From: Cyclobacteriaceae bacterium
GTDB taxonomy: Bacteria > Bacteroidota > Bacteroidia > Cytophagales > Cyclobacteriaceae
NCBI GenBank assembly: GCA_021604845.1
Contig: BQJT01000011.1
Coordinates: forward strand, 1-44,813
Length of the DNA: 44,813 bases
Direction of reading: 5' to 3'
Made by a program: the position numbers and the translations under genes. Shown piece after piece: positions 1 to 44,813 of the stretch. Numbering within the stretch: the stretch's first letter is position 1; each line of letters begins with the position of its first letter. The notes below the pieces were generated by a model. It was given only the letters and a program-made list of their open reading frames with translations. It had not been told where the DNA came from and did not search any database.

Positions 1-328
1 TTTGTTTACTGATGGCGCTTTCCACTACCGAACGACGTCCCCCCAGTACATGCCCTAATATGCCAGCGCCTGGTCCGGCTGTTGCATTTTGAATAAACCC
101 TCCAGGATTGTCCAGAATACTACCGCTATGATCTTTGGCCAGCGCCCGATGCAATGCTTCAGCACCCTGGCTTTGTGAAGTGTTTTTGGCCAGTGCACCC
201 ACCAGAATAGGCAGGGCTGCTCCTAATACTGATCCGGCTTGACTTTTGTCTACCCCGGTCTGATTGCTTATGGAGCTCAAAACGTCTCCTCCGAACTGTT
301 TGGTTAATGCTTCTAGAATTTCAGACAT
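1..328 (-). CDS. DUF937 family protein (partial, 3' end outside window)
   Basis: The reading frame opens at an ATG complementary to 326-328 and stays open to the window edge, so only the N-terminal 109 codons are visible. The protein begins MSEILEALTKQFGGDVLSSI, followed by a segment rich in Gly, Ala and Ser (GSVLGAALPILVGALAKN, then GPGAGILGHVLGG). This Leu/Gly-rich pattern with a later GHVLGG is characteristic of the DUF937 (YidB-like) family, whose molecular role is not established. No signal peptide is apparent. It is divergent from the NHL-repeat gene at 533 and the two share a mirror-image promoter region. The family call is fairly secure; the function is unknown. Confidence 0.8.
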   Translation of the reverse strand, partial: MSEILEALTKQFGGDVLSSISNQTGVDKSQAGSVLGAALPILVGALAKNTSQSQGAEALHRALAKDHSGSILDNPGGFIQNATAGPGAGILGHVLGGRRSVVESAISKQ

Positions 329-399
329 GATTGTTTATTTGGTTAATGGATCCATACTGCCCATATAACCAAACTAGGTAACATTCGACAGCAGGGTTT

Positions 400-428
400 T
401 AAAGATAAACATTTGAGTGAACCAGCAA
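400..428 (-). promoter_or_regulatory. Bacteroidota-type promoter for the DUF937 gene
   Basis: On the minus strand a TTG (complement of 426-428) is followed after 18 bases by TATCTTTA (complement of 400-407), close to the Bacteroidota consensus TTG-N19/20-TAnnTTTG. The -7 box lies in a 13-base sequence, AAAGATAAACATT at 401-413, repeated in exact inverse at 502-514. The predicted transcript would start near 395, leaving a leader of about 65 bases. Confidence 0.5.
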
Positions 429-485
429 GAAGAATCAAAACTAATTTTTCTGTTCGAGATGATTACTCATTGTGAGACACTTGAA

Positions 486-515
486 TTGCTGTTTAATTTG
501 GAATGTTTATCTTTC
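486..515 (+). promoter_or_regulatory. Bacteroidota-type promoter for the NHL-repeat gene
   Basis: TTG at 486-488 is followed after 19 bases by TATCTTTC at 508-515, seven of eight matches to TAnnTTTG. The segment 486-514 nearly repeats, on the opposite strand, the promoter at 400-428: both read TTGCTG, then an AT-rich spacer, then AATGTTTATCTTT. The predicted start near 521 gives a leader of roughly 12 bases before the ATG at 533. Confidence 0.55.
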
Positions 516-532
516 GAAAAAAATAGTATCCA

Positions 533-1669
533 ATGAACATGACCACTACTAAGTTATTTTCCATTCTCTCCATGATTGGGTTTTCATGCACTTTATGGGC
601 ACAAACTTCACACAACCACGATCACACACATCATGCAGCTGAGCATGCCAGCATTGCTCATAATCACCAGCATGCGCACCAGCAAATTGATCAAAACAGC
701 AAACTGGCAAAACTGGTAACCGGACAGGGTGAATTCGTTTTTTCCTGGGACCAGGATCTAACTGCTGCGTTTCCCAAAGATGCGGTGGAGTTTGAACCGG
801 CTATGCACGGTGGTTTTAATGAAGACCCTGAAACCAATATTGTATATACCGGAATTCCCGGATATGGACTTTGTTCTATTAGCCCGGATCTTAAAAATTG
901 GACCAGGATTGGCACGGACGAACGCCTGAAGGATAATATTCATGGCATCGTTTTCTTTATTCACAAGGGTGTAAAGCACCTTGCCGTAGCGCAGGAAGGT
1001 AAAAGAGTATTGGTTTTGACACTGGACGGAACCATCGTCAGTGAAATTTTGAAGCCAACCGGCAGCGAATTCGACTTCGCACCCGCGAATGAATTTTACT
1101 CATTGGAAGACAGCAATTTTGGAGTAACCGATGTAACCTATTTGAAAGGCACTATTTATGTAGCCCATGGTTATTCCAAAGGTGATTTTGTGCTGACCAT
1201 AAAAGAGAAAGATGGCGTTTGGAGTTGGGGAAAACTCGCCTGGGGTGGCAAGGGTGATAATCCCGGCCAATTCCAGACCGCACACGGCGTTTTGGCGCAT
1301 GATAATCACATCCTGGTAGCCAATCGAGCAGCTGGTCAGGTAGTGAAGTTTACCAGGAAAGGTAAGTTCGTGGAAACATTTGATAACATCCCGGAAGGCA
1401 GCCTGGTTTGCAATGTCTCTTTTAAAACCGAGCACTTCTTCTTTAATGCTTTGTCTCCCATCAACGAGCAGAAATCTGCCCCAATCTATGCACACACCGG
1501 CGAAGAACTGGTATCCACCATTATTCCCGGTGATTTGGATATCCCGGTTTTAACCAACATTCATCATGTATGGCCTCATTTCGTGGAAGAAAACGGATCC
1601 AAACATCTTTATTTGCTGGTTCATGGATGGAATAAAGGAAAATTCGCGGTTTTAAAACTGGAGAAATAG
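533..1669 (+). CDS. Secreted His-rich NHL-repeat/beta-propeller protein
   Basis: The 378-residue product starts with a signal peptide (hydrophobic core about residues 8-22, likely cut after LWAQ). It is followed by a His-rich stretch, residues 26-51, with ten His in about 25 residues, a plausible metal-binding tail. From about residue 70 on the chain shows repeated propeller-like strands, including GDNPGQFQTAHGVLAHDN and ILVANRAAGQVVKFTRKGKFVETF, typical of NHL blades. No catalytic motif of a peptidylglycine lyase or lactonase can be identified with confidence. It has its own promoter and ends facing the SGNH hydrolase gene. The exported propeller fold is a confident call; metal binding by the His-rich tail is inference and the substrate or partner is unknown. 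Confidence 0.7.
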   Translation: MNMTTTKLFSILSMIGFSCTLWAQTSHNHDHTHHAAEHASIAHNHQHAHQQIDQNSKLAKLVTGQGEFVFSWDQDLTAAFPKDAVEFEPAMHGGFNEDPETNIVYTGIPGYGLCSISPDLKNWTRIGTDERLKDNIHGIVFFIHKGVKHLAVAQEGKRVLVLTLDGTIVSEILKPTGSEFDFAPANEFYSLEDSNFGVTDVTYLKGTIYVAHGYSKGDFVLTIKEKDGVWSWGKLAWGGKGDNPGQFQTAHGVLAHDNHILVANRAAGQVVKFTRKGKFVETFDNIPEGSLVCNVSFKTEHFFFNALSPINEQKSAPIYAHTGEELVSTIIPGDLDIPVLTNIHHVWPHFVEENGSKHLYLLVHGWNKGKFAVLKLEK

Positions 1670-1711
1670 GGCGGGACTTTTGGTGGTACTTTATTGACCC
1701 TGAAATCACCC

Positions 1712-1734
1712 GGCTATTGCTCGCCGAAATAGCC
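1712..1734. terminator. Hairpin between convergent genes
   Basis: GGCTATT (1712-1718) and AATAGCC (1728-1734) form a 7-base-pair stem with a 9-base loop, followed on the plus strand by the AT-rich TAATTATTTTAA. It lies in the 73-base gap between the convergent NHL-repeat and SGNH hydrolase genes, so it can serve as a terminator for the plus-strand gene and perhaps for both. Confidence 0.5.
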
Positions 1735-1742
1735 TAATTATT

Positions 1743-2987
1743 TTAATTTCCATTCACAAAAAAGTACCGGATGCGGCAGGCATGTCCGCTACTGCGCTCA
1801 TGCTTCTGCTCACTGATACGTAATTCCAATTGGTGGTCACCGGGGGGCAATCCGCTTGCCAGAGTATAATACCAGGGCAAATGCAAATGCTCGCTCCAGC
1901 GGGTAAACAAATTCTGTAATTGCCAGTTTCCTTTGTCTATCCTGAATTCAATAGTACCGGCATCCTGCCCGGCGGCCACTGCAATTCCCACCGCATTTCC
2001 CTTAAAACTGATACTGATGGTACTTCCGGGGGTCTGGCTGATCAGCATGGGTACCCTGGTATAATTTGCCCGGGTGCTGGTTCCATCATCTGGCTCCCAG
2101 GAGGGATCGACCTCCCACCCCTTCTTTAATTTGATCGTTGCTATATCAATCAATACGCCGTTGTCGTAACAATACGCGTCCAGCTTTACAGGTAAAGGTG
2201 GAGCAGTTATTTTGTCATCCGCATCAAGATCACCTGAGTAGGCATTCTCCAGCATTACCATCATGGAATGGGCATAGATCCCCTGTCCAAACGGTGACGG
2301 GTGCAGGTTCTTAAAATCATCTTCCCAGGTGAATTCACTATTATTTATTCTGTCGGTCACCTCTTTGGCCAGGTTAATCACCGGCAAATCATAATAACGT
2401 GCTACCTGGTTGTGGTTGGTTATCACCTGAGGTTCACGATTTTCATTGTAGTCTTCGATTTTCCCGGGATCCACAAAATGCATCATCACCACATCAATGG
2501 CCTCATTGGATCTTTTTAAATGCCTGATGATCCCTTCCATGGCTCGAACCTGCTCTTCCGAGGTTCGGCCATTGGTATCGTCATTTACCGCTGCTTCAAC
2601 AAATAACAAGTCCACCCGTCCTTTTGACAAAACATCACGTTGCAGTCGAAACGCCGAAGGTGTGCTTCCCATAGAAGGAATCCCTGCACCGATGAACTCA
2701 AATTCCGTTTCGGGAAAACGTCTTTGAAAATAAGCCATCAGGCTGTCGCGCCAACCACCGTTGTAGGTAATCGAGCCTCCAAGGAAGGCCACCCTTCCCT
2801 GTTTGTACTGCTCGAAGCGGATCCTGCTGTTCTGCAGCCCTGAGCCTGGTTGATGGTAGTTGGATGCATCGAGCGGTATTTGCGGCCGGGATTGGTCGAC
2901 TCTGGTATTGAAACTTTGAGCTGGTACCGGAGCTATGGTTAAGACCAGCAGTAAAAAGATGCAGTACCAGCTTTTTGAGGTATTCAT
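1743..2987 (-). CDS. SGNH/GDSL-family hydrolase, secreted
   Basis: This 414-residue protein has an N-terminal signal peptide (hydrophobic residues about 8-22, VPAQ cleavage region). The SGNH blocks follow: FLGGSIT with nucleophile Ser72, GIPSMGS around residues 102-108, and VEAAVND with Asn135. The last block reads DDFKNLHPSPFGQ with His229. The family usually hydrolyses acyl or acetyl esters of carbohydrates or lipids. The usual Asp close before the catalytic His is replaced: positions -3 and -2 are Lys and Asn, while Asp223/224 lie a little upstream. The C-terminal 130 residues look like a beta-sandwich accessory domain. Exported esterase or carbohydrate deacetylase is the likely role; the substrate cannot be read. 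Confidence 0.8.
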   Translation of the reverse strand: MNTSKSWYCIFLLLVLTIAPVPAQSFNTRVDQSRPQIPLDASNYHQPGSGLQNSRIRFEQYKQGRVAFLGGSITYNGGWRDSLMAYFQRRFPETEFEFIGAGIPSMGSTPSAFRLQRDVLSKGRVDLLFVEAAVNDDTNGRTSEEQVRAMEGIIRHLKRSNEAIDVVMMHFVDPGKIEDYNENREPQVITNHNQVARYYDLPVINLAKEVTDRINNSEFTWEDDFKNLHPSPFGQGIYAHSMMVMLENAYSGDLDADDKITAPPLPVKLDAYCYDNGVLIDIATIKLKKGWEVDPSWEPDDGTSTRANYTRVPMLISQTPGSTISISFKGNAVGIAVAAGQDAGTIEFRIDKGNWQLQNLFTRWSEHLHLPWYYTLASGLPPGDHQLELRISEQKHERSSGHACRIRYFFVNGN

Positions 2988-3077
2988 GGTTTAGAACTAG
3001 TGGTTATTCAGCAGGTCACACTTTCTCCAATGCTACTAAACTTTTTAGATTGTATGGAACAACTCTTTAAATTTCAT

Positions 3078-5090
3078 TTATCGAAACCCCATTTTTACCA
3101 TCAAAGCATCCCATCTGGAGTCTCCTTTCAATCTCTTGAAAAAGGGATCAGCCTGTATATGTGCCAGCCCTCCATCCCGATACTCAAAGGCTTTTTGAAG
3201 CCATTTGAAAGTGCTGTCGGCCTGTTTCTGATAAGCATAAACCTGGGCGATTTGATAGGAAGCAACCATAGCATGCTGATCCTTGATCTGTTGTAGAAAA
3301 AACGCTGCTGAATCCGTCTCCCCCATAGCCTGGGCAACCAACGCCAGTGCTTGTATTTTAAGAATTTCGTACGGTTCTGACAGGGCTGCCTGCTTTGCTT
3401 CCGGTAATTTCTGCTGTTCCATCAAAATCATGCTCAATAAATGATCGCCTCCCAAATATTCCGGATTCATCAAAAGCCCACGCCTGGTCACTTGCTCGGC
3501 TTCTTTCCACTGACTATTACAAAAGTAGCCATACCCCAGGTCCAGGTAGTGCTTGGGACTTACCGGATCGATCTCTAGTGCCTGCTGGTCCAACGAGATG
3601 GCCTCTTCAATATTCCCCTGACTGAAAGCCAGGTTGCTGGCTAGTTTTAACACATTTATACCATTCGCATCCCATTGACGGGCCTTATCCAGGAAGAACC
3701 TTGCCTTTTGGAATTCTCTGTCGTAGTTCATCGAGATGCTAACCAGCGTGGACCAGGCACTGGACAGTGTACTATCGATACTCAGGGCTTTGTAAGCTGC
3801 TTCTCTTGCCAACTCCTGACCTTCCTCTGCCGGCCGCAGGCCTATGTTACTTTGCCGGTTTAAAACAACCGCTAAATAGGCCCAGGCGGGCGCGTAGGTG
3901 GAATCCAAAGCCAGTGATTCCCTTAGCATGACCTCGGCATTCTCCAGTCGGTTTACATTGCCTTGTTGTCCGGTATGCCTGGCCTGCAGAAATAGCGTAT
4001 AAGCCTCTGAGTTGGCAGGCTGAACACTGCGTTTGCGATCGGCCATTATTTGCAGCTTTAAGGCGGTTTTTACGGAATCGGCGATTTCCTGTTGTACCCC
4101 AAATATATCATCGAGGTCTCGACCCCAGGACTGGGCCCATAACTGGCTGTCTTCCCTGGCATTGACCAGCTGCGCGCTGATACGCACTGAATTACCGGAC
4201 TTTTGTACGCTGCCGTCCAAAATATAGTTTACCCCCAGCTTTTCTGCAATGCTGGGCATATCAATCTGCTGACCCTTAAAAGAGAAGGATGATGTCCGGG
4301 AGGTGACTCGAAGCTGTGGGTCCTGGGTCAATAAATTCAGCACTTCCTGTGCCAGACCATCGGCAAAAAACTCCTGGGCAGTATCCGCCGACAAATTGGT
4401 AAAAGGCAGCACCGCTATGGAAGGATTCAGGTTACCGGTCAAAATAGTGTCAACTGTCTGCGGTGAGCGAATTCCATTGAATACCAATAGCGCTATCAGC
4501 AAAACTCCGAACAAAATGGAGACAATTATCGGAGTCTTCGACGGTTTCTTAGGCTCCAGCTTTCCTTTTAGTGCTCCGGTTTTCGGAAGCACCAATCCTG
4601 GATTGCTCAGAGCAAATACTTCCATTTTTTTCTTCACATTCTTGAACTGATAATGGCCCATCGATTCCGCCTTAAATTCAGGGTTAGATTTAATTTGGAG
4701 GTATACCTGGTCGGAAAACAAAACAGCCCCGGACTGACCCAAAGATTCGATGCGTGAAGCAATGTTGACGGTATCACCAAAGACTTTATCCTGGTGTAAA
4801 ACCACATTTCCATAATGGATACCCATTCTCAGGGGAATAGACCCAATCAGGGTTTTCTGTAATTCCAGGGCACATCCTACGGCATCCGCAGCAGTTGGGA
4901 AAATGGTTAAACTGCCGTCACCATAATGTTGCTTTACCTCCCCGTGGTAGGCGGGAACGGTTTTTTCCAGTTCCTGCTGATAACGGTTAACCACTTCAAT
5001 AGCGGTTGCCTCATCCGTTTGCATCATAGCGGTGTACCCTTCGATATCGGAAAACAAAACCGCTTTGGGATGACGATCCGGGGTATTCAT
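3078..5090 (-). CDS. Class III nucleotide cyclase with TolB-like and TPR domains
   Basis: The start was placed at the ATG of MNTPDRHPKAVLFSDIEGY, because the longer reading frame begins with TTG and adds 26 residues before the cyclase fold. The 670-residue chain carries a class III cyclase domain (residues 8-160): metal-binding Asp15 in FSDIEGYT, Asp58 in YGDGSLTIF, and Asn109 and Arg113 in GDTVNIASR. One membrane helix (about 187-206) follows, then a TolB/FlgO-like domain (about 223-345, SIAVLPFTNLSAD and YILDGSVQKSGN), then TPR repeats to the end. By eye, the usual substrate-specifying Lys and Asp of adenylate cyclases are not at their expected places (Leu and Lys instead), so nucleotide choice or even activity is uncertain. 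The architecture is common in Bacteroidota. Confidence 0.85.
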   Translation of the reverse strand: MNTPDRHPKAVLFSDIEGYTAMMQTDEATAIEVVNRYQQELEKTVPAYHGEVKQHYGDGSLTIFPTAADAVGCALELQKTLIGSIPLRMGIHYGNVVLHQDKVFGDTVNIASRIESLGQSGAVLFSDQVYLQIKSNPEFKAESMGHYQFKNVKKKMEVFALSNPGLVLPKTGALKGKLEPKKPSKTPIIVSILFGVLLIALLVFNGIRSPQTVDTILTGNLNPSIAVLPFTNLSADTAQEFFADGLAQEVLNLLTQDPQLRVTSRTSSFSFKGQQIDMPSIAEKLGVNYILDGSVQKSGNSVRISAQLVNAREDSQLWAQSWGRDLDDIFGVQQEIADSVKTALKLQIMADRKRSVQPANSEAYTLFLQARHTGQQGNVNRLENAEVMLRESLALDSTYAPAWAYLAVVLNRQSNIGLRPAEEGQELAREAAYKALSIDSTLSSAWSTLVSISMNYDREFQKARFFLDKARQWDANGINVLKLASNLAFSQGNIEEAISLDQQALEIDPVSPKHYLDLGYGYFCNSQWKEAEQVTRRGLLMNPEYLGGDHLLSMILMEQQKLPEAKQAALSEPYEILKIQALALVAQAMGETDSAAFFLQQIKDQHAMVASYQIAQVYAYQKQADSTFKWLQKAFEYRDGGLAHIQADPFFKRLKGDSRWDALMVKMGFR

Positions 5091-5245
5091 TTTTTGGCAG
5101 AAGGTTTCTTTAGATTCCCTGAGTTGATTGGTTCTTTCGGGTATTAAATTAGATATTTTTAACCACAATAATGCCAGGATCTCCTTATCCGAATTGGAAT
5201 ATGATTGGTTTCAGGGTTGCCGCAAAAAGGATTAAGATTTGGGTC

Positions 5246-5315
5246 AACTAAATATTTAGTTCACTTTTCTTGTTTATATTGAACTAAGTGTTTAGTTTTA
5301 ACTAATAATTTAGTT
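5246..5315 (+). promoter_or_regulatory. Three BlaI/MecI-type operators over the blaI-like promoter
   Basis: Three 16-base dyads of the form AACTAA-N4-TTAGTT occur at 5246-5261 (perfect palindrome AACTAAATATTTAGTT), 5282-5297 and 5300-5315. Their centres are 36 and 18 bases apart, both multiples of 18. A promoter TTG (5270-5272)-N20-TAGTTTTA (5293-5300) lies among them: the second dyad covers most of the -7 box and the third covers the expected start. This is the arrangement expected for autorepression by the BlaI-like protein encoded immediately downstream. Confidence 0.8.
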
Positions 5316-5353
5316 ACAAACATAGGTAACCCCAAATACACCCAAATAATATA

Positions 5354-5716
5354 ATGAAAGAACTAACCAAAGCAGAAGAGGAAATCATGCAAGTCTTGTG
5401 GGCGCTGGATACCGCTTTTGTAAAGGACATCATCAACCAGCTGCCTGAACCAAAACCGGCTTACAACACAGTTTCCACCATAGTAAGAATCTTACAGCAT
5501 AAGGGTTTTGTGGCTCATGAAATCCAGGGCAAATCACACAAATACCACCCACTGGTTACCAAAGAGGCCTATACCAAGTCCTTTATGAAAGGGTTTGTAG
5601 GTAAGTATTTCAGCGGGTCCTATCAGCAGATGGTTTCGTTCTTCACCAAGCAGGATGATCTGAGTCTGAAGGAATTGGAGCAATTGCTTAAAGAACTTAA
5701 AAATCAGCAATCATGA
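5354..5716 (+). CDS. BlaI/MecI/CopY-family transcriptional repressor
   Basis: The 120-residue protein starts MKELTKAEEEIMQVLWALD and continues with PKPAYNTVSTIVRILQHKGFV. This is the winged-helix signature of the BlaI/MecI family, in which LTKAE...VLW and the recognition helix YNTVST are strongly conserved. A C-terminal helical part (about residues 75-118) would form the dimerisation and cleavage region. In the known systems an M56 membrane peptidase responds to a signal, the repressor is inactivated and the operon is induced. Here the repressor stop overlaps the ATG of the M56 gene by four bases (ATGA), and three cognate-looking dyads lie directly upstream. Autoregulation is therefore very likely; the inducing signal is unknown. 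Confidence 0.92.
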   Translation: MKELTKAEEEIMQVLWALDTAFVKDIINQLPEPKPAYNTVSTIVRILQHKGFVAHEIQGKSHKYHPLVTKEAYTKSFMKGFVGKYFSGSYQQMVSFFTKQDDLSLKELEQLLKELKNQQS

Positions 5717-7215
5717 GCAATTATCTAATAGAACTGGCCCTGATCCATATTGCATTGATGCTGGGTTATTGGTTCTTTTTAAAAAATGAGCATCAATACG
5801 CGAAAATGCGCTTTTATCTGATCGCTTCTACCCTACTGGCGCTTACCATACCTTTGCTCAAACTGCCGAAACTCTTATTTGGCGGCAATCAGCCAATTCA
5901 TGCCTTGACAATGGAAGCCATCCAACCGGATACCATGGCAATTGCCACCGTCTCCGAAATTGAAAGCTGGAATTATCATCTATTGGTCTGGATCTATCTG
6001 GTTATCAGTATATTCTTTTTAGTTAGGCTCTGCTACAACTTGCTCTACATGGTTTATCTGGAACACAAAAGCATTCATCAGCAGTTTAATGGTGTACAGG
6101 TGCGCAAACTGAACAACATCAGGGGAAGCTTCACTTTTTTTAACTGGATTTTTCTTAGTGATGACATCGATACCAACCGGCAGGATTATCAGGTAATCCT
6201 GAAACATGAACAGGCTCATGCGGATTTAGGGCATACCTATGACCTGATATTGCTGGAACTGTTTAAAGTATGTTTCTGGTGGCTCCCATCAACTTGGTTT
6301 ATCAATAAAGAAATTAGAAAAATACACGAATATCAAGCTGATACTTACGCGCTTAAGTACTACAATGTCAACCAATATTCAACTGTTCTTATCAGTACTG
6401 CCTTAATGTCAAATGGATTGAGCCTGGCCAGTTCGTTCCATGATGGCTTAATTCTAAAACGACTCAACGCGATGAAACAACAAGCAAAAATTCTAAGCCC
6501 ATGGAAATTAGCACTGCTTTCGGTTTTGGCTGCCCTTCTATTTATTGTATTTGCCTGCAGTGAGGAGCTGGACTCGAATTCGGAAGACAACATCATTAGT
6601 GAACAAGATGTTTTCACGGTAGTGGAAGAGCTACCTGAATTTGAAGGCGGAATGGACGCTTTCTACAAGTATATTGCCTCAGAAATAAAGTACCCGTTAG
6701 AAGCCAGAAACGCCGGTATCGAGGGGCAAGTTGATGTTCAATTCGTGGTGGAAAAGGATGGTTCATTATCGGGAGTAAAAGCGATTAAAGGGATCGGTGC
6801 CGGCTGCGATGATGAAGCAATACGGGTGATTCAAAGCGCTAATACTTTCAAGCCAGGATCACAAATAGTCAAACCAGTTAGAGTGCGCATGACTTTGCCG
6901 GTAATTTTTAAGCTCAATCACAGCAAAACCAATCCGGACCAAAGCACCCAGGGAATGATCATACTTGATAAGTTAGAGACCTCAAACCCGGGTAAGCTTA
7001 AAGTAGAAACCAACTATGCCAACGGAACCTGGTCTGGTAAGGTCTTCACAGAGGATGGAGAAGGTCTCCCCGGAGCCAACGTGGTGGTGGCGGGTACCAA
7101 TTCAGGTGCTGTCACCAACTTGGCAGGCTTTTTTGAGGTAAAGGCCGATCAGTCCAAAGATCTCCTGGTAAGTTTTGTAGGTTACAAAACGGTTAAAGTT
7201 GAAGGCAAACCATAG
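5713..7215 (+). CDS. BlaR1-like M56 peptidase fused to TonB C-terminal and CarboxypepD_reg-like domains
   Basis: The 500-residue protein has membrane segments near residues 4-23, 35-55, 88-113 and 263-282. An M56 zinc-peptidase core carries HEQAH at 165-169 and EYQAD at 206-210. After the last helix the C-terminal part is periplasmic. Residues about 300-400 match a TonB C-terminal domain (FEGGMDAFYKYIASEIKYP, GQVDVQFVVEKDG), and residues about 440-500 match a CarboxypepD_reg-like beta domain (GLPGANVVVAGTNSGAVTN, SFVGYKTV). No penicillin-binding sensor domain is present, so a beta-lactam signal is not indicated. Translation is probably coupled to the repressor gene through the ATGA overlap. 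M56-TonB fusions are widespread in Bacteroidota; the added third domain is less usual. The role as sensor or repressor inactivator is inferred. Confidence 0.88.
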   Translation: MSNYLIELALIHIALMLGYWFFLKNEHQYAKMRFYLIASTLLALTIPLLKLPKLLFGGNQPIHALTMEAIQPDTMAIATVSEIESWNYHLLVWIYLVISIFFLVRLCYNLLYMVYLEHKSIHQQFNGVQVRKLNNIRGSFTFFNWIFLSDDIDTNRQDYQVILKHEQAHADLGHTYDLILLELFKVCFWWLPSTWFINKEIRKIHEYQADTYALKYYNVNQYSTVLISTALMSNGLSLASSFHDGLILKRLNAMKQQAKILSPWKLALLSVLAALLFIVFACSEELDSNSEDNIISEQDVFTVVEELPEFEGGMDAFYKYIASEIKYPLEARNAGIEGQVDVQFVVEKDGSLSGVKAIKGIGAGCDDEAIRVIQSANTFKPGSQIVKPVRVRMTLPVIFKLNHSKTNPDQSTQGMIILDKLETSNPGKLKVETNYANGTWSGKVFTEDGEGLPGANVVVAGTNSGAVTNLAGFFEVKADQSKDLLVSFVGYKTVKVEGKP

Positions 7216-7236
7216 CTAACTGAAAATCTAAACTAT

Positions 7237-7941
7237 TTAAGAATGCTGTTTTTTTAAGGCAATCAGTTTCTCAGCAATCTTGAGCAGATCCGGTTCTATG
7301 ATTTCAGGTAGCGGCGCCAATGGATACAACTGCTGTCCGGGGCGTGCGATGAAAGCGCCCCTCCAACCGGCCCAGATGGCTCCGGCAACATCCCATCCAT
7401 GAGCAGCAATCATCATGCTCTCATTCGGATCAACTCCTAATTTCTTTGATGCCCAATGGTATACATCCCGGTCCGGTTTATACTTCCCAACATCTTCGAC
7501 ACTTAACCGTTGATCGAAATACCCATTGAGCCCCGCATTTTCGAATTGAGCTTTTACTCCCTGGTTGGACGAATTGGTTAATGAAGCCATTTTGTAACCG
7601 GCGTTTCTGATGCGTTCCAGCGCCTGCTTAACTTCAGGATGTGGCGGCAAGCTGCGGAGCGTTCTTAAGGCTTCCCTGGCCTCATCCCCTGTTAACGGTA
7701 TTTGATGATTGGCAGCTACCATGCGTAAGGCTGCTGCTCCTATATCACCAAAATCTGCATATTGCCGGCCAACCGTCGATACCAATGAGTACTGCAGCAT
7801 GGTGGTAAACCATAGAGGAAGCAATTCTTCCCTGCCTCTCAAAGCTTTACCTACACTATTTTTCAAGCTTCCCAGATCCAGCAGGGTCTCATTTACATCA
7901 AAGAAAAGTACTTTTGGGGGAACAGCCGGTGCCATAACCAT
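7237..7941 (-). CDS. Haloacid dehalogenase type II-like HAD hydrolase
   Basis: About 234 residues. HAD motif I is FFDVNETLLDL (nucleophile Asp, followed by VN), motif II is SLTNSS, motif III Lys is in GKYKPD, and the acidic motif IV is AAHGWDVAGA. The spacing, the length and the final GWRGAFIARPGQ agree with the L-2-haloacid dehalogenase (type II) subfamily, which removes halide from short 2-haloalkanoic acids. Many annotated members have untested substrates. An ATG at 7941 was preferred to the TTG three bases upstream; a further in-frame ATG at 7935 is possible. The gene ends 21 bases from the M56 gene in convergent orientation and stands alone. The HAD class is certain; dehalogenase activity is moderately likely. 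Confidence 0.82.
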   Translation of the reverse strand: MVMAPAVPPKVLFFDVNETLLDLGSLKNSVGKALRGREELLPLWFTTMLQYSLVSTVGRQYADFGDIGAAALRMVAANHQIPLTGDEAREALRTLRSLPPHPEVKQALERIRNAGYKMASLTNSSNQGVKAQFENAGLNGYFDQRLSVEDVGKYKPDRDVYHWASKKLGVDPNESMMIAAHGWDVAGAIWAGWRGAFIARPGQQLYPLAPLPEIIEPDLLKIAEKLIALKKQHS

Positions 7942-7983
7942 CAATTTATTCTGCTAAAATAACCTCGACTCCCCTAGATATGT

Positions 7984-10191
7984 TTAGCCTATTTCAAGTT
8001 TTTGTTCCCCCTGATCAGCAGTACTGAACGGTTCGTGATAGTACCGGGTGCCGGTGGCTTTATAAAGTGCACTGGCCAACGCACCGGTTGCAGGCGGAAG
8101 ACCGGGCTCGCCCAGTCCCGTAGGAGCAATCTCGTTTTCAACAAAGTAAACCTCGATTTCTTCAGGTGACTGGCTGTGGCGAATCAGCTGATAGGTATTA
8201 AAATTTTTGGAAACAGATGATCCATTCTCAAATTTAAGTTCACTGTACATGGCGTGGCCTATACCGTCGACCACTCCTCCCTCAATGATGTTTTTGGCAC
8301 CTTCCCGGTTCACTACAATTCCGCAGTCTACCGCACACCATACTTTCTTCACTTTGGGTTTACCTGCATCCATTACCACATCCATTACCTGTGCCACATA
8401 GGAATTGTGACAATAGTAGGCTGCTACCCCTCTATGTACTCCTGGCGCGTCGGTTCCCCAGTTGGACTTCTCCTTAACCAGTTTCAGTACCCCGGCATAG
8501 CGTTCTGCGTCATAATCATGTTCTTCTCCCACCGGGTTATTCTTGGCCCGATCGAACAATTCCAATCTGAAGTCGATTGGATCCTTACCTGCTAATTCCG
8601 CTACTTCATCGATAAACGATTGTTCAGCTCCGGCAGTAAAGTGAGATCTGGGCGCCCTCCAGGCACCGGTAGAAATATTGGTTTTTGCTCCGAGTTTGAC
8701 CGCTGAATAATTGTCAACCGTGCCAGCCGGGAATCGATTAGGAAAAACCGGGCCTTCCGGCAGACCTACTCCTCTCACTGAAAAGGCTATCAGGTTGTTG
8801 TCTTCATCAAGCCCTGCGCGATAAGTTGAACGGTATGCCGGGCGATAGGTACCCTGGGTCATGTCATCCTCCCTGGTATAGATCAATTTTATGGGAGCGC
8901 CCATTTTTTTAGAAATTGCCGCAGCTTCCAATCCGAAATGAACATAAAGTCTTCTTCCGAACCCACCGCCCATGCGGGTCATATTCACACTGATCTTTTC
9001 AACCGGTATATCGAGCAGTTTGGAGGCTGCATCCTCAAGGGCCTTGGGGGTTTGTGTTGGACCTACCAATTCGGCCGCGTTTTCGGTCACATGAGCGAAA
9101 AAGTTCATGGGTTCCAGGGTATTATGGGCCATGAATGGAGATGAATAAGTTCGCTCAATTATTTTAGCGGCTTTTGCAAATGCGGCATCGACATCACCAT
9201 CTTTTCTGCTTTCTTCTTCGTTTCCCTTTTCAAGACCTTCTTCCAGACGAGTTGCGTGCATCTGGGAGTTCTCTGCTTCACTGACGGTTTCCCAATTTAC
9301 CTTCAATGCTTTCTTTGCATTCATTAACTGCCAGGTTGATTCACCCACTATGGCAATTAAACTGTTAAAGGCATTTACTTCTGCCCAAACCGGTTCCTCC
9401 GTAGTGGTGTCTATAATGAAGGCATCCCGCACCCCATCCATACCTTTAATTTCCTGCTGATTGAAATCGGCCACCTTCATTCCAAATGCCGGCGGGTGCT
9501 CTATCATGGCCAGCAGCATGCCTTCTTTCTCGAAATCAATACCAAATAAAGGTTTTCCGGTGACAATTTTCGAGCCCTCCACATTCTTCTGATAGGTACC
9601 GATCAGCTGGTAATCCTTTGGTTCTTTCAATTCAAGCTCTTCGGGCACTTCGATATCCACCGCTTTGGACGCGATCGCTCCGTAGCCTATACTCCTTTCA
9701 CCGTTCTTCTCTTTAATTACTCCCTCACTGGCAGTCAGATCCGAAACATCCACTGCCCATTCTTTGGCAGCTGCTTCCAACAGCATCCTCCTGCCTGCAG
9801 CTCCTGCCATTCTCAGTGCATCCCAGCCAAGCTTTATTGATAAACTTCCGCCGGCAAACTGCGGATTTTTAAAAGCATCCTCATCCAGGGCGCCCTGTTC
9901 AACTACTACGTGATCCCATTTAACATCCAGTTCTTCTGCCACGACCATTGGCATTGAAGTCATTACATTCTGGCCTATTTCCGGGTTTGGTGAAAATATG
10001 GTAACCAATCCGGTATCCCCGATTTTGATGTACCCGTTCATTTTGAACCATTCGCTGGGAATAGCAATGGCCGGTTCTGAAGCCGGAGTACAGCTGGTCA
10101 TCCAGTTAAACCCTATCATCATCCCCCCTCCTGCTGCGGCCGAAACTTTCAAAAATGAACGGCGATTATGTTGTGTTTTTATCAGTGTCAT
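7984..10191 (-). CDS. Molybdenum hydroxylase large subunit (IorB/xanthine dehydrogenase family), Tat-exported
   Basis: The start was set at MTLIKTQHNRRSFLKVSAAA because it yields a twin-arginine signal (RRSFLKV) and sits ten bases after the small-subunit gene. The longer frame overlaps that gene and adds no recognised domain. The 735-residue protein has the molybdopterin-cytosine-dinucleotide-binding fold: MGGGFGRR, GAWRAPRSHFTAGAEQ, and GLGEPGLPPATGALASAL, whose Glu matches the catalytic glutamate of the family. It forms a two-subunit enzyme with the 2Fe-2S protein upstream, as in isoquinoline 1-oxidoreductase and related aldehyde or N-heterocycle oxidases lacking an FAD subunit. Location is periplasmic. 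No cytochrome partner gene is visible nearby, and the substrate is unknown. Confidence 0.88.
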   Translation of the reverse strand: MTLIKTQHNRRSFLKVSAAAGGGMMIGFNWMTSCTPASEPAIAIPSEWFKMNGYIKIGDTGLVTIFSPNPEIGQNVMTSMPMVVAEELDVKWDHVVVEQGALDEDAFKNPQFAGGSLSIKLGWDALRMAGAAGRRMLLEAAAKEWAVDVSDLTASEGVIKEKNGERSIGYGAIASKAVDIEVPEELELKEPKDYQLIGTYQKNVEGSKIVTGKPLFGIDFEKEGMLLAMIEHPPAFGMKVADFNQQEIKGMDGVRDAFIIDTTTEEPVWAEVNAFNSLIAIVGESTWQLMNAKKALKVNWETVSEAENSQMHATRLEEGLEKGNEEESRKDGDVDAAFAKAAKIIERTYSSPFMAHNTLEPMNFFAHVTENAAELVGPTQTPKALEDAASKLLDIPVEKISVNMTRMGGGFGRRLYVHFGLEAAAISKKMGAPIKLIYTREDDMTQGTYRPAYRSTYRAGLDEDNNLIAFSVRGVGLPEGPVFPNRFPAGTVDNYSAVKLGAKTNISTGAWRAPRSHFTAGAEQSFIDEVAELAGKDPIDFRLELFDRAKNNPVGEEHDYDAERYAGVLKLVKEKSNWGTDAPGVHRGVAAYYCHNSYVAQVMDVVMDAGKPKVKKVWCAVDCGIVVNREGAKNIIEGGVVDGIGHAMYSELKFENGSSVSKNFNTYQLIRHSQSPEEIEVYFVENEIAPTGLGEPGLPPATGALASALYKATGTRYYHEPFSTADQGEQKLEIG

Positions 10192-10201
10192 TGGTCTGGT
10201 T

Positions 10202-10666
10202 TTATAGTTCGGGGTTTGAGGCTGCAGTCTTAATGGCCTTTTTGATTCTGGTATAAGTGCCGCAACGGCATATATTGCCGTCCATAGCGGATTCAATTTC
10301 CTGATCCGACGGGTTTGAGTTACTATTCAATAAAGCGGCGGCATTCATAATTTGGCCGGCCTGGCAATAACCGCATTGCGGCACGTCTATCTCCAGCCAT
10401 GCTTTCTGAACCGGGTGGTCTCCGTTTTCAGAGAGTCCTTCAATGGTGGTGATGGATTTCCCTTCTACCGCAGAAACCGGTACCTGGCAGGAGCGGGTGG
10501 CCACACCATCAAGGTGGATGGTACAGGCGCCGCACATTCCAACGCCACATCCGTATTTTGTTCCTACAAGTTTTACATGATCACGCAATACCCACAACAT
10601 AGGGGTATCGGGTGCAGCCTCCAGTTGCTGATTTTTACCGTTGATTTTAAGTGTATATGTGGCCAT
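10202..10666 (-). CDS. 2Fe-2S subunit of molybdenum hydroxylase (IorA type)
   Basis: The 154-residue protein has both iron-sulphur clusters of the family. The plant-ferredoxin-like domain has Cys40, Cys45, Cys48 and Cys60 ([17 protein letters not shown]). The helical domain has Cys98, Cys101, Cys133 and Cys135 (QCGYCQAGQ and [12 protein letters not shown]). It carries electrons from the molybdenum centre of the partner encoded ten bases downstream. It lacks a signal peptide and presumably travels through the Tat system bound to the large subunit, as in similar enzymes. All eight ligands are intact, so the complex should be functional. Confidence 0.93.
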
Positions 10667-10746
10667 GGACTGTTTACTATTTATTCAGTGTACAATTTAA
10701 ATAAAGATTAGCTGAAATGCTCAGAGATTTGCCGGGTTTGTTTCAG

Positions 10747-10778
10747 TTTGCGCATCTTCCAAAGTCTCGTTAGTTTTA
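10747..10778 (+). promoter_or_regulatory. Promoter of the IF-2N-domain gene
   Basis: TTTG at 10747-10750 is followed after 20 bases by TAGTTTTA at 10771-10778, the same -7 sequence as the blaI-like promoter. The expected start near 10783 leaves a leader of about 17 bases before the ATG at 10800. Confidence 0.5.
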
Positions 10779-10799
10779 CACTATCCAAAATATTTTAAT

Positions 10800-11636
10800 A
10801 TGAGACTAGGACAACTAGCCAGGAAATACGGAGTTTCCAAAAATGAGATCATTTCCTTTCTCAAAGAAATCGATCCCAATACCCATTCACTTGGTCAAAA
10901 TTCTAAGTTGAGCGAGGAAACACTTACCATGGTGGCTCAGCATTTCGAAAATCTGGACTTGTTTGGAGAAGCCGGTGAAGGGCAAGAACAGTTTCAGCAA
11001 GAGCAAGAGGATGGGCAAGCAGATACCCCTACCGAAGACGATACCATAACGCAATCGGAATCAGATATTGCAGATCCGGAGCCGGCCAGCGAGTCTTCGC
11101 CCGACCAGGCGGATGTTTCCAAAAAGAAAGATGAGGTAGTAATCGAAACGGACAAGTTACTGGAACTGTTAGAATCCGATGAGTCACCTGCTGACCTTGA
11201 TAAAATCACATTAATTAAAGCACCCAAAAAGGAACTCGCAGGGTTGAAGGTAGTAGGCAAAATTGAGCTTGCTGAGCCAAAAAGAAAATCAGCCGAAAAA
11301 ACTGCACAGAAAAAAGAAGCCGACACTGGTAGAAACCGCGGTGGCCGTCAGCACGAACCTTTATCTGCAGAAGAGCGGGAAAAGCGAAGGTTGGAGGCCA
11401 AGAAACGGAAGGAAGATTATGAAGCACGCGAGGAAAGGAGAAGAAAAGCCAGAGAAAAGAAGCAGAAAAAAGCCTTGAATAAAGCCCGTTACCAGCAAAA
11501 ACTACAACGGGCAAACGTAAACCCACAAAAACACAAAGAGCTAACAACCAGTCAACCCGCTTTAAACACAGAGCCACAGCCTGCTCCACCCAAAACGCTG
11601 CTGGGCAGGTTTTGGCAGTGGATGACTACCTATTAG
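10800..11636 (+). CDS. IF-2 N-terminal-like domain protein with acidic and basic low-complexity regions
   Basis: The first 50 residues (MRLGQLARKYGVSKNEIISF, ending MVAQHF) resemble the small helical IF-2N domain found at the start of bacterial translation initiation factor 2. The rest is low complexity. Residues about 60-125 are strongly acidic (many Glu, Asp, Gln). A short ordered segment follows (DKITLIKAPKKELAGLKVVGKIEL, about 139-162), and residues about 163-240 are highly basic and probably helical (REKRRLEAKKRKEDYEAREE). No GTPase domain follows, so this is not IF-2 itself. The segment LIKAPKKELAGLKVVGKIEL also resembles a stretch in the N-terminal region of Bacteroidota IF-2. The gene stands alone with its own promoter. 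RNA or ribosome association is a guess from composition. Confidence 0.65.
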   Translation: MRLGQLARKYGVSKNEIISFLKEIDPNTHSLGQNSKLSEETLTMVAQHFENLDLFGEAGEGQEQFQQEQEDGQADTPTEDDTITQSESDIADPEPASESSPDQADVSKKKDEVVIETDKLLELLESDESPADLDKITLIKAPKKELAGLKVVGKIELAEPKRKSAEKTAQKKEADTGRNRGGRQHEPLSAEEREKRRLEAKKRKEDYEAREERRRKAREKKQKKALNKARYQQKLQRANVNPQKHKELTTSQPALNTEPQPAPPKTLLGRFWQWMTTY

Positions 11637-11718
11637 ATTCGAATCAGGATAATTTAGCGCATTTGTTTCATCAAAATCTTCATATGCCGTATCTTCATAT
11701 AGGACTATTATGCTATTT

Positions 11719-11726
11719 TAACTTTA
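11719..11726 (+). promoter_or_regulatory. Possible -7 box of the zinc peptidase gene
   Basis: TAACTTTA matches TAnnTTTG at seven of eight positions and would start transcription near 11731, 15 bases before the ATG. No clear TTG lies at the proper distance upstream. Two direct copies of ATCTTCATAT (11676-11685 and 11691-11700) lie just upstream, 15 bases apart. Confidence 0.3.
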
Positions 11727-11745
11727 ATCAACTAACCATCACCTT

Positions 11746-12651
11746 ATGAAATGGCAAGGCAGAAGAGGCAGTAAAAATGTTCGTGATCAACGGGGTAAAA
11801 CCGGTGGTGGGATTGGAGGAGGTGGTGGTAATCTTATTATGGCCTTGCTATCAATGGTTTTCAGGGGTGGCATAACTAAAACTAAGATTATTCTGGTGCT
11901 GGTGGTTTTTGGTATCTTCTATTTTGTTGGTAATCCACTGGACCTGCTTAGCCCATCCAGTGGAATATCACCCAACCAGGCTCAATATGACCAACCAGCA
12001 GTCGAAAAGGATGAATTGTACCAATTTGTCGAAGTGGTAGTTGCTGATACCGAAGATGTATGGAACAAACTTTTCAGCGAACATGGAGCGGATTATCGTG
12101 AACCGCAGCTCATTGTCTTCAATAGAGCTATTCGATCAGGTTGTGGAGGTGCATCCAGTGCCACCGGGCCTTTCTATTGTCCTGCTGATCAATCAGTTTA
12201 CATCGATTTAAGTTTTTATCAGGATCTAAGTAACCGGTTCGGTGCGCCTGGTGACTTTGCTATGGCCTATGTGGTAGCACATGAAATTGGGCATCATGTG
12301 CAGCATTTGATGGGCACCACTGACAAAGTACATTCGGCCAGAGGTAGTTTATCAGAAGAAGACTATAATAAACTGTCAGTACGATTGGAACTGCAGGCTG
12401 ATTTTTATGCCGGTGTTTGGGCCCATCATGCCCAGGAAATGTTCAATATACTGGAGGACGGAGATATTGATGAAGCCCTGCGCGCTGCCAATGCCATAGG
12501 TGATGATAAACTCCAGAAACAGACCCAGGGTCAGGTAACCCCCGATAGTTTTACTCATGGCACTTCCGAACAACGTGTGCGCTGGTTTCGCAAGGGATTT
12601 GAAAGTGGTGATATGACGCAAGGTGATACCTTCAATACCAATAGTTTGTGA
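11746..12651 (+). CDS. YpfJ/KPN_02809-family neutral zinc metallopeptidase
   Basis: The 301-residue protein has the family hallmarks: the N-terminal MKWQGRRGSKNVRDQRG, a Gly-rich linker, one membrane helix at about residues 45-65, and the zincin motif VVAHEIGHHVQH (about residues 179-190). Further conserved parts are GCGGASSATGPFYCPADQ and YIDLSFYQDL. The late segment QADFYAGVWAH supplies a likely third metal ligand. The length is usual for the family. Active-site and core motifs are complete, so an active membrane-anchored peptidase is expected; its substrates are not known in any organism that I can name. It is a single gene, convergent with the membrane cyclase gene. Confidence 0.92.
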   Translation: MKWQGRRGSKNVRDQRGKTGGGIGGGGGNLIMALLSMVFRGGITKTKIILVLVVFGIFYFVGNPLDLLSPSSGISPNQAQYDQPAVEKDELYQFVEVVVADTEDVWNKLFSEHGADYREPQLIVFNRAIRSGCGGASSATGPFYCPADQSVYIDLSFYQDLSNRFGAPGDFAMAYVVAHEIGHHVQHLMGTTDKVHSARGSLSEEDYNKLSVRLELQADFYAGVWAHHAQEMFNILEDGDIDEALRAANAIGDDKLQKQTQGQVTPDSFTHGTSEQRVRWFRKGFESGDMTQGDTFNTNSL

Positions 12652-12692
12652 CCAGCACCCTCGTGGAAAAAGGTTGTACTAACTAATTACTG

Positions 12693-13838
12693 CTACAGCG
12701 CATGGGTAACCTCAGGTTCAAGCTTACTTGACCTCACTTCACACAGATCCATGGCCTCTTCCCTGCCTTTCAATTTCATTTCTCCAAGATTCTTAAACTG
12801 GAATTCATCTCCCGGAGTTAATTGATCGATCAAAGCTTTTGAAACCAGTAGCTCCGCATTAAACTGGTTGCACATGGATTGTATTCGAGCGGTGGCATTT
12901 AGAACATCTCCTGAAAATGAGATTTCCTTTTTTAAAGCTCCAATTTCACCGGTGGTAACCCTACCATAATGAAGGCCTGCTTTAAATGTGGGGACCAGGC
13001 TAAACGCCTGTTGGTAGTAGGCCGCTCTGCTTTGCAATGCCCGTTTCATAGCAAAAAAGCATTTCAGGCAATTGTTATCCTGTTTTCCTGTATTAAATTT
13101 CCATGATATAACTACCTCGTCTCCAATATATTGATAGACCTCACCTTCATGATTAATTATATCATCTGCTAAATCCTCATAAAACGATCTCAACAATAAA
13201 AAATAACGGTGGTGCCCGAGTTGCTCCGCGATGCGGGTAGAGGATTTCATATCTAAAAACATGAATATCCTTAATTCATCTCTTGGTTGATGATACTTGC
13301 CGGTAAAAAAATTTGAAATTACCGCATGTCCTATATGTTCGCTTATTGCGGCATAGATCAGACACAATAGTAAACTACATCCTATTTGCAACAGGGTACT
13401 GAAGAAAGGCAGACTTCCCAGAAAATAGAAAAACTTTTGCCAAACCTGCTGGTCCCAAATGGGCACTTTCAACTCCAGGCTGGCGGCGATGGGGTACAAT
13501 ACCCCTATCACTATTAGCAACAGTAAGGTATAAAATAGCAGTTTATAGAGTATCTTGGTTAAGAAACTTCTATTCCTGAATAATTTATCTAAATATACCA
13601 GCTCAATAAACCCAATCAATAGGCCAACCGCTGCCATGGCTGTGGTTGCGAATAGCACCACAGTCAGGTCTAACTTAATAGCGGCATCCGAAACGGGGTC
13701 CAGACTGCCTGCTGCGGCAATTTCCACTAAAATGAATACAAAGCCGGTCAGTAAAAAGATAATTGGGAATGGTAGTATCCTTGATAAATTCCACCGGGTT
13801 TTTGGCGATAGTGTGAACCAGAGAACCTTATAATCCAT
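12693..13838 (-). CDS. Membrane-bound class III nucleotide cyclase (copy 1)
   Basis: The ATG at 13838 is preferred to the preceding TTG. The 381-residue protein has a membrane region with several helices (about residues 22-40, 58-82, 97-118, 135-165), then a cytosolic class III cyclase domain. Metal-binding residues are Asp196 (FMFLDMKSS) and Asp240 (YQYIGDEVVISW); Asn314 and Arg318 (GDVLNATARIQ) are intact. Lys303 is at the place of the adenine-recognising Lys, but the matching Asp is Ser307. A CxxC pair (Cys257, Cys260, NCLKCFF) lies between the catalytic blocks and is repeated in the cyclase at 28468-29559. The HAMP-less six-helix-like arrangement suggests a membrane sensor making a cyclic nucleotide. 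No cAMP effector is encoded nearby. Confidence 0.85.
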   Translation of the reverse strand: MDYKVLWFTLSPKTRWNLSRILPFPIIFLLTGFVFILVEIAAAGSLDPVSDAAIKLDLTVVLFATTAMAAVGLLIGFIELVYLDKLFRNRSFLTKILYKLLFYTLLLLIVIGVLYPIAASLELKVPIWDQQVWQKFFYFLGSLPFFSTLLQIGCSLLLCLIYAAISEHIGHAVISNFFTGKYHQPRDELRIFMFLDMKSSTRIAEQLGHHRYFLLLRSFYEDLADDIINHEGEVYQYIGDEVVISWKFNTGKQDNNCLKCFFAMKRALQSRAAYYQQAFSLVPTFKAGLHYGRVTTGEIGALKKEISFSGDVLNATARIQSMCNQFNAELLVSKALIDQLTPGDEFQFKNLGEMKLKGREEAMDLCEVRSSKLEPEVTHAL

Positions 13839-13879
13839 CAATTTCGTTATTTTAGCGGTAAATCATTGCATTCAGTATC

Positions 13880-13910
13880 CAAAGATAACCTTGAAAGTCC
13901 TATGTATCAA
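13880..13910 (-). promoter_or_regulatory. Promoter of membrane cyclase copy 1
   Basis: On the minus strand TTG (complement of 13908-13910) is followed after 20 bases by a perfect TATCTTTG (complement of 13880-13887). The predicted start is near 13875, with a leader of about 37 bases. The -33 element lies inside the first codons of the divergent transglutaminase gene, so transcription of the two genes probably interferes. Confidence 0.65.
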
Positions 13911-15263
13911 TTCTACTCATTGCTGGTAAGTTGTATCTTAATACTGACTGCCTGTCAGTCTCACCAGGAAAACGGGGCAAGCGAATCCGACGAACCTAAT
14001 GGGAGTCAAAAGAAAGTAACCATAGATGAAGTGGAGCAAGGCATTAGAGACAATATTCAAACCAGGGTTCGCGAAGGCGAAGGTTATTTTAATTATAAAA
14101 AGGACACGGTCGACCTAAACCTAAAACTGGTGCGGGTACATACGGAATACCTTTCCGTTTTAGGGCCTAACCGGTTTTTTGCCTGTGTTGACCTGGCTAC
14201 GGAAAATGGAGATGTGTATGATATGGACTTTTTCCTGAATGGCACTCCTGGCAATATGGAAGTCACCAGCACGGATTTGCACAAGCTCAATGGAAAACCC
14301 TATTATACCTGGAAGCAAAACAAGCAGGACAAGACCTGGTTTACGGTTCCTGTAAAAAATGCCTCCAATGATTTATTGGGAGTGATAGAAAGTGAAGACC
14401 GTTTTGATTTCACCTATGAGGTAAAGCTGCCGGAAATATCAGGTCCTGCAAAAATGTGGATGCCCATTGCCCAAAGTGATCTCTTTCAAACCATTGAGAT
14501 CATTTCCCTGGAAGCCCAGGGTCAGCAGGAAATAATAAAAGATGAAGCATATGGCAACGATATTCTGTACCTGCAATTGCTTCCCGAGCATAGCGGCCAG
14601 AAAATAACCATGAGGTATCAGGTGGAAAGAAAAGAAAAAGCCGCATACCCGGAACAAGATCCGGACCTGAAAAAATACCTCCAGTCATCCAGCCTGATGC
14701 CGGTAGGTGATCGTTTCAGCACCATTGCCAACCAGGTAATCCGGGATAAGCAAGCCACCACCCCGCTTACCAAAGCCAGGGCGCTATACGACTATATCAT
14801 CGATAATATGCGTTACGCCAAAGAAGGCATTTACGGCACCGGAGATGCGAATTATGCTTGTGATTCAAAGTCCGGAAACTGTACTGAATTTCATTCATTC
14901 TTCATCTCTCTGGCCAGGTCCGCAGGTATTCCTGCCCGATTTGCAGTCGGTGCAGCTATACCGTCCGAACGAAATGAAGGACAGGTAGATGGCTATCATT
15001 GCTGGGCTGAATTCTACGCAGAAGGTAAATGGTGGCCGGTAGATATCAGTGAAGGGAATAAGTACACCCCGTTAGCAACTTATTACTTCGGACATCATCC
15101 GGCAAATCGAATTGAGTTTAGCCGGGGACGCGATCTTGCTCCCAACCCCACACCGGAATCCGGACCGATTAATTTTCTGGCTTATCCGGTGCTGGAAATA
15201 GAAGGTCAGCCGGGATATACAGAGACCACACTGTCATTTAACAGAGTAAGCTCCAGCATTTAG
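13902..15263 (+). CDS. Transglutaminase-like domain lipoprotein
   Basis: The start is set at the ATG of MYQFYSLLVSCILILTAC, which gives a lipoprotein signal with Cys18; the frame extends upstream only to a TTG. The mature 435-residue protein ends with a transglutaminase-like fold. Its triad is Cys327 (GNCTEFHSFF), His366 (YHCWAEFY) and Asp381 (WWPVDISEG), all present and well spaced. The N-terminal half (residues about 30-250) is a beta-rich region of unknown type, with a short segment typical of DUF3857/DUF4450-like precursors but not certain. Bacterial members act as peptidases or amidases more often than as cross-linkers. It is anchored to a membrane facing the periplasm or outside. Confidence 0.85.
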   Translation: MYQFYSLLVSCILILTACQSHQENGASESDEPNGSQKKVTIDEVEQGIRDNIQTRVREGEGYFNYKKDTVDLNLKLVRVHTEYLSVLGPNRFFACVDLATENGDVYDMDFFLNGTPGNMEVTSTDLHKLNGKPYYTWKQNKQDKTWFTVPVKNASNDLLGVIESEDRFDFTYEVKLPEISGPAKMWMPIAQSDLFQTIEIISLEAQGQQEIIKDEAYGNDILYLQLLPEHSGQKITMRYQVERKEKAAYPEQDPDLKKYLQSSSLMPVGDRFSTIANQVIRDKQATTPLTKARALYDYIIDNMRYAKEGIYGTGDANYACDSKSGNCTEFHSFFISLARSAGIPARFAVGAAIPSERNEGQVDGYHCWAEFYAEGKWWPVDISEGNKYTPLATYYFGHHPANRIEFSRGRDLAPNPTPESGPINFLAYPVLEIEGQPGYTETTLSFNRVSSSI

Positions 15264-15271
15264 CCTCATTG

Positions 15272-15523
15272 CTACTCCTTCGCTGCTTCATCCTCTTCCG
15301 GGTGCTCTTCACCCTCAGGATGTTCTTCATCTTCACCTTCCGGGTGCTCCTCACCGTCAGCACTTTCGGGGTGTTCCTCACCCTCAGCGCTTTCCGGGTG
15401 CTCTTCAGAACTTTCCGACCCTTTGTCGGAAGAAGAACAGGAATTCAGGGTCATACCCGCAAAAAACAACAGGGCCACTGCTATAATGGACCATGTCTTA
15501 AATTTATTCAAGATGGAGGTCAT
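15272..15523 (-). CDS. Small lipoprotein with five EEHPE repeats
   Basis: The ATG at 15523 begins MTSILNKFKTWSIIAVALLF and gives a lipobox ending LNSC with Cys29; the longer frame adds 39 residues without a better start. The mature part of 55 residues is almost only Glu, Asp, His, Pro, Gly and Ser. It contains EEHPE five times, at spacings of 10, 10, 8 and 6 residues. It is strongly acidic and has five regularly spaced His, which suggests binding of divalent metal, though nothing proves this. It ends eight bases from the convergent transglutaminase gene. I do not know a described family with this repeat. The opposite strand also has an open frame, but it is a mirror of the repeat. Confidence 0.65.
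   Translation of the reverse strand: MTSILNKFKTWSIIAVALLFFAGMTLNSCSSSDKGSESSEEHPESAEGEEHPESADGEEHPEGEDEEHPEGEEHPEEDEAAKE
15297..15408. repeat. Degenerate tandem repeat encoding EEHPE units
   Basis: The DNA shows repeated units built around GGGTGCTCTTCACCCTCAG and variants with 30-, 24- and 18-base periods. The third-position variation between units shows selection on the peptide rather than recent slippage alone. Confidence 0.6.
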
Positions 15524-15610
15524 AACTATGTTAGTTAGGTTTCGGTAAACTGACAGTAAATATAGCAGAAAATACCCGGTGGAATATGATTTAGAGAACA
15601 TTTTATTAGA

Positions 15611-15672
15611 TACTGCTGTTGCAATCCCTTCACTTAACACCGTTACCTGTTGAGTGAAGGGATTGCGCAGTA
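15611..15672. terminator. Long imperfect hairpin between DUF6146 and EEHPE genes
   Basis: Left arm 15621-15638 and right arm 15649-15666 pair over 18 bases (GCAATCCCTTCACTTAAC against GTTGAGTGAAGGGATTGC) with one G-T mismatch and a 10-base loop. Beyond a four-base bulge (15617-15620) another six pairs form: TACTGC at 15611-15616 with GCAGTA at 15667-15672. It lies 36 bases after the stop of the minus-strand DUF6146 gene. No strong T run follows, so it is either a terminator, an mRNA-stabilising hairpin or a short repeat element. Confidence 0.6.
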
Positions 15673-15707
15673 ATGAGCTTGATAAATTGATTGCTGGGTT
15701 TGCGGGG

Positions 15708-16133
15708 TTATATTGCCCCAGGAGGCCGGGTATCCAGTATGGGTACTCCCTTCTTGGTATCTACCCACCTGAAATAGTAGTATAGCTTACGCTCCAGCTC
15801 TATTCCATAATCGATGGTAGGTTGATAGTTAATCATAGTATCAAAGAATTGTGAATAATGTGGATGGGTGGCTTTGTAATTCCATGCCGAGACGTACATA
15901 TTATTCCAATGTGAATAGTAGTTAACACTGCGGTCCTTTCCAATATTCCAGGTAGTCTGGAACCAGTTTTCAAACCCCGGATCCATTACGATCAATTCAT
16001 ACTCCTCCCCTTCTTCTTTTTGAGAAAGGTCAATCATATTTTCTGCAGGCGGCCTCAATGTGCCTGCCGGATGGGATGACGCACAACCCAAAAACAGGGC
16101 TGACATCAAAATTGTTGCATATACACTATTCAT
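15708..16133 (-). CDS. DUF6146 family lipoprotein
   Basis: The 141-residue protein carries a lipoprotein signal with the lipobox LFLGC (Cys17). The rest matches my recollection of DUF6146: VMDPGFENWFQTTW, then YYSHWNNMYVSAWN, then TIDYGIELERKLYYYFRWV. The family is small, found in Bacteroidota and has no known function. The aromatic-rich short sequence and lipid anchor point to a periplasm-facing structural or accessory role. The gene follows the phytanoyl-CoA dioxygenase gene after 78 bases in the same direction and is followed by a long hairpin, so it may be the last gene of that operon or separately expressed. Confidence 0.75.
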   Translation of the reverse strand: MNSVYATILMSALFLGCASSHPAGTLRPPAENMIDLSQKEEGEEYELIVMDPGFENWFQTTWNIGKDRSVNYYSHWNNMYVSAWNYKATHPHYSQFFDTMINYQPTIDYGIELERKLYYYFRWVDTKKGVPILDTRPPGAI

Positions 16134-16211
16134 GGCTTATTTGCGATTTAGTACCTCTATAACATATTATAGCAGCAAATTGTTTGCCAGAAAACTGTTT
16201 TTTTGCGGAGA

Positions 16212-17093
16212 TCAGATACGTTCGGCAAATCCTCTTTTCCAGGTATCACTCATTTGCGGGAACTGTCGGCGGCATTCCAGGTATTCGTGCATCATATTCT
16301 GCATGGTAGCGCTTAATCCAGCCAAATAATCGGGTTTGAGCAAAGCAGCATTGAGCAGATAAAAATGCCAGGTAGGTGGTTTACTGGCACTATGATAGCC
16401 CATATGAATGGTACGCCGGGGAATTATTACCTCTTCAGTATAGCCTCTGTGTATCAGGTTATTATTGTAAAACACTGCCTGACCCGCCTTCAGCGGTACC
16501 GGTATAGCGCCTGGCATTTCTTTGCCAAGCGGTGCGTAATGTTTTGAGCCATCGAAAACAGCATTTTCTTCAGAGGTATTCACCCGGTTATGACTTCCTG
16601 GAACCACCCACAAAGCGTCTTCATCATAAAGCGGTAAATTGATCTGGCAGCTATTGTGAAATCGGGTCTTCGAATACAAGTAGTCTTCCTCGATTTCCTG
16701 CTGGGGAATTTGGATCACGTCCCGGTGCCAGCCCAGGTCGTACTTTACACCTTTATTGGCAGCAAGTATCGAGGCATTATTAATGATCAGATCCGGCCCC
16801 AGCAACGATTCTACCACACCCATGATCCTGGGGTTATGGAAAGCATGATGGATGGATTCCGTGCCGGGTTTGGTCAGCAAATGGAAATAATACTGCCGGT
16901 TTTCCCGTGCGAAATCCCTGATCTCGTCTCCAAGGTGTTGAAATGAAGAAGAGTGAACTTCCCGGTTGTCGGCGCGCACTTCCACATCGAGCAGATCCGC
17001 CATGATCTGCCGGAATGATTCGAGCTCTGTTTTTTCAAGAATGTCCACGATAACATATCCATTTTCGAGAAATTTAGACTTCAGCGTATTCAT
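16212..17093 (-). CDS. Phytanoyl-CoA dioxygenase (PhyH) family protein
   Basis: The 293-residue protein belongs to the non-haem Fe(II)/2-oxoglutarate dioxygenases. The HxD pair is His123 and Asp125 in LGWHRDVIQIP; the distal ligand is His215 in NNNLIHRGY. A basic residue for 2-oxoglutarate follows in IPRRTIHMGYHS. The N-terminus FLENGYVIVDIL and the late PGSHNR are typical of PhyH. All ligands are intact. It is the last gene of a tight operon, starting ten bases after the oxidoreductase stop, with an isomerase upstream. In such company the enzyme probably hydroxylates a small polar metabolite rather than phytanoyl-CoA; this is inference from context. Confidence 0.88.
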   Translation of the reverse strand: MNTLKSKFLENGYVIVDILEKTELESFRQIMADLLDVEVRADNREVHSSSFQHLGDEIRDFARENRQYYFHLLTKPGTESIHHAFHNPRIMGVVESLLGPDLIINNASILAANKGVKYDLGWHRDVIQIPQQEIEEDYLYSKTRFHNSCQINLPLYDEDALWVVPGSHNRVNTSEENAVFDGSKHYAPLGKEMPGAIPVPLKAGQAVFYNNNLIHRGYTEEVIIPRRTIHMGYHSASKPPTWHFYLLNAALLKPDYLAGLSATMQNMMHEYLECRRQFPQMSDTWKRGFAERI

Positions 17094-17103
17094 TTTGAAT
17101 ATG

Positions 17104-18264
17104 TTAATGAGTCAGTTTCACCTGTGAACCACTGGCAGCAGATTGTAATCCTGCATCCAGTACGGTGATGCATTTTAGGCCATCTTCAAAATTCGGTTCA
17201 ATTTTGGTACCGGTATGGATTGCCGAAATGAAATCTGCTACGGCATGTACAAATCCGTGTTCGTAGCCAATAATATGGCCCGGAGGCCACCAGTGTGATA
17301 TATATGGATGGCTATGCTCTGTAACCATAATGGTGCGGAAGCCCTGGTTTTCGCCGTCATCTTCCAGGGAGTAAAATTCCAGCTCATTCATCCGTTCCAG
17401 GTTAAAACGCATACTGCCCTTGCTGCCGTATATCTCAAAAGTTAAATGGTTTTTGCAGCCGGTGGCGAAACGAGTGGCCTCAAAGGAACCTATGGCTCCC
17501 TGTTCGAACTGAACCATCATCAATGCGGCGTCTTCTACCGTTACCTCACCCATTTCCTCACTGTTTGCGGTTCCCGAGGAGAAGGTAGCTGCTCCCGCTC
17601 CTGCCAATGGCCGCCGGGTAATGAAATTGCTAGTAAGGCAGGTAACTGATTGAATCTCTCCCACTAAAAATCGAGCGAGATCAACACTGTGAGAGTTAAG
17701 ATCCCACTGTGGTCCGGCATGAGCGGTTTCTTTTTGCAAGTGCCAGGTGAGTGGAAAATCCGGATCGACTATCCAGTCTTGCTGATACGCACATCTCCAA
17801 TGGAAAATCTTACCAACTTTTTGCTGGTCAATAAGCTGCCTGGCCAGTTGAACGGCAGGGGTGCGACGGTAGTTATGATTGAGGTAGTGAACGATGCCGC
17901 TTTTTTCAGCAGCTGCCAGCATCTCAAGTGCCTGTTCTACGGTAAAGCACATGGGTTTTTCGCAAAAGATATGCTTCCCCTGCTTTGCAGCTTCCAGGGC
18001 AACCTCATAGTGCAAATGTTGCGGTAAGGAGATGTCAACTACATCGATATCATCACGGGAAACCACTTTTCTCCAGTCGGTCTCAATTTCTTCCCACCCC
18101 CAATTGTCTGCGAATTTTTGCACTGCTGCTTCATCTCGTCCACAGGCTAGCTTTAGATTTAATTTTACCCCCAGGTCAAAGAATCGAGCGGCCTGCAACC
18201 AGGCATTGCTATGGGCTTTTCCCATAAATTTGTAGCCAATTATTGCAACATTTAAAGTCTTCAT
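17104..18264 (-). CDS. Gfo/Idh/MocA family oxidoreductase
   Basis: The 386-residue protein begins with the nucleotide-binding motif VAIIGYKFMGKAHSNAW (residues 6-22) and has the catalytic region EKP at 102-104 (HIFCEKPMCFTVE). It also carries WDLNSHSVDLARFLVG, where the conserved His and Asp of the active site sit. The C-terminal domain is the alpha/beta sandwich of the family. Members use NAD(P) to oxidise or reduce a sugar or cyclitol hydroxyl. It lies 11 bases after the isomerase stop and ten before the dioxygenase start, so co-expression is near certain. The initial glycine motif lacks the first canonical Gly (GYKFMG), which is frequent in this family. Confidence 0.93.
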   Translation of the reverse strand: MKTLNVAIIGYKFMGKAHSNAWLQAARFFDLGVKLNLKLACGRDEAAVQKFADNWGWEEIETDWRKVVSRDDIDVVDISLPQHLHYEVALEAAKQGKHIFCEKPMCFTVEQALEMLAAAEKSGIVHYLNHNYRRTPAVQLARQLIDQQKVGKIFHWRCAYQQDWIVDPDFPLTWHLQKETAHAGPQWDLNSHSVDLARFLVGEIQSVTCLTSNFITRRPLAGAGAATFSSGTANSEEMGEVTVEDAALMMVQFEQGAIGSFEATRFATGCKNHLTFEIYGSKGSMRFNLERMNELEFYSLEDDGENQGFRTIMVTEHSHPYISHWWPPGHIIGYEHGFVHAVADFISAIHTGTKIEPNFEDGLKCITVLDAGLQSAASGSQVKLTH

Positions 18265-18275
18265 GAATTACGCTA

Positions 18276-19157
18276 TTAATATTTACACTTAGCTGAAATA
18301 TTCTTCAAGGCCTGTACGCTTTGTGCCACCACCTCAAGTTCCCTGAAGGCATAATCTGGATGCAGGGTGTCGGTTTCCACTGCGAAAAATCCCTGATAAT
18401 GCTGGTCTACCAACAGTTGCGCAATCCGCTGATTGTCAATCAGTCCTTTGCCGGTGGGGACACAGGAGAAAAAATACCATTCATCTACTGAAACTCCCGG
18501 TACCGGCAGCATATCCTTGATATGTGTAGCCATAACATAGGGAGCAAGTTTCTCCATTGCTTTGACCGGGTCATCCAGCACCCGGAGGAAGTTTCCCGAA
18601 TCAAAATTGACTCCAAAATAAGGTGAATTCACCGCTTCCAGCAGCCAAAGTATCTCGTCGGAATTATAGTCAATGTGATTTTCGATGGCCAGCTTCACTC
18701 TATAGGATTCTGCCACTTTTACCGCTTGCTGAAACATTTCCGCCAGTTTTTCAAGCTGAGGGCCATGCGGTTCAAAGCGGAACATCAGGCTGCTGCCTAC
18801 CACCCGCATGGTATCGCTGCCGATGGCTTTGGCATGTTCAATATGCTGCAGCATTGAGTCAAATTCAGCCTGGTTGTCTCCTCCCTCCAATCCGTCGGGA
18901 TGCCCCCAGGCATATACCCGGTCAAACTGATACTTATCAAGCTGCTGCTTTACTGCTGCCAGGTATTCCGGAGCAAACTCCGGAAAAAAACAGGATTCCA
19001 GTGAAACACCATCAACCCCCAAACCGGCGGCATAGGCAAGGAACCCTTCCATATCAAGCTGCTGTTCCTGCTTAAACTGATGTGGGTATACTTCACCAAA
19101 CAAACGATGAAAACAATAGCTGTCGATCCCAACTTTTAATCGATAGGGATTATCCAT
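18276..19157 (-). CDS. Sugar phosphate isomerase/epimerase-like TIM-barrel protein
   Basis: The 293-residue protein shows the xylose-isomerase-like TIM barrel: VGIDSYCFHRLFGE at the start, LAIENHIDYNSDEILWLLE with metal-ligand Glu and neighbouring His, NFDSGNFLRVLDDP with Asp, and ATHIKDMLPV with His and Asp. The last strand FFAVETDTLHP supplies the final Glu. The four-ligand metal set of the family appears complete. Such proteins isomerise or epimerise keto-sugars, inosose intermediates or dehydro-sugars. As first gene of the three-gene operon it probably acts on the oxidised product of the Gfo/Idh enzyme. The substrate is not predictable from the sequence. Confidence 0.88.
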   Translation of the reverse strand: MDNPYRLKVGIDSYCFHRLFGEVYPHQFKQEQQLDMEGFLAYAAGLGVDGVSLESCFFPEFAPEYLAAVKQQLDKYQFDRVYAWGHPDGLEGGDNQAEFDSMLQHIEHAKAIGSDTMRVVGSSLMFRFEPHGPQLEKLAEMFQQAVKVAESYRVKLAIENHIDYNSDEILWLLEAVNSPYFGVNFDSGNFLRVLDDPVKAMEKLAPYVMATHIKDMLPVPGVSVDEWYFFSCVPTGKGLIDNQRIAQLLVDQHYQGFFAVETDTLHPDYAFRELEVVAQSVQALKNISAKCKY

Positions 19158-19211
19158 AGGTAGTTACTGATTTGGTTATTGATAGATTAAACTGCACAGA
19201 AGGTCAATATC

Positions 19212-19219
19212 CAAAATTA
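19212..19219 (-). promoter_or_regulatory. Possible -7 box of the isomerase-oxidoreductase-dioxygenase operon
   Basis: The complement reads TAATTTTG, a perfect match to TAnnTTTG, 55 bases upstream of the isomerase ATG. No TTG is found at the expected upstream distance, so the site is tentative. Confidence 0.35.
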
Positions 19220-19231
19220 TTCAGCCAATTG

Positions 19232-19249
19232 AAAGATCGGCGGATCTTT
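19232..19249 (-). terminator. Hairpin after the amidohydrolase gene
   Basis: AAAGATC (19232-19238) and GATCTTT (19243-19249) form a 7-base-pair stem with a GGCG loop, 33 bases past the amidohydrolase stop and ahead of the isomerase promoter. On the minus strand the sequence after it is AT-rich but lacks a long T run. It probably separates the two minus-strand operons. Confidence 0.5.
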
Positions 19250-19281
19250 GGAAATAGGTCCGGCTGATGATGAACATCGGT

Positions 19282-20391
19282 TTATTCAAACAATGCAGCA
19301 TCCAACCCCGGGATGACCTTTAGGGCATTCTGGTAATAAACCTTTTTCAAAACAGAATCAGGAAGATCCAGGCCGTACATTTTCCAGTGTGCGTGACGTT
19401 TGCGGTAATAGTCAAAATATTCGTCGTCGGTTTCCAGCACTCTGAAATAAGTATAGTACTCCTGCTTATTGTAGGTGTCCTTTCCCATCATTACCCTGTC
19501 CTGATATCTGATCATCCACCGGCGGGCATTCCTTGGCTGCCGGCCCAATTCTGCCAGCACTGCACCCAGCTCGGTATAAACATTGGGCATTTCGTCAAGA
19601 AGTTTACCCAGTCGGTTGAGGTCATTACCAAACCAACCCAGGTGGGCGTTGATGAAAGTAGTGCCCGGATGCTTACGAAACACCCGGTGTTGTTCTGCCA
19701 TGATCTCTTCAAAAGTGGGGTATTTTTCCGGTGAACGATACCGATTTGGGCGTTGTTTCAATTCCAGCCATCGCTCGTTGTATTTGTCCTTCTTCTGCCA
19801 GAAAGCCGCTGGCTCGCCGGAATGGATCAATACGGGAATGCCTAGTTCCCCACATTTTGCCCATACAGGATCCAGCCTGGCGTCATCAACCGCAATCCGG
19901 TTACCCTGATTATCCTTGTCCGTAAGCCCCAGCCCTTTATATACTTTCAATCCCCGCACGCCTTGTTGTACCCCTTGTTCCAGCAATTCCAGTGCGTTGT
20001 CGGGCCAACCTGCATCATCCAGGTCCTCAAAGTCGATGTTCAGAAATAGGGCAAAACGATTTTCCCAGTGGTCTGCTACGTTGTCCAAAGACCATTCCAG
20101 GTATTTCCCCCTGAAACCACTGAGGTTTACCATCACCGCCATATTTAAGGCATCCATGTCGCCCACCAGTTTATCCAGGTCCTGAACAGGCATGGTCCAC
20201 TGATGATTATGGACGTCAACAAATGGGAATTTTGCCCTGGTCAGCAGGGTTTCAGGTACTTTTAGGGTAGAGACCGGATCATAATCTTCAATATCCATCA
20301 CATTCATCCGGTATTGAATTTTACCGATGGCCCAATAGGTAATACCCAGGAAGAGCAGGATCCCCAGCGGCAATAGTACCCATCTTTTCAT
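19282..20391 (-). CDS. Amidohydrolase family protein, membrane-anchored or secreted
   Basis: The 369-residue protein starts with one hydrophobic helix (about residues 5-22), either an anchor or a signal. It continues with a metal-dependent TIM-barrel hydrolase: HxH at His61 and His63 (FVDVHNHQW), LKVYKGLGL with a Lys, PVLIHSGEPAAFW, FINAHLGWFGND and MMGKDTYN. These fit the amidohydrolase-2 (ACMSD-like) group, whose members decarboxylate or hydrolyse small acids and lactones. It follows the DUF2911 gene by six bases, so the two are co-transcribed. The substrate is unknown; a periplasmic hydrolase is likely. Confidence 0.82.
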   Translation of the reverse strand: MKRWVLLPLGILLFLGITYWAIGKIQYRMNVMDIEDYDPVSTLKVPETLLTRAKFPFVDVHNHQWTMPVQDLDKLVGDMDALNMAVMVNLSGFRGKYLEWSLDNVADHWENRFALFLNIDFEDLDDAGWPDNALELLEQGVQQGVRGLKVYKGLGLTDKDNQGNRIAVDDARLDPVWAKCGELGIPVLIHSGEPAAFWQKKDKYNERWLELKQRPNRYRSPEKYPTFEEIMAEQHRVFRKHPGTTFINAHLGWFGNDLNRLGKLLDEMPNVYTELGAVLAELGRQPRNARRWMIRYQDRVMMGKDTYNKQEYYTYFRVLETDDEYFDYYRKRHAHWKMYGLDLPDSVLKKVYYQNALKVIPGLDAALFE

Positions 20392-20397
20392 CAGATC

Positions 20398-20949
20398 CTA
20401 TGGAACGGTTATCGGCACTGAAAACAAGAAATTATCCCAGATAAAGTCAATGCGTGCGCCATTATCAGATTCATTTATGTCAATGGTGAACTGCTCGGTT
20501 TCGCTGTCCTGCATGGTTACAGGGGCATCTACCGTAAACAGATCGAGCTCAGGATCAGGCTCTGCCGCACCAAAAAACACTCCTGCTTCACTGTTCAAGG
20601 TGACTTTGAAAGCCTGGGGGCCGGGTATGGCATACATGCGATAGGTTCCGGCGTTAAGTGGATTGCCGCCAAACAGTACATCCTGATTTACCGTAATTTC
20701 AGTAGCCGCATTGGCGCCGAGCCTCCAGTATTGGCCAAATGGCTGCAGCGCGTCATCAGCTTCATCACCAAAAATTAACCGGTTCTTTTTATATGGTCGA
20801 CTGTAGTCCACACTAATTTCCAATCCCTGGTTCGAATACACCACAGTGTCCGGTGGGCTTGCCGGTGTGGCAATAAATAATGCATACACTACGTAAAGCA
20901 CAAACAGCAGCACCGCTACCCCCACTCCAATTAATATTTTCTTAAGCAT
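20398..20949 (-). CDS. DUF2911 domain protein, membrane-anchored
   Basis: The 183-residue protein has an N-terminal hydrophobic helix (about residues 5-27) followed by the DUF2911 domain: VDYSRPYKKNRLIFG, PFGQYWRLGANAATEI, LNAGTYRMYAIPGPQ. This beta-sandwich family is frequent in Bacteroidota and has no established function. The helix is too long and uncleaved-looking for a simple signal, so it may tether the domain to the inner membrane facing the periplasm. It overlaps the operon with the amidohydrolase downstream (six-base gap). The lactonase-like gene lies 81 bases upstream on the same strand. Confidence 0.88.
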   Translation of the reverse strand: MLKKILIGVGVAVLLFVLYVVYALFIATPASPPDTVVYSNQGLEISVDYSRPYKKNRLIFGDEADDALQPFGQYWRLGANAATEITVNQDVLFGGNPLNAGTYRMYAIPGPQAFKVTLNSEAGVFFGAAEPDPELDLFTVDAPVTMQDSETEQFTIDINESDNGARIDFIWDNFLFSVPITVP

Positions 20950-21030
20950 GATTTAAAGGTTTATTGATTTCATGTAATTATAGTATCAAAAGCAGTGGAT
21001 TAAAAACCATGGTGCGAAAATAGCAACCAG

Positions 21031-22161
21031 CTATTCCTCAATGGACACAAATTTTAAACAAACCGGTTTCAGCACTTCAATTTTTTTACCGGTCGGAGTA
21101 AGCAGGCCGGATTTCCTGTCCCGTTTGAATATGATGATGTCATTGGTATTCTGGTTGGCTGCCAATAGAAAATTTCCCGTGGGGTCTACGGCAAAGTTCC
21201 GTGGTGTTTTCCCTAAAACCGACTGCCGGCCAACCATTTCAAGCGTTCCGTGTTTGTCAATAGAGAAAATGGCTATTTCATTAGCATCCCCCCTGTTTGA
21301 CGCATACAGAAATTTACCATCAGGAGAAACATGAATATCCGCTCCTGAAACCTTACCGTCAAAATCCTGAGCGGTCATACTGATGGTTTGCCTGGCTGCC
21401 AGTTTACCAGCATGATAATCAAGCGCAAGTACTGCAGCTTCCAGTTCCAGCACCAGGTAAGCATACTTGCCATTAGGGTGAAAAGTGAGGTGTCGAGGCC
21501 CTCCCCCCGGTTCAACCGATAAATAAGGAGTTGCCGCTGGAGTGAGCAATTCCTGCTGAGAAACATCTATACCATATTGATATACCTTGTCGGTACCCAG
21601 GTCAGGGACCATTAAATAGCGGTTACTTTTATCCACTACCGCAGCATGAACGTGAGATTTATCCTGCCTTCCGGATACCACGCTACCACCCTGGTGTTCG
21701 ATGGTTTGGACCTTATCTGTTACCAGCGAACCATCTGTATTCAGGTGAACCGCTTGTACACTTCCCCCGCCGTAATTGCCGGAAAAAACTGCTTTTTTGT
21801 GCTTATCTACGGAAACATAGCATGGTCCCTGCGCAGGAACGCTATTCATAAAGCTGAGTGCTCCTGAAGCCGGATCAAAGGTAAAGGCATTGACACTTCC
21901 GCCCCCTCCCTCACTGACAGCATAAACATTCTTTTTGTCTTCACTGACTGTCAGGAATGAAGCGTTTGGCAATTCAGTCACCGGTGCTGCCGTTTCGAAG
22001 TCTCCGGTACTGGTATTGAACCGGTAAACATGTATACCATTGGTGTTTCCATCACCGGAATAAGTTCCAATGAGTAAATGATGATCGAAGGAATCCTGGC
22101 TGAATGCCAGATTGCTGTCTAAGACTAAAAATGCAAATAATAAAAGGCCCGTGGTTTTCAT
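21031..22161 (-). CDS. Lactonase-family beta-propeller protein, secreted
   Basis: The 376-residue protein has a signal peptide (MKTTGLLLFAFLVLDSNLAF, cut near FSQ). It matches the 6-phosphogluconolactonase-like (Pgl/YbhE) seven-bladed propellers: HHLLIGTYSGDGNTNGIHVY, NASFLTVSEDKKNVYAVSEG, YCYVSVDKHKK-like strands, and VEPGGGPRHLTFHPNGKYAY. Cytosolic Pgl enzymes hydrolyse 6-phosphogluconolactone. An exported copy probably acts on another lactone, or has lost that role, as often in Bacteroidota. It stands 81 bases upstream of the DUF2911 gene and could be read with it. Confidence 0.85.
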   Translation of the reverse strand: MKTTGLLLFAFLVLDSNLAFSQDSFDHHLLIGTYSGDGNTNGIHVYRFNTSTGDFETAAPVTELPNASFLTVSEDKKNVYAVSEGGGGSVNAFTFDPASGALSFMNSVPAQGPCYVSVDKHKKAVFSGNYGGGSVQAVHLNTDGSLVTDKVQTIEHQGGSVVSGRQDKSHVHAAVVDKSNRYLMVPDLGTDKVYQYGIDVSQQELLTPAATPYLSVEPGGGPRHLTFHPNGKYAYLVLELEAAVLALDYHAGKLAARQTISMTAQDFDGKVSGADIHVSPDGKFLYASNRGDANEIAIFSIDKHGTLEMVGRQSVLGKTPRNFAVDPTGNFLLAANQNTNDIIIFKRDRKSGLLTPTGKKIEVLKPVCLKFVSIEE

Positions 22162-22328
22162 AACAGTAATTTATCCAAATAGATACTTTGTCACCGGTAT
22201 AAACATAACGCCAATTTTTATATTTTTCAGAAATTGTATCAGCAGTTTATTGAGCTTTAGGTATCTTGATTTTAACCCCTGTTAAAAAATATTGGCTGCT
22301 GCCGAAATTTTCAGGAAATTGCTATTCC

Positions 22329-23663
22329 ATGAAAAACACCAGATACTACCGGAAATTCTTACTAATCACTCTGTCCACAGTGATTTCGCTATTTTACTGG
22401 TCTTGTACCAGAAAAGTAGAAAACAATATTGAAATAGACCCTGCTGAGGGTCCAAATCCCTGGACCAATCTCAATTGGAACAATAAATCGGAGAACTTTC
22501 AATTTGTAGTGGTCACCGATCGCACCGGAGGCAACAGGCCCGGTGTATTCGAACAAGGAATGGAGAAGGTGAATTTATTGCAACCGGAATTCGTGATGAG
22601 TGTAGGTGATTTGATTCAGGGTTATACAGAAGACCTGACTCAGCTTAATCAGGAATGGGACGAATTCGATAGCTTTGTCAACGGATTGACCATGCCGTTC
22701 TTTTACGTTGCAGGCAATCACGACATCACTAATAAAGTGATGGAAGATCTCTGGAAGCAGCGATATGGGCGCACCTATTATCATTTTGTTTACCAGGATG
22801 TGTTGTTTTTATGCCTGAATAGTGAAGAAGCTGTTCCGGAAGCGGGAAACCCTGATGGAAAATACCATACTGGCGATTTTTATCTCTCCGGACAACAGCG
22901 CAGCTATATAGAGGAAACACTAAAACAGCATGCCGGGGTACGTTGGACATTTGTTTTCTGGCACAAACCGGTATGGCTCTATGAGGAGGCTGACGATCCA
23001 TCACGCCGGGAAGAGGTATCTCAAAGCGGTTGGCCGGAAGTGGAGTCACTTTTAAAAGACCGAAAACATACAGTATTCGCCGGGCATATTCATCGCTATG
23101 TACACCGGAAACGTAATAACAGCGACTACATTACACTGGCCACTACCGGCGGTGGCAGCGCTTTGGCCGGGCCCATATTTGGGCAGTTCGACCATGTTTT
23201 GTGGGTAACCATGACCGATGCCGGGCCAGTGATGGCCAACCTGATGCTGGACGGTATCTTTGACGAGAACTTCGATAAGCAGGATATCGAAAAGCACCTG
23301 GCACTTACCATGCAAAACAATGTTTTACGAATTGACAGCAAGTTGAACAAAGCACAACTTACTGATCATCATCAGGTTAAACTGACCTTATTCAATGACC
23401 TTGACAATCCCGTAGAGGGGGTGGTTCAGTTGACCAATAGTGACTTTATCACCTATTCGAATAACACCCTATCAACTTCGATACCGCCAAATAGTGCGGT
23501 TTCGCTGGAGGTTGAATTGTCGATTAAACCCAGTGCGGATTCCGTTGCAAATGAGCAGCTGAAGCAGGAAATTAACCGGCAATATGCCCGGTGGGAGCTT
23601 ACCTATGCGTTCGAACAGTACGGTAAAATAGAAGTCACAGGCAACACCAGGTTGTATCCATGA
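22329..23663 (+). CDS. Calcineurin-like metallophosphoesterase, lipoprotein
   Basis: The ATG at 22329 gives MKNTRYYRKFLLITLSTVIS and a lipobox ending YWSC (Cys26); the longer frame begins at TTG. The 444-residue protein has metallophosphoesterase motifs: GDLIQG (Asp94), AGNHD (Asn130-His131), a late FWHKP and AGHIHRYVH. The first motif, normally DxH, reads VVTDRTGG with Asp64 but Thr instead of His. This variation is also seen in related secreted phosphatases I recall as carrying DRTGG, so activity is still likely. The last 130 residues form a beta-rich extra domain. It is the first of two exported phosphoesterase genes preceding the sensor kinase. Confidence 0.83.
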   Translation: MKNTRYYRKFLLITLSTVISLFYWSCTRKVENNIEIDPAEGPNPWTNLNWNNKSENFQFVVVTDRTGGNRPGVFEQGMEKVNLLQPEFVMSVGDLIQGYTEDLTQLNQEWDEFDSFVNGLTMPFFYVAGNHDITNKVMEDLWKQRYGRTYYHFVYQDVLFLCLNSEEAVPEAGNPDGKYHTGDFYLSGQQRSYIEETLKQHAGVRWTFVFWHKPVWLYEEADDPSRREEVSQSGWPEVESLLKDRKHTVFAGHIHRYVHRKRNNSDYITLATTGGGSALAGPIFGQFDHVLWVTMTDAGPVMANLMLDGIFDENFDKQDIEKHLALTMQNNVLRIDSKLNKAQLTDHHQVKLTLFNDLDNPVEGVVQLTNSDFITYSNNTLSTSIPPNSAVSLEVELSIKPSADSVANEQLKQEINRQYARWELTYAFEQYGKIEVTGNTRLYP

Positions 23664-23737
23664 TCATAATATTACGCACCAGCTCCTATTTTTCGAATAC
23701 TGGTTTCAAAGTTATTTTAGTCCATTAATTTGACAAT

Positions 23738-24670
23738 ATGTCACCTGTAAATTATCGCTACACCATCCATCGGCGCAGATTTCTGAAAGTCTCCGCCATA
23801 GCTACCGCCGGCCTTTGTATCCCGCTAAATGTTAGGTCCCAGGCAAACTTACAAACAGTAAGGTTTGGCCTGGTAACAGATTCCCACTATGCAGACCGGG
23901 ATCCCCTTGGAACCCGCTATTACCGGGAATCACTGACTAAAATGAAAGAGTTCATCCAGGTGATGGAAAATAATAATGTGGATTTCATAATTCACCTGGG
24001 TGATTTTAAGGATCAGGACCCGCAGGAACAGCAGTCGGATACGCTTAGGTACCTTACCAGTCTGGAAAATATTTATACCCAATTCCAGGGCCCCACCTAC
24101 CATTGTGTAGGGAATCACGATGTAGACAGCATTACCAAAGATCAGTTTCTACGAAATGTTACCAATACCGGAATTGACCAGAACCGAAGTTATTACTCCT
24201 TCGATCATCATAGTTATCACTTTGTAGTACTGGATGCCAATTATCATCCGGACGGCAGGGATCACTACTATAAAGAAGGGGCTGACTGGCAGAAAACCCA
24301 CATTCCTCAAGAGCAGTTGGAATGGTTGCGCAGGGATCTGCAGCAAACCAAACGGCCAACCGTGATCTTCTGTCATCACCCATTATATCCTTTCCCCGAA
24401 CTACAGCATACCATGCAGGTAGGTAATTATCAGGTTGTTCAGGAAATCCTGGAAAATTCCGGTAACACGTTGGCGGTATTCCAGGGACACGTTCACCGGG
24501 AGCATCATCATGAATCTCAGGGTATTCACTACCTCACCCAACTTGGGATGGTTGACTATAGTGGCTTAGATAACAACAGTTTCTCAATAGTTGAGATTAA
24601 AGATGCCACTAGTGTGGTAATTTCAGGTTATAAAAGGGTTTCAGATCAGCAATTATCAATTGGATCCTGA
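23738..24670 (+). CDS. Calcineurin-like metallophosphoesterase, Tat-type signal
   Basis: The 310-residue protein begins with a twin-arginine-like signal (HRRRFLKVSAIATAGLC, then a cut near VRSQ). The metallophosphoesterase motifs are complete: DxH as Asp48 and His50 (LVTDSHYAD), GDFKD with Asp89, GNHD with Asn126-His127, FCHHP and QGHVHREHHH. It is related to but distinct from the phosphoesterase at 22329, which uses the lipoprotein route. Substrates may be phosphomonoesters, phosphodiesters or nucleotides. The stop codon lies eight bases before the kinase ATG, so this enzyme is very probably co-transcribed with the two-component genes. Confidence 0.9.
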   Translation: MSPVNYRYTIHRRRFLKVSAIATAGLCIPLNVRSQANLQTVRFGLVTDSHYADRDPLGTRYYRESLTKMKEFIQVMENNNVDFIIHLGDFKDQDPQEQQSDTLRYLTSLENIYTQFQGPTYHCVGNHDVDSITKDQFLRNVTNTGIDQNRSYYSFDHHSYHFVVLDANYHPDGRDHYYKEGADWQKTHIPQEQLEWLRRDLQQTKRPTVIFCHHPLYPFPELQHTMQVGNYQVVQEILENSGNTLAVFQGHVHREHHHESQGIHYLTQLGMVDYSGLDNNSFSIVEIKDATSVVISGYKRVSDQQLSIGS

Positions 24671-24678
24671 TTTTTAAT

Positions 24679-26361
24679 ATGAAAAGTATCCGGGTGTGGA
24701 TGATGTGGCTGATCAGCCTGATTGTAGTCATAGTAATTGTAGTGATCTCGCTGTTTTTCTATCACCAGTTTCGCCAGGCGCTGGATGAAAGAATGCTGTT
24801 GCAGCTCAGTTCTATTATGCATCTGAAAAGTTTGCAGATTGAGGATTATGTTCAGACACAGCTAAAACAGTTCGACCAGCTCGAACCTCCCCTGCTTTCC
24901 GCATTCGATGATTACCAGGTAAATAACCTGGATTCTGTTTGTATTGGAGAGATCATTGGTGCTGAGCATACCCCAAAACTTTACGATCTTTCCTGGTGCA
25001 GTCTGAATAAATCAGTACTACTGGGGGTAGTAAAGCATGATGAACAGGGAGTTAGACTGCACTTATTAAACCATAAAACAATCCAGGAAATTCTGCTGGA
25101 GCGCACCGGTATGGGCGAGAGTGGTGAAACTTACCTGGTGGGAGCCGACCATACCATGCGATCACTTTCCAGGTTTTTCCCCGATGAGCATCCGCTAAAC
25201 TTGCCTGCAGCAACCGATGGAGTACTCCAGGCGCTTTCCGGTCGACAGGGCAGCGGAATTATTAAAGATTACCGGGAGGTTCCTGTCTACAGCGCTTTTC
25301 GTAAACTGAATATACCGGGGATCGACTGGGTAATTTTGTCGGAAATTGATGTGGAGGAGGTAACCATTCCCTTGTCACGAATGCGCAACAAGCTGATCCT
25401 TATTTCTATTGCAGTATGCCTGATGGCCATAGTATTATCCTTATTGGTAACCAATCTACTGACCAGGCCGCTTTTTAGGATGAGGGACTTGTTGCGGCGT
25501 ATGTCCCTGGGCAAATTCGACCTGGTATCGACCCCATATTACCAGACGGTTGAAATTCACGAAATGTTCACTGCTTTGGACGAGCTGAGAAAATCCATAA
25601 ATCAAGCCATTCAGTATTCGTCTGAAATAGGTAATATGAACCTTTCTGCCCAATATCAGTTATCCGGACAGCATGATGAATTGGGCAAATCCCTGATCAG
25701 AATGAAGTCCCAGCTTGCCGAATATAAACGGCACGAAAAGACCAGTCACCAGGTTGCCAAAAGATCTTTAATCACCGGTCAGGAAAATGAACGTAAAAGA
25801 CTGGCCAGGGAAATGCACGATGGATTGGGACCGTTACTTACCAGTCTAAAGCTTACGATCCAGGCACTGGATTTGGATTCGATCCAGCGTAAAAAGGTAA
25901 ACGGCTTGATCGACCATACCATAGCTGAAATCAGGCGGGTCACCTATGATCTGATGCCTCCTGCCCTGTTGGATTTTGGAGTAGGCCGGGCTATGTTGCA
26001 CTTTGTTGAAATGATTCGAAAGTCCAGTGAGCTGGAAATTCGATATGATGATTCCACCAAAGAAAGCGGGTCAGCTATAAGTCCTGAAATGAATATATGT
26101 CTATTCAGAGTGTGCCAGGAATTATTGCACAATGCCATAAAACATTCAGGTGCAACCAGAGTGGCTCTCTCAATTACCGAATTTGATGAAAAGGTTTCCT
26201 TGTACTACTCCGACAACGGGCGGGGTTTTGACACGGATAAGCCGGGTAGCGGGTCAGGTTTGAAAAATATTGAGGAACGAATAGCGGTATTTGATGGATA
26301 TATGCATATTGCTTCCTCTGATAACGGCACTACTGTTGAAATTGAACTTCCGATTCTATGA
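24679..26361 (+). CDS. Sensor histidine kinase with periplasmic Cache-like domain (NarX/DesK-type HisKA_3)
   Basis: The 560-residue protein has membrane helices at about residues 8-29 and 238-260. They enclose a periplasmic sensor of about 200 residues containing GMGESGETYLVGAD (144-157), a hallmark of Cache-type ligand domains. A HAMP-like segment and linker follow. The HisKA_3 motif ENERKRLAREMHDGLGPLLT has phospho-acceptor His380. The ATPase domain has Asn485 (LLHNAIKHS), SDNGRGFD and GSGLKNIEERI. The gene overlaps the response regulator by four bases and lies eight bases after the Tat-signal phosphoesterase gene. The ligand could be a product of the neighbouring phosphoesterases; this is only an inference. 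Confidence 0.92.
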   Translation: MKSIRVWMMWLISLIVVIVIVVISLFFYHQFRQALDERMLLQLSSIMHLKSLQIEDYVQTQLKQFDQLEPPLLSAFDDYQVNNLDSVCIGEIIGAEHTPKLYDLSWCSLNKSVLLGVVKHDEQGVRLHLLNHKTIQEILLERTGMGESGETYLVGADHTMRSLSRFFPDEHPLNLPAATDGVLQALSGRQGSGIIKDYREVPVYSAFRKLNIPGIDWVILSEIDVEEVTIPLSRMRNKLILISIAVCLMAIVLSLLVTNLLTRPLFRMRDLLRRMSLGKFDLVSTPYYQTVEIHEMFTALDELRKSINQAIQYSSEIGNMNLSAQYQLSGQHDELGKSLIRMKSQLAEYKRHEKTSHQVAKRSLITGQENERKRLAREMHDGLGPLLTSLKLTIQALDLDSIQRKKVNGLIDHTIAEIRRVTYDLMPPALLDFGVGRAMLHFVEMIRKSSELEIRYDDSTKESGSAISPEMNICLFRVCQELLHNAIKHSGATRVALSITEFDEKVSLYYSDNGRGFDTDKPGSGSGLKNIEERIAVFDGYMHIASSDNGTTVEIELPIL

Positions 26362-26990
26362 CTAGTATCAATATTGCAATCGTAGATGACCATCAACTTT
26401 TCAGGGATGGCATTCATTCATTATTGGCAGCTAATGATCAATATCGGGTGGTTATCAGCGCCAGTAACGGGACGGAATTTTTTGAATCGCTGGCTTCAGG
26501 TGTTAAACCCGATATAGTATTGCTGGACCTTACCATGCCGGAAATGGATGGCTTTGAAGTAATGCAAAAATTAAAAACAGCCTATCCTCATATTAAAACA
26601 ATTGCACTTTCGATGCACGATGATGGCAATTACATCACAAAAAGTGTTAGGAGCGGCGCTTATGGGTACCTTTTGAAAAATACCGATGAGGATGAGTTGT
26701 TGTCAGCTATTCAATCTGTTTACCGGGGGAGAAAATATTTCAATCAGGAGATTACCGGAAAAATGATCAATAACCTGTCAGCTGAGTCCGAAACCAAAAA
26801 ACTGTCAATCAAGGAAAAGGAAATTTTAAAAATGATCTCTGAAGGATTAATTACCAAAGAGATTGCAGACCAACTTTTCATAAGTACCAGAACAGTTGAA
26901 ACCCACCGGGTCAATATTATGAAGAAGCTGAATGCAAAAAATACCGCTGAAATGATTAAAAAAGCAGTTCTAACTGGCCTATTGGAATGA
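26358..26990 (+). CDS. NarL/FixJ-family response regulator
   Basis: The 210-residue protein has a receiver domain with acidic pocket Asp10-Asp11, phospho-acceptor Asp57 (VLLDLTMPEMDG), Ser85 and Lys107 (YLLKNTDED). A LuxR-type helix-turn-helix follows (about residues 145-205: LSIKEKEILKMISEG, TKEIADQLFISTRTVETHR). All key residues are present. The ATG overlaps the kinase stop (ATGA), so the two form one unit. The dyad 13 bases after its stop has the 7-2-7 spacing typical of NarL targets, which suggests that the regulator controls the downstream secreted-protein gene. Confidence 0.96.
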   Translation: MTSINIAIVDDHQLFRDGIHSLLAANDQYRVVISASNGTEFFESLASGVKPDIVLLDLTMPEMDGFEVMQKLKTAYPHIKTIALSMHDDGNYITKSVRSGAYGYLLKNTDEDELLSAIQSVYRGRKYFNQEITGKMINNLSAESETKKLSIKEKEILKMISEGLITKEIADQLFISTRTVETHRVNIMKKLNAKNTAEMIKKAVLTGLLE

Positions 26991-27002
26991 GTTTGTCAAT
27001 AC

Positions 27003-27020
27003 ATCCGTATAAATACGGAT
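27003..27020 (+). promoter_or_regulatory. Perfect 7-2-7 (8-2-8) dyad, candidate response-regulator operator
   Basis: ATCCGTATAAATACGGAT is a perfect inverted repeat: arms ATCCGTAT and ATACGGAT around AA. A pair of heptamers two bases apart is the classic NarL arrangement. A TATATTTA at 27047-27054 (seven of eight to TAnnTTTG) would place its centre about 48 bases before transcription start, a usual activator position. No T run follows, so a terminator is less likely. Confidence 0.6.
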
Positions 27021-27090
27021 CCTCCGCCTAAGTATTTTCTACTATATATATTTACCGTTTTTCTTAGAGAATCCAGCATCTGTTTATGTC

Positions 27091-27126
27091 GTTTATTTGG
27101 TTACGAAGGATTGTATTCAAATAAAC
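27091..27126 (+). promoter_or_regulatory. Leader hairpin of the GPxAKN gene
   Basis: GTTTATTTG (27091-27099) and CAAATAAAC (27118-27126) are perfect inverted repeats separated by 18 bases, ending 13 bases before the ATG at 27140. The structure could be an mRNA stabiliser, a translation control element or a second protein-binding site. Confidence 0.45.
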
Positions 27127-27139
27127 AAACTCAGAACCG

Positions 27140-27463
27140 ATGAAAAGTATAGTAATATTAGCTGCATTTGTTGTATTCAGCACCATGGGTTATGCACAGA
27201 CAAAACATCAAAAAGGGCCTGCGGCTAAAAATCACCAGCGTTACTATACACAAGCCACTACGGTAGCAACTACCGACCAGAAGCCGTTTCAGGGGCCAGC
27301 AGCTAAAAATACCATGATCCGGAAATCTGACCAGTCCTATACCATAAACCCGGTGGAAACCAATGCCAACCAACCCAGGCTCATGGGTCCGCAAGCTAAG
27401 AATGCTGAATCCTGGAAAAAACACCGGGCAGCTGGCGCCAGAGTAAAAGCGCCGGCAAATTAG
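27140..27463 (+). CDS. Small secreted protein with three GPxAKN motifs
   Basis: The 107-residue protein has a signal peptide (MKSIVILAAFVVFSTMGYAQ, likely cut after residue 20). The mature chain of 87 residues contains GPAAKN at 26-31, GPAAKN at 52-57 and GPQAKN at 83-88. Each is preceded by Gln or Leu/Met and followed by a polar stretch; repeat spacing is 26 and 31 residues. The remainder is basic and low in hydrophobic residues, so a disordered or surface-binding protein is likely. I cannot name a described family. It follows the two-component genes, with the 7-2-7 dyad and a leader hairpin upstream, so it is a good candidate output gene of that system. Confidence 0.7.
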   Translation: MKSIVILAAFVVFSTMGYAQTKHQKGPAAKNHQRYYTQATTVATTDQKPFQGPAAKNTMIRKSDQSYTINPVETNANQPRLMGPQAKNAESWKKHRAAGARVKAPAN

Positions 27464-27534
27464 CCGGACGCTAGTCTCAGCACCAACATCAAATACCTCT
27501 GGAATAGCAGGGTTAAGACCTCAAAACTGTAATT

Positions 27535-28404
27535 TTATTTGTACCAGCGGGCTTTATAAACTTTTAAGTGGGGAAAAGCCAACTTGTTATCTGGCTGAAA
27601 AAAGCTGACATGGTAGGTCCACCAACTTTCCTCAGGAACGGTGTACAGGTATTGACCTGAAGGGTGCTGGCTTAGGCTCTTGATATTTTGGTCATCCGGA
27701 AAACCAGATATCTTTTGAAATTCTTCTCTTTTAATGTTAAATGACCATGCTCCGGTATGTTCCGTAATCAACAGGTTGTTTTCATCCAAAGCAGGTTGCA
27801 GGTCGTGCCCGCTTTCTCCCGGTATTTCCCACCAGCGTACTAAAACCAGGCTGTCGCTGGTAGCCATTTTGTATTCCCGAAGTTCCTGGTAGCCCAGGGC
27901 AAACAGACTTTTTCTATTATGATCCCAAACAACTCCGTGTGCGGAGTATAAACTGTCCTGGTACAGCAGTTTATTGGGTTGATTGGTATCGAACAGCATA
28001 ATCCTGTTTCCCGCTTCATTAGTAGAGGCCGCTGCGGCTAAACGGTTATTTGGCAGCAGCGCCACAGAGTGTGCATTTGGCACCATGGCATAAAACAGCA
28101 CGCTCCTGTCCTCACTATTCAGTATGGCCACCGCTCCTGAGGAAGCGGAAACTATAATTTTCCGGCCTTTATCCGCGGACTTACAGTCATCCATGGTAGC
28201 GAATTTCGTGCGATACTGCTCCGGAATATCCGGGGCTGTCCTTGAGTCCCAGGTCCAAATAATTTCAGGATTACCTCCAACGGACTTTTCATAATCTACC
28301 AGTAAAACTTTGCTGTCTCCACAAACCAACAGGGCCTTTTCTGCCTGTGAAAAGACGCTGGTGAAATAGAATATACAAAAGCAACAGCAAATCAACTGTC
28401 TCAT
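27535..28404 (-). CDS. DUF6528 family beta-propeller protein, secreted
   Basis: The 289-residue protein has a signal peptide (MRQLICCCFCIFYFTSVFSQ). It has the DUF6528 pattern: LVCGDSKVLLVDYEKS, IIWTWDSRTAPDIPEQYR, MDDCKSADKGRKIIVSASSG, FYAMVPNAHSVALLPNNRLA. The alternating short strands suggest a propeller. The family is common in Bacteroidota and has no known biochemistry. It is convergent with the GPxAKN gene and separated from the cyclase gene upstream on the same strand by 63 bases. A periplasmic carbohydrate- or metabolite-related role is possible but not supported. Confidence 0.8.
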   Translation of the reverse strand: MRQLICCCFCIFYFTSVFSQAEKALLVCGDSKVLLVDYEKSVGGNPEIIWTWDSRTAPDIPEQYRTKFATMDDCKSADKGRKIIVSASSGAVAILNSEDRSVLFYAMVPNAHSVALLPNNRLAAAASTNEAGNRIMLFDTNQPNKLLYQDSLYSAHGVVWDHNRKSLFALGYQELREYKMATSDSLVLVRWWEIPGESGHDLQPALDENNLLITEHTGAWSFNIKREEFQKISGFPDDQNIKSLSQHPSGQYLYTVPEESWWTYHVSFFQPDNKLAFPHLKVYKARWYK

Positions 28405-28467
28405 AATACGGCAGGTTCTATAAGGTGGCAGTATATCAGAAGCATTTAATATTTTTTAAAAACATAC

Positions 28468-29559
28468 TTAAACAGTATAAAGGGCAATTTCCTGTTGCTT
28501 GCCGCGAAGTATCATTTCCCCTATTTTCCTGGTTGAAAATTGATGCAGCTGCCCACTTAACCGTTCGATTAGGTCACTGGATAACAATATGTTTACCTTT
28601 AGTTCATTACATTTTTCCTGTATTCGGGCGGTAGTATTAAGCACATCCCCGGAAAAAGCAATTTCACGTTTGACCACACCTAATTCACCCGCCATAACAA
28701 ATCCATAGTGAAGGCCGGCCTTAAATTCAGGAACAATGTTATCGTATAAAGCCCTGTAATAATTTTCCTTTTTTCTTAAAGCCTCCTTAATATCAAAAAA
28801 GCAATTTATGCAATTTGCTTCCGCCACTCCGCGATCCATAGTCCAGCTTATTACCATTTCATCGCCTACATATTGATAGATTTCTCCCTTTGAGTTAAGA
28901 ATTGCCGGTGTAGCGTGTTGAAAAGTGTCTTTTAAGAAATTGAAATAACGCTGCTCTCCTAGCTTTTCAGCAATGGTAGTAGAGGACCTTAAATCAAGAA
29001 ACATAAAAATTCGCTGCTCCCGCTTGGGTTTAAAGTATCTACCTAATAAAAAGTCTAGAAAAACTCCCGGGCCATACTTATCATTGACCAGTAAGAATAT
29101 AAGGGTGCCCAACACAACGATTAACCAAAACAGATAACTGGTCAAAGTAGGCAGGTCAAATATACCAAGTATCTCAGTCCTCCATAGTACAGGATCATAG
29201 AATGGTATTTGGTTTTCAGCGCTGCTTACAAAAATTGAAGCAGTAACTGCAACTAATAAAAATATAATGGAGTATGACCAAAGAATGTTCAGCAGGCTTC
29301 GACCATAATTCCTGGTTCTAAGCCATTTCTCCCAGAATAAAACCATAAAAGTGCCCCCAAATGCCCCTGCCAAAATACCTACCATAAGACTACCCTTAAA
29401 GTAAATCCAGGGATGCAGGTCCGAGGTATCCCGCTCTAGTTCTATTAAGCCGACATAAGTAATTATAAAGTGAAAAGTGGAAATGAATGTCCAGGCAATG
29501 GTAATCCATAAGATCCTGGAAAGTTGAGATTTGGTTGCTTGGGAAAATAAATTGGCCAT
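28468..29559 (-). CDS. Membrane-bound class III nucleotide cyclase (copy 2)
   Basis: The 363-residue protein is a paralogue of the cyclase at 12693-13838. Membrane helices lie near residues 17-40, 55-76, 90-112 and 138-158. The cyclase domain begins after REQRIFMF. Asp189 (FMFLDLRSS) and Asp233 (YQYVGDEMVISW) bind metal; Asn308 and Arg312 (GDVLNTTARIQ) are present. Lys297 fits the base-recognising Lys but Ala301 replaces the partner Asp. Cys250 and Cys253 (NCINCFF) repeat the CxxC of the other copy. The shared blocks include RIFMFLD, SST-IAE-LG, RYF, GE-YQY-GDE and CFF. It lies upstream of the DUF6528 gene on the same strand. Confidence 0.86.
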   Translation of the reverse strand: MANLFSQATKSQLSRILWITIAWTFISTFHFIITYVGLIELERDTSDLHPWIYFKGSLMVGILAGAFGGTFMVLFWEKWLRTRNYGRSLLNILWSYSIIFLLVAVTASIFVSSAENQIPFYDPVLWRTEILGIFDLPTLTSYLFWLIVVLGTLIFLLVNDKYGPGVFLDFLLGRYFKPKREQRIFMFLDLRSSTTIAEKLGEQRYFNFLKDTFQHATPAILNSKGEIYQYVGDEMVISWTMDRGVAEANCINCFFDIKEALRKKENYYRALYDNIVPEFKAGLHYGFVMAGELGVVKREIAFSGDVLNTTARIQEKCNELKVNILLSSDLIERLSGQLHQFSTRKIGEMILRGKQQEIALYTV

Positions 29560-29603
29560 AGTACTGAGTTAACATATACTAGTCAATATTTGAATAAATC
29601 GCA

Positions 29604-29611
29604 TATCTTTG
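29604..29611 (+). promoter_or_regulatory. Possible -7 box of the DUF3817 gene
   Basis: TATCTTTG is a perfect match to TAnnTTTG. No TTG lies 19-20 bases upstream, so only the -7 element is supported. The predicted start near 29617 leaves a leader of 60-90 bases. Confidence 0.35.
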
Positions 29612-29677
29612 ACTCGAATAATTTAGCAACACCACATTACCACCAAAATACATTCTACTTCCTAAGAATACGGATGT

Positions 29678-30001
29678 ATGGTTCCGAAATCCCGCGATTG
29701 CTCGATGAAACTACTACGCACTCAACTCGGCCGTTTCCGTATTATTGCTTTTCTGGAAGGCCTGTCGTTTATCATAATCTTGTTTGTAACCATGCCCCTG
29801 AAATATCAATTCGATATGCCCAAACCCAACCTGGTAGTAGGTATGGTGCATGGGGTATTATTCATGGTTTACCTGTATGCGGCTTTTCGCCTGAAAATAA
29901 GTGAAAACTGGGACAACAAGCTTACCCTGAAGACTTTGGCAGCATCGATAATCCCCTTCGGAACCTTCTACATGGATCATAAGGTTTTCAGGCATTTGTA
30001 G
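29678..30001 (+). CDS. DUF3817 family integral membrane protein
   Basis: The product has about 98-107 residues, as two ATG starts are possible; the second at 29705 begins MKLLRTQLGRFRIIAFLEGL and fits the family length better. Three hydrophobic segments follow: residues about 12-36, 51-72 and 82-97 of the shorter form. The family signature includes RFRIIAFLEGLSFIIILF, NLVVGMVHGVLFMVYL and the late PFGTFYMDHKVF. DUF3817 proteins are small membrane proteins found widely in bacteria with no proved role; some actinobacterial ones sit near transporters. Here it is convergent with a large exported protein gene and divergent from the cyclase. Confidence 0.85.
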   Translation: MVPKSRDCSMKLLRTQLGRFRIIAFLEGLSFIIILFVTMPLKYQFDMPKPNLVVGMVHGVLFMVYLYAAFRLKISENWDNKLTLKTLAASIIPFGTFYMDHKVFRHL

Positions 30002-30027
30002 GCAAGCTACTGCAACGAGCGATTATT

Positions 30028-31737
30028 CTATTCAATTTTCAATGTCCACTCCAAAGGAGTGTAGCCAGTAAGATATACCGATGGACCTTCCATTTTAGGA
30101 AGAGCACCTCTTAGCTGCGTCCATTGGTGCTCTGAATAACCAGGGCTTATGGTGATCGATTGACCATCCAAATTATAGGTAATTTGCTGCTCAGCCACCA
30201 GGTATGCGTCCGGGATATCTTTAACTGGAGTGACTCCACTAAGCTCTCCCCCTTCCCTGAACCCTAATTCAAGAGCTACCGGCACATTTTCAGATCCCTG
30301 AATACTTAGACTTAGCTCGAAAGACTCACCTACCTCCTTAATGATGATGGTAGTCTCCAGGTTTTGAACTTCTGATTGTTCTCTGGTTTTTCTCTGTTCT
30401 CCAAAATCTTTTTGTGTCCCCTCAAAAGTCCCTGATTTCAGGGGTTGATAATAAGGCCCTTCTAAAGTTTGCTTTAGGATGTATTCGTTTTCGTTAACCT
30501 CAATGGTATCTGACTTGAACTGCCCTTTGCCGAAGAAAGCCGAAGCTAGACGTACGCCGGTTAGTGCTGCGTTTCCTTTGAAATAGCTAAATATCAAAGA
30601 GTTATTTGCCAGTATGGAAGCATCCCGATGCCCTCGCCTTATCCGAACCAGTTCGGAATGCTTAAAATACTTAACGTAGTTGGTGTTAAATGGCTCTTCT
30701 TCAGGAAGTTCATTTCCAAGTTGCCCGTCTTGCAATAAGTAGATAAGGCTGTTACTGATCTGGTTTAGCTGCTCCGATTCCAGGTAATTTGCAATGTATG
30801 CGAACCTGCTGTTGCCGTCCTGTAATGCCATATATCGATACGGGTAGTAATAGGGTGCAATGGTGCCAATACGATATTGATCCTGTCTTCCTGAAGCCTC
30901 TGTTGACACCTGAAAATTGGGTCGTATATAGTACAGGGTCATTTCCAGGTTCTTCCTAACCGGCTCAAGCAGCTCCGGTTTCTCCAGCAACCTGGCTACG
31001 GTTATCAGGCATCGGTCTACCAGTGGGCTGTATACCGTAGTACTCTTTTCCGTGTATTGGCCATCCGGGTCAATATCAATACCTTCACTTAACCATTGAT
31101 TTACCCGTTTGACATACTTTTCATCAGGAAATAGGGTATTAATATGAGCCAGGGCCATACAAACTACCCATCGATGATTGGGCGTATGGATTCCACCAAT
31201 GGTCAGTGCATTTCCGGCATTGGTTAAAAATTGCTTCAGGTTAGCCAGCGTTTCCAAAGGTTTCGACTCACTGTGAGACAGAATATGATAACTCAAGGCC
31301 AAAGGCTCTACCCTGAATGCGGTATCGGGTGGCGAATGGAAATTCGTGGTATGAAGATCCACTGTGCCATCTTCATATTGAATAGCCAGCAAATATTCAG
31401 TTGCCCTGGTGATTGAATCAATCAGCCGCTCTGACTGAAAATAGGCGGATGTTGGTGAAGTATAGGCACAGCTCAAGTCCTGGATCAAGGCACAGCTGCT
31501 GGCTGCATTGGGTATTCCATATTGGTTGGGACTGCCTCCGTACCATCTGTGATCTTTGTCAGTAATCTGCGTATCGAGCCGGGTTGCTACTTTCGAATCG
31601 TTAATCTCAATCAGTTGACTCACCAGCTGATCGTTTTGGAAACGTACATACTGCTTTGAGAAAAGATTGGAAGCGGGAAGCCAGGGCCCTATTATTGCAG
31701 CGTTACTTACAGATTTTACAAAATGTCTTCTTTGCAT
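30028..31737 (-). CDS. Large exported helical-toroid-like protein, possible polysaccharide-active enzyme
   Basis: The 569-residue protein starts MQRRHFVKSVSNAAIIGPWL, a twin-arginine-like signal (RRHFVKS). Residues about 100-340 look helical with repeated features such as ERLIDSITRATEYLLAIQYEDG, GGIHTPNHRWVVCMALA and DPDGQYTEKSTTVYSPLVDRC. These recall the alpha/alpha-toroid of alginate- or heparinase-type polysaccharide lyases and unsaturated glucuronyl hydrolases. The remaining residues form a beta-rich C-terminal region. I cannot assign a precise family. The His, Tyr and Asp in HTPNHRW and DGQYTEKS would be candidate active-site residues. It is convergent with DUF3817. Polysaccharide processing is an inference from fold impression only. 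Confidence 0.5.
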   Translation of the reverse strand: MQRRHFVKSVSNAAIIGPWLPASNLFSKQYVRFQNDQLVSQLIEINDSKVATRLDTQITDKDHRWYGGSPNQYGIPNAASSCALIQDLSCAYTSPTSAYFQSERLIDSITRATEYLLAIQYEDGTVDLHTTNFHSPPDTAFRVEPLALSYHILSHSESKPLETLANLKQFLTNAGNALTIGGIHTPNHRWVVCMALAHINTLFPDEKYVKRVNQWLSEGIDIDPDGQYTEKSTTVYSPLVDRCLITVARLLEKPELLEPVRKNLEMTLYYIRPNFQVSTEASGRQDQYRIGTIAPYYYPYRYMALQDGNSRFAYIANYLESEQLNQISNSLIYLLQDGQLGNELPEEEPFNTNYVKYFKHSELVRIRRGHRDASILANNSLIFSYFKGNAALTGVRLASAFFGKGQFKSDTIEVNENEYILKQTLEGPYYQPLKSGTFEGTQKDFGEQRKTREQSEVQNLETTIIIKEVGESFELSLSIQGSENVPVALELGFREGGELSGVTPVKDIPDAYLVAEQQITYNLDGQSITISPGYSEHQWTQLRGALPKMEGPSVYLTGYTPLEWTLKIE

Positions 31738-31833
31738 ATTGAGATTTTGTTGATTGAGGATTAGTTTAAGGCTTTTGCCTGAACTTTAAAACCAATCTAA
31801 TGCCTTTCTTCTTCTAGGTGGTTAAAAGCAAAA

Positions 31834-32172
31834 TTGGTACCTTTACCTACCTTGAAAAGTGTGGCGACCATATTGTCATTGGTTATTATGTTCCTGGTTA
31901 TCATGCCCTGTGCAGACGGTAAGGAAACCCCCCCCACCGTTGAAATAGAACAAATTACCGATTTAGCGGATCATAGCGAATCCGGTCATCTGGATTTCTG
32001 TACTCCTTTTTGTACCTGCCATTGTTGCCACACTCATATAACTCAACTAAGTTCCTTAGTACTACAAGAAGTTACCTTCATATTCAACAAAAAATCACCT
32101 GAACTGAAATTGGATGTTGATGGTGCTTCCTGTTCCATTTGGGAACCCCCCAGACCCGTCATCGCTGTATAA
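31834..32172 (+). CDS. DUF6660 family small Cys/His-rich secreted protein
   Basis: No in-frame ATG precedes the hydrophobic segment, so translation most likely starts at TTG (31834 or 31852). The 112-residue frame has a signal-like helix (about residues 8-26), then a Cys/His-rich cluster, HLDFCTPFCTCHCCHTHI, with five Cys and three His. The end reads CSIWEPPRPV. This matches my recollection of DUF6660, small proteins commonly found ahead of CusA/CzcA operons in Bacteroidota. Metal binding or sensing in the periplasm is likely from the residues and context. It is followed by 194 bases and then the efflux gene, so it may be separately transcribed from, or co-induced with, the efflux operon. Confidence 0.65.
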   Translation: MVPLPTLKSVATILSLVIMFLVIMPCADGKETPPTVEIEQITDLADHSESGHLDFCTPFCTCHCCHTHITQLSSLVLQEVTFIFNKKSPELKLDVDGASCSIWEPPRPVIAV

Positions 32173-32301
32173 CCTACCATTCAGGATGACTTGATTTAAG
32201 TTCGGATTGGCGATTACAAAAGTGTAATCAGCTAGCGCTGCTATTGGTTCCGTTGCCGTGAGCCAGAGTCCCTTATTCCTGAATATAATGTTTATAATAT
32301 T

Positions 32302-32348
32302 ATAACTGTCTGTTTAACTGATAGTTATGTCTATTACTATTAACTGAT
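32302..32348 (+). promoter_or_regulatory. Inverted and direct repeats upstream of the metal-efflux gene
   Basis: ATAACTGTC (32302-32310) and GATAGTTAT (32320-32328) are near-perfect inverted repeats 9 bases apart with one mismatch. TTAACTGAT occurs directly repeated at 32314-32322 and 32340-32348. They lie 19-65 bases before the efflux ATG, where a metal-responsive regulator could bind; no regulator gene is in the window. Confidence 0.4.
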
Positions 32349-32366
32349 CATTAAAACAACGCACTC

Positions 32367-35300
32367 ATGATTCAACGAATCATCACTTTTTCTATTCAGA
32401 ACAGGCTGGTAGTGGCGGTATTTACTCTTGCTATTTTAATTGCCGGTATTTGGAGTATTGGCAAGGTTCCCATAGACGCGGTTCCGGATATCACCAACAA
32501 CCAGGTTCAGGTGATCACCCAGGCGCCTAATCTCAGTACTGAGGACATCGAACAATTTGTTACCTATCAGGTAGAACTTGCGATGTCAAATCTTCCCGGG
32601 GTACTTGAAATAAGATCTATTTCACGCTTTGGTTTATCAGCGGTTACCATAGTATTTGAAGATGGTATGGGAACCTATCTGCCGAGACAGTTGGTGGCGG
32701 AAAAACTGGAACAAATTAAGTCAGACATCCCGGAAGCCTTTGGAAGTCCGTTTATGGGCCCGATTACCACCGGGCTGGGTGAAATTTATCAGTATACCCT
32801 GGAAGTGGACAGCGCCTATCGCGATCAATATTCTCTTTACGATCTCCGAAGTATACAGGATTGGATTATTCGCCGACAAATGGCCATGGTGCCCGGGGTT
32901 ATAGAGGTCAATGCTTTCGGAGGAATGATTAAGCAATATGAAGTAGCGGTCAACCCCTACCAGCTAAATGCCATGGGCCTTACTACCGAGGATGTTTTCC
33001 GTGCTCTGGAGCGCAATAACGAGAATACCGGTGGAGCCTATATTGAATATGATCACCGGGCGAATTATATCAGAGGCGAAGGGATAATTAAAAGCCTGAA
33101 GGACATTGAGAACATTGTAGTACGGAATATCAAAGATGTACCGGTGCTGATCAAGGATGTAGCTCAGGTTGGTTTGGGGCACGATGTACGGTACGGGGCA
33201 TTTACCCAGGATGGCACGGGTGAAGCCGTAGGTGGCATTATCCTGATGTTAAAAGGAGAGAACTCTAAGGAGGTGATTATGCGTGTAAAGGAACGCATGA
33301 CAGAAATTCAAAACTCCCTCCCCGATGGAGTATCCATTACACCTTTTCTCGACCGCAGTGAGTTAATCAATAACACCACCTCAACGGTTCAGAAAAATCT
33401 GGCTGAAGGTGCATTGATTGTAATCTTTGTTCTGGTGTTTTTGCTGGGAAACTGGAGGGGTGGTCTTATCGTAGCCTCGACCATACCACTATCACTGCTG
33501 TTTGCCTTTATCCTGATGAACGCTTTTGATGTCTGGGCAAACCTAATGAGCCTGGGAGCGATTGATTTTGGAATAATTGTAGATGGTGCGGTAATTATCG
33601 TTGAAGGCACGGTATATATTTTGCACCAGAAGCTGGTAAAAAAAGAACTGGTAACTCCCCAGGTACAGGTTGAAACGGCCGGCATTGCCGCCAATAAAAT
33701 GATGAATTCCGCTTTTTTCGGACAGTTGATCATTCTTATCGTATTTCTGCCAATTCTGGCTCTGGAAGGTATCGAAGGTAAGATGTTCAAACCAATGGCG
33801 CTCACATTTATGTTTGCAATGATTGGGGTAATGATTTTGTGTCTGACCTATGTACCTATGATGTGCTCATGGTTCCTGAAGGCGGATAGTTCCGGATTAT
33901 CATTGGGGAACAATTTAGTATCCTGGTTAGAAGAGAAGTACCAACGCACCCTGGGAGTGGTATTGAAATCAGGCATCTGGCTGGTAATCGTTTCTGTATT
34001 GCTATTAGTTATGTCAGGTTTCTTATTCACCAGACTTGGTGGTGAATTCATCCCCCGTCTTGATGAAGGTGATATTGCTTTCCACGATATTCTGAAACCA
34101 GGAAGTGCATTAGAGGAAGCAATAAAAGTAACCACCCAGGTGGAAAATGTATTGCTGGACGAGTTCCCGGAAGTGGACCGGGTCTTGAGCCGCATTGGCG
34201 TTTCGGAGGTTCCAATCGATCTGATGCCAATGGACGTTGCGGACTGCTATATTAAGCTTAAACCCAGATCCGAATGGACTACTACTGATTCCAAAGAAAA
34301 ATTAATAGAGCGCATCAAATCCAGGTTGGAGCAGATACCCGGGGTTACCTATGAATTTACCCAACCTATCGAAATGCGCTTTAATGAGTTAATGACAGGG
34401 ATCCGTCAGGATGTGGCGATTAAAATCTACGGGGAAGACCTCAATATTCTGGCAAATAAAGCGGACGAAGTAGCCAGCCTTGTTGCCGATATTGAAGGCG
34501 TTGGCGATTTGAGGGTCGAAGCCACCGAAGGCCAACCGCAGATTTCTATTAACTATGATCGTAACAAACTGGCATTCTATGGTATTGATATTGCCGACCT
34601 GAATCAGTCGGTCAAGACTGCTTTTGCGGGAAGGAAGGCAGGTGTGGTATTTGAAGGCGAGCGAAGGTTTGACCTGGTGATCAGATTGGAAGATCGCTTC
34701 CGGTCGGAGTTGCAGGATGTAAAAAAACTGCTGGTAAGCCTGCCTTCAGGAGCACAGGTGCCACTTGACGAGATTGCAGCTATTGGCTACAAATCAGAAC
34801 CCATGCAAATCAGCCGGGAAGGCACAAATCGCCGGACCTATGTGGGCATAAACGTACGGGGAAGGGACATCAAATCACTGGTTGAAGAAATCGAAGGGGT
34901 TTTACAGGCTAACCTTGAACTCCCCCCCGGGTATTACATCAGGTATGGTGGGGCGTTCGAAAACCTTGAACGGGCCACCGAAAGGCTTCAGGTGGTAGTC
35001 CCTGTTTCATTGGTATTGATATTTATCCTGGTATTTCTGGCATTAAGATCATTTAAACAAACTATTATGATTTATATAGCTATTCCCCTGTCCGCTATCG
35101 GAGGCGTACTCTCACTGTGGATCAGGGATATGCCCTTTAGCATTTCTGCAGGGATCGGGTTTATCGTTTTATTTGGTGTGGCGGTATTAAACGGATTGGT
35201 GTTAATCAATGGATGGAACGATCTGAAAAGCCACAGTAAACTCTCTCTGAGCGACAGGGTTGTTCAGGGGGCCAAACGAAGGTTGAGGCCCATTTTACTA

Positions 35301-36689
35301 ACGGCATCTACCGATATATTGGGTTTTCTGCCTATGGCGCTATCTAAAACTGCAGGTGCAGAAGTTCAGCGGCCGCTTGCTACCGTAGTAATTGGAGGTA
35401 TGATTACCGCAACGCTGCTTACACTGTTTCTGCTACCGGTACTGTACCAGTGGATTGAAAAAAGAAGGGGGCCTGTAGGAAAGCCATTGATGGTTTCGCT
35501 GTTGCTGGGACTTATGATTTGTACTCAACCCCTGGCCGCACAGCAACAGCCTGCTGAAACACCATTGGCTATTGATCAGGCAGTAGCTATAGCGATAGCA
35601 CGCTATCCTGAAGTGAATATGGCAAAATTAAATATTCAGAAGCAAGAACGCCTGAAGAAGACCAGCTGGGATTTTGGGAGAACCGGGGTTTTTACCGCAG
35701 CTGAAGAGCAGGGTGATGCAGACCTTGGAGTAAATACTATCGTGGGCTTTCAACAACAAAACATCGATCTTTTTTCTGCTCCCGCCAAAAATAAACTGCA
35801 AATGGTACAGGTGGATATCGCCAATACAGAAACGCAGTTGACCATCCGGCAGTTGACCAGGTTAATTAAGAACAGCTACGCGGAGGCTTTTGTGGCAAAA
35901 GAGAGAAAAGCATTGCTGGAGCAAATAGATTCGATTTACCGGGACTTTGAAAAAGCGGTGGAACTTAAATATCAGGTGGAAGAATCTTCAGGTTTGGAGC
36001 ATTTAGCTGCAGTCAACCAGTCCCGGGAAATTAGCATACAAAAGGACCAGGCACATTTTGATTATGTAATTGCGCTCAACAACCTGAACAAGTGGCTTTT
36101 GAGTGATACACTATTTACCGTTACCAAAGGTGACGGGCAGTGGTTAGAACCTGATAAAGCCACTGATTATGATGTGAACCTTCACCCCGAATTACAACTG
36201 GCCCGTGACCGGTTGGCCTTAACTGAGCAAAAACTAACCGTACAGAAAGCCGGTTATTTGCCTAAACTAAACCTGATGTATGGGATACAGGAAGTAAACG
36301 GTATTGATGGTTTTTATCAATATCAGGCAGGATTGTCTTTCCCACTAATTTTTAATAGTCAACAAGGTAAAGTACAGGCGGCCAGAATAGACCAGGAAAT
36401 TTCCAGGCAAGACCTGGTGAAACGTTCAGTTGAATTGAAAACCCAACTTAATTTGGCTACCGCCAATTATCAGAAATGGCTGGCCAGTTGGCAGTATTAT
36501 CAGCAGCAAGCTGTGGTATCTGCCAGGAAACAGTTGGATGGAGCGACCCTCTCCTATCAAGAGGGGAATATCGATTATATATCATTTCTACAGCATACAC
36601 ATACAGCAATAGAAATCGAATTAAAAGGCCTGGAGGCAATGGGAAATTACCTGCAAGCTAAGTTTTATCTAGAATATTTGTCAGAATAA
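32367..36689 (+). CDS. CzcA/CusA-family metal-efflux RND pump fused to TolC-like outer-membrane protein
   Basis: The 1440-residue protein has an RND pump (about residues 1-1035) and a TolC-family part (about 1060-1440). The pump has the 12-helix plan. Its proton-relay motif DFGIIVDGAVIIVE gives Asp400, Asp406 and Glu413, the same spacing as Asp402, Asp408 and Glu415 of CzcA, and points to Zn/Co/Cd-type rather than Cu/Ag substrates. At the junction residues 1039-1059 read KPLMVSLLLGLMICTQPLAA followed by QQQ, a typical Sec signal with an AAQ-like cut. The TolC part has coiled-coil helices (KLNIQKQERLKK, LEYLSE at the end). CzcA-TolC fusions are known in Bacteroidota. The adaptor gene follows after 11 bases. 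Confidence 0.93.
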   Translation: MIQRIITFSIQNRLVVAVFTLAILIAGIWSIGKVPIDAVPDITNNQVQVITQAPNLSTEDIEQFVTYQVELAMSNLPGVLEIRSISRFGLSAVTIVFEDGMGTYLPRQLVAEKLEQIKSDIPEAFGSPFMGPITTGLGEIYQYTLEVDSAYRDQYSLYDLRSIQDWIIRRQMAMVPGVIEVNAFGGMIKQYEVAVNPYQLNAMGLTTEDVFRALERNNENTGGAYIEYDHRANYIRGEGIIKSLKDIENIVVRNIKDVPVLIKDVAQVGLGHDVRYGAFTQDGTGEAVGGIILMLKGENSKEVIMRVKERMTEIQNSLPDGVSITPFLDRSELINNTTSTVQKNLAEGALIVIFVLVFLLGNWRGGLIVASTIPLSLLFAFILMNAFDVWANLMSLGAIDFGIIVDGAVIIVEGTVYILHQKLVKKELVTPQVQVETAGIAANKMMNSAFFGQLIILIVFLPILALEGIEGKMFKPMALTFMFAMIGVMILCLTYVPMMCSWFLKADSSGLSLGNNLVSWLEEKYQRTLGVVLKSGIWLVIVSVLLLVMSGFLFTRLGGEFIPRLDEGDIAFHDILKPGSALEEAIKVTTQVENVLLDEFPEVDRVLSRIGVSEVPIDLMPMDVADCYIKLKPRSEWTTTDSKEKLIERIKSRLEQIPGVTYEFTQPIEMRFNELMTGIRQDVAIKIYGEDLNILANKADEVASLVADIEGVGDLRVEATEGQPQISINYDRNKLAFYGIDIADLNQSVKTAFAGRKAGVVFEGERRFDLVIRLEDRFRSELQDVKKLLVSLPSGAQVPLDEIAAIGYKSEPMQISREGTNRRTYVGINVRGRDIKSLVEEIEGVLQANLELPPGYYIRYGGAFENLERATERLQVVVPVSLVLIFILVFLALRSFKQTIMIYIAIPLSAIGGVLSLWIRDMPFSISAGIGFIVLFGVAVLNGLVLINGWNDLKSHSKLSLSDRVVQGAKRRLRPILLTASTDILGFLPMALSKTAGAEVQRPLATVVIGGMITATLLTLFLLPVLYQWIEKRRGPVGKPLMVSLLLGLMICTQPLAAQQQPAETPLAIDQAVAIAIARYPEVNMAKLNIQKQERLKKTSWDFGRTGVFTAAEEQGDADLGVNTIVGFQQQNIDLFSAPAKNKLQMVQVDIANTETQLTIRQLTRLIKNSYAEAFVAKERKALLEQIDSIYRDFEKAVELKYQVEESSGLEHLAAVNQSREISIQKDQAHFDYVIALNNLNKWLLSDTLFTVTKGDGQWLEPDKATDYDVNLHPELQLARDRLALTEQKLTVQKAGYLPKLNLMYGIQEVNGIDGFYQYQAGLSFPLIFNSQQGKVQAARIDQEISRQDLVKRSVELKTQLNLATANYQKWLASWQYYQQQAVVSARKQLDGATLSYQEGNIDYISFLQHTHTAIEIELKGLEAMGNYLQAKFYLEYLSE

Positions 36690-36700
36690 ACTATAAACCA

Positions 36701-37885
36701 ATGAAAGCATATAATATTTCAGCAGTAGTAAAGTTGATGGCACTGTCAGTAATTATTTTCGGGTGTAAGCAAACACCGCCTCATGATCATCAAGAAGCCA
36801 GTCAGCAGGCATCCAGCCATGGGGAGCATGTGGTGTTGAGTTTATTGCAGTACCAGGCTCTGGGAATGAGCGTAGATACCCTGCCAAAACGGGCAATGGA
36901 GGGATTTGTGGAAACTAATGGCCAGCTGATTTTGCCACCCCAAAGTCAGGCTGCAGTCACCACAGTTATCGGAGCGAACATACAGAGTGTGGACGTAATT
37001 GAAGGTAACTGGGTAGAAAAGGGCCAGATCCTGGCAAAATTATATCATCCGGATTTAATCACTTTGCAAACTGAATACACTTCAAGCGTAAACCAATTGG
37101 ACTACCTTGAACAGTCGTATGCCAGACAGGAAAAGCTATACGCGCAGTCCGTGTCTGCCGGAAAGGACTTTCAAAAAATAAAAGCGGATTACTTATCGAA
37201 AAAAGCCACGGTAAATGGGCAGCTGGCGCAACTTAAATTATTGCACATCAATGCGGATAAAGTAAAGGCCGGACATATCTATGAAACGGTGGCTTTAACC
37301 GCCCCAATTGATGGTTACATTCAATCGGTAAATGTGCGTACCGGTCAGTTTGTTGCGCCCTCGGAAGTGCTATTCGAAATCGTGCGTACCGACCATATTC
37401 ATGCTCACTTCAAAGTTTTCGAAAGCGATATCAATAAGGTCAAGGAGGGCCAAACCGTCCACTTTATGGTAGAATCACAGCCGGAGACCCAACGCGAAGC
37501 CACGATTTTTGCGGTCGGAAAAGTTTTCGAATCAACCTCAAAGGCAGTTAACCTTCATGCAGAACTGGATAACAAAATGGGCACCTTGCTGCCGGGAATG
37601 TATGCCAGGGGTCGCATAGTGACAGGGAGCGAACGTACATTGGTGCTTCCGAAAGATGCAGTGGTGATGGATGGAGAACGCCACTTTATTTTCCAGGCAG
37701 AAGAACACCCTCAGTCTGGTGAATGGCACTTTTACCCCAAAGAAATAAGTACCGGACTGGTTGACGATAACTGGGTGGAAGTAAAGCCTCACCACGAAAT
37801 TGACAGTGACATGCTGTTTGCCTGGAACAACGCTTATTACTTATTGGCTGAAATGCAGAAGAGTGAAACTGAGCACCATCACTAA
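36701..37885 (+). CDS. CusB/HlyD-type periplasmic adaptor lipoprotein of the metal-efflux pump
   Basis: The 394-residue protein starts MKAYNISAVVKLMALSVIIF with a lipobox ending IFGC (Cys22), anchoring it to a membrane. A His-rich stretch (residues about 27-45) follows, then the adaptor core: a barrel-sandwich domain (VTTVIGANIQSVDVIEGNWV), a short coiled-coil hairpin (LEQSYARQEKLYAQSVSAGK), ALTAPIDGYIQSVNVRTGQF and the beta-barrel domain (FKVFESDINKVKEGQTVHF). The C-terminus ends SETEHHH, another possible metal-binding tail. It joins the inner-membrane pump to the TolC part of the preceding gene, from which it is 11 bases away. The set of pump, outer channel and adaptor is complete. Confidence 0.92.
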   Translation: MKAYNISAVVKLMALSVIIFGCKQTPPHDHQEASQQASSHGEHVVLSLLQYQALGMSVDTLPKRAMEGFVETNGQLILPPQSQAAVTTVIGANIQSVDVIEGNWVEKGQILAKLYHPDLITLQTEYTSSVNQLDYLEQSYARQEKLYAQSVSAGKDFQKIKADYLSKKATVNGQLAQLKLLHINADKVKAGHIYETVALTAPIDGYIQSVNVRTGQFVAPSEVLFEIVRTDHIHAHFKVFESDINKVKEGQTVHFMVESQPETQREATIFAVGKVFESTSKAVNLHAELDNKMGTLLPGMYARGRIVTGSERTLVLPKDAVVMDGERHFIFQAEEHPQSGEWHFYPKEISTGLVDDNWVEVKPHHEIDSDMLFAWNNAYYLLAEMQKSETEHHH

Positions 37886-37937
37886 GGCATTAACCAATTA
37901 CTATAAAGCATTCTTCTTCATTAAGCGTTAAATCAAG

Positions 37938-39575
<1,638 letters not shown>

Positions 39576-39577
39576 GG

Positions 39578-39703
39578 TCAGACCTCATCCCCAACATACT
39601 GGTAAATTTCAGCTTGATTTTGCGCAACTAATATGAATGCCAGGGTCCAGCCGATGATATAATCTTGGATAATGCTCCATCTATGCCGGTTTTTGAATTT
39701 CAT
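39578..39703 (-). pseudogene. Decayed membrane cyclase fragment (N-terminus fused to catalytic core)
   Basis: A 41-codon frame on the minus strand starts at ATG 39703. Residues 1-25 (MKFKNRHRWSIIQDYIIGWT and AFIL) look like the N-terminal membrane start of a cyclase, comparable to LSPKTRWNLSRILPF of the copy at 12693. Residues 31-41 read AEIYQYVGDEV, matching GEIYQYVGDEM and GEVYQYIGDEV of the two intact membrane cyclases. About 200 residues between these parts are missing, and the frame stops immediately after the catalytic Asp-Glu, three bases past the ABC-F stop. This is best read as a relic of a third paralogue with an internal deletion and a lost C-terminal half. Eight matching residues in a row make chance unlikely. 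Confidence 0.7.
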
Positions 39704-39755
39704 CAATACTTATCTCACATATCACCAGGTGAACCTTAATCTATTAAAATCTTTC

Positions 39756-39763
39756 TATTTTTG
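39756..39763 (+). promoter_or_regulatory. -7 box of the M81 peptidase gene
   Basis: TATTTTTG is a perfect match to TAnnTTTG, 22 bases before the GTG start, giving a leader of about 17 bases. No clear TTG lies at the -33 distance. Confidence 0.45.
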
Positions 39764-39785
39764 ATTCCCGACCAGATAATAAATA

Positions 39786-41273
39786 GTGAAGAAAATTGTC
39801 CTTATTGAATTCCATCAGGAAACGAACTCATTTTCAAAAGTCCCTACTACTTTAAGAGAATTCGAATCCCTGGCCTTGTATTATGGTGAAGAGGTGCTTT
39901 CCAAAGGGATTAAGGATTACAAAAAGTTTCAGCTGGCTGGTTTCTTAAAAGCCCTGGAACGATACGGACAGCATCGATTTGAGGCTATACCGGTGCTTGC
40001 GGCCTGGGCCACTTCCGGCGGTCCCATACAGCCAGATGTTTATGAGCATTTTCATAACTACATCATTGAAAATATCAAGAAAATTGGCCGGATTGATGCA
40101 GTTTATCTGTCGATGCATGGGGCCATGGGGGTTCAGGGGCTGCGGGACCCGGAAAGCCATTTGCTAGGGGCAATTCGTAAAATCGTAGGTGACAAAATTC
40201 CCATTGGGGTCAGCTATGACCTTCATGCTAATATCACTGCCGAAAAAGTCAACCTCTGCACTTTTATTAACGCTTATCACACCAACCCGCACCGCGATCA
40301 TTTTAAAGTAGGCTACAAGGCAGCAAGGTTACTTATGGATACTCTCGATGGCACTGTACAGCCCACCATGGCTTTTCTAAAAATGCCGCTGCTAAAGGGT
40401 GGCGGTATGACCATTGATTTTTTGAAACCTATGAGAAGGGTTTTTAAAATCCTGAAAAGGATGGAAAAGAGGCCTGGGGTACTCAGTGTTTCTAATTTCA
40501 TGTCACATATATGGCTGGATGACGAGGAGTTGGGTTGGAGCTGCATTGCGGTAACTGATAATAATCCTGCGTTGGCCAGCGCGTTGACCGAAGAGATTGC
40601 CGATCTAAACTGGTCAGTCAGGGATCACAAACATCCTGAACCGGTGTCAGTCGAAGATGCGGTCCAGTCATTGCTCAGGATGAAGTGGAGAAGAAATTTT
40701 GGAACTGCTGTCTTTTGTGACACCTCCGACATAGTGGCTGCCGGAGGACCAGGTGAGAATACACATATTCTAAATTATTTAATGCACAAAGCGCCCGAAT
40801 TGAGGGCATATGTCCCGCTTCGGGACGCTACAGAAGTGCAAAGAGTGTATGAACTTCCAATAGGTCAACCTGTGACACTATCACTTGGAGGAAAACTTGA
40901 GAAAGAATATAATAAATCAATAATATTCAATGGATTATTGATTCTTAAGGAAGAAACCCATTTTGGTAAAACGGCAGTGGTGCAGGGGGATAATATATTT
41001 CTGGTACTTACTGAATTGCCATGTCCGGCCTTTAGTCCGAAATTCTTTAGCAGGCTGAAGCTAAATTTATGGAAAGCTGATATTGTAGTAGTTAAAAACT
41101 TGTTTCCATTCAGGCTATTATACGCTTTATACAATCGCAAGACCTTCAATATACGCACAGCAGGTACTACCGATCTTGATGTACATAATTTGAATTACAA
41201 AAAAATACCACGACCTATTTATCCCCTGGACAAAATTGTCCACTGGAGATCTTCTGTGAGTAGTAAAACCTAA
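39786..41273 (+). CDS. M81-family metallopeptidase (MlrC-like)
   Basis: The gene opens with GTG; the first residues MKKIVLIEFHQETNSFSKVP are the start of the M81 family, so the start is right. The 495-residue protein has the conserved SYDLHANITAEKV and YHTNPHRDHFKVGY (probable metal ligands His and Asp), VYLSMHGAMGV and DTSDIVAAGGPGENTHIL. MlrC acts on linearised microcystin fragments, while other members probably handle small peptides or amides. No signal peptide is present. It stands alone with its own promoter and is convergent with the receptor gene. Family assignment is strong; the substrate is open. Confidence 0.9.
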   Translation: MKKIVLIEFHQETNSFSKVPTTLREFESLALYYGEEVLSKGIKDYKKFQLAGFLKALERYGQHRFEAIPVLAAWATSGGPIQPDVYEHFHNYIIENIKKIGRIDAVYLSMHGAMGVQGLRDPESHLLGAIRKIVGDKIPIGVSYDLHANITAEKVNLCTFINAYHTNPHRDHFKVGYKAARLLMDTLDGTVQPTMAFLKMPLLKGGGMTIDFLKPMRRVFKILKRMEKRPGVLSVSNFMSHIWLDDEELGWSCIAVTDNNPALASALTEEIADLNWSVRDHKHPEPVSVEDAVQSLLRMKWRRNFGTAVFCDTSDIVAAGGPGENTHILNYLMHKAPELRAYVPLRDATEVQRVYELPIGQPVTLSLGGKLEKEYNKSIIFNGLLILKEETHFGKTAVVQGDNIFLVLTELPCPAFSPKFFSRLKLNLWKADIVVVKNLFPFRLLYALYNRKTFNIRTAGTTDLDVHNLNYKKIPRPIYPLDKIVHWRSSVSSKT

Positions 41274-41295
41274 GGGACAACTGAAAAATGGTGGG

Positions 41296-43785
41296 TTAAA
41301 ATTCCTTTTCGCCGAATTCACTTTTGATGAACCGGGCCTTGTTTTTAGTGCCGTTCATTAAGTTATAGCGAATGTTCAGTGAGATGACATCGACTTCATA
41401 AACATAGTTAGTAGTGGTATAGAAATCATCGGGTCTACTGGTAGTAATTCGCTGTTCATTGGCATCCCAAAGCCCCATATCGATATTCAGCCATTGCAAG
41501 GTCGCTTCCAATCGATCATTCATAATTGACTTACTCACAGTAAGGTTTGGGGAAAAGAACCTTCCGTCTTCTCCCTGGGCGGTATTCTTGGCGGACAGAT
41601 AGTTGACCGTACCCTGTATACTCCATTGGTTAGCAAGGTTCAACGTGGTGTTGACGTTAATTGAGTAGTTCCAACTGGAATTATTTACCGGTAAGTTATC
41701 AAAGGATCCTTCGATATGGTTGTGGTAGATATTTGCTCCTATAAAAACACTCCACCATTTTTTTATCTTTATATCTCCTCCAATTTCAACCCCCAGATTC
41801 CTGGCATTACCCACATTGGAATAAATTCTATTAAGGATGGTGTCGTTGTACACAGTATTAACCCGGTTCACCAGGTTTTGCACATACCGGTAGTACCCTG
41901 TGGCAAAAAATGAATGTTCGCCAATATCCCTGACCACCCCCAACTCAACCAGGTCAATGAATTCCGGCAGCAGTTCCGGATCACCCTGTTCCAGCGTTTC
42001 TGAGTGCTCCCGCTCCGGGAATGGGTTCATTTTGAATGTGGTGGTGCGCTCTACCCTTTTACTATAGGCGGCCTTCAGTTTTAAATCCTGATTCAGTGCG
42101 TATTGTAGGCTGGCAGAAGGATATAGTTTTAAGAAATCGTACAGATAGGTGGTATCGACATCGCCGGTTTTGTCCTTTAAATGGAGCTCACGATCCATAA
42201 ACTCTGTCCTTAACCCTGCAGCATAATCCCATCTTCCATAGTTCCCTGACAACTGAACATACCCTGAGTGAATCTTTCGTTGTAAATCCACGCTGCTTGA
42301 AAATTCAGGAACTAATTCCCAGATACCTGTTTCATTATTTTTTCTTTCATAGACAAAATCACCGGTATGGTTCAGATTGCGAAATTGGTAGCCCATTTCC
42401 AAATTTCCAATTGATAACGGTTTGCTTTGGTAATCGACCTGAAACCTTACTCCGTGCAGCGGATTGTCATTGGTGTTATACTCATCCTGGTAGACGAAGG
42501 AGGTATCAGGCCATCCCAGGTTACGGTTAGTAGTAGGTCCGCCCAAAAGAGTATACTCATACAAAAAGGAGGTGGAAATCCTGGACTTGTCGTTAAACAA
42601 GTGGCTATAATCGAAACTGCCTAAGGCAAAATCACTGGTTCGGATCCGCAGGTTTTCATTATAGTATTGCATGGTGTAAACCCGTTGCCCGTCATATATT
42701 GCATGATTGTCATAATACAGGATGTCAGCAGTTCGGTCTTTACTTCTTTTGCCCCCATAAAATCCCAGGCTGTAACTGTCACTTTTATTGGGGGTATACC
42801 CTACTGTCAGGCTTCCCGAATAATTCGTTTCGTCAAAACTTCTTTCACCATCGGATGGAAACCCGTGAATGGTATCATTGACCAAAGTACTAACATCTCC
42901 CTCTCTGCGGCCGTTAATATCATTTCGCTGGTAGCCCGTTCCCAGTGAAATATCCCATTTATCGGTCCGGTGATTTACCGTAAAATCAATGCCGTATCTT
43001 TTAGGCCGCTCGGTGTTATTGTAATCCTCGACACTGGGAAATCCCAGTCTGGTATTGACTTGGATAAAAGTGCCATTGGTGGCACCCTGGGTGGTAATGA
43101 TGTTAATAAGACCCGCCTTACCTTCAGGGTCATATTTGGCAGATGGTGCTGTAATGAGTTCCACATTTTGTACAGAATTGGCAGGAATCTGGCCCAGCAC
43201 CATCTGGGCATCGGATTGCACCGGTTTCCCATTAATTAACACCACAAACCCGGAAGTACCCCTGGCGCTTATTTCTCCGTTGGCATTTATGGAAACAGAA
43301 GGAAGATTGCGCAATACATCGGTGGCGTTCCCTCCTTTACTGGATTTGAATTTATCTGCTTGGTAAACCTGGCGGTCGACCTTATGCATGGTGGTTACCT
43401 TTTCACCGGTAACTTCTATTTCATCCAACAACTGCTGGTCTGCTGACATGGGAAGCACTCCTAAGTCAAGAGTCTGATTATCCGATATATTGATATCCCC
43501 AACAGTCTTTGTGGAATAGCCCATAAAATGAGCCGTCAAATAATAGTATCCTGACCTGACATCTGTAATCACAAAAGCCCCGTCTTCCCCTGAAACCACC
43601 CCTGTAACCAAAGCACTATCTGCCAGCTGATACAACGCCACGCTGGCATACTCAATGGGAGCATGCTCATATTCATCGATAAACCTGCCTTTTACCGTAC
43701 TCTGACTGGAAACAAATGCGGGGACCGCAACAAACACCAGTGCCAGATATGATTTTTTCAAAAGATGTGAAATTTTCAGCAACAA
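41296..43785 (-). CDS. Outer-membrane beta-barrel receptor (TonB-dependent-like, OMP_b-brl_3)
   Basis: No in-frame ATG is found near the start; the frame opens with TTG TTG CTG and then a signal peptide (KISHLLKKSYLALVFVAVPA, cut near VSSQ). A CarboxypepD_reg-like domain (residues about 30-115, DEYEHAPIEYASVALYQL) is followed by a plug domain (about 135-225, ATDVLRNLPSVSINANGE and GFVVLINGKPV). The rest of the 829 residues forms the barrel, in the pattern of the OMP_b-brl_3 group. No SusD partner is adjacent, so it is probably not a classic polysaccharide-uptake pair. It starts 31 bases after the antiporter stop and may be transcribed with it. The ligand is unknown. Confidence 0.88.
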   Translation of the reverse strand: MLLKISHLLKKSYLALVFVAVPAFVSSQSTVKGRFIDEYEHAPIEYASVALYQLADSALVTGVVSGEDGAFVITDVRSGYYYLTAHFMGYSTKTVGDINISDNQTLDLGVLPMSADQQLLDEIEVTGEKVTTMHKVDRQVYQADKFKSSKGGNATDVLRNLPSVSINANGEISARGTSGFVVLINGKPVQSDAQMVLGQIPANSVQNVELITAPSAKYDPEGKAGLINIITTQGATNGTFIQVNTRLGFPSVEDYNNTERPKRYGIDFTVNHRTDKWDISLGTGYQRNDINGRREGDVSTLVNDTIHGFPSDGERSFDETNYSGSLTVGYTPNKSDSYSLGFYGGKRSKDRTADILYYDNHAIYDGQRVYTMQYYNENLRIRTSDFALGSFDYSHLFNDKSRISTSFLYEYTLLGGPTTNRNLGWPDTSFVYQDEYNTNDNPLHGVRFQVDYQSKPLSIGNLEMGYQFRNLNHTGDFVYERKNNETGIWELVPEFSSSVDLQRKIHSGYVQLSGNYGRWDYAAGLRTEFMDRELHLKDKTGDVDTTYLYDFLKLYPSASLQYALNQDLKLKAAYSKRVERTTTFKMNPFPEREHSETLEQGDPELLPEFIDLVELGVVRDIGEHSFFATGYYRYVQNLVNRVNTVYNDTILNRIYSNVGNARNLGVEIGGDIKIKKWWSVFIGANIYHNHIEGSFDNLPVNNSSWNYSINVNTTLNLANQWSIQGTVNYLSAKNTAQGEDGRFFSPNLTVSKSIMNDRLEATLQWLNIDMGLWDANEQRITTSRPDDFYTTTNYVYEVDVISLNIRYNLMNGTKNKARFIKSEFGEKEF

Positions 43786-43816
43786 ATAACGGCAATTAAT
43801 AGCACTAATACCTGGT

Positions 43817-44813
43817 TTAACTATCCGGAAGATAGCGCCGTCTTTCAGCTTCCATCATTTCCTTGTAATCAATCCAACCTTCAGGTACCGGGGCTGGTTC
43901 CGGGCGTGATATGGTCACTCCAAAGAGTTTTAGTTGCTTGAAACCCAGGTAAAAAGGTTTCCACCACTTAAGACCTAAGGGAACAGTGATATTAAGCATA
44001 AAAGCGGTAATCATTAATGTATAGAACTCAACAACATTGATCACGCTATTTTGTACGAAAGCAATATTTATTACAATAAATGCCAGCTCAGCTCTACCAA
44101 GCATGCCGATGCCTATCATAATACTTTCATGCCATTTGTAGTGACCGGTAAAACGGGCAGCCAGGCTGGCGGATGAAACCTGCAAGACAATTACTGCCGA
44201 ATATAAAGCCAGCGCCATGGGTATCGCGACCAGTACAACATCGGCATCAAACACCAGTTTGCCTCCAAGATTAACGAAGAAAATCGGTCCAAAAATGGTG
44301 AATGCCAGGTGATCAATTACATTTGCTGCGGAATGAAATTGATCATCATGCTCTTTTTCCAGCACTATCCCCCCTTCGGCATTTCTTATCCATTTGACCT
44401 TTATATGAACAAAATAGTCTGCATGTAAAAATAAACCCGCGAAATAAGCCCCTACTGCGGGATGAAAGCCTAATTCATAAGCGATAAAACCCAGGAACAT
44501 CGCAATTAACAACATAATAACCGGAGTGAACTCCCCCTGATGTACCATCAGAAACCTCCTGGCGCCAATAGTGGTCATGGCCCGGCTGAACTTAAAATTA
44601 ATTTTCTGATAAATAGTTGGGTTGGGTGGTAATACCAAGGGGATCTTTTCGGGAAAGGCTACCAGTCCTAAAAATAGGGTGATGGCAAAAAAGACCACTA
44701 CCTTTCCAACGATCCAAAGAATATCCAGTGGAGTAACCGGCATGGCTCCACCGGCGGTGATACTTACCAAAATAATAGGTACCACAATGGCGACACCTAC
44801 CAAGGACAATACA
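43817..44813 (-). CDS. Cation:proton antiporter, CPA2-type (partial, 5' end outside window)
   Basis: The frame is open up to the window edge, with about 332 codons visible. It contains at least eight hydrophobic helices, for example VGVAIVVPIILVSITAG, GKVVVFFAITLFLGLVAF, and VIMLLIAMFLGFIAYELG followed by HPAVGAYFAGLFLHADYF. The fold and the segments FGPIFFVNLGGKL and GIGMLGRAELAFIVINIAF fit Kef/NhaA-like sodium/proton exchangers (CPA2). The C-terminal tail (about 40 residues) is charged and cytosolic. No RCK domain follows before the stop, so it resembles the Na+/H+ rather than the glutathione-gated K+ group. The true start lies beyond the window. Confidence 0.85.
   Translation of the reverse strand, partial: VLSLVGVAIVVPIILVSITAGGAMPVTPLDILWIVGKVVVFFAITLFLGLVAFPEKIPLVLPPNPTIYQKINFKFSRAMTTIGARRFLMVHQGEFTPVIMLLIAMFLGFIAYELGFHPAVGAYFAGLFLHADYFVHIKVKWIRNAEGGIVLEKEHDDQFHSAANVIDHLAFTIFGPIFFVNLGGKLVFDADVVLVAIPMALALYSAVIVLQVSSASLAARFTGHYKWHESIMIGIGMLGRAELAFIVINIAFVQNSVINVVEFYTLMITAFMLNITVPLGLKWWKPFYLGFKQLKLFGVTISRPEPAPVPEGWIDYKEMMEAERRRYLPDS

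Follow-up and report, generated by a model that had tools for sequence, protein, structure and literature searches.

A predicted two-component module with secreted GPxAKN proteins as its candidate output in Bacteroidota

Related systems and the kinase–regulator pair

Among described two-component systems, NarX/NarL and UhpB/UhpA are closest to the locus considered here, since a HisKA_3 plus HATPase_c kinase, a GerE-type regulator and palindromic operators are common to them and the module; NarL sites are 7-2-7 palindromes. The dCache receptors PctA and Tlp1 have a sensor fold like that modelled for the module kinase, but their output is chemotaxis, whereas that of the module would be transcription, and the module sensor, at about 190 residues, differs in its short and variable membrane-distal part. 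CpxA-CpxR is a two-component system with the small exported protein CpxP among its targets, in which it resembles the module, although its kinase and regulator belong to different classes. Unlike CpxP, the GPxAKN protein described below gives a low-confidence, probably disordered model and occurs without the kinase. It has been reported that GrtK-GrtR of Burkholderia glumae senses external ammonia (PMC12918730); it is likened to the module for the ammonium-transporter context and not by homology.

The window analysed is a stretch of 44,813 nt from a Cyclobacteriaceae bacterium, and its ORF list agrees with every ORF position given in an earlier note. The sensor kinase gene (24679–26361, forward strand) starts 8 bp past the stop of a phosphoesterase gene, MPE2, and the regulator gene (26358–26990, forward strand) overlaps it by 4 bp, an arrangement that the note had described correctly. 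According to Pfam and an AlphaFold2 model, the kinase consists of a transmembrane segment, a Cache-type sensor, a second transmembrane segment, a HAMP-like segment, HisKA_3 and HATPase_c; HisKA_3 (40.2 bits, cut-off 24) and HATPase_c (41.1 bits, cut-off 26.4) passed in Pfam, while the HAMP-like segment scores below its cut-off. The regulator was rightly called NarL-type, with a receiver (Response_reg, PF00072, 95.6 bits, cut-off 30.2) and a GerE helix-turn-helix (PF00196, 69 bits, cut-off 23.5), as in the NarL/FixJ class. The Cache-type sensor claimed for the kinase stands as a fold but not as a Pfam family on the window protein, whose sensor region matched no Pfam family at E ≤ 0.01; dCache_1 was matched in 8 of 30 kinase orthologues. 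The sensor spans about residues 35–230, its AlphaFold2 model (pLDDT 87) matches Cache sensors, including PctA (Foldseek E 1.1e-7), and a comparison (VIA) with a sensor-kinase extracellular domain gave Z 15.2 and an rmsd of 2.8 over 186 residues. The model thus indicates that the sensor is an extracytoplasmic Cache fold, in which the membrane-distal part is short, variable and partly of low confidence, dCache_1 comprising two complete Cache modules.

Of the 196 family genomes, 40 have a kinase match (E ≤ 1e-40, window's genome included), and among the 37 family loci where a kinase is called, 35 have a called regulator adjoining it; left out were L089, where the kinase ORF is uncalled, and L090 and L098, where the adjacent regulator is uncalled. 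In the kinase tree, the fork of the window, Lewinella and Cyclobacterium has support 89/95 and is not starred. All 23 kinase matches to NCBIfam two-component equivalogs (NarL, UhpA/UhpB, MctS/MctR and others) fall below cut-off, as do the regulator matches in all 25 of 120 that are listed; UhpB, for example, scored 105.6 of 408 bits and NarL 136.8 of 250 bits. The module also differs from NarX/NarL and UhpB/UhpA in having a Cache sensor and an unnamed secreted family as output.

Conserved gene order, named beforehand as the test of the unit, was found for kinase, regulator and GPxAKN gene: kinase and regulator lie upstream in 28 of 79 named loci that had been fetched by GPxAKN alone, in several Bacteroidota families. 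Within the window's family, GPxAKN genes accompany 26 of the 35 loci having kinase and regulator; at the other 9 the motif is missing within 1.7 kb, 2 of these lying at contig ends. For the neighbourhood and operator counts, a 60-residue core served to remove duplicate GPxAKN genes, and in the neighbourhood counts this reduced 120 loci to 97. Kinase, regulator, operator and GPxAKN gene would form a self-contained two-component module that activates GPxAKN, a reading to which we assign a probability of about 0.78.

Promoter and regulon of the GPxAKN gene

The putative operator of the regulator (27003–27020) is a perfect 8-2-8 dyad, ATCCGTATAAATACGGAT, with the arms ATCCGTAT-AA-ATACGGAT; the dyad had been noticed before, with arms of 7-2-7. 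By itself it is at chance level, because 33 perfect 8-2-8 dyads occur in 796 kb of control DNA, and conservation is decisive. With up to 3 of 16 mismatches, the dyad precedes 34 of 47 kinase-linked GPxAKN genes (0.12 expected from first-order shuffles) and 3 of 53 unlinked ones (0.03 expected). These three loci all belong to kinase genomes (L205 in G154, L109 in G195 and L112 in G180), and the contig of G180 ends inside the regulator, so that L112 is a kinase locus split over two contigs. Among the linked GPxAKN genes, 13 of 47 have no site at 3 mismatches (7 with 4–5 and 6 with 6–7); they belong to divergent kinases, which, we guess, use a different operator.

The strict pattern occurs in 20 of 23 close-kinase genomes, compared with 28 of the remaining 173 (Fisher p 1.7e-11), and in the window's genome once, at the GPxAKN promoter. 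Exactly one strict site is present in 11 of the 23 close-kinase genomes, at the GPxAKN gene in 10 of these 11, and 10 of 15 further kinase-bearing genomes have a match, with 9 of 11 sites being the GPxAKN operator by position. The site patterns thus point to a narrow regulon. Both tandem GPxAKN genes of L064 carry their own site, exchanger genes that follow the regulator carry it as well, and so do distant bestrophin and exchanger genes; the site appears to track target genes rather than the 3' end of the regulator. The proposal that the GPxAKN gene is the output is favoured by the conserved dyad together with synteny.

Of the 156 genomes in which the kinase has no match, 23 also contain the strict site. 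In four of these that were inspected (G040, G067, G153 and G194) it lies inside an ORF, while G074 has 13 strict sites, 3 of 4 inspected lying outside ORFs. Strict sites lie within ORFs in the kinase genomes G091, G093, G123 and G163 too, so some matches are noise. With up to 3 mismatches, the window's genome has 34 matches, versus 15 for a control pattern; in 15 loci fetched from it, all relaxed sites are in ORFs except the window's own and a 3-mismatch site at L131, and no further target is therefore claimed.

Downstream of the dyad, a 12-sequence alignment reveals a second conserved promoter element, TTACCGTTTTTCTTAGAG (27052–27069, forward strand). Of the 10 exact matches to TTACMRNWTTTCTTAGAG listed for 196 genomes, 7 fall at kinase-linked loci, in the promoter of the GPxAKN gene; with one mismatch, matches to the second element are as frequent as those of the control. 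This second element, TTACC..TTAGAG, was rejected as a general promoter element, its exact matches being rare and mostly at GPxAKN promoters. The candidate -7 box, TTTATTTG (27092–27099, forward strand), falls within a conserved CGTWTAWTTG and has one mismatch to the consensus TAnnTTTG given in PMC9723704.

The GPxAKN protein and its possible role

The GPxAKN gene (27140–27463, forward strand) encodes, as had been proposed, a small protein with three GPxAKN motifs, GPAAKN at 27215–27232 and 27293–27310 and GPQAKN at 27386–27403 (all forward strand), and a signal peptide recognized by eye. Searches of Pfam and NCBIfam with the window protein gave nothing at E ≤ 0.1, 33 members gave scattered weak matches there (best E 0.0017, one member), and the best match in a PDB sequence search had E 0.24. 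The model of the GPxAKN protein reached pLDDT 62.5 and pTM 0.23, and the protein is probably disordered. A literature search found neither the GPAAKN motif nor the kinase–regulator–GPxAKN system. GPxAKN proteins are small, mostly cationic and predicted to be exported, carry about three GPxAKNxKPW motifs, and would constitute a new secreted family without a convincing Pfam or NCBIfam match. The family is sparse across the phylum at large: an alignment search scoring 12 first-look candidates per genome found it in 8 of 395 genomes (E ≤ 0.001), of which 4 belong to the family of the window. The kinase is absent within 6 kb at 52 of 97 distinct GPxAKN loci, and 13 family genomes have a GPxAKN match (E ≤ 1e-3) without a kinase match (E ≤ 1e-40); the protein would therefore be useful independently of the kinase.

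Tentatively, the output is given an envelope role in the handling of nitrogen or ions, because ammonium-transporter and porin genes lie near 24 of the 52 kinase-less GPxAKN loci; glutamine synthetase or glutaminase is found near such genes a few times. No nitrogen gene lies alongside at the window's own locus. The nitrogen link comes mainly from one shared gene order and a few separate cases. Alternatively, the job of the same module might be ion, pH or osmotic homeostasis instead of nitrogen, since a Na+/H+ exchanger and a bestrophin channel share the operator in Reichenbachiella and relatives; the site precedes Na+/H+-exchanger genes at L064, L070, L079 and L174 (Pfam) and L066, L071 and L082 (similarity), and bestrophin genes at L167 and L173 (Pfam) and L168 (similarity). 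This is somewhat unlikely, however, as such targets were seen in a few genera and the kinase-less loci, with their ammonium transporters, have exchangers in 0 of 52 cases. Near GPxAKN genes, exchangers turn up at 4 of 45 linked loci, hardly more often than in control regions, where the count is 2 of 40, and they appear to be tied to the module solely through the shared operator.

A broader and unlikely view is that GPxAKN defines a new class of secreted proteins with linear motifs in multiple copies, acting outside the inner membrane in the economy of ammonium and amino acids, perhaps by gathering a porin or uptake machinery, and that their switch evolved as a horizontally spread kinase–regulator pair whose regulon is nearly single-site, with feedback on the kinase possible. 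Feedback of GPxAKN on the kinase of its module, whether as a CpxP-like accessory protein or an autocrine signal, would be consistent with the predicted export of the protein, its position adjoining the kinase, its frequent rank as main target and its repeated short motifs, which in a probably disordered chain fit multivalent binding; the many kinase-less loci and genomes counted above nevertheless make such feedback quite doubtful.

Neighbouring phosphoesterases and the proposed mechanism

Upstream of the kinase lie, as claimed previously, two genes for presumably exported phosphoesterases, here of calcineurin-like type, MPE1 (22329–23663, forward strand; PF00149, E 5.3e-11) and the Tat-like MPE2 (23738–24670, forward strand; PF00149, E 1.1e-13), both of which exceed the Metallophos cut-off of 21.5 bits (43.8 and 52.5 bits). 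Of the export routes proposed for them, that of MPE2 is matched by a twin-arginine-like RRRFLK start, but Pfam TAT_signal reaches 15.9 bits against a cut-off of 22.7, and the lipobox of MPE1, with Cys26 within SLFYWSC, is weak as judged by eye. MPE2 weakly resembles the cyclic-nucleotide phosphodiesterases SpdA (55.2 of 400 bits) and CpdA (28 of 225 bits), below both NCBIfam equivalog cut-offs, and this SpdA/CpdA-like enzyme is outside the module.

The earlier note had grouped both enzymes with the kinase, the regulator, the dyad and the GPxAKN gene, and proposed that they make or remove the ligand sensed by the kinase. The grouping holds for the other four members, and coupling to the phosphoesterases is very improbable: although the genes adjoin on the same strand, with the 8-bp gap after MPE2, and a Cache sensor could bind a small molecule, neither MPE1 nor MPE2 (>100 bits) was found within 6 kb at any of the 45 other distinct kinase-linked GPxAKN loci, some of which stop shortly upstream of the kinase. 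The search for MPE1 covered the fetched loci and that for MPE2 the 196 family genomes, where MPE2 has matches in 27 (E ≤ 1e-25), 7 of them also with the kinase (E ≤ 1e-40); the two adjoin on one contig in the window's genome only, the MPE2 match lying elsewhere in the 6 others. The sister species G046 has no phosphoesterase in the 2.4 kb upstream of the kinase start, and at L086/L247 a 34-bit MPE2-like gene lies about 4.5 kb away from the kinase. Clades differ, by eye, in the genes preceding the kinase; the amidohydrolase-like, Tat-like genes at L202 and L206 were rejected as MPE2 analogues, not being phosphoesterase-like by eye. Synteny thus rules against coupling, and MPE1 and MPE2 are probably bystanders, lineage-specific chance neighbours of the module, with MPE2 possibly co-transcribed with the kinase in the window's genome. 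Least credible of all is that the dyad is a terminator of the regulator or a chance palindrome, given that, in spite of its position 12 bp past the regulator stop and the chance frequency of such dyads, it recurs letter for letter across several families, stands before genes distant from the regulator and is followed by no T-run (by eye).

In the two-component module favoured here, the membrane kinase would read an extracytoplasmic small-molecule signal through its Cache domain, as the model and structure matches suggest, and, judging from the domains, phosphorylate the NarL-type regulator encoded by the overlapping gene. The regulator may then bind ATCCGTAT-NN-ATACGGAT, about 55–90 bp upstream of the likely GPxAKN -7 box, as conservation indicates, and from this position it would most likely activate the GPxAKN gene, whose product, a small, presumably exported, probably disordered and mostly cationic protein, would be the output. 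An unnamed secreted family thereby gains a candidate regulator, a precise predicted operator and a functional setting open to test, and a Bacteroidota two-component regulon would become largely legible from sequence, with one 18-bp site and one main target across several families.

Conserved order of kinase, regulator and GPxAKN gene

Five genes on the forward strand of the window lie where the earlier note placed them, namely the phosphoesterases MPE1 (22329–23663) and MPE2 (23738–24670), the kinase (24679–26361), the regulator (26358–26990) and the gene of the small exported protein with repeated GPxAKN motifs (27140–27463), the proposed output. Domain searches identified MPE1 and MPE2 as calcineurin-like phosphoesterases and found HisKA_3 and HATPase_c domains in the kinase and receiver and GerE domains in the regulator; no Pfam or NCBIfam model matched the GPxAKN protein at E ≤ 0.1, and 33 members of its family gave only weak, scattered matches. 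The AlphaFold2 model of the sensor (pLDDT 87.4, pTM 0.77) matched PctA in Foldseek (E 1.1e-7) and, in VIA, 8w7p (Z 15.2, rmsd 2.8, 186 residues) and Tlp1 (Z 14.8, rmsd 3.7, 190 residues), so the predicted fold agrees with the Cache-type sensor proposed for the kinase. A conserved core, ERTGxGxxGExYxV...DYR, is located in the proximal half of the sensor.

Of 196 family genomes, 40 gave a kinase match at E ≤ 1e-40; the looser threshold of E ≤ 1 gave GPxAKN matches, often weak ones, in 73. Regions of up to 20 kb were fetched round these matches, and GPxAKN motifs were found within 1.7 kb downstream in 26 of the 35 family loci having the kinase and an adjacent regulator; among the other nine, two stop at a contig edge, and in three (L070, L071, L082) the next gene encodes a Na+/H+ exchanger. 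When named genomes were scanned separately, with only the GPxAKN alignment as query, the best 80 of 94 matches gave 79 loci; kinase and regulator lie upstream in 28 of these 79, with no other labelled gene in between in 27 and an exchanger in L233. Several of the 28 duplicate loci of the first set, and the kinases of L219 and L198 are cut or frameshifted. The linked loci belong to Cyclobacterium, Reichenbachiella, Fulvivirga, Marinoscillum, Flexithrix, Lewinella, other Saprospiraceae, Flavicella, Wenyingzhuangia, Ochrovirga, Carboxylicivirga, Labilibacter and some MAGs. With this order kept in both scans, the proposal of a conserved regulatory module holds for these three genes. Families are intermixed in the kinase tree (51 rows), where the window's kinase groups with those of Lewinella and Cyclobacterium at a fork that is not starred (support 89/95); this suggests that the kinase may have spread horizontally.

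L206 (14810–15499) appears to contain a duplicated module: about 7 kb past the first set it has a fragment resembling the regulator (45 bits), a site that differs from the operator at 2 positions, and another GPxAKN gene. In L064 (7329–8369) two GPxAKN genes lie in tandem and both have a dyad of their own, perfect in one case and with 3 mismatches to the consensus in the other.

Predicted operator and its putative targets

The palindrome before the GPxAKN gene (27003–27020), the predicted binding site of the regulator, is present; it had been described as a 7-2-7 dyad and is instead a perfect 8-2-8, ATCCGTATAAATACGGAT. The scan covered the 380 bp ahead of the first GPxAKN motif and allowed up to 3 of 16 mismatches, a gene being counted as linked when a kinase lay in the same fetched stretch. 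The dyad precedes 34 of 47 distinct kinase-linked GPxAKN genes, perfectly in 13 (0.12 expected from first-order shuffles, 40 per gene), and 3 of the 53 whose stretch contains no kinase (0.03 expected from shuffles). These three are L205 (G154), L109 (G195) and L112 (G180), all from genomes that have the kinase; L112 stops within the regulator, and its kinase locus is therefore split across two contigs, and L205 and L109 are genuinely distant GPxAKN copies with the dyad. The strict pattern TCMGTAWWWWTACKGA occurs in 20 of 23 close-kinase genomes versus 28 of 173 others (p 1.7e-11). Exactly one strict site is present in 11 of the 23, and comparison of coordinates places it at the GPxAKN gene in 10 and at an exchanger in one (G165). 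Ten of 15 further kinase-bearing genomes have a match, the GPxAKN operator making up 9 of their 11 sites; in 40 arbitrary 19.9-kb control regions the strict pattern occurs once and perfect 8-2-8 dyads, whatever their sequence, 33 times.

In an alignment of 12 sequences TTTCTTAGA is invariant, and a further element, CGTWTAWTTG, has one mismatch to the flavobacterial -7 box TAnnTTTG (PMC9723704). Measurements made by hand on the window and on L067 put the centre of the dyad about 55–90 bp upstream of the candidate -7 box; this position suits activation, a direction of regulation that we infer.

The operator also stands before exchanger genes, straight after the regulator in L070, L071, L079 and L082, near the kinase in L064 and L066 and elsewhere in L174, and before bestrophin genes in G154, G195 and G124. 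These identities come from Pfam for L064, L070, L079, L174, L167 and L173 and from similarity for the others. Exchanger genes that simply lie close by are scarcely more frequent at linked loci (4 of 45) than in control regions (2 of 40).

In six Flavobacteriaceae loci (L208, L216, L220, L226, L229, L241) the operator seems altered in one half, the right half reading CACGTA and not TACGGA, with gene order unchanged, possibly a natural case of operator drift. In a divergent kinase clade (L084, L085, L091, L096), TTACGTATTTTCCACAT-like elements replace the dyad in the intergenic region, and the recognition helix of the regulator is HRSRIMKKL or HRGKIMKKL, not HRVNMMKKL. G074 (L185, L186), which has no kinase match at E ≤ 1e-40, has 13 strict matches, and 3 of 4 inspected fall outside ORFs; a different NarL-type regulator that recognises a similar site may be at work there.

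Phosphoesterases and the left border

The earlier note counted both phosphoesterases as part of the unit, and this part of the claim is not supported: neither MPE1 nor MPE2 was found (>100 bits, ≤6 kb) at any of the 45 other distinct kinase-linked GPxAKN loci, although several end close upstream of the kinase and leave a few cases unjudged. At one locus, L086/L247, an MPE2-like gene scoring 34 bits lies about 4.5 kb from the kinase. MPE2 was matched at E ≤ 1e-25 in 27 of 196 genomes, seven of which also have the kinase; the two are adjacent only in the window's own genome (G000), 0.29–4.8 Mb apart on the same contig in G012, G028 and G161, and on separate contigs in the sister species (G046), G100 and G125. 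The module is real and conserved, but its left border had been set too far upstream.

Other genes lie nearby. An adenylate/guanylate cyclase gene (28468–29559) is near the GPxAKN gene, and upstream of the kinase in G046 (L136:2675–3307) a stretch is weakly similar to it (29% identity). A 1440-aa RND pump (32367–37882) has an outer-membrane efflux domain fused in the same ORF, with an HlyD gene next; in G046 (L061:423–4757) a 1444-aa ORF with an RND-pump-like start lies downstream of the GPxAKN gene.

The GPxAKN family

By a loose pattern, 97 distinct members contain three motifs in 76 cases, two in 17, one in 3 and four in 1, with a median length of 81 counted from just before the first motif and a median net charge of +10 (range -2 to +25); 94 of the 97 are cysteine-free. 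The predicted model (pLDDT 62.5) indicates that the protein is probably disordered. Of 52 distinct loci with no kinase within 6 kb, 24 have an ammonium-transporter gene nearby, 24 a gene for a BBP2 porin and 2 one for glutamine synthetase, and 27 lack all three; at >100 bits none of the three was present in 40 control regions. These neighbours mostly reflect one gene order common to Algoriphagus, Echinicola and relatives. Two loci stand apart from it: L232, with the order glutamine synthetase–glutaminase–transporter–GPxAKN, and L200, where GPxAKN occurs with glutamine synthetase, porin and transporter. Among 45 kinase-linked loci, the transporter and glutamine synthetase occur in 3 each.

The function of the GPxAKN protein and the ligand of the sensor are matters that we infer. 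The kinase and regulator are ordinary in their class, and what is new is the output family, its predicted operator and its gene neighbours.
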